A stretch of 32,475 nucleotides of DNA from Geminocystis sp. NIES-3709 (GTDB lineage Bacteria > Cyanobacteriota > Cyanobacteriia > Cyanobacteriales > Cyanobacteriaceae): positions 1 to 32,475 of the forward strand of contig NZ_AP014826.1 of NCBI RefSeq assembly GCF_001548115.1. Direction: 5' to 3'. Both the position numbers and the translations under genes were made by a program. Below, in pieces: positions 1 to 32,475 of the stretch (positions within the stretch are counted from its first letter, which is position 1; each line of letters begins with the position of its first letter). The notes below the pieces were generated by a model that did not search any database, had not been told where the DNA came from, and saw only the letters and a program-made list of their open reading frames with translations.

Positions 1-119
1 ATTGCAGAAGATATGGCACTAACAGGAAAACCTAAAGCTCCTCCAATATCTTCTGCGATAGGTAGATTATCTACAAATCTGATAGGTTTTCGTTGAAAGT
101 CGTAAACATGAGTCGGCAT
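1..119 (-). CDS. Partial hypothetical protein (N-terminus only)
   Basis: The reading frame opens with an ATG at 119, two bases after the stop of the upstream endolysin gene, and runs off the left edge of the window. About 39 residues are visible, starting MPTHVYDFQRKPIRFVDN. It is the most promoter-distal gene of the late operon that can be seen. The coding sequence contains an 11-bp inverted repeat (GCAGAAGATAT at 4-14 and its complement at 47-57). I do not recognise the family. Confidence 0.55.
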   Translation of the reverse strand, partial: MPTHVYDFQRKPIRFVDNLPIAEDIGGALGFPVSAISSA

Positions 120-121
120 AA

Positions 122-895
122 TTAGCACCCCAACACTTTTCTTGTTATTCCCCACCAATGTAACCTATCTTTATAGCCATTAAGTCCGCCGTTAATTCTT
201 CTTGTTATCTGTTGAAATGCCTCAATATTATGTTTATCGGCAATAACATTAAGTTTTCTGCTATTCCAGTACCAACCTGCGATACGAGGTGCATTATCTG
301 GGGTCGCCGCCAATTCTGGTCGGTTTATCAGGTCAAGTCCCAATTCTCGCCCTGCCACACCATAGTTATGCCTTCCAGTTAACTGTATTAGTCCCCTGCC
401 TTTGAACCGTTTACCGTCCCCTGCATAGATATTGCCTAAGTCTTTACGCCATTCATAAGCCTGTCCAGATGCCAATTCCTGATTCCATTGCATACCACCC
501 GACTCATGAAATATCTGAGCAAGAAAAGTAGATTGTCGTTTACAAGTGTCTATTTTAAATTCTGCAAAAGTCTTGTTAAGTCCATCAATATATTTTTCTG
601 CCAATATCTTGTTAATTCCCATTTTTAGTAATTTATCCAAAGGCAGTCGGCGAAATAAATCATCAGGTAAATTGTTAGTGTCAAGATGTGGGATAAATAG
701 CCATGCTGGACTCTTAATGAGGTCAGATGATACAATTTGAAGATGCTGTGCTTTATGGTCTAAAATTTCTGATACTGATACTAAAGTCTCTGGCTTTAAG
801 AACTGTTTTTCATTATAGGTGACGTTGCTAGAGTCTTTGGGTTCTTTGGTAAACTTTGCTATAGTAGGTAATGTTACTCTTATCGTATGTGCCAT
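122..895 (-). CDS. GH19 chitinase-like endolysin
   Basis: A 257-aa protein whose C-terminal two thirds match the glycoside hydrolase 19 fold used by phage lysins to cut peptidoglycan (or chitin-like) glycan chains. The catalytic glutamate is probably E131 in the HESGG motif, with E140 as a second acid. FKGRGLIQLTGRHNY (165-179) and ITRRINGG (230-237) are hallmark segments. Residues 1-55 resemble the SH3-like wall-binding domain often joined to cyanobacterial GH19 lysins (inference from residue pattern). There is no signal peptide, so release would need a holin or other export. It lies at the end of the late operon, next to two small membrane-protein genes, as expected for a lysis module. Confidence 0.88.
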   Translation of the reverse strand: MAHTIRVTLPTIAKFTKEPKDSSNVTYNEKQFLKPETLVSVSEILDHKAQHLQIVSSDLIKSPAWLFIPHLDTNNLPDDLFRRLPLDKLLKMGINKILAEKYIDGLNKTFAEFKIDTCKRQSTFLAQIFHESGGMQWNQELASGQAYEWRKDLGNIYAGDGKRFKGRGLIQLTGRHNYGVAGRELGLDLINRPELAATPDNAPRIAGWYWNSRKLNVIADKHNIEAFQQITRRINGGLNGYKDRLHWWGITRKVLGC

Positions 896-901
896 AGTAT
901 T

Positions 902-1054
902 ATGTTTAAGTATCGTTATTGGTTTTACGGTTTAGGTTATGTCCTGTCATTGCTGATATTTACTAAATTTGAGTCAATCCCGATCGTTACTGTTACCTAT
1001 GTCGGTGGTATAGTCGGCTTAGAGTATAGCCTACGGCAGAGAATGAGTCAGTAA
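902..1054 (+). CDS. Small 50-aa membrane protein on the opposite strand (holin candidate)
   Basis: This 50-aa frame (start MFKYRYWFYGLGYVLSLL) fills the 160-base gap between two minus-strand late genes but runs on the plus strand. The minus strand of the gap has no open frame. It shows two hydrophobic stretches, about residues 7-20 and 27-40, separated by a short polar turn, and a positively charged C-terminus (SLRQRMSQ). Two-helix topology and position next to the endolysin fit a holin. The opposite orientation and the lack of a clear ribosome binding site argue for caution. If real, it needs its own plus-strand promoter, which I could not identify. Confidence 0.5.
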   Translation: MFKYRYWFYGLGYVLSLLIFTKFESIPIVTVTYVGGIVGLEYSLRQRMSQ

Positions 1055-1055
1055 A

Positions 1056-1397
1056 TCAAAAGATTTGAGTATCTACCTCATCATCATCAGTTGTCATAGT
1101 AGTAAAAGCAGTTCTGTCCGTATGTCTATTTTTCCTAATAACATAGCCATGCTTCCTATTGCTGAACTCCTCAAGGTCTTCTATTTTGTCCTTAAGAATA
1201 CTGTATTTCAACTGTGCTACTTCAGAGCGATGCTTAAGTAGTTGCTCTATGTTGTCAATGGCAACCTCACAAGCATCCATTTTCTTCTCCAAAAGTAAAA
1301 TGTGATTACTATTCTCAGAACGCCGTTGCAACCACCACAAATAAAGAGGTACAACAGCTATCACTATAATCTCTATAGGCTTTAACCAATCCATCAC
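1056..1397 (-). CDS. Membrane-anchored coiled-coil protein (holin/spanin-like)
   Basis: 113 aa with one N-terminal hydrophobic segment (about residues 8-22, IEIIVIAVVPLYLWW), then a charged helical region with heptad-like leucines (about 30-75), then a polar, aspartate-rich tail. One membrane anchor plus a coiled coil beside an endolysin gene is typical of accessory lysis proteins (holin-associated or i-spanin-like), but no family is recognisable. Its start overlaps the stop of the upstream gene by four bases (ATGA), so the two are translated together. Confidence 0.6.
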   Translation of the reverse strand: MMDWLKPIEIIVIAVVPLYLWWLQRRSENSNHILLLEKKMDACEVAIDNIEQLLKHRSEVAQLKYSILKDKIEDLEEFSNRKHGYVIRKNRHTDRTAFTTMTTDDDEVDTQIF

Positions 1398-1768
1398 ACT
1401 CCCTCACATTTTACTATTACACCGTTATACTTGACACAATGGTTGGGTAATAAAACTACAGCCGATGGTGGATTAATTAACTTACTTTCATCCATCTGCA
1501 ATAATTCTATACAACAGTTGTCAAAAGTAGCTTTATCCCAATCAGTTCCATAATATTGGTCATTGGCATAGTGATAGATACCCCATCTCCTAAAACCTTT
1601 AGGACGAGCCTGCCAATGCAACAACACGAAATCTTTATACTTCTGAGCTAAGTTAAACCTGTTGATGATACTGTTAAAGTCAAGGATTAACGCCTGTCTT
1701 TGCAAAATAACATCATCCCACCACACCTTAAATCTTCTGTCCGATAGCTTGATAATTTTCTGTCTCAT
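1394..1768 (-). CDS. Hypothetical late-operon protein, 124 aa
   Basis: Unrecognised soluble protein rich in tryptophan and tyrosine (VWWDDV near residue 15; GFRRWGIYHYANDQYYGTDW at about 58-77). It ends in a hydrophobic beta-like stretch (PSAVVLLPNHCVKYNGVIVK). An AGAGG ribosome binding site precedes the ATG in the eight-base gap after the upstream gene. Its stop overlaps the start of the membrane coiled-coil gene. Position between structural and lysis genes suggests a minor virion or lysis accessory protein, but this is inference only. Confidence 0.6.
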   Translation of the reverse strand: MRQKIIKLSDRRFKVWWDDVILQRQALILDFNSIINRFNLAQKYKDFVLLHWQARPKGFRRWGIYHYANDQYYGTDWDKATFDNCCIELLQMDESKLINPPSAVVLLPNHCVKYNGVIVKCEGV

Positions 1769-1776
1769 GTAACCTC

Positions 1777-2229
1777 TTAGGGGGTAGGTGAATCAGTAAT
1801 ACCTAAATAATCAATTTTAACCACCTGATAGGCATATATAAGGATATTATCTACGTTGTTGTCAGGAGTAATTTTTAACTTATAGCGACTATCTAGTACA
1901 AGAAAAGGTAAAGTCATACAGGCACAATCTCCTGATAACTCAAATTCATGAAGAGCGACTCCAGTATCAGCAGACCGCACTATTTGTACAGTGACTCCAC
2001 CTCTTGTCGGTTGTGCTTCTGACAACGTCCAGATAGTATTTATTGCCACTGGATACCCCAATAAAGCTAAATCAATTATCTTACTATTACCTGAAGGAAT
2101 AAACCCCGTATCTATCAAAATATATTCCTGTACTGGATTAACAGGAATATTTAGTCCATGTCGCAGATATGTTTTTATTTGGGCAGTACCTGACTGAATA
2201 CTATTGTCAGTTAATTGTAAATTTGCCAT
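1777..2229 (-). CDS. Putative virion protein, 150 aa, N-terminal LQLTD
   Basis: Mostly beta-type sequence without membrane segments. The N-terminus reads MANLQLTDNS, repeating the LQLTD peptide found at the C-termini of the proteins at 10347 and 11233. The start is fixed by a strong AGGAGG site and a TAATG overlap with the upstream gene. C-terminal segments such as ILIYAYQVVKIDYLG look like paired strands. The neighbouring protein encoded upstream has similar beta-rich character, so both may be parts of one virion substructure. No family is recognised. Confidence 0.6.
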   Translation of the reverse strand: MANLQLTDNSIQSGTAQIKTYLRHGLNIPVNPVQEYILIDTGFIPSGNSKIIDLALLGYPVAINTIWTLSEAQPTRGGVTVQIVRSADTGVALHEFELSGDCACMTLPFLVLDSRYKLKITPDNNVDNILIYAYQVVKIDYLGITDSPTP

Positions 2230-2735
2230 TAAAATCCTCCTAAAAAGGGTAAAGGTTCTGAAGTACCACCGCCACTAGGTAAAGCAATAGGAGGTAATGG
2301 TGGTGGTAATCCTAGCGACAGAGAGGCTAACACTTGCACAATATAATCTAAAATATCTTGTGGTATTGGCTCTGCATTATCTACCTCTAATTCTTCCAGT
2401 TTATCCATGACATTTTCCAAAGTTACACGACTATATATCGCCCATATTTCTATATAATTATTTACAGAAGTAGTGAAAGCACCATAAATATTATAGTCAA
2501 TCAACTGTAGTTCTTGAGGGATACTATAAATTACTACAGTATCCATAGTAAAGGATTCTGTGAGACGTACTAATCTATTAGTAGTAGGAGATAATTCTAA
2601 TTGCAAGTAAAAGTCTATTTCTACTTCTCCCACTGTGTCAGGACACAACATATATAATGCCGTTGCACCATTACAATAAGCAGTATTGTTAATAACTGAA
2701 GCTGTAGGAGTTCCGTTAAATATCCTCGTTGCCAT
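2229..2735 (-). CDS. Putative virion protein with proline/glycine-rich tail, 168 aa
   Basis: Beta-rich protein (about residues 1-110), then an acidic helix (VMDKLEELEVDNAEPIPQ), then a hydrophobic helix (ILDYIVQVLASLSLGL) and a Pro/Gly-rich C-terminus (LPPPLPPIALPSGGGTSEPL). The flexible tail could act as a linker to the next component. It overlaps the upstream gene by 20 bases and the downstream gene by one base. Function unknown; assignment to the virion rests on operon position. Confidence 0.6.
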   Translation of the reverse strand: MATRIFNGTPTASVINNTAYCNGATALYMLCPDTVGEVEIDFYLQLELSPTTNRLVRLTESFTMDTVVIYSIPQELQLIDYNIYGAFTTSVNNYIEIWAIYSRVTLENVMDKLEELEVDNAEPIPQDILDYIVQVLASLSLGLPPPLPPIALPSGGGTSEPLPFLGGF

Positions 2736-3132
2736 TAGGTTTATCTATAGTAAATCTGTTTTCTCCTCTATAATCAAGGCAATGATAGCCAATGTTGCTT
2801 TGAAGGGCTGTTCTCAATTCCTTGATATATTCCAAAAGCCTATCAGTAGGACGATAAGGGATATAACGTCTAGTAGTAGCCACACCAGTTTGATTGGCTG
2901 GTTCAGGATAAGTAATTTCTGCTTTCCTTAAATTTGTGACAGCCCCCCATAGCTTAGTTTTAGTATCACTGACGGCTCTTGCTGATAATAGAGGAGTAAT
3001 AGGTATTAGAGGATCTCCGTTGCCGTCTAAGTATATCCTGTCACTTGTTATCTTGTTACTGCCGTCATCTGCTGTATAGATAAATTTGTAGTCTATCCAT
3101 TTTTTAGTGGCACGGGGTGGTTCTGCACTCAT
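2716..3132 (-). CDS. Hypothetical late-operon protein, 138 aa
   Basis: Soluble protein with a basic N-terminus (PPRATKKWIDYKFIYTADDGS) and a central helix (VSDTKTKLWGAVTNLRKAEI). The segment TTRRYIPYRPTDRLLEYIKE lies near residues 86-105. It overlaps the upstream gene by four bases (ATGA) and the downstream gene by 20. I recognise no domain. Short soluble proteins in this part of a late operon are often head-tail connector or tail-completion factors, but nothing in the sequence proves that here. Confidence 0.55.
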   Translation of the reverse strand: MSAEPPRATKKWIDYKFIYTADDGSNKITSDRIYLDGNGDPLIPITPLLSARAVSDTKTKLWGAVTNLRKAEITYPEPANQTGVATTRRYIPYRPTDRLLEYIKELRTALQSNIGYHCLDYRGENRFTIDKPNGNEDI

Positions 3133-3491
3133 AGTTTAAGCATTATCAATTTTAGGTTGCCATCATTGATAAATTCTGGTATCGTCTCACAAGCTACTTT
3201 CTCCTCCTCTAGCAACTGCCAATCAATATCAGTAAAAGGTTTGTAATAGTCTAATTCATAAGTTTTATTCCCAAATTCTAACCGAATACGTCTGCGTCTC
3301 CCAAGCATATTACAAACTGCTTGTTTGTTTCCTACTTCATAATAGCCATCTATATCAAGATAACGGCTAACCGTTAATAAAACTTCTGCCGTTGGTATTG
3401 CTTCTCCTGTTGCTCTATTTATACCAATGATGCTAGGTTTAATACGTTTGTACTTTATCTCTAAATCATTGATATAATCACAGAGCCACAT
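3129..3491 (-). CDS. Hypothetical late-operon protein, 120 aa
   Basis: Soluble protein with alternating strand-like segments. A basic patch RRRRIR occurs around residues 65-70, and the C-terminus is INDGNLKLIMLKL. It shares a one-base TAATG junction with the 260-aa gene upstream and a four-base overlap with the gene downstream, so it is translationally coupled on both sides. No recognisable family; a structural role is inferred only from the operon. Confidence 0.55.
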   Translation of the reverse strand: MWLCDYINDLEIKYKRIKPSIIGINRATGEAIPTAEVLLTVSRYLDIDGYYEVGNKQAVCNMLGRRRRIRLEFGNKTYELDYYKPFTDIDWQLLEEEKVACETIPEFINDGNLKLIMLKL

Positions 3492-4273
3492 TAAATGATA
3501 CCACCACCGTAATATAGTTGAATATTAGGTACGGACTCGCCCTTGTACCCAATACAACGACTGCATTCTACGATACCCTGAGCCGTTGAAACAATAGACC
3601 CTCTGGCACTTACAGGAACATCCCTAGACCCTGCCGATTTACCTTTAAAAGATTCATCGTTATTGTAACCAGTACTCATAATCAGTTTACGAGGAGAAAT
3701 ACCACTCCCTGCGGTACAAATTGTATTCTCAGTTTTTGGATCACTGAGTCCACTTTTTTGACACTCAATAATATCCGCCACCCAGTTTGTCTGGAAAGCA
3801 AACGATAATCTTACCGTCCCAATTTCACTAACATCGGAAACATACTCGTAGTTAACTGCTTCTTTTTTAATACTACCTTTAACTACAGTGTAAAGACTTT
3901 CTTGAGCTGGAACAGCAATAGAAGGAGGTACTTGTCCCCATTCTTCCCCTAAAAGGTTAAGGCAAATTGCTTCATCGTCTCCTTCACCCGGAGCTATATT
4001 GCTAAGAATACCGGGCATTAATCTGGCGGCGACAGTTTGGATGTCTCCGACTTTACCAACAGGATACAATAATTTACGTCCATCCTCAAAAATAGCCTCT
4101 AATCGTCTTGGCTTAAAAGCAATTCCGCCCCCACAAGTACCACCCGCTCTTGCTTGATAAATACTAGCAATGGCTGGCGCACCTGTCTGTATCTTGATTC
4201 CTAAATTTTTAATGGTTATGCCTAAATCGCTGACATACTCATTAATCATATACTTCGTATTAAACGATCCCAT
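3491..4273 (-). CDS. Putative structural protein, 260 aa
   Basis: Beta- and glycine-rich protein with several cysteines (for example GGTCGGGIAF near residue 47 and ECSRCIGY near 240) that could bind metal or form disulfides. The ribosome binding site is exceptional: AGGAGGTGAT, complementary to essentially the whole 16S anti-Shine-Dalgarno, just before ATAAATG. High expression is therefore likely, as expected for a main virion component. I see no capsid or tail-tube signature that I can name. Confidence 0.6.
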   Translation of the reverse strand: MGSFNTKYMINEYVSDLGITIKNLGIKIQTGAPAIASIYQARAGGTCGGGIAFKPRRLEAIFEDGRKLLYPVGKVGDIQTVAARLMPGILSNIAPGEGDDEAICLNLLGEEWGQVPPSIAVPAQESLYTVVKGSIKKEAVNYEYVSDVSEIGTVRLSFAFQTNWVADIIECQKSGLSDPKTENTICTAGSGISPRKLIMSTGYNNDESFKGKSAGSRDVPVSARGSIVSTAQGIVECSRCIGYKGESVPNIQLYYGGGII

Positions 4274-4305
4274 TTATATCACCTCCTGTGTGACCTTTAG
4301 ATTAC

Positions 4306-4629
4306 TTAGGCTTCTGCCACTAATGCAGCGCCAGTCGCATCAATAGACACATCAAAAGACATAGTATAAGCCTGACGAACACTATCAATACCGATACCTT
4401 GAGGATTAGCTTTAGTTACCGTCATTTTAGTAGGTCTATTTGCAGTACTTAAAGCTAAAACTTTGGATGCAATGGTATCAAGAAGCACACGAGCTAATTC
4501 ACGCCCGTCACCAGTAGCAGGGTCTGCCTCAACCGAAGTCAATCCTGCTAAATCTTCTAAAGGAATGACAACATCTGTACCGTCAATGGTTAATCCGGGA
4601 AATAATTGGGCTGGAGTAATATTTGCCAT
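4306..4629 (-). CDS. Putative virion protein, 107 aa, paralogue of the gene at 10347
   Basis: Compact acidic protein. Its pattern TPAQLFPGLTIDGTDVVIPL at the N-terminus, a central helix (GRELARVLLDTIASKVL) and a C-terminal strand pair (IDSVRQAYTMSFDVSID) match, in order, TPSNIFPNLNLDGNNLIIPL, a helix and DTIRLRYSISFDVIIG of the protein at 10347. The two are clearly paralogues. No Shine-Dalgarno is visible before the ATG. The C-terminus lacks the LQLTD peptide seen on the other copy. Likely a repeated structural subunit; exact role unknown. Confidence 0.65.
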   Translation of the reverse strand: MANITPAQLFPGLTIDGTDVVIPLEDLAGLTSVEADPATGDGRELARVLLDTIASKVLALSTANRPTKMTVTKANPQGIGIDSVRQAYTMSFDVSIDATGAALVAEA

Positions 4630-4686
4630 AATTGGTTTTTGTTAATTGTTAATTAATTACACTATAACAAATCAATTTTATAGGTG

Positions 4687-4908
4687 TCAAGGACGATAAT
4701 TATCAATTTCTTCTAATATTTCCTCTATTGTTTTTTTTAGCTGATAAGATATTTGACAAGCAATTTCTTTAGCAAATTCTATATTGTAGTAGGCGATTCC
4801 ATTATTAATTATTATCCCTATAGGATATTTTTTAGTAAAATAATCTCTTATAAACCATGTACTTTTTCCTAATATTTTGCTTAATGCAGTTGCTTTTATT
4901 AATCTCAT
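4687..4908 (-). CDS. Small HTH-like protein (excisionase/MerR type)
   Basis: 73 aa. The start (MRLIKATALSKILGKSTWFIRDYF) resembles the helix-turn-helix of small MerR/excisionase-type DNA-binding proteins, followed by a strand-like wing (YPIGIIINNGIAYY) and an acidic helix (TIEEILEEIDNY). It is divergent from the gene at 5065 across a very AT-rich 156-base spacer, so it may regulate itself and that neighbour. The pair interrupts the minus-strand structural block, as a moron would. The HTH call is by pattern only. Confidence 0.5.
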   Translation of the reverse strand: MRLIKATALSKILGKSTWFIRDYFTKKYPIGIIINNGIAYYNIEFAKEIACQISYQLKKTIEEILEEIDNYRP

Positions 4909-5064
4909 ACCGTTATACGACTTAGTAGTGTAGAGAATTTAATTATTTAACTACTATATTTATATAATTATACTATAATTTATTTTAATTTTAATACTTA
5001 ATAGATTGCTCTTAATAATAAATAAAGATTAAAATAGAATATCATTGATACTTAAATAAAAAAT

Positions 5065-5394
5065 ATGGCTAGAACGACAATAGTAGCAGAATATCAAACT
5101 GATAATGGAAAAACAGTAGCAATTAGATTTAATTATGAGCAAAACGTTGAAAACAGGTTACAAATAGGTGGATTAACTGCTGTCAGTGGACAATGTCGAA
5201 TCATAATACCTAGAAAGACATTAAAACCACGCTTTATAGACAAAGCATCGGGTTTCTCCAATGAAAAAACTGAGAGAATTTATTTTAAAACCCACGAGGC
5301 TTGGAAAGACTACATTGAAGCCAATTATCAATATATTCGTAAGGTTTGTGGGGAGTGCATTGGATGTAGTGCTTTAGGGTTTATCTATGGTTAG
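5065..5394 (+). CDS. Hypothetical protein, 109 aa, moron candidate
   Basis: The only sizeable plus-strand gene inside the late block. It starts MARTTIVAEYQTDNGKTVAI and reads as a beta-rich N-terminal half (about 1-60) followed by a helix (HEAWKDYIEANYQYIRKV) and a C-x2-C pair (GECIGCSALG) near the end. It converges on the 410-aa gene, overlapping its stop by four bases. Having its own upstream AT-rich promoter region and the opposite orientation suggests expression independent of the late operon. Family unknown. Confidence 0.55.
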   Translation: MARTTIVAEYQTDNGKTVAIRFNYEQNVENRLQIGGLTAVSGQCRIIIPRKTLKPRFIDKASGFSNEKTERIYFKTHEAWKDYIEANYQYIRKVCGECIGCSALGFIYG

Positions 5395-6623
5395 GGATAC
5401 CAATGGGCTTTATTACACCAATGTTTTTTGTCCCTGTCCCATCCCATTAATACAGCTTTGTAAAGTTTGCATTGTCCCTTCCAGAAAGTGCCGTCCTCAA
5501 AGAATTGTGGGTAAACTGCCTTGATTTCAACATCTTTAGTTAAGGCATTCACCCATTGTGAAACTTGATTATTGACAAAAGTAAAACAGTCATCTTTATT
5601 TTTATGCTCAGTGTAAATTTGGCATTTTTGAATAGGTCTAACAGCTTCATCATTATTTCTAATCTTAAACCAAATTTCTATTAAAGTATTGCCAAAAGTG
5701 AAGGTATCAGGCAACACCGACTTCAGCAACTGATTAGATATTATGTCAATGTCGATCGGCGAAGGCAAGGTAAAGTATTTAGGTTTTTTGTTAATATTCC
5801 AGTCAAGATTGCGATACCAGATTTGTAGTTGGTCTGCCTTATATCCTTCAAGGTCATCAAACATAGTAATAGGTACACCACACTCGTCGTTGAAAGATAC
5901 AGTCATTGGGGGTAAATCGTCATTTTCTAAAGTGCGACTACAATCAATAATATTGATGTTACCAACTGAGATTAAGCCTGTAACATCAAAACCATCAGTT
6001 TTTGCCGTAGCACCATAATAAATAGCCAATTGATTAATAGCTTTAAGAGTAGGAATAGGCATAGGCGGAGCATCATCGGCAAAACTCATAAATACAACTG
6101 CTAGTTTATCAATGGTATTTTGGGGTTCTTCCATACCCTCTATTTCCTCTGTTTCATCAGCAACAAGTTCAGCAAAAAGATTAGTTAAAAATTGAGAAAG
6201 ATTAATTTGTGTATAAGAACAAATGTTCACTTCATCATCGTAAAAAGGCTTTGCCAATAATCCCCCATATTTACGATTTGCCAACGACTTTGTAACTGTA
6301 TTCGCTACCATAAACTCTGTATCCGAAGATGTAGAACCCAACTGTTGTGGTAAACTGCGACTAGGTAAAATTGGAGAGACAACAAATATGTTACTATATT
6401 GATTATATATGTTTGTGTTAGTATGCCTTATAACATTATATTGACTATAATTGTTTGTAACATTAATAGGTGGTGACGGTGGTAAGCTAGGCGGTAAAAC
6501 TGGCTTTTTAGGAACTGTGCCATCAGCAACAGGGGGAACTTCTAAACTATACTCTATAATTTTACCTGCCACATAAGATGCTAATGCTGATCCTAGTATT
6601 GCTAATCCGATTGGTATTGGCAT
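5391..6623 (-). CDS. Putative virion protein with hydrophobic N-terminus, 410 aa
   Basis: The N-terminus is hydrophobic (IPIGLAILGSALASYVAGKI, about 3-22). A proline-rich linker (about 32-52) and an Asn/Tyr-rich stretch (NYSQYNVI...NQYSN) follow. The rest is a mixed soluble domain with an aromatic C-terminus (CNKAHWYP). The hydrophobic start could be a membrane or membrane-piercing segment, or a buried virion anchor. It is joined to the 860-aa gene by a one-base TAATG overlap, so the two products probably act together. No family recognised. Confidence 0.6.
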   Translation of the reverse strand: MPIPIGLAILGSALASYVAGKIIEYSLEVPPVADGTVPKKPVLPPSLPPSPPINVTNNYSQYNVIRHTNTNIYNQYSNIFVVSPILPSRSLPQQLGSTSSDTEFMVANTVTKSLANRKYGGLLAKPFYDDEVNICSYTQINLSQFLTNLFAELVADETEEIEGMEEPQNTIDKLAVVFMSFADDAPPMPIPTLKAINQLAIYYGATAKTDGFDVTGLISVGNINIIDCSRTLENDDLPPMTVSFNDECGVPITMFDDLEGYKADQLQIWYRNLDWNINKKPKYFTLPSPIDIDIISNQLLKSVLPDTFTFGNTLIEIWFKIRNNDEAVRPIQKCQIYTEHKNKDDCFTFVNNQVSQWVNALTKDVEIKAVYPQFFEDGTFWKGQCKLYKAVLMGWDRDKKHWCNKAHWYP

Positions 6624-9205
6624 TATTCTTCTCCTGTTTCTTCTTGTGGTTCTTCTGTCTTAACTATAGCTCCTAACAACAGACTAAGATTATATAATAT
6701 ATCCATAAGTCGTTTATGAATACTAACGTTGCCTTCCTTGAGTTTAGGAAAGGTCAGCATCGGGATATTTTCTCCTATCTCATCCACCTCCCCTACAAAT
6801 ACTGGCAATGTGCCTACTCCTATAGGCAACCCCAACCCCTTTAATAATTCCATGACGATCGCATTATTCTTGAGTGCTAATCCATGTGTCTGCTGTATAT
6901 TACTAGACAAACTAGAGAGCATATAAGCGACTTCTGCAAGTAGTGTGCCTAAACCCTCAAAACTAATATGGCTATTGCCATCGGCACTAGGCAAAAAACC
7001 ACTGCCCATCTCCTGCCAATTAAGTCCCTTATCTAAATCCTCTAAATAGCTCTCAAATAATTGTAGAAAATTCTCACAAAGAATAATATCACCCCTCAAA
7101 AATTCGTCATTAAGTGGGTCATCATCGGTAAGATTTTTATATTTATTACATCGGTTCTGGTAGGCTATTCCCATTCTTTCTTCTGTGTCAAGACCACCTA
7201 ATTGTCCATTATTTACTGAGGTATTGCCACCTTTATTATCAGCAAATTGTCCTCTTATCCACCCATCTGGAATTATTGCATTGGCTACCCCATCTCCGTC
7301 AGCATCTTGATAAGGTACTGTTACCCGTTGCCTAGTTGCAATAACAGAACCATCAGGATTAAAAGCTACACCGTAGCCTTTGGCAAACCAGTCTAGCTTC
7401 CGTGCTATATTCATGAAAAATGGCAACATCTCGGAGGGATTCTCTGGATTAGGATAATAGGCAAATTCTCCAGCACCCAGACAAGCATGAATTTCTTTTA
7501 ACCTTACACTATCAACCATATCGTCATTCTCCTGTATTGCTTTTATTCCTTGTAAGTAAATTAAGTATAATTCATCGGTAATGTTACCTGTTTCATACAA
7601 TTCTAACCATTCAGACTCTGACCACATTTCTAGGGTAGAGGATATATTATCGGATAAACTACCTACTTCTGTCTCTGTTAATACCTCACTGGTGAAGCCT
7701 TGTAAAACATTTTCTACAGTGTGGTTGTCATAGGTAGTATAAACAAAGTTGCCACTAATAAATCGGTAATTATCAGAGTCAGCTATATCCCTTAACAACA
7801 AGTACCGATTATTTATTGCCTTAAGATACTGATAAAACCCGCTATGATTCCAGTAATTGATAGCGTAATTAGGAGTCAACAACACTTGCTGATAACTCTT
7901 ATTGTAGGTTGCTATATCAACCAATACATCTTGACCAAAAACACTACCAACACCACTGGGAAAAGCACGATAAGCACCGATAAACCGACTCTCAATAGTA
8001 TCGTACAACTCATCAGTATCTGCATTTATAGGATGTGCCTGAACGTCTGCAATTACGGGATAATCTAATAAAGTCGTTCCTACCAACTCATAAAAGGCAA
8101 GGTTAGGGTTACTAAAGTCAGTAGTAACGTCATCAGGGTTTCTAGTAGTGTGCCAACCCGTCCGCTTAAACAACTGTAAATAGCTTAATCCATGCAGTTG
8201 AGCGTATCTTATAAGAGGGTTAAAGGCAAAAGTAGTATTATTAGGTAATATGCCTAAATCTTCATAAATACTGCCGTTACCCCACTTATTATTGTTAGCT
8301 CTTTGTAAATAACAAAAATCAGTAAGATAGCTAGGAAAGCCGTCAAACAATACAGTATAGCCGTCAGCGACTAAGTTATTAGATTCTGTAGTAACACCAC
8401 GCTCAATCTTTTGTAAGTATCTTTGTTGAGGCATTAAACCTACAGGGTAACGCATCCAACCATTGCTATAATCAATCTGATAGAAGTAGTCTATGTGTAC
8501 CTGATATAAGTAATCAGCTAAGGCATCGGCAACATCAGTAAAATACTCTTCAATGTCTGCATACAGCAGAAACGGTGGCAAACCTGACGGTTGGTAGTCG
8601 AACCATACACCGTTAATCGATCGACTGATAACAATACTGTTAGCACAGAAGGCATTATAATTAAACTCATAATTGGCATCCTCAATGGCATGATTGATGA
8701 TACGGTTTAAGTCAATCTGCTCACCATTTGACGTTATGTCGTACCGTACTTGGTTTATTGTCTTGATACTACCGACAACCCCGTTTTGCTCCCCTTGATA
8801 CAGCAAGAAAGTAACTCTATACTTACCCGTAGGCAATTCTACAAAATAATTCTCGTTACTCTGGTATCGTTGGGGATAATCAAAACTAGGCACAACAATC
8901 AGATTATCGCTACCGTCAAGAATCGGATTACCGTTTATATCAAGTAAGTTCCTCTCAAATATAGCCGTATCAGGGCTGAAGTTAAAGGTTTTGCAGAAGC
9001 CGTAAACGTAATCGCTATAATTTTCTGCCCATAAGTAGTTATAGGGGGTAAACCTATCGATCGCCATCAACTCATAACTAGGGATATTGCAGACATTACC
9101 AAACCCACTAGGTAAATGCAGAAACTCAAGCACGTCATAGGTTTGGTCAAAGTCATAACGTGCTATAGCTGATTTAAAAAGGATGTCGTAATCAGGATGT
9201 TGCAT
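6623..9205 (-). CDS. Large putative virion protein, 860 aa
   Basis: Largest protein in the window, strikingly rich in Tyr, Asn and Asp. It lacks the long coiled coil expected of a tape-measure protein. A DADGDG segment near residue 635 has the spacing of a calcium-binding loop. The last 120 residues look helical and amphipathic and end in an acidic tail (EEPQEETGEE). Its composition and length suit a host-contacting fibre, spike or minor coat protein. It lies between the 45-aa gene and the 410-aa gene with overlapping stops and starts. I cannot name its family. Confidence 0.6.
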   Translation of the reverse strand: MQHPDYDILFKSAIARYDFDQTYDVLEFLHLPSGFGNVCNIPSYELMAIDRFTPYNYLWAENYSDYVYGFCKTFNFSPDTAIFERNLLDINGNPILDGSDNLIVVPSFDYPQRYQSNENYFVELPTGKYRVTFLLYQGEQNGVVGSIKTINQVRYDITSNGEQIDLNRIINHAIEDANYEFNYNAFCANSIVISRSINGVWFDYQPSGLPPFLLYADIEEYFTDVADALADYLYQVHIDYFYQIDYSNGWMRYPVGLMPQQRYLQKIERGVTTESNNLVADGYTVLFDGFPSYLTDFCYLQRANNNKWGNGSIYEDLGILPNNTTFAFNPLIRYAQLHGLSYLQLFKRTGWHTTRNPDDVTTDFSNPNLAFYELVGTTLLDYPVIADVQAHPINADTDELYDTIESRFIGAYRAFPSGVGSVFGQDVLVDIATYNKSYQQVLLTPNYAINYWNHSGFYQYLKAINNRYLLLRDIADSDNYRFISGNFVYTTYDNHTVENVLQGFTSEVLTETEVGSLSDNISSTLEMWSESEWLELYETGNITDELYLIYLQGIKAIQENDDMVDSVRLKEIHACLGAGEFAYYPNPENPSEMLPFFMNIARKLDWFAKGYGVAFNPDGSVIATRQRVTVPYQDADGDGVANAIIPDGWIRGQFADNKGGNTSVNNGQLGGLDTEERMGIAYQNRCNKYKNLTDDDPLNDEFLRGDIILCENFLQLFESYLEDLDKGLNWQEMGSGFLPSADGNSHISFEGLGTLLAEVAYMLSSLSSNIQQTHGLALKNNAIVMELLKGLGLPIGVGTLPVFVGEVDEIGENIPMLTFPKLKEGNVSIHKRLMDILYNLSLLLGAIVKTEEPQEETGEE

Positions 9206-9342
9206 TATTGCCTTAATTTATAGCCGTCTTGTTGTAGTTTACGGATAGCTTGTTTAGTGGTAATCTCTTGCCCAGTGGCTTGTCTTACTTCTGCTTTTTT
9301 GGCTTGTATAGCCTGTCCGTTGATGTATTTAAGTTCTGTCAT
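9205..9342 (-). CDS. Small basic protein, 45 aa
   Basis: A 45-aa frame fills the gap between the beta-helix gene and the 860-aa gene. It begins MTELKYINGQAIQAKKAEVR and ends YKLRQ, and is rich in Lys, Gln and Arg with no hydrophobic segment. Its TAA overlaps the downstream ATG by one base, the same junction used elsewhere in this operon, which supports it as a real gene. It may be a small helical connector or chaperone; no family is recognised. Confidence 0.6.
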   Translation of the reverse strand: MTELKYINGQAIQAKKAEVRQATGQEITTKQAIRKLQQDGYKLRQ

Positions 9343-9346
9343 AGTT

Positions 9347-10342
9347 TTAGATATATTTGATAAGATTTTTAGCAGGGTCAATTCCCCACTGTGCGGTTAA
9401 TGCAGTATCATCGGCTACCTCCGATTGTTTCACAAAGATAGTATTTCTAGTGGCTTCCGATGCTCCAATTGTACCTGTAGTATCAGTTAATAAGACTAAT
9501 GTACTAGCTTCTGCGTCAATAAGAGTAAAATCAGCACTACCCGTATTTGTTAGGTTAAGATTTTTTAACTCTGCAATACAGTTCAGAAAAGTTACAGCAT
9601 TATAATTGTAAGTATCATTGCAATTAAAGCTACAACTATCTACTTTTACCATGCTACCAATGCAGTAAACCACTGGTACTCCAGACCACGAACTGCGAGT
9701 ATCAGCATCAAATATGCAATTCTCAAATAGTACATTATTATTAAGAATTACAAACGGCTCGTTATTAGGCAAGTCAAAGATGAGGTTGCTAAAAGTACAC
9801 GGAGAACGCCCATAAACATACTTCGGTGGGATGTCGGTATCTTCATAGCCAACATTATCAAATCCATTGGTATAGAGTATCGTAGCAGTGCCACCGCCAT
9901 TGATTTTGATACCACCACTAACGTAGTTATTGACTAAATTACCACCAAAATTAGTTTCCCAGATACCCCCATAATGAACAGGATAGAGCTTCCTTGTGTC
10001 AATGATAGGGTCAATGAAAGTACCTGCTATGTTAATTTCAGGATTGATTATTTTGTGGTTGGCTATACTGTCAATTGCTTTTTGGATTGTGGCAAATGGC
10101 AATAGTTCCGTACCTTCCCCTGTGGTATCATTACCCGTTGCACTATCAACAAAGATTGAGGTATAAATCGCTTTCTCTGTGGCATTTATTGGGTCACTAG
10201 CAAGGTCGGTTAATTCATTGTCAATCAGGTCGTTAAACTGCTTACATAGCAATGATGCGTTAGGGTGTTTTGGCTGTCCTGTGCTAGATGGTGTACTATT
10301 TACCCCAGATAATATCGGTATTTTACGATCGGCTAATGTCAT
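9347..10342 (-). CDS. Right-handed beta-helix tailspike-like protein
   Basis: 331 aa. A short N-terminal domain (about 1-65) is followed by a pectate-lyase-like solenoid opening with IFVDSATGNDTTGEGT and PFATIQKAIDSI, the usual entry of right-handed parallel beta-helices in phage spikes and surface glycan-binding proteins. Regular turns rich in Asn, Gly and Cys continue to about residue 290 (FSNLIFDLPNN, FENCIFDADT, VDSCSFNCND). It probably contacts or degrades the host envelope polysaccharide. No catalytic residues can be assigned. It lies four bases after the stop of the paralogous 103-aa gene. Confidence 0.72.
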   Translation of the reverse strand: MTLADRKIPILSGVNSTPSSTGQPKHPNASLLCKQFNDLIDNELTDLASDPINATEKAIYTSIFVDSATGNDTTGEGTELLPFATIQKAIDSIANHKIINPEINIAGTFIDPIIDTRKLYPVHYGGIWETNFGGNLVNNYVSGGIKINGGGTATILYTNGFDNVGYEDTDIPPKYVYGRSPCTFSNLIFDLPNNEPFVILNNNVLFENCIFDADTRSSWSGVPVVYCIGSMVKVDSCSFNCNDTYNYNAVTFLNCIAELKNLNLTNTGSADFTLIDAEASTLVLLTDTTGTIGASEATRNTIFVKQSEVADDTALTAQWGIDPAKNLIKYI

Positions 10343-10346
10343 ATTG

Positions 10347-10658
10347 TTAATCAGTTAATTGTAAATCGTCATTTAATTGAGTTGCATCCCCAAAATTATT
10401 ATTAGATAAAATCTCAGGCAACATAGTTATTGCACCGATAATAACATCAAAAGAGATACTATATCGCAGTCTAATTGTATCCGTTGCTATACCAAGAGGT
10501 ATAGTAGGAATTAGTAACCCTGCGGAGTACAGCTTTTGTACTATTCTATAAGCAAGGTCGCCGCCAGAGAAATTGTTAGATAATCCCAAATCAGTTAACG
10601 GAATAATCAGATTATTACCGTCAAGATTAAGATTAGGAAAAATATTTGAAGGTGTCAC
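10347..10658 (-). CDS. Putative virion protein, 103 aa, with C-terminal LQLTD peptide
   Basis: Paralogue of the protein at 4306: TPSNIFPNLNLDGNN, then a helix, then DTIRLRYSISFDV. I chose the GTG at 10658 because GGAG lies eight bases upstream and the homology to the 4306 protein begins right there. An ATG at 10685 would add nine residues and enlarge the overlap with the upstream membrane gene to 53 bases. The C-terminus (FGDATQLNDDLQLTD) is nearly identical to that of the protein at 11233. Likely a structural subunit; role unknown. Confidence 0.62.
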   Translation of the reverse strand: MTPSNIFPNLNLDGNNLIIPLTDLGLSNNFSGGDLAYRIVQKLYSAGLLIPTIPLGIATDTIRLRYSISFDVIIGAITMLPEILSNNNFGDATQLNDDLQLTD

Positions 10659-11097
10659 GCTTTTTTCTCCATAGGTAAATACCATAGAACATAGGCAATG
10701 CTACCATAATATTATAGAAGAAATGCAGTTCTATGCGTGGAATAAGCAATTCAGGAAGAGTCGCAGGTTTAGGAAAACCCCACCAGTAATGCTTTGTGAC
10801 TGCCTGTAATAGTAATTGAAAATGCTCAAGATGATGATAAAAAGCAAGAACAAAGGTAGCGTATAGCCATTTATTCCACCTCATCATAGGATAAATACCG
10901 AGTAGCATAAACAGAGCGTGTCCATAATGCAAAAACTCACTACGCACGAGATAAGGTTTCCACAGTCCGAGCAGTCCTAAGCACTCAGGTCTAGCCCAGT
11001 GTAACAAGTGAAGTTGAATCATTTGAGCGATATGTTCTGCCAAATGTGAAAGGATAATCAGGTTAAATATTGTCAGCATCATACCTCCATGCAACAT
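10633..11097 (-). CDS. Histidine-rich integral membrane protein
   Basis: 154 aa with four or five hydrophobic helices. Histidines and glutamates lie at membrane edges in the patterns HLAEH, LHLLHW, FLHYGHA, FYHHLEH and RIELHFFYN, followed by a basic C-terminus (WRKKRD). I recall bacterial membrane proteins of unknown function with the same HxxEH, HxxEH and RxELHFFYN layout, so this is probably such a family captured by a phage. The clusters could bind a metal. ATGs at 11082 and 11079 lie just after a GGAGG and may be the true starts. The gene overlaps both neighbours. Confidence 0.62.
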   Translation of the reverse strand: MLHGGMMLTIFNLIILSHLAEHIAQMIQLHLLHWARPECLGLLGLWKPYLVRSEFLHYGHALFMLLGIYPMMRWNKWLYATFVLAFYHHLEHFQLLLQAVTKHYWWGFPKPATLPELLIPRIELHFFYNIMVALPMFYGIYLWRKKRDTFKYFS

Positions 11098-11215
11098 ACA
11101 CCAATGCTACGTTAACTATTATCAATAACATTATTACTATTATTGTATGGTGTCTTGACACAGCTAAGAACCAAGATATAATAAACAAAAATAATAAGCA
11201 ATATAAATTTATCAC
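11063..11215 (-). CDS. Small two-helix membrane protein, 50 aa, GTG start
   Basis: A 50-aa frame in the gap upstream of the histidine-rich membrane gene. It starts with GTG at 11215, with AGAGGT and AGGAGG just upstream (11218-11230). Two hydrophobic helices are seen (CLLFLFIISWFLAV at about 6-19 and IIVIMLLIIVNVALVYVAW at about 25-43), separated by SRHHT, with an acidic C-terminus. The end overlaps the start of the next gene by about 35 bases, indicating coupling. Size and topology fit a holin or a virion membrane protein. Confidence 0.6.
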   Translation of the reverse strand: MINLYCLLFLFIISWFLAVSRHHTIIVIMLLIIVNVALVYVAWRYDADNI

Positions 11216-11232
11216 ACCTCTATTGTTACCTC

Positions 11233-11844
11233 CTAATCAGTTAATTGTAAATTGTCATTCAACTGGGTTTCGTCTCCAAACCCGACTTCTTCTTCCTCCT
11301 CTGTAGCACCAATAGCAGATATTAGGTTATTAGTTTGTAAGTAGGTAGTATAATTAAACGGTATTGATACAGTACAGTCTATAGTCACAGTGTCAGTTAT
11401 ACCTTTAAAAGTCGGTGTTATCTGCACTCTTTTATAGTTCTCTACATCGTCCGCCAACAGTTGCTGACAAGCCCAATAAAAATATTGCTCTAAGGTCAAC
11501 CCACTAGGCTCGGCTGTTATTGGTAAAAAGTCACCAATACTCGGCTCGGCATCATCGGCAGTCCAGTCCACACTACCACCGAATCTCTCAATAATATTAG
11601 TGAGAAGATTAGCACCAGAGTTTAGAGCAGTATTACTAACCTGCAACCCGACTCTCAGGTTGACAAACTGAGTAAACCTGTCTCCTGATCCTGCAATAGC
11701 CAATGACAACTGCACAGCATCTTTTATTAACCTATCATCAGAGAAGCTGTACCCATATCTTAGGAGTAGGGCAGAGAATACGATCGCTCTCTGAAAAGAG
11801 TCAATACCGTAGGAGTTGCGGAGAGCAAGAGAAGGTAAAATCAT
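11233..11844 (-). CDS. Putative virion protein, 203 aa, with C-terminal LQLTD peptide
   Basis: The N-terminal half is helical (RNSYGIDSFQRAIVFSALLL). The C-terminal half carries ITPTFKGITDTVTIDCTVSI, resembling the strand pair of the proteins at 10347 and 4306. After an acidic run (TEEEEEVG) the protein ends FGDETQLNDNLQLTD. Its start overlaps the TGA of the upstream small gene (ATGA), making it the second gene of the late operon. Structural role inferred from context; family not recognised. Confidence 0.6.
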   Translation of the reverse strand: MILPSLALRNSYGIDSFQRAIVFSALLLRYGYSFSDDRLIKDAVQLSLAIAGSGDRFTQFVNLRVGLQVSNTALNSGANLLTNIIERFGGSVDWTADDAEPSIGDFLPITAEPSGLTLEQYFYWACQQLLADDVENYKRVQITPTFKGITDTVTIDCTVSIPFNYTTYLQTNNLISAIGATEEEEEVGFGDETQLNDNLQLTD

Positions 11845-12020
11845 CGTGGTGCGCCCCCCTGTAAACGTCCTTGCATATAACCAATATAACCTGACACAGA
11901 GACTTTAATAAGGTCAGCCACCAAGCCTTGAGAATAGTCAGAGCGGTCAAACAAAATAGCCATAGCTAAAAGCGTGATTAAGGCAATGTTAATAAGAAAA
12001 ATGGCTTGTTGCTCAGACAC
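11841..12020 (-). CDS. Small single-helix membrane protein, first gene of the late operon
   Basis: A 59-aa frame with GTG at 12020, four bases after a perfect AGGAGG (12025-12030). It starts MSEQQAIFLINIALITLLAM with one transmembrane helix (about 6-23), followed by FDRSDYSQGLVADLIKVSVS and a basic end (QGRLQGGAPR). The charged N-terminus, single helix and amphipathic C-terminal helix resemble small phage holins or pinholins. A filament-type coat or membrane-linked virion protein is the alternative. It is the first gene downstream of the late promoter. Confidence 0.65.
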   Translation of the reverse strand: MSEQQAIFLINIALITLLAMAILFDRSDYSQGLVADLIKVSVSGYIGYMQGRLQGGAPR

Positions 12021-12053
12021 AGTGCCTCCTACGGAGCTATGGGAAATATAGCC

Positions 12054-12097
12054 ATTATACTCTATTTTAATTAATTTTGCTAAATAGGGTATAATAG
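12054..12097. promoter_or_regulatory. Divergent promoter pair, late operon (-) and TGT-like gene (+)
   Basis: Minus strand: AATAGAGTATAATGG, with the -10 at 12059-12054, reads into the late operon about 35 bases upstream of its first start codon. Plus strand: CTAAATAGGGTATAATAG at 12080-12097, with the -10 at 12090-12095, reads into the gene at 12118. The -35 boxes are weak on both sides, which suggests activator dependence. The plus copy is identical over 18 bp to copies at 28800-28817 (+) and 15137-15154 (-). Confidence 0.6.
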
Positions 12098-12117
12098 ATA
12101 AATATAAAATAATAATT

Positions 12118-12846
12118 ATGATTATCTATTTTGGAAATACTGCCAGAAAAGAAGTAATAGAATGGCATAAAAATTATGGCAATGTAGGGACATTAATCTC
12201 AATAAAAGAAGGTGAAATTACTCCCCCGACAATACCTTTAGCTTTAGATAATGGTGCTTTTAGTTATTATTTATCGGGAGAAAATTTTGATTTTGATAAA
12301 TATTTTCAAAGACTTAATAATTATTTAAAAAGATGTATTAATCAGCCTGATTGGTTGTTAATACCTGATATGGTAGGCAATAAACAAGAAACTATAGCAC
12401 GTTGGAATTATTGTTATCCATTTTTGCAAAAATATAATTTACCCTTAGCTTTTGCGGTACAGGATGGCATGGATAAACATGATGTACCAAAGAATGCAGA
12501 AGTTATTTTTATTGGTGGGAGTACCAACTGGAAATTATCCACAGCTTCTTATTGGACGGCTCATTTTCCGAAGGTTCACATGGCGAGAGTTAATGCGTGG
12601 AATAGATTATGTTATTGCTTAGAAAGTAAAATAAACAGTGTTGATGGCACAGGATTTTTTAGAGGGGGAATAAACAGCCAGCAGTCAAAAGACGCAGAAC
12701 TGTTTTTACGCTATCAAAAAGGATTAGTTGATAGTGATTGGAATAATTTAAAGGTAGCTTCTCCTAGTAAAAGAAAACTATTGCTACAAGAAAGTAAAGG
12801 AGAATTATTTGATATATATACCTTACCTATATTTAGAGCTTATTAG
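12118..12846 (+). CDS. TGT/DpdA-like transglycosylase (7-deazaguanine DNA modification candidate)
   Basis: 242 aa with the ordered motifs of a tRNA-guanine transglycosylase-type barrel: LALDNGAFS (D44), IPDMVG (D84), AFAVQDGM (112-118), FIGGSTNWK (131-139), HMARVNAWNRL (154-164) and SVDGTGFFRG (D176). D44, D84 and D176 are plausible equivalents of the base-binding and nucleophilic aspartates of TGT. The lack of tRNA-binding extensions and the phage context favour the DpdA branch, which swaps guanine in DNA for a preQ0-type base and so blocks restriction. No preQ0 synthesis genes are seen here; the host queuosine pathway would supply the base. It diverges from the late operon. Confidence 0.6.
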   Translation: MIIYFGNTARKEVIEWHKNYGNVGTLISIKEGEITPPTIPLALDNGAFSYYLSGENFDFDKYFQRLNNYLKRCINQPDWLLIPDMVGNKQETIARWNYCYPFLQKYNLPLAFAVQDGMDKHDVPKNAEVIFIGGSTNWKLSTASYWTAHFPKVHMARVNAWNRLCYCLESKINSVDGTGFFRGGINSQQSKDAELFLRYQKGLVDSDWNNLKVASPSKRKLLLQESKGELFDIYTLPIFRAY

Positions 12847-13506
12847 TACATAAATCTTATTTAATAAGTAAGATTAACTTAATACATACTACAATTAGTG
12901 GTTTTAACATGGGTGTCTCCCTAAAATAATATATAGTATTATGCAAAGAGTAAATTATATAGATTAGTTGTGATTGCTTTTAAATAAAGGCTTTTAGGAT
13001 TTATGTAGTAATCTGTAACTGTGTATTAATCTTTTTTCCCTTTTACTGTAACTGTTTAATTAATTAGTTAAACTCTATATTTTTAGTTATTTTAATTGTA
13101 GTTTATTTGTTGTTGTCTTTTACTGTACCTGTTTTTGTAATTCTTGTTGTGTATAGTTTTTATATGTAGTAATAGTAAAAAAGTTTATTTTTTAAATAAA
13201 TTAACTAAACTATAATTTTTTCTTGCATATGTAGTAACTATAAAAACAACTACATAAAACAAATTAAATTAATGTAGTATGTAAGACTAAGTTTAATATA
13301 TAATACTAAAATGTAATAAATGTATAACGTACTTACACCCTAAAAATATAAAAAGCGCTCTTTTTTCCCTTTTTGTTATACTACATAGACTAGGTAAGGA
13401 TTTCAGACTTTAGAAAAAGTTTTAAACCGATACATAACCGATACTCCTCTTCTAAAACCCTTACTATGAAATAATTTACTTTGTACCGTAATGAATTGTG
13501 TAATCC
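12847..13506. other. AT-rich gene-free region with short repeats, candidate replication origin
   Basis: No credible gene in 660 bases. ATGTAGTA occurs in direct orientation near 13003, 13164, 13229 and 13272. Inverse copies or partial copies lie near 12887, 13249 and 13379. CTGTAACTGT occurs at 13013-13022 and 13046-13055, and CTGTACCTGT at 13123-13132. TTTTACTGTAMCTGTTT is repeated at 13041-13057 and 13118-13134 (16 of 17), and TTTTTTCCCTTTT at 13032-13044 and 13361-13373. Spaced repeats, high AT content and an adjacent winged-helix gene sharing a domain with the primase fit an iteron-type origin. This is inference. Confidence 0.5.
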
Positions 13507-13911
13507 TTAATTTGTACCTTTTGTACCTTTTTGATAAATAGTAACTTTGACCCCTTTATAAGTAGGCACAATGTAGCAAAAGTTCTTATTGGCTAAGGAT
13601 TTAAGTACCTTGCCTATATCGGCAGTAGTTAAGCCACTAGATTTAAACCTACGGCTGGATTTATAGACATCATTAGAAGTAGCAGTTTTCTTCTTTTTAA
13701 CTATGGTTAATACCTTAGTTTCCAGTTCTGTCAGGTAATCAGGAATCTGAGGTTCTTCTCTGTATTTTAGTGGCATATAAAAACTTCCCTTGTCGCCATA
13801 CAACTTGCTTAATTCCTCCATTTTGTTTAATGCCTCTTGATATAATAAGTAGTGCATTTCTACTGTTTTTCGTAGTCTGTCCATCTCCCGATCCAGTTCT
13901 TCTCTATTCAT
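13507..13911 (-). CDS. Coiled-coil winged-helix DNA-binding protein sharing the primase C-terminal domain
   Basis: 134 aa: an N-terminal coiled coil (about 1-42, dimerisation likely), a linker, then a winged-helix-like domain (about 60-130). The latter aligns with the last 72 residues of the primase/helicase at 26380. Matching segments are SNDVYKSSRRFKSSGLTTAD against ANDVFKSSRQFKTDGMTTAD, and KGVKVTIY against KGVKVKYV. The two domains are homologous. The gene flanks the repeat-rich gene-free region, so it may bind repeats there as a replication initiator, loader or regulator. It is transcribed leftward toward that region, opposite to the next gene. Confidence 0.68.
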   Translation of the reverse strand: MNREELDREMDRLRKTVEMHYLLYQEALNKMEELSKLYGDKGSFYMPLKYREEPQIPDYLTELETKVLTIVKKKKTATSNDVYKSSRRFKSSGLTTADIGKVLKSLANKNFCYIVPTYKGVKVTIYQKGTKGTN

Positions 13912-13966
13912 AGTTGTTCCTTATCTAATATTTACTATGTCTATATTATAGTTGTAAAAAGGTACA

Positions 13967-13995
13967 GTAGGGTATAATGGTAAAATAAAACTAAA
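13967..13995 (+). promoter_or_regulatory. Promoter, GTAGGGTATAATGGTAAAAT type
   Basis: The -10 TATAAT is at 13973-13978 within GTAGGGTATAATGGTAAAAT, followed by AAAACTAAA. A 26-of-29 match lies at 24748-24776 upstream of the SF2 helicase, so the whole block including the transcribed start region is conserved. It would drive the gene at 14014. Confidence 0.55.
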
Positions 13996-14013
13996 AAGGT
14001 AATTAAAGGAACT

Positions 14014-14307
14014 ATGGATATTTACTATGTGATATATGAAGACATCAAACTAGGTAGTAAAGGCGAAAGAGTAGAAAGGGAATACATAAGGACTCATGCA
14101 AAGACACGGAGTAATCTAAGCATAGAGTGGACGCAATCATTAGTGAAGGCACAAAAATTTAAAACCATAGGAGAAGCTGTGACTATGGCAAAAAGATTAG
14201 TGGACGATAAACTGACTTTGCATATAGGGGAATACATAGAAGGAATACTTTATAGCACAGTGACAATAAAAGGCAATTGGAATGTGCAAGGATGGGAGGT
14301 TCAGTAA
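14014..14307 (+). CDS. Hypothetical protein, 97 aa
   Basis: First gene of a three-gene plus-strand operon (14014-15064). Beta-strand start (MDIYYVIYEDIKLGSKGERV), a helix (IGEAVTMAKRLVDDKL) and a C-terminal strand region (ILYSTVTIKGNWNVQGWEVQ). The C-terminus contains the ribosome binding site of the next gene (GGGAGG at 14294-14299). No family recognised; likely a small early phage protein. Confidence 0.6.
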   Translation: MDIYYVIYEDIKLGSKGERVEREYIRTHAKTRSNLSIEWTQSLVKAQKFKTIGEAVTMAKRLVDDKLTLHIGEYIEGILYSTVTIKGNWNVQGWEVQ

Positions 14308-14693
14308 TGGCTTTGACAATAGAAGTAGAGACAATATTGTGGGAGGTGAAGTGGAAGTTAATAAACTTAGAGGAGTATTATCATATTAATTGTGATGCTT
14401 CGGTTGAGTGGTATAAGATGGCGTGTGAAGTTTACTTATTTTTTCGGGGTAAGCTTCCATCCCCTACCTTTAAATATGATCGGAATTTTTATAAGGTTCT
14501 ATATCAAGAATATCCCTACGCCTATGTGATATTGCATGATGATAGGGTATTTTATCAGCCTAATACGGGGTATCTGGAGATAACACCTAAGATGCGGTGG
14601 GCAGAGATATATAAAGGGCTATGTTTATACAATATGAGGTTATTGTATGAAGAATGGGAAAAGCCTAAAGGAGTTCAATTAGAATTATTATGA
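14307..14693 (+). CDS. Hypothetical protein, 128 aa
   Basis: The frame is open from 14277, but the ATG at 14307 is preferred. GGGAGG lies seven bases upstream and the ATG overlaps the TAA of the previous gene. The product has many aromatics and helical segments (VEWYKMACEVYLFFRGK, ITPKMRWAEIYKGLCLYNMR) with no known motif. Its stop overlaps the start of the DUF4326 gene by four bases. Confidence 0.6.
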   Translation: MALTIEVETILWEVKWKLINLEEYYHINCDASVEWYKMACEVYLFFRGKLPSPTFKYDRNFYKVLYQEYPYAYVILHDDRVFYQPNTGYLEITPKMRWAEIYKGLCLYNMRLLYEEWEKPKGVQLELL

Positions 14694-15064
14694 AACAGTT
14701 ATCCTTGTTTGGGGCAGAATCTGAAATTTTCTGGACACCATCACAGATAAAGCGTAAAGAAGCCTTAGATAACGGTAAAACTATTCTCCTTAACAAAAAA
14801 CTAGATAGCGTATTAATTGTTTATGCTAAGGCTAAAGGATTATTAGTTGCCATTGACAGAACTTCAGATTGGGGTAATCCCTTTAAAATAGGTGTAGATG
14901 GTGATAGAGATACAGTGTGCGATAAATTTGACCTGTACCTAGATAAAAATTTAATTTTGAAGAAAAGACTAAAGAAGTTACAAGGTAAAGCGTTGCAATG
15001 TTGGTGCTATCCCAAGCGTTGTCATGGTGAGAAATTAATTAAATCTTTAGAGCAGTTGGTGTAA
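14690..15064 (+). CDS. DUF4326 family protein
   Basis: 124 aa. The C-terminal half carries the DUF4326 signature: DWGNPFKIG, DGDRDTVCDKF, LQGKALQCWCYPKRCHGEKL. The Cys and His residues of CWC...CH may bind a metal. The family is widespread in phages and bacteria and lacks a settled function. The first 30 residues (MKQLSLFGAESEIFWTPSQI) are an extra N-terminal extension. It is the last gene of its operon. Confidence 0.78.
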   Translation: MKQLSLFGAESEIFWTPSQIKRKEALDNGKTILLNKKLDSVLIVYAKAKGLLVAIDRTSDWGNPFKIGVDGDRDTVCDKFDLYLDKNLILKKRLKKLQGKALQCWCYPKRCHGEKLIKSLEQLV

Positions 15065-15132
15065 TAATAAAAGCCCCTGATGGGGCAAAGTCTTGACAAA
15101 ATTAAGTCAGTGATATTTAAGAGATTATAGAC
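15062..15132 (-). ncRNA. Predicted small RNA with its own promoter and terminator
   Basis: A minus-strand promoter (TTGCTA at 15167-15162, 17-bp spacer, TATAAT at 15144-15139) would start RNA near 15132. It would end at a GCCCC-ATCA-GGGGC hairpin (15086-15073) followed by TTTTATTATTA. The roughly 70-nt transcript has no ATG-initiated frame. Its 3' end just reaches the end of the DUF4326 gene. Promoter and terminator are both visible; the RNA itself is a prediction. Confidence 0.5.
15073..15086 (-). terminator. Intrinsic terminator hairpin (minus-strand T tract)
   Basis: Perfect 5-bp GC stem with a 4-nt loop. On the minus strand it is followed by TTTTATTATTA; on the plus strand it is followed by AAAG, so termination is directional. 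It could end either the predicted small RNA or the minus gene at 15185. Confidence 0.6.
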
Positions 15133-15138
15133 AGTACT

Positions 15139-15167
15139 ATTATACCCTATTTAGCAATAAATAGCAA
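15139..15167 (-). promoter_or_regulatory. Promoter of the predicted small RNA
   Basis: TTGCTA and TATAAT spaced by 17 bp. The core CTAAATAGGGTATAATAG is identical to the promoters at 12080-12097 and 28800-28817. No gene lies directly downstream on this strand, which is why an RNA product is proposed. Confidence 0.6.
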
Positions 15168-15184
15168 TATAGGTGCTTACTGGT

Positions 15185-15592
15185 TTATGCTGAGTTTACC
15201 AAAGCAGTAATATCTTTTACTAATTCTCCTGCACTATTAGTTGTATAACCTTTAGCTTTTGATTTATGTTTTTTTAGGATTGTTTGTAATTTTGAATAAA
15301 TATCTGTGTCAAGGTCAAGGTCATGAGCATATCTTAGTATATCATCGGCAAAACAGACGGGGACTCTAATAGTTCTGGTAGGAGTGTGTTCCCATTTTCT
15401 TGCGAAGATGGTTTTATCAGTTCTTTTGCTTCTACTTCTAACTAAATTAGTATTTCCCATTGCTAATCTGACAGCATTCCATAGCAACTCAGCATTTTCA
15501 GGGGGACAGCCTGTTATTTCTACAATAGTATTAATGTCATTTTCTACAATAGCATTGCGTAAGTTATAAAGTTTTTTTTTAGATTCAATCAT
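15185..15592 (-). CDS. Putative DNA-binding regulatory protein, 135 aa
   Basis: Basic middle region (NLVRSRSKRTDKTIFARKWE), then TRTIRVPVCFADDILRYAHDLD, which has the beta-strand-plus-helix shape of ribbon-helix-helix-like segments common in cyanobacterial plasmid and phage proteins. It starts from the long palindromic control region at 15621-15668, so autoregulation is plausible. The N-terminal 60 residues are helical. The family assignment is tentative. Confidence 0.5.
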   Translation of the reverse strand: MIESKKKLYNLRNAIVENDINTIVEITGCPPENAELLWNAVRLAMGNTNLVRSRSKRTDKTIFARKWEHTPTRTIRVPVCFADDILRYAHDLDLDTDIYSKLQTILKKHKSKAKGYTTNSAGELVKDITALVNSA

Positions 15593-15620
15593 AATAATAT
15601 TCTCTATGTTTCTCTATAGT

Positions 15621-15668
15621 GTAACAATTAATTGTGTCAAATGCAAACTTGACACAATTAATTGTTAC
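15621..15668. promoter_or_regulatory. Inverted-repeat operator with 20-bp perfect arms
   Basis: GTAACAATTAATTGTGTCAA (15621-15640) and its exact complement (15649-15668) flank an 8-bp spacer. Each arm contains TTGACACAATTA facing outward. On the minus side TTGACA is followed after 16 bp by TATAGA, a likely promoter for the gene at 15185. On the plus side it sits upstream of the promoter at 15692. This is the most symmetric copy of an element found throughout the early region. Confidence 0.7.
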
Positions 15669-15691
15669 TTTAATAATCTTATAGAGTAGTA

Positions 15692-15720
15692 TTGACAGTT
15701 AATACTATATAGGGTAAAAT
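15692..15720 (+). promoter_or_regulatory. Promoter TTGACA-17-TAAAAT
   Basis: TTGACA at 15692-15697, a 17-bp spacer ending AGGG, and TAAAAT at 15715-15720. It combines the TTGACA box with the AGGGTAaAATAG variant of the second promoter motif and would drive the small zinc-finger-like gene at 15742. Confidence 0.65.
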
Positions 15721-15741
15721 AGAGAAAAACAGGAGAACTCT

Positions 15742-15900
15742 ATGGTTTGTTATTATTGTCAGGAAAAATTTGGAAGGGGAATGCCAAAGAAAACTGAGCA
15801 TAAAGATAAACTTTATCATGCTGATTGTTTACAACAATATCTATCAGTACAAGCCTATTATGCAGAGGTAAATAAAGCTAAGGAAATGTGCAATATTTAA
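15742..15900 (+). CDS. Small zinc-finger-like protein, 52 aa
   Basis: Too short for usual ORF thresholds but well supported: AGGAG precedes the ATG and a strong promoter lies just upstream. The sequence has C-x2-C (VCYYCQEKF, C3 and C6) and H-x2-C (YHADC, H26 and C29), the ligand set of a small treble-clef or LIM-like zinc site. A helical tail (YLSVQAYYAEVNKAKEM) follows. It could bind nucleic acid or a host protein; target unknown. Confidence 0.65.
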   Translation: MVCYYCQEKFGRGMPKKTEHKDKLYHADCLQQYLSVQAYYAEVNKAKEMCNI

Positions 15901-15919
15901 AAGTAAAACAACAAAAACT

Positions 15920-16183
15920 ATGACAGCAACAGCAACCTATGAGTGGTCAGCGTTAATAGAACGATTGCAATATCATCGTGAACGTCTAAAGTTAAATAAG
16001 GTTTTAATAGCAAAGATGATTAAGGAACATTACGGCAAGAGCTTCTGGTCTTTGTCGGATGGTGAAATTGTGGAGTTAGGAAAAACCATGAAAGAATGTA
16101 ATACTGTTGAGGAGTTGCAGGAGAAACTACCTAAAAAAGTAGAGGTAATAATGCAGGATACAGACATATTTAATAGTATTTGA
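15920..16183 (+). CDS. Hypothetical helical protein, 87 aa
   Basis: Almost all helical: ALIERLQYHRERLKLNKVLI, then MIKEHYGKSFWSLSDGEIVELGKTM, then VEELQEKL. The middle resembles small modules near recombination or replication genes, but I cannot name it. It follows the zinc-finger-like gene by 19 bases and probably shares its promoter. The TTGACA of the next promoter overlaps its stop region. Confidence 0.55.
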   Translation: MTATATYEWSALIERLQYHRERLKLNKVLIAKMIKEHYGKSFWSLSDGEIVELGKTMKECNTVEELQEKLPKKVEVIMQDTDIFNSI

Positions 16184-16208
16184 CACAGTTTAAAAAGCAC
16201 AGTATAAG
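16180..16208 (+). promoter_or_regulatory. Promoter TTGACACAG type, upstream of a structured spacer
   Basis: TTGACA at 16180-16185, 17-bp spacer, TATAAG at 16203-16208. It belongs to the TTGACACA family. The following 130 bases hold GCACAGT/ACTGTGC arms (near 16197 and 16238) and an AGCCT/AGGCT stem followed by AGTTTT. A second -10 TATAAT at 16310-16315 lies close to the gene at 16342. Confidence 0.5.
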
Positions 16209-16341
16209 TACTGAATCTCTGTCTAATGCGTTTGAGTAGCAACTGTGCGAAAAGTGCCGTTAAAGCCTAAAACAACACTAAGGCTAGTTTTCACCATTGT
16301 ACCCTATGCTATAATAGAGCAACAGTAACATTAAAAGTATC

Positions 16342-16635
16342 ATGTATCTATTTAAAAAAGAAATCAGAGAGAACATTGCAGATTTACAAAAAGAATATGG
16401 TTTTACAGCAAAAGAAGCGGTAGTAATTGCAGTCCAGATGGAGCATAACGAGTTATTAGAGGAACAAAATAAGTTATTGAAACAAGCCTATGTCATCTCA
16501 AATAATAATAGTTATCCTAGTGCAATAGAAAATATAGCTATACAGCTAGGGGCAACTCAAGATAAATATCCGACAACTATAATAAATATTTTAGAAAAAA
16601 TAAAACAGGAATTATCACATCTTGCATCTCGTTAG
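16342..16635 (+). CDS. Hypothetical helical protein, 97 aa
   Basis: N-terminal coiled-coil-like helix (KKEIRENIADLQKEYGFTAK then VAVQMEHNELLEEQNKLLKQ), a polar linker, and a C-terminal helix (TIINILEKIKQELSHLASR). It starts 27 bases after a TATAAT -10 box at 16310-16315 within GCTATAATAGAG. It converges on the serine recombinase gene. No family recognised. Confidence 0.55.
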   Translation: MYLFKKEIRENIADLQKEYGFTAKEAVVIAVQMEHNELLEEQNKLLKQAYVISNNNSYPSAIENIAIQLGATQDKYPTTIINILEKIKQELSHLASR

Positions 16636-16674
16636 GAGAAAATCACACTCCATTGATGTAAAAAGTTCTTTTCA

Positions 16675-17232
16675 TTAGGACTTTAGGCAACGATAATAAG
16701 TAGCTTTGCTGATGTTTAGTAAATGGCATACCTCCCTAACAGTTTTGCCCTGTTGCCGTAGGTCAACGAGAAGCTGTTGCTGTTCTGAGTTAAGTTTGTC
16801 AGGGCGACCGCAGTGTACTCCCCGCTTTTTGGCGGAGGTAATACCTGCGTTAGTTCGCTCAATTATGAGGTCACGCTCAAATTCGGCAATAGCTCCGAAG
16901 ATATTAAATAATAATCTTCCAGTGGAGCTATTAGTGTCCATACCCTCAGTCAGAGAAACGAAGTTAATGCAATTTTCCTTGAGTAGTTCAACTGTTTCTA
17001 TTAGGTGTTTTAAGCTACGTCCGAGCCTATCCAATTTGACCACAACTAGGGTATCGCTAGGTTGTAAAATCTCTAGTAGCCTATCAAGATTAGGACGGGA
17101 GTGGGTGCTACCTGATACAGCATAGTCAGAGTAGATGCGGTCTGTGGAGATGCCGTAGTCTATTAGTCGGTCAAGTTGAGGCTGTAAAGTCTGGTCATCG
17201 GTGGAGACCCTAGCGTAGCCGTAAATAGTCAT
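16675..17232 (-). CDS. Small serine recombinase (resolvase/invertase family)
   Basis: 185 aa, a full-length Tn3/Hin-type recombinase. The catalytic serine is S10 in YARVSTDDQ. The family arginines are present in SRPNLDRLLE, VVKLDRLGRS and EFERDLIIERT. The C-terminus carries a helix-turn-helix (TVREVCHLLNISKATYYRCL). Such enzymes resolve multimers, invert segments or act for transposons. It is the last gene of the minus early operon, coupled to its neighbour by a TAATG overlap behind a GGAGG site, so it is probably a resident function (multimer resolution or phase variation) rather than a transposon part. No res site is identified with confidence. Confidence 0.9.
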   Translation of the reverse strand: MTIYGYARVSTDDQTLQPQLDRLIDYGISTDRIYSDYAVSGSTHSRPNLDRLLEILQPSDTLVVVKLDRLGRSLKHLIETVELLKENCINFVSLTEGMDTNSSTGRLLFNIFGAIAEFERDLIIERTNAGITSAKKRGVHCGRPDKLNSEQQQLLVDLRQQGKTVREVCHLLNISKATYYRCLKS

Positions 17233-17423
17233 TAGTCATCCTCCTCCGTATGGATATAATCAAGGAGTTTTCTCCAATCGATGTCTTGTTCTAATAAGAG
17301 TTCTTGGTATTTTGCCTCAGCTTCAGGCGATGGATTGTATTTTTTGTCGTAATAGGCATCGATTGTACGGCATTTTGCTCTGGTATGGGCGAGGATTAAT
17401 TGTTTTAATTTGTGTTTATCCAT
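17232..17423 (-). CDS. Small acidic protein, 63 aa (paralogue family member 1)
   Basis: Starts MDKHKLKQLILAHTRAKC, contains AYYDKKYNPSPEAEAKYQEL, and ends with W-x2-L-x2-YI and an acidic tail. The same framework appears in the proteins at 17584 and 19172. All are helical and negatively charged at the C-terminus. The gene is joined by TAATG overlaps to both neighbours, and the start lies behind GAGGAA. Function unknown; small acidic phage proteins often act as inhibitors or DNA mimics, but this is speculation. Confidence 0.6.
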   Translation of the reverse strand: MDKHKLKQLILAHTRAKCRTIDAYYDKKYNPSPEAEAKYQELLLEQDIDWRKLLDYIHTEEDD

Positions 17424-17584
17424 TATTCCTCATCATCATTATCTTCTATTAATTCCAGTTCAAAATTTTCTAAACCTTCTTCCACCAGTTCTTTAAGTTT
17501 ATCTACTACTTCTTCAGAGTCGTAGTAGTCTGTTTCTTGAAAGTTTTGTCCTTGCTGTGTGTAGCTAATAGAGTATAGTTTCAT
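17423..17584 (-). CDS. Small acidic protein, 53 aa
   Basis: A frame that exactly bridges the two paralogous genes, with one-base TAATG overlaps at both ends. It starts MKLYSISYTQQGQNFQETDY and ends in a strongly acidic run (LELIEDNDDEE). Two strands at the N-terminus and a helix (SEEVVDKLKELVEEGLENF) are likely. It is not clearly related to its neighbours. The perfect tiling argues strongly that it is a gene. Confidence 0.6.
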   Translation of the reverse strand: MKLYSISYTQQGQNFQETDYYDSEEVVDKLKELVEEGLENFELELIEDNDDEE

Positions 17585-17772
17585 TATTCCTCCTCCTCTT
17601 CTGCATAGATGTAGTTAATTAATTCTTGCCACTTGTCATCGTCAGCCATTACTAAGTCCATCCAGTGGTTTTCAGCTTCTGGGGACTCCTCTCTATTATG
17701 GTGTGCTTTAACAATACTTTCCTTAAAATCAACATATTCTGTAATCATTTGAATCAATTGTTGTTTGTCCAT
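17584..17772 (-). CDS. Small acidic protein, 62 aa (paralogue family member 2)
   Basis: MDKQQLIQMITEYVDFKESI at the start, then ESPEAENHWMDL and DDKWQELINYIYAEEEEE. It matches the 63-aa protein at 17232 in start, SPEAE, W-x2-L-x2-YI and acidic tail. No Shine-Dalgarno precedes it. Instead a GCCCC-GTTGT-GGGGC hairpin (17794-17780) stops seven bases before the ATG. Function unknown. Confidence 0.6.
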   Translation of the reverse strand: MDKQQLIQMITEYVDFKESIVKAHHNREESPEAENHWMDLVMADDDKWQELINYIYAEEEEE

Positions 17773-17801
17773 TGTGTCAGCCCCACAACGGGGCGATAAG
17801 G

Positions 17802-18029
17802 TTAGTTATTGGGGTTATTGTGGTTATCTAGCATCATTTTTAATTTCTGATAGACAGCTTCTATAGTTGTGTCCATTAGTACCTTGTCTGTCAATTCCAA
17901 TGGTGGTTGATTGCAATGTACATACACTAATAAAATATCATTTTCTATGTAGTCTGCATAAATTATATGGGCTATATTAATAAGTAGTTTAGCCGTGTGT
18001 GTAGGTGTTTTAATTTTTAGTTCTAACAT
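17802..18029 (-). CDS. Hypothetical protein, 75 aa
   Basis: Begins MLELKIKTPTHTAKLLINIA and reads as a series of strands (AHIIYADYIENDILLVYVHC) ending in a helix (IEAVYQKLKMML). Its overall pattern is like that of the 66-aa protein at 23032 and of small FlbD-like beta proteins, though similarity is weak. AAGGAGGTAAAA provides a good ribosome binding site. Confidence 0.5.
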   Translation of the reverse strand: MLELKIKTPTHTAKLLINIAHIIYADYIENDILLVYVHCNQPPLELTDKVLMDTTIEAVYQKLKMMLDNHNNPNN

Positions 18030-18130
18030 GGTGTTTTACCTCCTTAATTATGAGACAGACTTTTGAGACATTCTAACAGTGCAGTAACTGGTTGTGAGGG
18101 AGACGGTAACGAATCCGCCCCCTTGTGAGA

Positions 18131-18466
18131 CTATATATCCTCAATAAGCTCTTTTATTTTTTCAATGCAGTAATCAACTACTTCATCTATAGGTACAATA
18201 ACTGTTTCTGGATCTTGCATATCACTTTCAGTCGTTCCATCGTAGTAAGAACTTTCTACTTCTGCAATTATGCCGTTAAAACTAACTGTTACTGTAATAC
18301 CTAGCATTTTACTATTCCATTCCAAGCTGTCGTTTTCTTGAATGCTAAATCCCTGAGCATAGAGTTTTTCTTTAATTATAGGAATGGTTTGTAGCTTTTC
18401 TTGAATCTTTTTCTGTTCATAGTCTCTCAGATTAGTTTCTGGTTTAGTTTCTATTTCTTGAGTCAT
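18131..18466 (-). CDS. Hypothetical protein, 111 aa
   Basis: Polar N-terminal helix (DYEQKKIQEKLQTIPIIKEK), a central beta part (SLEWNSKMLGITVTVSFNGI then AEVESSYYDG) and an acidic C-terminal helix (VVDYCIEKIKELIEDI). An AGGGA site lies just before the ATG. It lies next to the SSB gene in the same orientation, so a link to single-stranded DNA metabolism is possible but unproven. Confidence 0.5.
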   Translation of the reverse strand: MTQEIETKPETNLRDYEQKKIQEKLQTIPIIKEKLYAQGFSIQENDSLEWNSKMLGITVTVSFNGIIAEVESSYYDGTTESDMQDPETVIVPIDEVVDYCIEKIKELIEDI

Positions 18467-18524
18467 ATTTCCCTATTTAGTTATTTTTTACTGTCCTATC
18501 CTAACTCCCTATTGTTGTAGTCTT

Positions 18525-18830
18525 TTATTTAGTTTTAGGTGATTGTACAGCTTCTGCAATTACCTTCATCTGCTGTTTTTTGCTACCGTCCGCATCTTGC
18601 CAAACCTCATTATCCAGCCGACCGCTAACCACTATGAAAGAACCTGCTTTTAGATAATCTGCACAAAATACCGCAGTCTTTTTCCATGCTGTTACTTTCA
18701 CCCATAAAGTTTTATCTTTTCCTGTCTGTACTGCAATACTCATATTGCAAACTTCAACCTGATCCTCTCCTACAAACATCAACTCTGGTTGACTACCTAA
18801 ATATCCTGCTATTGTTACTGAATTAATCAT
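18525..18830 (-). CDS. ssb: Single-stranded DNA-binding protein
   Basis: 101 aa, an OB-fold SSB: MINSVTIAGYLGSQPEL at the start, then CNMSIAVQTG, LWVKVTAWKKTAVFCADYLK, and SFIVVSGRLDNEVWQDADGS. Those are the standard SSB segments. It is shorter than host SSB and lacks the acidic C-terminal tip that recruits repair proteins, ending SPKTK instead, so it may work without host partners. It has its own strong TTGACACAATTA promoter and an ACACAAGGAAAAT leader. Confidence 0.92.
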   Translation of the reverse strand: MINSVTIAGYLGSQPELMFVGEDQVEVCNMSIAVQTGKDKTLWVKVTAWKKTAVFCADYLKAGSFIVVSGRLDNEVWQDADGSKKQQMKVIAEAVQSPKTK

Positions 18831-18860
18831 TTAATTTTCCTTGTGTAATTTTATTATTCT

Positions 18861-18890
18861 ATTATAATCCCTAATTCCTAATTGTGTCAA
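18861..18890 (-). promoter_or_regulatory. Promoter of ssb, TTGACACAATTA type
   Basis: Minus strand TTGACA (18890-18885) and TATAAT (18866-18861), spacer 18 bp (17 if TTATAA is used). The spacer opens CAATTAGGAATTAGG, which is repeated exactly in the promoter at 22974. The leader ACACAAGGAAAAT follows, before the ATG. Confidence 0.72.
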
Positions 18891-18899
18891 GTAGTTTTA

Positions 18900-19115
18900 T
18901 TATAATGAAAAACTATTAACCAACCAACACTCAAAATGAGGATTTTGTTGAATTATTTTAACTTTTGTCTTACTGTAGTCGTACAGAGACAAACTTTCTA
19001 GCGAAGCATTGTCAAAGGTCAGGCTATATTTAGTAAAATGTGGCACTAGACAAGAATCGTTGTCTAATAATACAATTTTTATTCTATCAGCATACACATA
19101 GACTGTTTCTACCAT
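18900..19115 (-). CDS. Hypothetical protein, 71 aa
   Basis: Begins MVETVYVYADRIKIVLLDND and appears to be an all-beta small protein (strands around VYVYADRIKIVLL, KYSLTFDNA, KTKVKIIQQN, ECWLVNSF). GAGG precedes the ATG by a suitable distance. A GGGGT/ACCCC hairpin (19151-19166) separates it from the gene upstream. No family recognised. Confidence 0.5.
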   Translation of the reverse strand: MVETVYVYADRIKIVLLDNDSCLVPHFTKYSLTFDNASLESLSLYDYSKTKVKIIQQNPHFECWLVNSFSL

Positions 19116-19171
19116 GATTTTTACCTCTTATTTTACAATTCAATAAAATAGGGGTCTCACAACCCCGTAGT

Positions 19172-19348
19172 TTAATCTTTATCCATTGCCTTGACTAATT
19201 CTTCCCATTTTTCCTCGTCTTGATTTAATAGCCAAATATAGTAATCTTCATTCTCTTTCCCACCTTCATACTTTTTTCTGTAATAAGCCTCTGCTACTGC
19301 TTCTCTATATACGCTGTAATGAATTACTGCTTTTAGTTTTTTGTGCAT
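19172..19348 (-). CDS. Small acidic protein, 58 aa (paralogue family member 3)
   Basis: Starts MHKKLKAVIHYSVYREAVAE and continues AYYRKKYEGGKENEDYYIWL then QDEEKWEELVKAMDKD. The order KLK, AYY-x-KKY, E-x2-Y, LL-x-QD, W-x2-L matches the 63-aa protein at 17232, so this is a third paralogue about 1.9 kb upstream. No ribosome binding site is seen; a GGGAGG/CCTCCC hairpin ends eight bases before the ATG, with TTAACACT between. Confidence 0.58.
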   Translation of the reverse strand: MHKKLKAVIHYSVYREAVAEAYYRKKYEGGKENEDYYIWLLNQDEEKWEELVKAMDKD

Positions 19349-19385
19349 AGTGTTAAGGGAGGCTATACCTCCCCGTTTCTGTGTG

Positions 19386-19829
19386 TTAAATGTAGTCTGG
19401 ATAGTCGTTGTATCTTAAAAAGTTTTCCCATTCTTTGCCTTCATCTACAGGAGGTAGTTGTTGGCAAAATTTCATGTCTGCTAAAAGATTTGTAATTTGT
19501 GCTAGAGTAGTTTCTTCTGTTACCCACAATTTACAGTCTATAGGTGCAATACCTATTAATCTTTTTGCTTTACGATAAATTGGTGGTTTATCTTCTGCAT
19601 AGATTTTTAGGTATTGATACTTTTTATTATGTGCTTTTAGCTTATCTACCATTTGGGTTTTATCCCAGCAAGGTAGGTAAAGACATTGTAGTTTTTCTGT
19701 CTTAATATTTATTGTACCTGCTATTAATATTTTAGTATTATTAATTGGCAGTAACCAATAAAAACAATAAAAGTCGCCATTTAAGCATTTTCTTTCAATG
19801 GTTTTGAGGTTTAGCAGTTCTTTAATCAT
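19386..19829 (-). CDS. Hypothetical protein, 147 aa
   Basis: Soluble mixed alpha/beta protein: beta-rich first half (FYCFYWLLPINNTKILIAGT), a basic middle (HNKKYQYLKIYAEDKPPIYR) and a helical end. No known motif. Its ATG lacks a Shine-Dalgarno and is preceded, after ACTACACT, by a perfect 7-bp hairpin (GCTAGGG/CCCTAGC). Confidence 0.5.
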   Translation of the reverse strand: MIKELLNLKTIERKCLNGDFYCFYWLLPINNTKILIAGTINIKTEKLQCLYLPCWDKTQMVDKLKAHNKKYQYLKIYAEDKPPIYRKAKRLIGIAPIDCKLWVTEETTLAQITNLLADMKFCQQLPPVDEGKEWENFLRYNDYPDYI

Positions 19830-19875
19830 AGTGTAGTGCTAGGGCTTTAACCCTAGCTTTATTGGTTACTGAGTG

Positions 19876-20151
19876 TTATTTGAGAAGTTTTAGAATGTAA
19901 GAATCAACAGCTGTGGCATCAATTGTATAAGTGTCCTCCCGAAAGATTAACTTAAGTCCTTTCCGTGCCTCGTCTGCTGTAATTTTGTGTGACTTATACA
20001 AGCGATACAGGCTTTGTAAGTATTCCTGTTCGCTATATTGCATCGCTTCTCGCTCTTCATGTTGTCTCATAATACTGTCACACTGCATTAAAGCATCCAC
20101 AATCTTAGGTAATGCAGAAACAAACTGAGTAATTGCGTTAAATTCATTCAT
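19876..20151 (-). CDS. Hypothetical helical protein, 91 aa, first gene of the minus early operon
   Basis: Mostly helical (ITQFVSALPKIVDALMQCDS, EQEYLQSLYRLYKSHKIT) with a segment ITADEARKGLKLI near residue 60. It is driven by TTGACA-17-TATACT at 20236-20208. Its 29-nt leader is the same, in inverted orientation, as the leader of the gene at 20483, so the two divergent genes share 5' untranslated sequence and probably control. Function unknown. Confidence 0.55.
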   Translation of the reverse strand: MNEFNAITQFVSALPKIVDALMQCDSIMRQHEEREAMQYSEQEYLQSLYRLYKSHKITADEARKGLKLIFREDTYTIDATAVDSYILKLLK

Positions 20152-20180
20152 ATTTAGTTGTCAATGTACTGTGTGTCGTG
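20152..20180 (-). repeat. Inverted leader repeat, left copy
   Basis: 29 bases immediately before the start of the minus gene at 20151. Read on the minus strand it starts CACGACACACAGTACATTGA and ends ACTAAAT. It is exactly complementary to 20451-20479. It contains no Shine-Dalgarno. Perfect conservation of a leader outside coding sequence points to a function in RNA. Confidence 0.75.
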
Positions 20181-20207
20181 ATTAGCTTAATTGCTTCTCA
20201 CATTTCT

Positions 20208-20236
20208 AGTATATCTAGTTATCTTAATTGTGTCAA
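20208..20236 (-). promoter_or_regulatory. Promoter TTGACACAATTA type for the minus early operon
   Basis: Minus strand TTGACA (20236-20231), 17-bp spacer starting CAATTAAG, TATACT (20213-20208). It reads into the 20152-20180 leader and the gene at 20151. Confidence 0.72.
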
Positions 20237-20277
20237 GTAATTAATGACATTAATTTTCTATGGTTCATAGGCTTATC

Positions 20278-20306
20278 TTGACACAATAAAATAATATTGG
20301 TATATC
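20278..20306 (+). promoter_or_regulatory. Plus promoter TTGACACAAT type, upstream copy
   Basis: TTGACA at 20278-20283, 17 bp, TATATC at 20301-20306. It starts RNA about 170 bases before the gene at 20483 and ahead of the second promoter at 20403, so the RNA between them (about 20,313-20,400, including a locally GC-richer stretch) is either a long leader or a small RNA. Confidence 0.55.
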
Positions 20307-20402
20307 ATAGCCAGTTAAGATTCTATCGGCTTTTACGGGCGACCTCGTGCGACATAGGTGATATTGACTAATTAGGTTAATAAAAAATATTTTAGAAAGC
20401 AC

Positions 20403-20431
20403 TTGACACAATTAAGAATGTTTGTTAAATT
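20403..20431 (+). promoter_or_regulatory. Plus promoter TTGACACAATTA type, downstream copy
   Basis: TTGACA at 20403-20408, 17-bp spacer starting CAATTAAG like the minus promoter at 20236, TAAATT at 20426-20431. It drives the leader at 20451 and the gene at 20483. Confidence 0.65.
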
Positions 20432-20450
20432 ATAGGTGTGGGAATAAAAC

Positions 20451-20479
20451 CACGACACACAGTACATTGACAACTAAAT
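20451..20479 (+). repeat. Inverted leader repeat, right copy
   Basis: Exact complement of 20152-20180, placed directly before the ATG at 20483. The two copies make the untranslated leaders of the divergent operons identical up to the start codon region (ATATG in one, ATATTATG in the other). Confidence 0.75.
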
Positions 20480-20482
20480 ATT

Positions 20483-20749
20483 ATGATTACTGACAACGGC
20501 AACGATTTTTATTTCTTGACCTTACAGTTAGAAGGTATTATGCCTTTGAAACTACAAAAACGCATTAAAGCTAATATCTTTGATTTGCGGATTGTTCCTA
20601 ACGAGGCTATGGTATGGCAACTAAAACACGCTGTTAGTGGCGAGGTCTTTTTACCTGATATGGCAATCACTAATGGAGCTAATGCTTGGTCGGAGGCTTG
20701 TGAATGCTTAAGAGACCTTCACAGCTACGTTTTAGAAAATACCAAATAA
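20483..20749 (+). CDS. Hypothetical protein, 88 aa, first gene of the plus early block
   Basis: Soluble protein beginning MITDNGNDFYFLTLQLEGIM, with a central strand region (KANIFDLRIVPNEAMVWQLK) and a C-terminal helix (GANAWSEACECLRDLHSYVL). It shows no recognised domain. It shares its untranslated leader with the divergent gene at 20151. It was probably among the first genes expressed, judging from two tandem promoters. Confidence 0.55.
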   Translation: MITDNGNDFYFLTLQLEGIMPLKLQKRIKANIFDLRIVPNEAMVWQLKHAVSGEVFLPDMAITNGANAWSEACECLRDLHSYVLENTK

Positions 20750-20763
20750 ACACTCAGAATAAA

Positions 20764-20782
20764 GGGTAGGCAAGACCTGCCC
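20764..20782 (+). promoter_or_regulatory. Start-proximal stem-loop before the gene at 20791
   Basis: GGGTAGG (20764-20770), loop CAAGA, CCTGCCC (20776-20782), one G-T pair. It is followed by ATAACACT and the ATG at 20791. The same layout, with different stem sequences, stands before the genes at 19348 (GGGAGG/CCTCCC, 19357-19373), 19829 (GCTAGGG/CCCTAGC, 19838-19857), 17772 (GCCCC/GGGGC, 17780-17794) and 21026 (GCCTATCC/GGGTAGGC, 20978-20997). Confidence 0.6.
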
Positions 20783-20790
20783 ATAACACT

Positions 20791-20970
20791 ATGTGCATAC
20801 ATGATGAGATTGGATGGGACGCAAATAATAACGTAGTATGCTGTTTATGCGGTGAGGTACTACGAGAGGATAATGACGACTATATAGACGACTATATAGA
20901 CGACTATATAGACGACTATGAATACGACTATGACATGGCTTGGGACGCTTGGCATGGTCTACATCAATAA
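20791..20970 (+). CDS. Small acidic repeat protein, 59 aa (DDYI repeats)
   Basis: A 59-aa frame starting MCIHDEIGWDANNNVVCCLC, with a C-x-x-C-like cluster (CCLCGEVL), then tandem DDYI units (DDYIDDYIDDYIDDYEYDYD), then an aromatic end (MAWDAWHGLHQ). The repeats arise from a 12-bp DNA unit (TATATAGACGAC) present three times exactly at 20881-20916, with degenerate copies on both sides. The net charge is strongly negative, compatible with a DNA or RNA mimic. The stem-loop plus ACACT-ATG leader shared with other genes here supports translation. A minus-strand frame over the same bases is a by-product. Confidence 0.6.
   Translation: MCIHDEIGWDANNNVVCCLCGEVLREDNDDYIDDYIDDYIDDYEYDYDMAWDAWHGLHQ
20881..20916. 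repeat. 12-bp tandem repeat, three perfect copies
   Basis: TATATAGACGAC three times in tandem. Partial or diverged units extend it to about 20875-20934. It encodes the DDYI repeats and, as a multiple of three, can expand or contract without a frameshift. Confidence 0.8.
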
Positions 20971-21025
20971 AAATTAAGCCTATCCTATGGGGTAGGCATA
21001 TCATAACACTAGGGAAAATAAAATT

Positions 21026-21211
21026 ATGGAACTAAGAGAGATTACAGTCAAAAAAAACGGTAATATTTATGAGGTAGCAATACATTATGATATTGTTACT
21101 AAATACAGAGTATGCACTCATGAAGAAGTTTGCGAATTGATTGATGGTAACAAGCATAAGACGACATTTGTAAATCATGTCTCAGCGTCTGATTTTACGA
21201 TAGAAAGATAA
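21026..21211 (+). CDS. Hypothetical protein, 61 aa
   Basis: Beta-rich protein (MELREITVKKNGNIYEVAIH, then KTTFVNHVSASDFTIER) with a short helix (THEEVCELIDG). A stem-loop at 20978-20997, then ATAACACT and AGGGAAAATAAAATT, precede the ATG, so this gene has both the hairpin and a recognisable ribosome binding site. No family recognised. Confidence 0.5.
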   Translation: MELREITVKKNGNIYEVAIHYDIVTKYRVCTHEEVCELIDGNKHKTTFVNHVSASDFTIER

Positions 21212-21227
21212 ACCTAATTGGTTGCAT

Positions 21228-21267
21228 AATAACCCTATACGGCTTAATTAAGCGGTATAGGGTTATT
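21228..21267. terminator. 40-base palindrome, possible bidirectional terminator
   Basis: AATAACCCTATAC (21228-21240) and its exact complement (21255-21267) flank GCTTAATTAAGC (21242-21253), itself a perfect palindrome. It follows the stop at 21211 and precedes the gene at 21310. There is no T tract on the plus strand. A protein-binding site or recombination site is an alternative. Confidence 0.5.
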
Positions 21268-21309
21268 ACTATGGAATGTTATAATAGGCAAAACAATTAA
21301 AATAAGCCT

Positions 21310-21768
21310 ATGTTAGATGATTTAAACAACTTGCCTATAGTTAATTCTGTTCCCGATCCCATCTATCGTGATATGAATTATATACTATTGCCTAATAATA
21401 CAGTATTAGATGAAGACAACAATTATAAGAGTATAGTTGCGATACAAAATACTATAGATAGCTTATATTTACTAAAGTCTTATAAAATAGTCCATTGGAG
21501 TAAAATAGAAGGCATAATGCGATCGACACCAAGATTTTATGCTATTGGCAATTATACTGAGATGGAAGTCAATGATTTAATTATTTTGAGCGATTGTTGG
21601 AGTATGGATTTTAATAATTGGGCGATGGTAGAAATTGGTGATTTATTATGGTTCAGAGACGGTGTGTTTATGTATGTAGATGAAATAATGAAGTTGCTAG
21701 GAGTAGTCTATAATGTATGTAATACAAAGCTGGAGAAAACGATGACACATATTATAATGGGAGTCTAA
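21310..21768 (+). CDS. Hypothetical protein, 152 aa
   Basis: Mixed alpha/beta soluble protein: MLDDLNNLPIVNSVPDPIYR, then YILLPNNTVLDEDNNYKSIV, then acidic and hydrophobic segments (MEVNDLIILSDCWSMDFNNW). The C-terminus has a possible helix (VDEIMKLLGVVYNV). I see no known motif. It precedes the Rad52-type gene but has separate upstream sequence. Confidence 0.5.
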   Translation: MLDDLNNLPIVNSVPDPIYRDMNYILLPNNTVLDEDNNYKSIVAIQNTIDSLYLLKSYKIVHWSKIEGIMRSTPRFYAIGNYTEMEVNDLIILSDCWSMDFNNWAMVEIGDLLWFRDGVFMYVDEIMKLLGVVYNVCNTKLEKTMTHIIMGV

Positions 21769-21790
21769 AATATAGAACAAATAATAGTTA

Positions 21791-21814
21791 TTAATTGTGT
21801 CAAGATGCTATAAT
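21791..21814 (+). promoter_or_regulatory. Promoter/operator of the Rad52-type gene
   Basis: TTAATTGTGTCAAG (21791-21804) directly precedes TATAAT (21809-21814). Here the TTGACACAATTA element is reversed and lies in the spacer, where a bound protein would block polymerase. The box is a poor -35 in this orientation, which supports an operator role for the element. Confidence 0.55.
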
Positions 21815-21841
21815 AGAATAGTAAAACACAAGGTAAATGTT

Positions 21842-22369
21842 ATGTTGATTGCAGAAATATTATTGAAGTTAAAGCAACCTATACCATCATCTATATTACG
21901 AAAAAAAGACTCTTTTATTAAGGGAAAAAAAGGAAAGCCAATTACTTATATTAGTTGGTTTGATACTTGCAACTTGTTAGATGAGAGAGCAGGATTATGG
22001 TCGTGGCATATTGACAATGTGATTCATACTGAGACAAGATTGATAGTGTATGGCACACTGACTATTATTGCAGAAGATAAAGAGCTTAGTATGTCGGCAA
22101 CAGGTACAGAGGAGCTTAATTGTTCTACCTATGGTGACCCCAGTAGTAATGCAGAGGCGATGGCATTTAAGAGAGCCTGTGCTAAGTTCGGACTTGCACG
22201 ATACCTCTACGATAAAGAATTGAGAGACACCTATACAGAACAATCTACCCTAGAAAAACCGACTAATGTTGTACCTATGACTACAGTAAATAAAACTGTA
22301 CCAGAGTCATGGACACGAGATTGCGGTATATCACTGCAAGAATGGAAAATGGCAAAAGGTTTAAGATAG
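21842..22369 (+). CDS. Rad52/Rad22-type single-strand annealing protein
   Basis: 175 aa. The segments ITYISWFDTCNLLDERAGLW, SATGTEELN and GDPSSNAEAMAFKRACAKFG followed by LARYLYDKE are the core of the phage Rad52/22 annealing family, which pairs complementary single strands in recombination and replication. The frame is open from 21797, but the TATAAT at 21809-21814 lies inside that extension. The ATG at 21842 follows an ACACAAGGTAAAT leader, so 21842 is the start. It works beside the SSB, Gp157-like and exonuclease genes of the same element. Confidence 0.85.
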   Translation: MLIAEILLKLKQPIPSSILRKKDSFIKGKKGKPITYISWFDTCNLLDERAGLWSWHIDNVIHTETRLIVYGTLTIIAEDKELSMSATGTEELNCSTYGDPSSNAEAMAFKRACAKFGLARYLYDKELRDTYTEQSTLEKPTNVVPMTTVNKTVPESWTRDCGISLQEWKMAKGLR

Positions 22370-22372
22370 TAC

Positions 22373-22401
22373 TTGACACAATCAAGGATTAATGATATTA
22401 T
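22373..22401 (+). promoter_or_regulatory. Promoter TTGACA-17-TATTAT of the Gp157-like gene
   Basis: TTGACA at 22373-22378, 17 bp starting CAATCAAGG, TATTAT at 22396-22401. The ACACAAGGTAAAT leader at 22436-22448 follows, one base before the ATG at 22450. Confidence 0.75.
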
Positions 22402-22449
22402 AGGAATAAGTAATAAGTAAAGTAAAAAAACACTAACACAAGGTAAATT

Positions 22450-22968
22450 ATGACACTAAAAGAACTGATAGAGCAATTAGAGCAGTTTGTGGATGACTCC
22501 ATTGCAAATGATGGCGATATGGACATTACTGCATTGGAAAGTATGATGACTCAGAAGGCAGACAAAATTGATGCTTACGGTTATGCCCATGAAAGACTAT
22601 CGGCAGAAATTGCAGGAGCTAAGGCACAGTTGGAGTTTATCAAGGAAAAATACGAGACTCGGTTAAGACAATTGGAGTCATCAAAATTAAGGTTGGAGCA
22701 ACGGTTACTTGGTTACTATCAACAAGAACTATTGGGAGAAAAGGAAAAGGGTAGCACTTATAAACTACAGTTCAGAAATTATCCCATTGTCAGAGTTAAT
22801 GTTCCCGTAGAAGACCTCCCAGATGAGTTTAAGACGGTTAAAACAGAGGTAAAAGCGAAGCTGTCAGAACTCAAAAAGGCTATTAAGGAAGATGTCGGCG
22901 GACGCACAGTCATCGGATTTATGGCAGAGCTAGAAGATAATTACAAGGCTCACTTTAAACTTAATTAA
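22450..22968 (+). CDS. Siphovirus Gp157 family protein
   Basis: 172 aa: a long N-terminal coiled coil (about 1-95; DKIDAYGYAHERLSAEIAGA, LESSKLRLEQRLLGYYQ) followed by the Gp157 beta part (TYKLQFRNYPIVRVNVPVED, LPDEFKTVKTEVKAKLSELK, KKAIKEDVGGRTVIGF). The family is common beside SSB and annealing genes in phages and is thought to help recombination or protect the phage from host nucleases; its mechanism is not firmly known. Confidence 0.85.
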   Translation: MTLKELIEQLEQFVDDSIANDGDMDITALESMMTQKADKIDAYGYAHERLSAEIAGAKAQLEFIKEKYETRLRQLESSKLRLEQRLLGYYQQELLGEKEKGSTYKLQFRNYPIVRVNVPVEDLPDEFKTVKTEVKAKLSELKKAIKEDVGGRTVIGFMAELEDNYKAHFKLN

Positions 22969-22973
22969 GTTAC

Positions 22974-23001
22974 TTGACACAATTAGGAATTAGGATAAAT
23001 A
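22974..23001 (+). promoter_or_regulatory. Promoter TTGACACAATTA type for 23032
   Basis: TTGACA at 22974-22979 with TAAATA 16 bp downstream (22996-23001). ACTTGACACAATTAGGAATT is identical to the start of the ssb promoter on the other strand. Confidence 0.6.
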
Positions 23002-23031
23002 ATCATAGTATAAAATTCATAGGAGTAAATA

Positions 23032-23232
23032 ATGTTTAAGACTTACAAATTAGTCTCTGAGAGAACTGTAACAGTCAACCTAGACCAAGTTGTGGCAGTT
23101 AAATGGCAGGAAGATAATATAGCTATTCTTGTCACAGTTGACGGTGAAACAATCACTATTAAAGAATCTGACAGGCTAGAGGAACACCTCCGCACCATCA
23201 ATAGCAAACGTGGTTATGGTGTAATGCTATAG
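23032..23232 (+). CDS. Hypothetical beta protein, 66 aa
   Basis: Begins MFKTYKLVSERTVTVNLDQV with strands VVAVKWQEDNIAILVTVDGE and TITIKES, then a helix. The order of strands resembles FlbD-like small proteins (weak). A similar layout is seen in the protein at 17802. It has its own TTGACACAATTA promoter and an AGGAG site upstream of the ATG. Confidence 0.55.
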   Translation: MFKTYKLVSERTVTVNLDQVVAVKWQEDNIAILVTVDGETITIKESDRLEEHLRTINSKRGYGVML

Positions 23233-23281
23233 GCTAACAAGAAGACTAGGAAAGACAACGATCTATACAGGAGAAAATAAG

Positions 23282-23455
23282 GTGACTCAATATTACAATT
23301 TGATAATAGACCATATGGGATTATCTAAGACGACAGATGGACGGCTTAGTAGCTATGGCTTAACTAAAGAAGACCTATTAAAGCAATTAAGTGTAAAACT
23401 AGATAAGCACAATAAACTTTACATTATCGAGAATATTACCATTGAGGTTGTGTAA
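23282..23455 (+). CDS. Hypothetical protein, 57 aa, GTG start
   Basis: GTG at 23282 follows AGGAG by eight bases. The sequence starts MTQYYNLIIDHMGLSKTTDG and ends HNKLYIIENITIEVV. The TAA is followed at once by the ATG of the exonuclease gene. Perfect fit between neighbours and a good ribosome binding site support it. No family recognised. Confidence 0.62.
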   Translation: MTQYYNLIIDHMGLSKTTDGRLSSYGLTKEDLLKQLSVKLDKHNKLYIIENITIEVV

Positions 23456-24100
23456 ATGCAGAAATTATTAATGTATGACTGCGAGATTATTAAGTTGATA
23501 CCGACATGGAATAGTGTGTCAGCACCCTATCAATACTGTACCAGTGCAAAGGATTATGAGGGCATGGGTATATCGGTAGTGGGAACATGGCGTAATTACG
23601 ACATCATTGGCTACCATAAAGGCAGGGGGATAGCTTTACCATTACCGCTAGGCAAGTACGAAGCCTTTGTTAATAATGTTGAATTAATCGGGGTTAGCTT
23701 ATCCTACTTACCACAGTTTGAGTACCTGCAAGAGCTACTATGGGAGGCTGACCTGATAGTCGGCTTTAATACGAGTAAATTTGATGACCATCTGATGACT
23801 GCCAACGGCTTTGAGGTGATGACTGATTATGACCTATACTGGTCGGTTAAGGTAGCTGTAGGAGAACCATCCTCTTACGTTAAAGGTATTACAACTAAAG
23901 GACATGATTTAGCCTCTTTTGCAAAAGCTAACGGCATGGCAAAGACTGGTACAGGAGCATTAGCACCTATCCTATGGCAAACAGGATACCGACAACAGGT
24001 CATTGATTATTGCTTAAATGATGTTAAACTGCTAAATAAATTATACTGGAAGAAGCAAAACGGATTATTACGAGACCCCAAGACTTTAAAACTAATATAA
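23456..24100 (+). CDS. DnaQ-like 3'-5' exonuclease
   Basis: 214 aa with the three exonuclease motifs of the DEDDy group: YDCE (D8, E10), ADLIVGFNTSKFDDHLM (D110) and IDYCLNDVKLL (Y185, D189). All four acidic metal ligands and the tyrosine are present, so the enzyme should be active. It probably trims DNA in replication or recombination alongside the annealing protein. No polymerase domain is attached, so it is a stand-alone nuclease. Confidence 0.82.
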   Translation: MQKLLMYDCEIIKLIPTWNSVSAPYQYCTSAKDYEGMGISVVGTWRNYDIIGYHKGRGIALPLPLGKYEAFVNNVELIGVSLSYLPQFEYLQELLWEADLIVGFNTSKFDDHLMTANGFEVMTDYDLYWSVKVAVGEPSSYVKGITTKGHDLASFAKANGMAKTGTGALAPILWQTGYRQQVIDYCLNDVKLLNKLYWKKQNGLLRDPKTLKLI

Positions 24101-24107
24101 CTATAAC

Positions 24108-24136
24108 TGTGTCAACTAGCATTATTAGTTGACACA
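24108..24136. promoter_or_regulatory. Inverted repeat TGTGTCAACTA, hairpin or operator
   Basis: TGTGTCAACTA (24108-24118), loop GCATTAT, TAGTTGACACA (24126-24136), perfect 11-bp arms. It lies between the exonuclease gene and the gene at 24159. The arms contain the TTGACACA half-site of the early-region element facing outward, as at 15621-15668, but no -10 follows, so it looks like an operator or RNA hairpin rather than a promoter. Confidence 0.55.
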
Positions 24137-24158
24137 TCATAACACAACAGGAGAAATT

Positions 24159-24683
24159 ATGCCTTATATATTGACAAATCATAATCTTAAAGAAAAACAT
24201 TACCACTGTAAGCGACAACATAGTAAACATCCTAAAGATAAAGGTTGTAAGTATGTTTTTATCGATCGGCAAAACGGCAGGTTTCATATTGAGTCGAGTT
24301 ATAGAGATATATTTACCATGCCTTTGCCAATGATGATGTGGTGGTTTGTAAATTATAATGAAAGGGATAGAATGCCCTACAACAGACAGGTAGAGGAAAC
24401 CTTGCATGATATGCCAGAAGCCTATAATGCAGTAGTCAGAATTAAATTAGAACCATATCAACCAACTAAAGCTGACAAACTACTACAACAGGTTAATTTA
24501 CAGAGGTCTGTAATAAAACATACTGCTTTTGGAGTAGTGGATAAGCCTTCTGTTGTGTCAGCCGTGATGCCTTTGGGACATCAACGCTCTAGCCTAGAAA
24601 TAACCGATTGGCTACAGTATCTTGCTCTTCCTAACGGTAACACTTTGTACTTACTACATCAACCACAGTTATTGACCATATAG
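24159..24683 (+). CDS. Hypothetical protein, 174 aa
   Basis: The ATG at 24159 follows AGGAG closely; an upstream in-frame ATG at 24129 lies inside the inverted repeat and is less likely. The N-terminus is rich in His, Lys and Cys (KEKHYHCKRQHSKHPKDKGC), a possible metal or nucleic-acid site. The middle contains MPLPMMMWWFVNYNERDRMP. I recognise no family. Between it and the helicase gene, 24748-24776 holds a promoter. Confidence 0.5.
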   Translation: MPYILTNHNLKEKHYHCKRQHSKHPKDKGCKYVFIDRQNGRFHIESSYRDIFTMPLPMMMWWFVNYNERDRMPYNRQVEETLHDMPEAYNAVVRIKLEPYQPTKADKLLQQVNLQRSVIKHTAFGVVDKPSVVSAVMPLGHQRSSLEITDWLQYLALPNGNTLYLLHQPQLLTI

Positions 24684-24747
24684 TATCTTTCTAAGAACAA
24701 TATGTAAAGTAGTATTATTGCAACAGTAAACAACTGCTTGCTTTATT

Positions 24748-24776
24748 GTAGGGTAATATGGTAAAATAAGACTAAA
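24748..24776 (+). promoter_or_regulatory. Promoter, copy of the 13967 promoter
   Basis: GTAGGGTAATATGGTAAAAT followed by AAGACTAAA matches 13967-13995 at 26 of 29 positions. TTGCTT lies 18 bp upstream of TAAAAT. It drives the helicase gene at 24792. Confidence 0.55.
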
Positions 24777-24791
24777 GTAACAGATAAAGTC

Positions 24792-26375
24792 ATGCTTAGA
24801 GATTATCAGCAGAAAGCAATAGACGAAGTCAACAGGGCGATAGGTATAGGATTGACTTCGGTTATGGTACAGTCGCCTACTGGTTCAGGAAAGTCGGTAA
24901 TTATGGCTTTTCTGCTTAAACAGTGGTTAGAGCAAGGTAAACGTATTCTTCTCGTAGCCCATAAAATTGAGTTGATTCAACAGTTATACTCTCATGTCCA
25001 TCGGTGGTTAAATTTCCATAGCAGTATTATGGCTGATTCAAAACGCTATCGCTATGATATGCACTCACAAGTGGTCATAGCTAGTATTCAGTCGTGGTCT
25101 TATCGCTATGCAACTATCCCAGATACCTTACCACAAGCAGATATAGTAATTGTAGATGAGGCACACCATTCTGCTTCTAATAGCTATAGTAACCTATTCT
25201 ATCATTATAAATCAGCTATAAAAATAGGGTTTACGGCAACTCCTCAACGATTAGATAATAAAGGATTGCGTTATCTCGCCAAAGGAGTAGAAGGTTATCA
25301 GTATTTGGTAAAAGGTGTTCCTGTCACTGAATTGATGGAACAAGGTCATCTTAGCACTTATAAACTATTTGGGGCAGGTCGTCTTCTGAATGCTGAGGGC
25401 AAAGTCAAAATAACGGCAGGAGACTACAATAAGAAAGCTCTTGAGGAATTTGTCGCAACGGCTCTTGACCCACAGGAGGTAGTGGATACATGGCTGAGAT
25501 TAGCACCCTATAAAAAAACTGTACTCTATCCCGCTTCTGTTGCTTTGTCACAGCAATATGTAAGATGCTTTCAGCGTAATGGAATCCCCTCAGCACATAT
25601 TGATGCCAAGACATCTGCAAAGGAAAGAGAGGCTATTTTAGAGTCATTCAGGAAAGGGGATATTATGGTTCTAGGTCAGCACTCCATTGTTATTGAAGGA
25701 GTGGACGTGCCTGACATTGAAGCTGTACAATTTATCCGTCCGACCAAATCACTTGTTGTCTGGTTTCAGTCTATCGGCAGAAGTTTACGACCTGCAGAGG
25801 GTAAAGAATACGCTATCATTATTGACCACACAACCACCCATCAACAATTGGCGATGCCTGATTTTCCTGTTAAATGGAGTCTTGACCCTAAAGCCTATAA
25901 AGGTTTTGAACCTCATTTACATTGTAGTCAATGTCACCATACATGGCTACCTAGTCAAGACAGAGAATTACAAGATTTTCAAGTTTTGGTAACTGAAACA
26001 GTGGACAATACTCTATATAAACATGGTATTATTACACCTTGTTATTGTAGAAAGTGTAATAATAATGAGTTGCATCAGTGGACAGTTGAGGTTAATCTAC
26101 TGCCGTCAGAAGGTGATAAACCACCTATTAAAGAGGATAGTGGACTAATAATAGGAGAAGTTGAATTATATGAGCCTAGACAACTAATAATAGAAGAATT
26201 AAAGGAATTATTAACCACAGCAGAAGAAAAAGGATATAAAAAGGCTTGGGTAGGATATAGAGCATTAGAAATACAAGAAATTGATTATCCCGAACTGCTG
26301 TGGTTGGCAAACGAACTGGGATACAAACGCTCTTGGGCTTCCTACCGCTATCAGCAACTAACACAAGGTAATTAG
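24792..26375 (+). CDS. SF2 DEAD/DEAH-box helicase with zinc ribbon
   Basis: 527 aa. Walker A is SPTGSGKS (28-35), Walker B/DEAH is VDEAHH (about 122-127), motif III-like GFTATP lies at about 146-151, and motif VI is QSIGRSLRP (about 326-334). After the two RecA-like domains comes a cysteine region with C-x2-C (HCSQCHHTW, about 377-385) and CYCRKC (about 416-421), a probable zinc ribbon. The last 70 residues are helical and acidic (LIIEELKELLTTAEEKGYKK). It resembles RadD-type phage helicases and may unwind or remodel replication and recombination intermediates. The next gene starts four bases after its stop. Confidence 0.88.
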   Translation: MLRDYQQKAIDEVNRAIGIGLTSVMVQSPTGSGKSVIMAFLLKQWLEQGKRILLVAHKIELIQQLYSHVHRWLNFHSSIMADSKRYRYDMHSQVVIASIQSWSYRYATIPDTLPQADIVIVDEAHHSASNSYSNLFYHYKSAIKIGFTATPQRLDNKGLRYLAKGVEGYQYLVKGVPVTELMEQGHLSTYKLFGAGRLLNAEGKVKITAGDYNKKALEEFVATALDPQEVVDTWLRLAPYKKTVLYPASVALSQQYVRCFQRNGIPSAHIDAKTSAKEREAILESFRKGDIMVLGQHSIVIEGVDVPDIEAVQFIRPTKSLVVWFQSIGRSLRPAEGKEYAIIIDHTTTHQQLAMPDFPVKWSLDPKAYKGFEPHLHCSQCHHTWLPSQDRELQDFQVLVTETVDNTLYKHGIITPCYCRKCNNNELHQWTVEVNLLPSEGDKPPIKEDSGLIIGEVELYEPRQLIIEELKELLTTAEEKGYKKAWVGYRALEIQEIDYPELLWLANELGYKRSWASYRYQQLTQGN

Positions 26376-26379
26376 TACT

Positions 26380-28779
26380 ATGTACAGTATAACACAATTA
26401 GGGAACAGATATGCTGTCTGCAAGGATAAGATTTATCTTGATACACAGTGGCAGAAAGGTAAATCTTATGATTATTGCATGGAGGAGATAGCTAAAGGTA
26501 GAGCCAATGGCTATGGTATCATAACAGGCGAGGTTGAAGGGTTGGGACTGGTTGCGATCGACTTTGATGGCGAATCATCAACGGCAGTAGCGGAAGCAAT
26601 AGGATTGTGGTTAAACGATAATGATACTACTCAGTGGACTTCTGGTAAAAAGGGACATCATCAAAGACTCTACAAAATACCACAACCTCATCTGCCTTTT
26701 TGGAGTGACATCACTAAACATGACCTAAAACAAGTAGGAAAGGCTAAAGCAATTGGCGATGAGCATTTAGAAATAAGGTATAATAATCATGCTTCGGTGT
26801 TACCTGAGTCAGTACATCCAGAAACAGGATATTATAAATGGATAAATGGTTCTGAAGCTAGAGAATTATCATTTGCGGAATCTTATGATCTACTTAATCA
26901 ATGCACTATATTCCATAGTGAAGTAACGGCTGACGATGAGCTAAATCTGATTCACGAAGCCTTAACCTATATATCACCTGATGACTATCATACTTGGGTG
27001 ATGGTCGGTGCTTCATTGTACCGTCATGGCATAGATATTACAGTTTGGGAAGCGTGGAGTCAACAATCGCCGAAATATAAACCTCAAGAAATTAATACTA
27101 AATGGCAATCTTTTAGTAAAATTACCAATATCAATTTGGGGACATTGATACATTATGCAAAAGTTAACGGATTTGACCAAAGTCAATGGATGCGTCAGAA
27201 CCTAAAAAAACAACGCAAAGCCCTTAATAATACCCTCAATAATAGTAATCCTGACACAGCAGAAAATAACGTTATATCGCTTACTCAGCAATTAGTAGAT
27301 AAATTATCCTCTCCTGATATTGCCCCTGACCAACGTGATTTACAAATAGCAGTATTCTGTCATCAACATAAAGTTAGTAGTAATACCATATGTAGAGCGA
27401 TTGAATCACGGCAACGGCAAACAGACACAGAACTAGACCTTGAACAACTTAGTAAAACTTTTAATGATTTATCCGCAGTTCCACAGCAAAAGTTAGACCT
27501 AGCCTATCTTTTGGGCGATTATCCAGCTACCGTAATTGAACAAATAGCTTCTGTTGTGCCAACTAATCCAGATGCTTTACTAACTATTATGTTACCTGTT
27601 ATAGCCTCCGTAATAGGTACAAGAAGTAATATAGTAGTTAACCACCACATAGGTTATTATGTGCCGTTCATTCTCAGAACAATGATTGTTGCACCTTCTG
27701 GAAAAAAGAAATCACCTACCGCCCGTCTAGCGATCGACTGTCTGCACAAAAAGAATTACCAATTATACCAACGGTATCTCTCGGACTATGAATATTACCA
27801 AGAACAACTAGAGGAAAAAGGCAATAAACCTCAAGAACCTAAACAATCCTATGTGCTTTTGCAAGACGCAACTATTGACGGGATGATTACAGCCCATGCA
27901 GAAAATCCTAATGGCTTTCTCGTTTACTGTGATGAGGTTTATGGTTACTTTAACAGAATGAACAAATTTACTAAGGGTGGTGATGATGTACAACGTGACC
28001 TTGAACTATATGAGGGAAAACCACTTATCAAGACAAGGAAAAGCAAGGAAAGCAATGTCTATCTTCCGAGAACAGCTATAAGCATAACAGGTACTATACA
28101 GGAGGTAGCACTACAACAAATATTAGGGAACAAACAAGACCTAACTGGTATTTCAGCAAGGTGGTTAATGTGGTGTGGCAATATGCCAAATGGGTATTTA
28201 CAGGACAGAACCGCAGTAGATGATAGCTTTGCAGAAATGATGAAATACATTACCGATAGCTTATGGTATATGGATTTGACTGATTTAACTATATCAGATG
28301 AAGCCTACCGATTATTACAACAATGGCAACGTACCGTAATAGATGCTATTCCTAATTGTAATAGCCTACAATCAGAAACTAAACATAGTAAGATTGAGTC
28401 TGATTGTGTAAAAATAGCAGGAGTTTTACATTATTTCTACAAGATTTTACATGATATAGAAGGCACTGAAATAACAGCAAATATAATGGAACGGGCGATA
28501 ATTATAGCTAATTATTACCTTAATCATTATAGCTACCTTGTTGAAAAAGCCAATGGTACTCTATTAAGTGCTAGGCTACTAAAAGTATTAGATATAGTAC
28601 AGAGGCGGGTGATAGTAACAGCTAATGATGTGTTTAAATCCAGCAGACAGTTCAAAACTGATGGTATGACTACTGCTGATGTAGCACAATTATTATTACA
28701 GTTGGTAGCTTTAGGAAAAGCTGAGAGAATAGCCACAAACAAAGGAGTAAAGGTTAAATATGTAGGAGAGAAGAAATAG
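26380..28779 (+). CDS. Primase-polymerase / PriCT-2 / DUF3987 replication protein with C-terminal winged helix
   Basis: 799 aa in four parts. About 1-160: AEP-type bifunctional primase with AIDFDG (D61, D63) and a KGHHQRLYKI His motif. About 185-260: PriCT-2 (ALTYISPDDYHTWVMVG, WEAWSQQSPKY). About 370-700: DUF3987 helicase-like part with P-loop variant APSGKKKSP (about 438-446). About 728-799: winged-helix domain shared with the protein at 13507. Such proteins start and unwind replication of cyanobacterial plasmids and phages. The unusual point is the last domain, which presumably contacts DNA at the origin. No ribosome binding site other than the ACACAAGGTAAT leader. Confidence 0.85.
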   Translation: MYSITQLGNRYAVCKDKIYLDTQWQKGKSYDYCMEEIAKGRANGYGIITGEVEGLGLVAIDFDGESSTAVAEAIGLWLNDNDTTQWTSGKKGHHQRLYKIPQPHLPFWSDITKHDLKQVGKAKAIGDEHLEIRYNNHASVLPESVHPETGYYKWINGSEARELSFAESYDLLNQCTIFHSEVTADDELNLIHEALTYISPDDYHTWVMVGASLYRHGIDITVWEAWSQQSPKYKPQEINTKWQSFSKITNINLGTLIHYAKVNGFDQSQWMRQNLKKQRKALNNTLNNSNPDTAENNVISLTQQLVDKLSSPDIAPDQRDLQIAVFCHQHKVSSNTICRAIESRQRQTDTELDLEQLSKTFNDLSAVPQQKLDLAYLLGDYPATVIEQIASVVPTNPDALLTIMLPVIASVIGTRSNIVVNHHIGYYVPFILRTMIVAPSGKKKSPTARLAIDCLHKKNYQLYQRYLSDYEYYQEQLEEKGNKPQEPKQSYVLLQDATIDGMITAHAENPNGFLVYCDEVYGYFNRMNKFTKGGDDVQRDLELYEGKPLIKTRKSKESNVYLPRTAISITGTIQEVALQQILGNKQDLTGISARWLMWCGNMPNGYLQDRTAVDDSFAEMMKYITDSLWYMDLTDLTISDEAYRLLQQWQRTVIDAIPNCNSLQSETKHSKIESDCVKIAGVLHYFYKILHDIEGTEITANIMERAIIIANYYLNHYSYLVEKANGTLLSARLLKVLDIVQRRVIVTANDVFKSSRQFKTDGMTTADVAQLLLQLVALGKAERIATNKGVKVKYVGEKK

Positions 28780-28799
28780 GGAATAGTAATTGATTAGAT

Positions 28800-28817
28800 C
28801 TAAATAGGGTATAATAG
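28800..28817 (+). promoter_or_regulatory. Promoter of the RHH gene, AATAGGGTATAATAG type
   Basis: CTAAATAGGGTATAATAG, identical over 18 bp to 12080-12097 and to the minus-strand copy at 15137-15154. TATAAT lies at 28810-28815. It drives the gene at 28842. Confidence 0.65.
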
Positions 28818-28841
28818 GATTATTATCTACAGTTTAATAGC

Positions 28842-29132
28842 ATGAGTGAATTACTAAATAGCAGTCAAATAAATATGTTGGGGCGTTTGAAACCGTCTGT
28901 TACAAAGGAAAAAACAGATTTTTATCTTGATTACTTAGAATTAAATCGTAACTCAAAAGGCGAGTCTGTGGCAAAAGACACCACAGACATGGTTTCTATT
29001 AAGGTTTACGTCCACAAACAACACAGGGAATTACTCAATGATTATTGTGCTATCACTGGTCAGTCTGTATCTGCTTTGATAAGGGAACTTACTTTGCAAC
29101 ATATTAAAGAGACAATTGAACGATATAGCTAA
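28842..29132 (+). CDS. Ribbon-helix-helix (CopG-like) regulator
   Basis: 96 aa. The C-terminal half, SIKVYVHKQHRELLNDYCAI followed by TGQSVSALIRELTLQHI, has the beta-strand/two-helix layout of RHH repressors, which bind DNA as dimers through the strand. The N-terminal 45 residues are polar and likely disordered. It converges on the Cro/CI-type gene, overlapping its stop by four bases, and starts from an AATAGGGTATAATAG promoter. It may be a regulator of the promoter family or a copy-control protein. Confidence 0.72.
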   Translation: MSELLNSSQINMLGRLKPSVTKEKTDFYLDYLELNRNSKGESVAKDTTDMVSIKVYVHKQHRELLNDYCAITGQSVSALIRELTLQHIKETIERYS

Positions 29133-29380
29133 TTTTTATTGACATCATTAATTGTGTCAAGGCAGTTATTATTTATATCTGAGGTATCAATACCGAGAGC
29201 TTGAGCGATACGAAGTAAATCGGTATTATAACATCGGGCTAGAAGAACAGCATCGGCAATATTAGGCAATTGTTGCAGTTTTTCCCATTTGGAGATGGTA
29301 CGCTGTCTAACTGCAATAATTTCCGCTACCTCCGCTTGTGATAACCCTCTCGCTACCCTTAGCTTTCTTAAAGTGTCCAT
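29129..29380 (-). CDS. Cro/CI-type HTH regulator
   Basis: 83 aa. The HTH is LSQAEVAEIIAVRQRTISKW at about 14-33, followed by PNIADAVLLARCY, typical of XRE-family repressors. It lacks a dimerisation or cleavage domain, so it is Cro-like in size. Its promoter (TATAAT at 29417-29412 in AAAATAGGGTATAATGG) is of the second family. Its 3' end carries TTGACA(N)10TGTCAA overlapping the coding sequence. It is the best candidate in the window for a general early-promoter repressor, though which element it binds is unknown. Confidence 0.78.
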   Translation of the reverse strand: MDTLRKLRVARGLSQAEVAEIIAVRQRTISKWEKLQQLPNIADAVLLARCYNTDLLRIAQALGIDTSDINNNCLDTINDVNKN

Positions 29381-29411
29381 ATCTTCTTAAATATCATTAC
29401 CTTACCTTTCC

Positions 29412-29427
29412 ATTATACCCTATTTTG
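29412..29427 (-). promoter_or_regulatory. Promoter of the Cro/CI-type gene
   Basis: Minus strand AAATAGGGTATAATGG, TATAAT at 29417-29412, about 30 bases before the ATG at 29380. It belongs to the AATAGGGTATAATAG family. Confidence 0.55.
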
Positions 29428-29455
29428 TTATTACTAAATGTAATTAATAAATATA

Positions 29456-29635
29456 TCAAAAAATAGGATTAGTAAGAATAGCCATAGCATAGGAAAAGTG
29501 GGATTGAGGATATATAGTAGGAGGCGGATAATGCCGTAATAAAGCGATTTGGGTAGGATGTAAAAACAGAGGGGCGGTATTATTTAGCCAATGCTTCCAT
29601 GCTTCTGTCCTTAGTTTGTCTCTGTCCATATTCAT
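29456..29635 (-). CDS. Small protein downstream of the methyltransferase, 59 aa
   Basis: A 59-aa frame starting MNMDRDKLRTEAWKHWLNNT, then APLFLHPTQIALLRHYPPPT, ending AILTNPIF. Its ATG overlaps the TGA of the methyltransferase gene (ATGA), so the two are coupled, which makes a functional link likely. It is not one of the known methyltransferase or restriction subunits that I recognise. Confidence 0.55.
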   Translation of the reverse strand: MNMDRDKLRTEAWKHWLNNTAPLFLHPTQIALLRHYPPPTIYPQSHFSYAMAILTNPIF

Positions 29636-30429
29636 AGTGCTAATCTTTGCTGTTCCATTGCCTGTGATATTCTTTTCCGTGCTATTAAATAATAATTATT
29701 ATCTTTTTCTATGGTGATACAACTGCGATTCATCTCGTGACAAGCAATAGCCGTACTGCCACTACCACAGAATGGGTCTAGCACTAAATCTTTCTCATTA
29801 GTACACATATAAAGTAATGTTTTCAGTAAAGATAATGGCTTCTGTGTGGGATGGTCTGTCCTCTCAGTAAGAACCATAGATTGTTTATTCGGTGCATATA
29901 TTACATCTGTCTGCTCTCGTGTCCCGTTATTCTCTATCACATAACCGTCTTTACCCCATGCAGAGGTATTGATTCTACTCAGGCAGTCTTTACCACCTCT
30001 TTTTATCTCCTGTTTTCTCTGTACACTACGATAAGGTTCTCCTTCTAAATACATCTTATTATAAGTCAAGTCACTTACCTTATATTTTGGATGTGCCATA
30101 ACAGCATATAGTTCAGACTGAGAGCGTGGCTTTTTAGCAACAGAGCTACGCATTACGCCATTTGGTTTAATCCAAACACCAGTCCATCTGACGGGGAAAT
30201 ATTGACACAACTGTCCTAACAATTCAATACCGCCAAAGCTGATAAAGTAGCCATTAGGCTTTAATACTCTCAAAATATTATTGCATAACCCTTCTATGTC
30301 AATACCATCCCTATCAAACTGGAGGTCAGTGGTTAAATACGGTGGATCAGTCAAAATACAGTCGATAGTACTATCATCTAACAAATCCATGTATTTTATG
30401 CAGTCATCATGATATATGCTTATACTCAT
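29632..30429 (-). CDS. DNA methyltransferase, beta class (probable N6-adenine)
   Basis: 265 aa. The catalytic motif DPPY (about 28-31) comes first and the SAM-binding DPFCGSGSTAIACHE (about 218-232) comes last, with HPTQKPLSLLKTLL before it: the beta-class order. DPPY favours N6-adenine rather than N4-cytosine. The middle is the target-recognition region. No restriction enzyme gene is nearby, so it is an orphan phage methyltransferase that could shield phage DNA or mark host DNA. It overlaps the genes on both sides. Confidence 0.9.
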   Translation of the reverse strand: MSISIYHDDCIKYMDLLDDSTIDCILTDPPYLTTDLQFDRDGIDIEGLCNNILRVLKPNGYFISFGGIELLGQLCQYFPVRWTGVWIKPNGVMRSSVAKKPRSQSELYAVMAHPKYKVSDLTYNKMYLEGEPYRSVQRKQEIKRGGKDCLSRINTSAWGKDGYVIENNGTREQTDVIYAPNKQSMVLTERTDHPTQKPLSLLKTLLYMCTNEKDLVLDPFCGSGSTAIACHEMNRSCITIEKDNNYYLIARKRISQAMEQQRLAL

Positions 30430-30679
30430 ACTCAGCTTCTAGTGGATGTTCTTCTGGTTCATAGTAGGTATTGACAGATAATGAGACAGACTCAAGAAGA
30501 TCCCATAAAAATTCTTCATCATCTTTGTAATACTCCAAAAACTTTTTACGATTTTCCTCTTCAGATAAGTTCTGAGCTTTATCAAGGGCTTCCGATGGAC
30601 TATCTGCATTAAAGGGAAGAGAAACTGTCCGATTGTTAATGTCTAAAGAATAAAATATTTTAAATGTCTTATCTGTCAT
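30407..30679 (-). CDS. Hypothetical acidic protein, 90 aa
   Basis: Begins MTDKTFKIFYSLDINNRTVS and is strongly acidic from residue 30 on (EEENRKKFLEYYKDDEEFLW, EPEEHPLEAEYEYKHIS). It overlaps the methyltransferase start by 23 bases and the upstream gene by 11. Such acidic proteins next to methyltransferases can be DNA mimics or inhibitors, but I have no specific evidence. Confidence 0.55.
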   Translation of the reverse strand: MTDKTFKIFYSLDINNRTVSLPFNADSPSEALDKAQNLSEEENRKKFLEYYKDDEEFLWDLLESVSLSVNTYYEPEEHPLEAEYEYKHIS

Positions 30680-30881
30680 TACTCTCCTTGTTTTGTTGAT
30701 TTTCTTGCAATAATCTAGGACTTATCCACAATGGGGAAGGGTATCGGTTTCCTTCAAACTCTACTTTTATTCTTTCTAAAGGCTCTGACCTTATCCCTAA
30801 AACAACGCCATACTCTAGGATAGTATTTCCTTTGTCGTCTTTTAGATGAGCTACAACTACCTTATCGCCTATCTTTACCAT
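30669..30881 (-). CDS. Small SH3-like beta protein, 70 aa
   Basis: MVKIGDKVVVAHLKDDKGNT, then YGVVLGIRSEPLERIKVEFE and PLWISPRLLQENQQ: strand-turn-strand spacing resembling small SH3- or KOW-like barrels that bind nucleic acids or proteins. It is the first gene of the methyltransferase operon and overlaps the next by 11 bases. Confidence 0.5.
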   Translation of the reverse strand: MVKIGDKVVVAHLKDDKGNTILEYGVVLGIRSEPLERIKVEFEGNRYPSPLWISPRLLQENQQNKESNDR

Positions 30882-30931
30882 ATTTTTTGTTATAGGTTGT
30901 TATGGTATATTATAGCAAAATAGGGTAAAAT

Positions 30932-31084
30932 AGTTATAGAGTCAAATAGTGTAAGGTTAAAACCCTTACCAAAGGCGACTCTTAGAGTAAATAGAACCTA
31001 GCTTTAAGATAACCAATAAACAAGTCTAAACAAATTTACCACAGGAAGCTCCTATGCTACCAGACTGGTAAGTTTGTTTTTTTT
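30932..31084 (+). ncRNA. Predicted structured RNA with strong terminator and 5-codon frame
   Basis: A TAAAAT box (30926-30931) in AATAGGGTAAAATAG would start RNA near 30,937. AGAGTC (30938-30943) pairs with GACTCT (30977-30982), enclosing GTAAGG/CCTTAC (30951-30956 and 30964-30969). ACTC-TTA-GAGT (30978-30988) is a competing hairpin. The 3' end is a 14-bp stem (31028-31041 with 31066-31079, one G-T pair) followed by eight T. Inside the terminator loop, AGGA (31043-31046) precedes a five-codon frame MLPDW (31054-31071). No longer gene is downstream on this strand. Confidence 0.55.
31028..31084 (+). terminator. Strong intrinsic terminator
   Basis: AAACAAATTTACCA pairs with TGGTAAGTTTGTTT around a 24-base loop, followed by a T run to 31084. 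No such T tract is present on the minus strand, so it is plus-strand specific. Confidence 0.75.
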
Positions 31085-31338
31085 ACCGACTAATAAAAAC
31101 TCTTTTAATTTGGCAACAAGCTCTCCGTCTCTTTTTATCCCGATACTCTAAATTTTGTATGGTACTTGCCACAAATCCATTGACAGCTAAAGCTACTCCC
31201 ACTGCGACTCCTAAACCATTTAATAATTGCCCAACTCCTGTAGGGGTAATTTTAGTAACAATAGCACCAATTCCAGAATTAGGGTCTAACACAGATAATG
31301 GAGCAGTAATTTTATTTATAGGGTCAATAAACTGTATT
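31083..31338 (-). pseudogene. Gene remnant cut by the IS, C-terminal part
   Basis: The visible C-terminal part (about 84 codons) contains a Gly/Val-rich hydrophobic stretch (GVGQLLNGLGVAVGVALAVN) and a basic end (RDKKRRRACCQIKRVFISR), so it was probably a small membrane protein. An open frame can be extended into the IS to 31400, but the bases beyond 31338 belong to the IS left end, so the first 20 residues of that longer frame are not original. The true N-terminus is missing from the window. Function unknown. Confidence 0.6.
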
Positions 31339-32475
31339 AGATCTCTTGCAAAATTATAATGAACATAAAAAGATGATAGGATAAGACAAAATATTAGCAA
31401 TCGCCTTTAATTTAATTAAAGAAAATAAGTGCCTTTATACAGTTAATCATAATTCTTGCTTATATAATTCTCAACCTAGGAAAGTAAATACCCATTGGCG
31501 ATAAAATACACAAATTAATTTACTGGATTCTTTAATATAGTTCTTAAATAATAGCTATGTCTTTTTTCACTATTTCATAGTTATAAATTCCCGCAATTAA
31601 GTTGAATCTTAACCCAAATCTTTTTCTTTTATTTCTATATTTTTCTGATAGTATTCTAAATATTTTAAGTTTTCTATTTACATGTTCAATTACGATTCTT
31701 TGTCGATTTAACTCTCTATTTTTTCTTTTTTCTTCTTGGGTTAACTTTCTTTTTTTTGTTTTCTTTTTTGGTATTTCGCTTAATTTATGAATTTTTTCTA
31801 TACCTTGATAACCTTTGTCTACTAAACACTTTATTTTTTCACTTAATGGTAATCTACTGTTTTTAAAAATTTTAAAATCATGTTCTCTTCCTCGTCCATT
31901 TACATAACAAATTATTTCCAAGGTATCTTTATTAACTACTAATTGTGCTTTAAATGTATGTTCCTTCTTTTTGCCACTATAGTAAATTTTTTGTCTTTTT
32001 TTTGGTCTTTCGATTGCTATTTCAGTAACATCTATTAATACTGCCTTAATTTCATTCTCTTTTTTTATCAATTCTTTTTTACCACCTAGGGAAAAATAAC
32101 CTGATTTGAGCAAGATTTTTTCAATTTTATGAACTGTTCTACAAACCGTTGATTCTGAGATATTCCAGTACTCTGATATGTGAAAATAAGTTCGATATTC
32201 TCTCAAATATTCCAAGGTTACTAAAATCTGCTCGGACACTGTTAATTTGCTTTTCCTTCCTCTTTTGTGATTGTTTTGTTCTTTTTTGACTATTTCTACT
32301 AAAAGATTATAGGTTTCTTTTTTTACTCCAAATCTCCTTTTAAACTTTTCTGGCTTTAATTTTTTTATTCTCTCAAGTTTCATAATTAAATCTTATACTT
32401 AAGGTATCCTCCATCGCCCAAAATTATAGATTATTCTGGTTAATCCTATCTCGTATTTAATTTTGCAAGAGGTCT
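31339..32475 (-). mobile_element. IS5-type insertion sequence, 1137 bp
   Basis: Terminal inverted repeats of 18 bp: AGATCTCTTGCAAAATTA (31339-31356) and AGACCTCTTGCAAAATTA (complement of 32458-32475), 17 of 18 identical. The window ends exactly at the right repeat. The one transposase gene fills most of the element. Target duplication cannot be checked because the right flank is outside the window. The insertion lies inside a minus-strand gene. Confidence 0.85.
31544..32383 (-). CDS. IS5-family DDE transposase
   Basis: 279 aa. The N-terminus has a helix-turn-helix part (LTVSEQILVTLEYLREYRTY, SEYWNISESTVCRTVHKIEK). The DDE core shows LIDVTEIAIERP (first Asp), CLVDKGYQGIEK (second Asp, followed by YQG) and HVNRKLKIFRIL with the Glu in IVIEHVN (third acidic). 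It is very lysine- and isoleucine-rich, consistent with its AT-rich DNA. The length and complete motifs suggest an intact enzyme. It stands alone within the IS with no accessory gene. Confidence 0.88.
   Translation of the reverse strand: MKLERIKKLKPEKFKRRFGVKKETYNLLVEIVKKEQNNHKRGRKSKLTVSEQILVTLEYLREYRTYFHISEYWNISESTVCRTVHKIEKILLKSGYFSLGGKKELIKKENEIKAVLIDVTEIAIERPKKRQKIYYSGKKKEHTFKAQLVVNKDTLEIICYVNGRGREHDFKIFKNSRLPLSEKIKCLVDKGYQGIEKIHKLSEIPKKKTKKRKLTQEEKRKNRELNRQRIVIEHVNRKLKIFRILSEKYRNKRKRFGLRFNLIAGIYNYEIVKKDIAII

What the first reader, a model, noticed from the sequence alone, without database searches (positions are those of the whole stretch)
12847..13911. Primase/helicase C-terminal domain is also carried by a stand-alone protein beside a repeat-rich gene-free region
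Seen: residues about 60-130 of the 13507 protein align with the last 72 residues of the 799-aa primase/helicase (SNDVYKSSRRFKSSGLTTAD against ANDVFKSSRQFKTDGMTTAD). Seen: the next 660 bases have no gene but spaced ATGTAGTA and CTGTAACTGT-type repeats. Inference: both proteins bind the same DNA through one domain, so the 13507 product may load or time the primase at this origin, or compete with it. A replication control pair sharing a single DNA-binding domain would be unusual.
Basis: partly seen in the sequence, partly recalled or inferred. Interest (0 to 1): 0.75.

Follow-up and report, generated by a model that had tools for sequence, protein, structure and literature searches.

The report
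Primase tail domain beside probable origin
A phage-like element in a Geminocystis-type cyanobacterium carries a small extra copy of the DNA-gripping tail of its own replication primase, sitting right next to a cluster of repeats that is probably its replication start site, which suggests a two-protein control of copying that can be tested directly.

Summary
The 134-aa protein (13507-13911, minus) matches the C-terminus of the 799-aa Prim-Pol/PriCT-2/DUF3987 primase-helicase (28 of 58 identical, E 5e-12). AlphaFold2 gives both a winged helix. The 660-bp gap is the longest in my gene layout, 23% GC, with 5 of the window's 6 ATGTAGTA.

Comparison explains it. Among 48 DUF3987 loci tested, 31 have a repeat array within 800 bp 3' of the winged-helix codons, against 1 of 48 control segments. 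The window's primase has none; its array instead follows the stand-alone winged-helix gene. So gene plus gap looks like the 3' end of such a replicon, with the helicase body now elsewhere, and the gap is the likely origin.

The segment most variable between relatives is the best conserved between the two window domains (15/22 against 13/36), and the pair shows purifying selection (dN 0.48, dS saturated). This supports shared DNA specificity. Competition, i.e. negative control, is my preferred but unproven role. No other intact stand-alone copy appeared in 388 genomes. Origins 3' of winged-helix initiators are known (pRN1, PICIs); the split arrangement looks like a new variant.

The parts
13507..13911 (-). 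stand-alone winged-helix protein, 134 aa; predicted N-terminal helix 3-38, winged helix 62-125; AAGGA ribosome-site-like sequence before the ATG
13537..13728 (-). winged-helix domain (residues 62-125), paralogue of the primase C-terminus
13615..13680 (-). segment (residues 78-99) that varies most between relatives but is 15/22 identical to the window primase
12847..13506 (.). probable origin: 660-bp AT-rich non-coding gap with spaced repeats, between two convergent gene ends
13003..13010 (+). ATGTAGTA repeat
13164..13171 (+). ATGTAGTA repeat (13162-13181 and 13227-13246 are 85% identical)
13229..13236 (+). ATGTAGTA repeat
13272..13279 (+). ATGTAGTA repeat
13379..13386 (-). ATGTAGTA repeat
12887..12893 (-). 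TGTAGTA, weaker copy
13013..13022 (+). CTGTAACTGT repeat
13046..13055 (+). CTGTAACTGT repeat
13123..13132 (+). CTGTACCTGT repeat
13182..13226 (.). 45-bp stretch of 13% GC between two direct repeats; candidate melting region (inference; rank 195 of 32430 45-mers, the lowest being near 4.95 kb)
26380..28779 (+). 799-aa primase-helicase: Prim-Pol, PriCT-2, DUF3987, C-terminal winged helix
28582..28755 (+). primase residues 735-792, the part aligned with the small protein
15185..15592 (-). 135-aa protein whose homologues lie just upstream of the primase gene in 3 relatives; here it is upstream of the stand-alone winged-helix gene

Best explanation
The 660-bp gap is the likely replication origin of this phage-like, probably circular element, and its repeats are sites read by the C-terminal winged helix of the DUF3987 primase-helicase. 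In many relatives this winged helix is encoded directly next to a repeat array, at or near the 3' end of the primase gene. In this element the pairing was split: a copy of the winged-helix segment stayed beside the array as a separate small protein with its own start and a new N-terminal helix, while the full primase is encoded in another operon about 12.5 kb away. The primase would reach the array in trans. The small protein, with the same recognition segment but no primase or helicase, most likely occupies the same repeats and limits initiation, acting as a competitor or copy-control protein. Shown: homology, predicted fold, repeat clustering, the relatives' layout, the conservation pattern. 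Inferred: origin function, DNA binding by both proteins, the direction of the split, and negative control.
For: Homology and fold. Arrays 3' of the winged-helix codons in 31 of 48 DUF3987 loci against 1 of 48 control segments, including plasmids pGM03 (8 copies), pCHL69-1 (9) and contig G012:C40 (13), each 0 of 200 shuffles. After the window primase: 2 copies, 496 of 500 shuffles as high; beside the small gene: 5 copies, 0 of 500. Homologues of the 15185-15592 protein lie just upstream of the primase in pCHL69-1, G011 and G012; here that protein lies upstream of the small gene. Segment 78-99 is 15/22 identical between the two window domains against 13/36 elsewhere (Fisher p 0.03), the reverse of two pairs of relatives (11/20 against 33/39; 9/20 against 30/39); dN 0.47-0.48 with dS 1.8-3.1. 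Cumulative GC skew is lowest near 11-12 kb and highest near 29 kb. Precedents: PICI origins are immediately 3' of the initiator gene, two iteron sets flanking an AT-rich region (PMC6092414, passages); pRN1 needs a region downstream of orf904, and P4 alpha's winged helix binds origin repeats (PMC4234260).
Against: Seventeen of the 48 loci did not pass the array test. The window's array is sparser than in pGM03, pCHL69-1 or G012, and its words (TGTAGTA, CTGTAAC) lack the TGTY/RACA core found in 13 of 13 tabulated relatives with R or K at the key position. The small protein's branch is long (1.02 against 0.14) and its grouping with the window primase is not supported in a tree of 11 short domains. 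The accessory-gene layout is not universal: no homologue was found beside the primase of pGM03 or G004, pCHL69-1 has a second copy elsewhere, and one copy in the G006 chromosome has no primase hit in the 40 kb fetched. GC skew follows gene direction and is not independent evidence. Shared 9-mers between the gap and the small gene's promoter do not exceed chance, so there is no sign of autoregulation through these words. No binding or replication data exist.
Confidence: 0.5

Rival explanations
1. Relic: the gene and array are the left-behind 3' end and origin of a former primase locus, and the small protein no longer has a function.
For: Comparable leftovers exist. In G011 a 177-aa open frame holds the winged helix after loss of the helicase middle, with an array next to it. 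In G003 only the last 34 aa of the domain remain (open frame 43 aa), followed by 3 exact copies of AAGTAGAG, not tested against shuffles. The small protein's branch is long.
Against: The ORF is intact with a ribosome-site-like sequence, a confidently predicted N-terminal helix (block pLDDT 89 and 92 for residues 1-20), dS saturated with dN 0.48, and a conserved recognition segment. dN/dS averages over both lineages, so part of this comes from the primase.
Confidence: 0.2
2. Ordinary repressor: the small protein is a winged-helix transcription regulator that happens to descend from the primase domain, acting at promoters; the gap is not an origin.
For: The best Foldseek hits are winged-helix regulators such as MecI, Fur and MarR, only one at E below 0.001. 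The N-terminal helix could mediate dimers (inference). TACTGTA[AC]C occurs at 13044, 13121, 23534 and, reversed, at 13961 between the divergent genes 13507-13911 and 14014-14307.
Against: The array lies at the 3' end, away from the gene's promoter, where relatives carry theirs. Sharing of words between promoter and gap is at chance level. Pfam Penicillinase_R reaches 15.3 bits against a cut-off of 22.6.
Confidence: 0.15
3. Positive partner: the small protein opens or marks the array and recruits the primase-helicase through a mixed complex.
For: Same recognition segment. RSF1010 splits origin binding, helicase and primase among three proteins (stated in PMC4234260 section 18).
Against: The primase kept its own winged helix, so it should not need a separate recognition protein. 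BLASTP shows no further significant similarity between the two proteins outside the winged helix, though a contact surface need not be shared sequence.
Confidence: 0.15

Closest known systems
PICI / SaPI Pri-Rep-ori replication module
   Same: Origin immediately 3' of the initiator gene; two sets of iterons around an AT-rich stretch (PMC6092414 passages). Relatives of the window primase show a similar layout.
   Different: Here the array follows a helicase-less copy of the DNA-binding domain, not the initiator gene.
pRN1 ORF904 replicon (crenarchaeal plasmid)
   Same: Prim-Pol, helicase and C-terminal winged helix; essential region directly downstream of the gene (PMC4234260 passages and section 18 part 1).
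   Different: pRN1 has a stem-loop rather than iterons; its partner ORF56 is called a transcriptional repressor and copy-number control protein, with no shared winged helix mentioned in the parts I read.
Phage P4 alpha protein
   Same: Winged helix binds repeats at the origin, then unwinding and priming (as cited in PMC4234260).
   Different: Toprim-type primase there, Prim-Pol here. P4's control protein Cnr is recalled, not read.
pIGRK RepR / RepR'
   Same: Two proteins that both bind the origin, one initiating and one inhibiting (PMC6854812 abstract).
   Different: RepR' comes from an internal start in the same gene; here it would be a separate, diverged gene about 12.5 kb away.
Lambda O gene with internal origin
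   Same: Initiator codons and iterons adjoin: four 18-bp iterons plus a 38-bp AT-rich stretch inside gene O (PMC3349717 passages; PMC3985674 passages). In 25 of the 31 array-positive DUF3987 loci the reading frame also continues 164-442 codons past the winged helix, so the array lies partly or wholly inside it.
   Different: O has no primase or helicase domain (recalled); no separate DNA-binding-only paralogue is described in the passages read.
Cyanobacterial CyRepA / CyRepX plasmid initiators
   Same: Cyanobacterial plasmid initiators; several Reps on one plasmid are reported (PMC10899382 passages).
   Different: Different families; the main text holds no 'DUF3987' or 'iteron'.

Membership tests
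Prim-Pol/helicase/winged-helix initiator with origin 3' of its gene (pRN1, PICI type) | Prim-Pol and helicase domains in the large protein | tested here: met
   Prim-Pol 5.5e-10, PriCT-2 4e-17, DUF3987 2.6e-40; phrog_2373 DNA helicase 4.4e-28
Prim-Pol/helicase/winged-helix initiator with origin 3' of its gene (pRN1, PICI type) | C-terminal winged helix | tested here: met
   AlphaFold2 model of the last 120 residues, block pLDDT 80-91 over the domain
Prim-Pol/helicase/winged-helix initiator with origin 3' of its gene (pRN1, PICI type) | Repeat array directly 3' of the initiator gene | tested here: not met
   Window primase: 2 copies, 496/500 shuffles as high; 3 copies, 28/200 over 800 bp. The array is beside the stand-alone domain instead
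Iteron origin | Clustered repeats next to an AT-rich stretch | tested here: met
   density lower than in pGM03, pCHL69-1 and G012
Iteron origin | Initiator binding and origin activity | not testable with these tools
   Needs footprinting and replication mapping
Antagonistic Rep pair (pIGRK RepR/RepR') | Second protein shares the DNA-binding domain but lacks initiator parts | tested here: met
   no primase or helicase family match in the small protein
Antagonistic Rep pair (pIGRK RepR/RepR') | In-frame product of the same gene | tested here: not met
   Separate gene at 13507-13911
Antagonistic Rep pair (pIGRK RepR/RepR') | Opposite effects on replication | not testable with these tools
   No functional data
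MecI/BlaI (Penicillinase_R) repressors | Pfam gathering score | tested here: not met
   15.3 bits against 22.6

The most novel reading that the evidence does not exclude
A split initiator-origin: the origin is held by a helicase-less paralogue of the primase's own DNA-binding domain, and the replicating primase must compete with, or be admitted by, that paralogue from a distant gene. This gives a built-in switch between quiet maintenance and phage-like amplification.
Probability: 0.3. Interest if true: 0.7.

Novelty: new variant of a known kind. Interest (0 to 1): 0.52.

Why it matters
DUF3987 proteins are common on cyanobacterial plasmids (the primase matches 76 plasmid records, the commonest genera being cyanobacterial) but Pfam still calls the domain 'unknown function'. 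My paper searches did not show these arrays in print: DUF3987 with cyanobacteri- and plasmid gave one unrelated paper, with winged helix the same paper; two looser searches returned 503 and 1,000 papers, and none of the 12 and 8 listed contains DUF3987. The comparison points to a concrete origin for many of them, often inside the reading frame just after the winged helix, and to a residue that covaries with the repeat. If the split pair works as proposed, it is a simple natural test of how an initiator domain without a helicase controls an origin.

Tried and rejected
No relatives of the small protein were found in phage records, plasmid records, viral contigs, genome contigs, or in 99 related genomes searched besides its own. 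Searches with the primase C-terminus in viral contigs, the primase, the 860-aa tail-region protein, alignment A1 and alignment A4 gave no confirmed loci. These are pattern searches for close relatives and so are weak evidence of absence. Rfam found nothing at gathering threshold and no tRNA was found. The promoter/terminator scan of the region gave no more hits than shuffles. A shared-word test for autoregulation was at chance. The unassigned region 20152-20482 was considered as an alternative origin and set aside: it holds TTGACACAAT, which occurs 11 times exactly, spread over the window, so it looks like a regulon operator. Circularity rests only on a matching 2-bp flank of the terminal IS, which is weak. 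Four matches in frames of 353-368 aa (L055-L058) were checked: the three whose frame was printed (L056-L058) are larger proteins with an HPFQDGN motif, recalled as Fic, not stand-alone copies; L055 lies near a contig end and its frame was not printed.

The W/R covariation is exploratory. I chose the position after seeing the data; the table holds 29 rows of the 31 (window rows left out), of which L015 was set aside as unreadable; one row (L005) has an array that did not pass the shuffle test; the loci are related.

Full report
Setting. The window is the whole of contig C6 (32,475 bp) of a 4.43-Mb genome in 12 contigs. A genome of the same genus carries a 17,905-bp contig that matches plasmid pGM03 of Geminocystis sp. 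NIES-3708 in length and primase, so I infer a Geminocystis-type cyanobacterium. The contig has phage-like genes: an endolysin (phrog_181) and a weak tail-protein match, a weak Erf-like match and a weak polymerase-exonuclease match, and an SSB. Among the 30 proteins sent to PHROGs (not every ORF) I saw no portal or capsid match and only weak small-terminase matches of HTH regions. An IS ends exactly at the contig end; its 2-bp flank matches the contig start, as expected of a circle, but that is weak.

Observation. The small protein and the primase C-terminus share 28 of 58 residues. AlphaFold2, with only the two window sequences as alignment, gives the small protein a long helix (3-38), a poorly predicted linker and a winged helix (62-125), and gives the primase C-terminus the same winged helix. 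The nearest solved folds are generic winged helices such as MecI, Fur and MarR. The gap lies downstream of both flanking genes, is 23% GC and is the longest in my gene layout. Its repeats cluster beyond chance by the tests in the observation check, with the weaker tests stated there.

What the relatives show. For several close relatives of the primase the stretch right after the stop codon is full of repeats: CCTCTACC 8 times in pGM03, TGTCTAAA 9 times in pCHL69-1, AAGTGAGA 13 times in G012, each 0 of 200 shuffles. G004 has only 3 copies there (20 of 200), with 5 copies of ACAGACAA upstream of the gene. In many longer DUF3987 proteins the array lies inside the reading frame, just after the winged-helix codons. 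Counting from the end of the winged helix, 31 of 48 loci have an array within 800 bp (at least 4 copies of an 8-mer and at most 1 of 200 shuffles as high) against 1 of 48 control segments taken 500-1300 bp before it (50 loci given, L027 had no C-terminal match and L019 too little sequence). Seventeen loci, including the window's own primase and G004, did not pass. Some loci are duplicates.

What is different here. The window's primase has no array after it, and a scan of the whole window found no array inside it either. The only comparable non-coding array lies directly 3' of the stand-alone winged-helix gene. A 135-aa protein at 15185-15592 has homologues within about 0.4-0.7 kb upstream of the primase in pCHL69-1, G011 and G012, divergent from it in two and on the same strand in one. 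In the window it lies 1.3 kb upstream of the stand-alone gene on the same strand, with three plus-strand genes between. So the neighbourhood accessory gene, winged helix, array is kept and the primase body is missing from that place. No such homologue was found beside the primase of pGM03 or G004, and pCHL69-1 and the G006 chromosome have further copies away from a primase. Two relatives show related decay: G011 kept the winged helix after losing the helicase middle, and G003 kept only the last 34 residues of the domain, with three repeats after them. In 388 genomes of the order (own included) the profile matched 20; besides the window's pair the frames were large proteins (353-1175 aa), the G011 and G003 remnants, and two short frames with stops. 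No other intact stand-alone copy was seen.

Do both domains read the same DNA? Indirect evidence says yes. Between close relatives with different repeat words the domain differs most in one segment (11/20 identical there against 33/39 elsewhere; 9/20 against 30/39). Between the two window domains that segment is instead the best conserved (15/22 against 13/36, p 0.03). Both also share a two-residue longer loop. One position in the segment covaries with the repeat word: R or K goes with TGTY/RACA in 13 of 13 rows, other residues in 2 of 15; W and R forms with different words occur both in Geminocystis relatives and in two Planktothrix-type plasmid domains (L047, L098). Both window domains have R there. 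However, the window's words contain TGTA rather than TGTY, so they fit this only in part. The pair has dN 0.47-0.48 and dS 1.8-3.1 over 58 codons: selection has kept the protein sequence, though this averages both lineages, and most of the change lies on the small protein's branch.

Mechanism. I take the gap to be the origin and the repeats to be winged-helix sites. The primase would act on it in trans. The small protein has the reading head and a possible dimerising helix but no motor, so occupying repeats and limiting initiation is the simplest role. Comparable antagonism is known from pIGRK (PMC6854812, abstract and outline only). A relic, a plain repressor and a positive partner remain possible.

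Known or new. Origin 3' of a winged-helix initiator is reported for pRN1 (PMC4234260, passages and section 18 part 1), and PICIs have their origin 3' of the initiator gene (PMC6092414, passages); lambda keeps its iterons inside gene O (PMC3349717 and PMC3985674, passages). I did not find the DUF3987 arrays in print by the searches, which cover open-licence PMC papers only and, for the last two, short listings. The split layout I found in no other locus examined.

Noticed in passing
1431, 15631, 15649, 18881, 20227, 20278, 20403, 21794, 22373, 22974, 29151: TTGACACAAT occurs 11 times exactly (21 with up to one mismatch against 3.75 expected), several in gaps or just before genes: probably the -35/operator of a phage regulon.
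   Followed up: partly
20150-20183 and 20448-20481: 34-bp inverted repeat, 97% complementary, forming the shared leader of two divergent genes.
   Followed up: no
L091, L092, L095-L098, L082: Repeat arrays lie inside the coding sequence of long DUF3987 genes just after the winged-helix codons: probable origins within the initiator gene.
   Followed up: partly
L006, L007, L009, L047 against L005, L008, L048, L052, L098: W or R at one winged-helix position covaries with the repeat word; a possible specificity code.
   Followed up: partly
L085 about 9137-9239 (G003:C111): Remnant of the last 34 primase residues followed by CCTCTACTTTT-type repeats in a genome of the same genus.
   Followed up: partly
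31338-32475: IS with 12 exact copies of 1076 bases in the genome, this one included, 9 of them on C1; it ends exactly at the contig end.
   Followed up: partly
20875-20931: 12-bp tandem repeat GACGACTATATA, 4.8 copies.
   Followed up: no
10347-10685 and 11233-11844: Two proteins of the tail-like region end in nearly the same peptide, FGD(A/E)TQLND(D/N)LQLTD.
   Followed up: no
L036, L037: In G004 and G011 the same repeat word occurs both upstream and downstream of the chromosomal primase, which may mark an integrated element.
   Followed up: no
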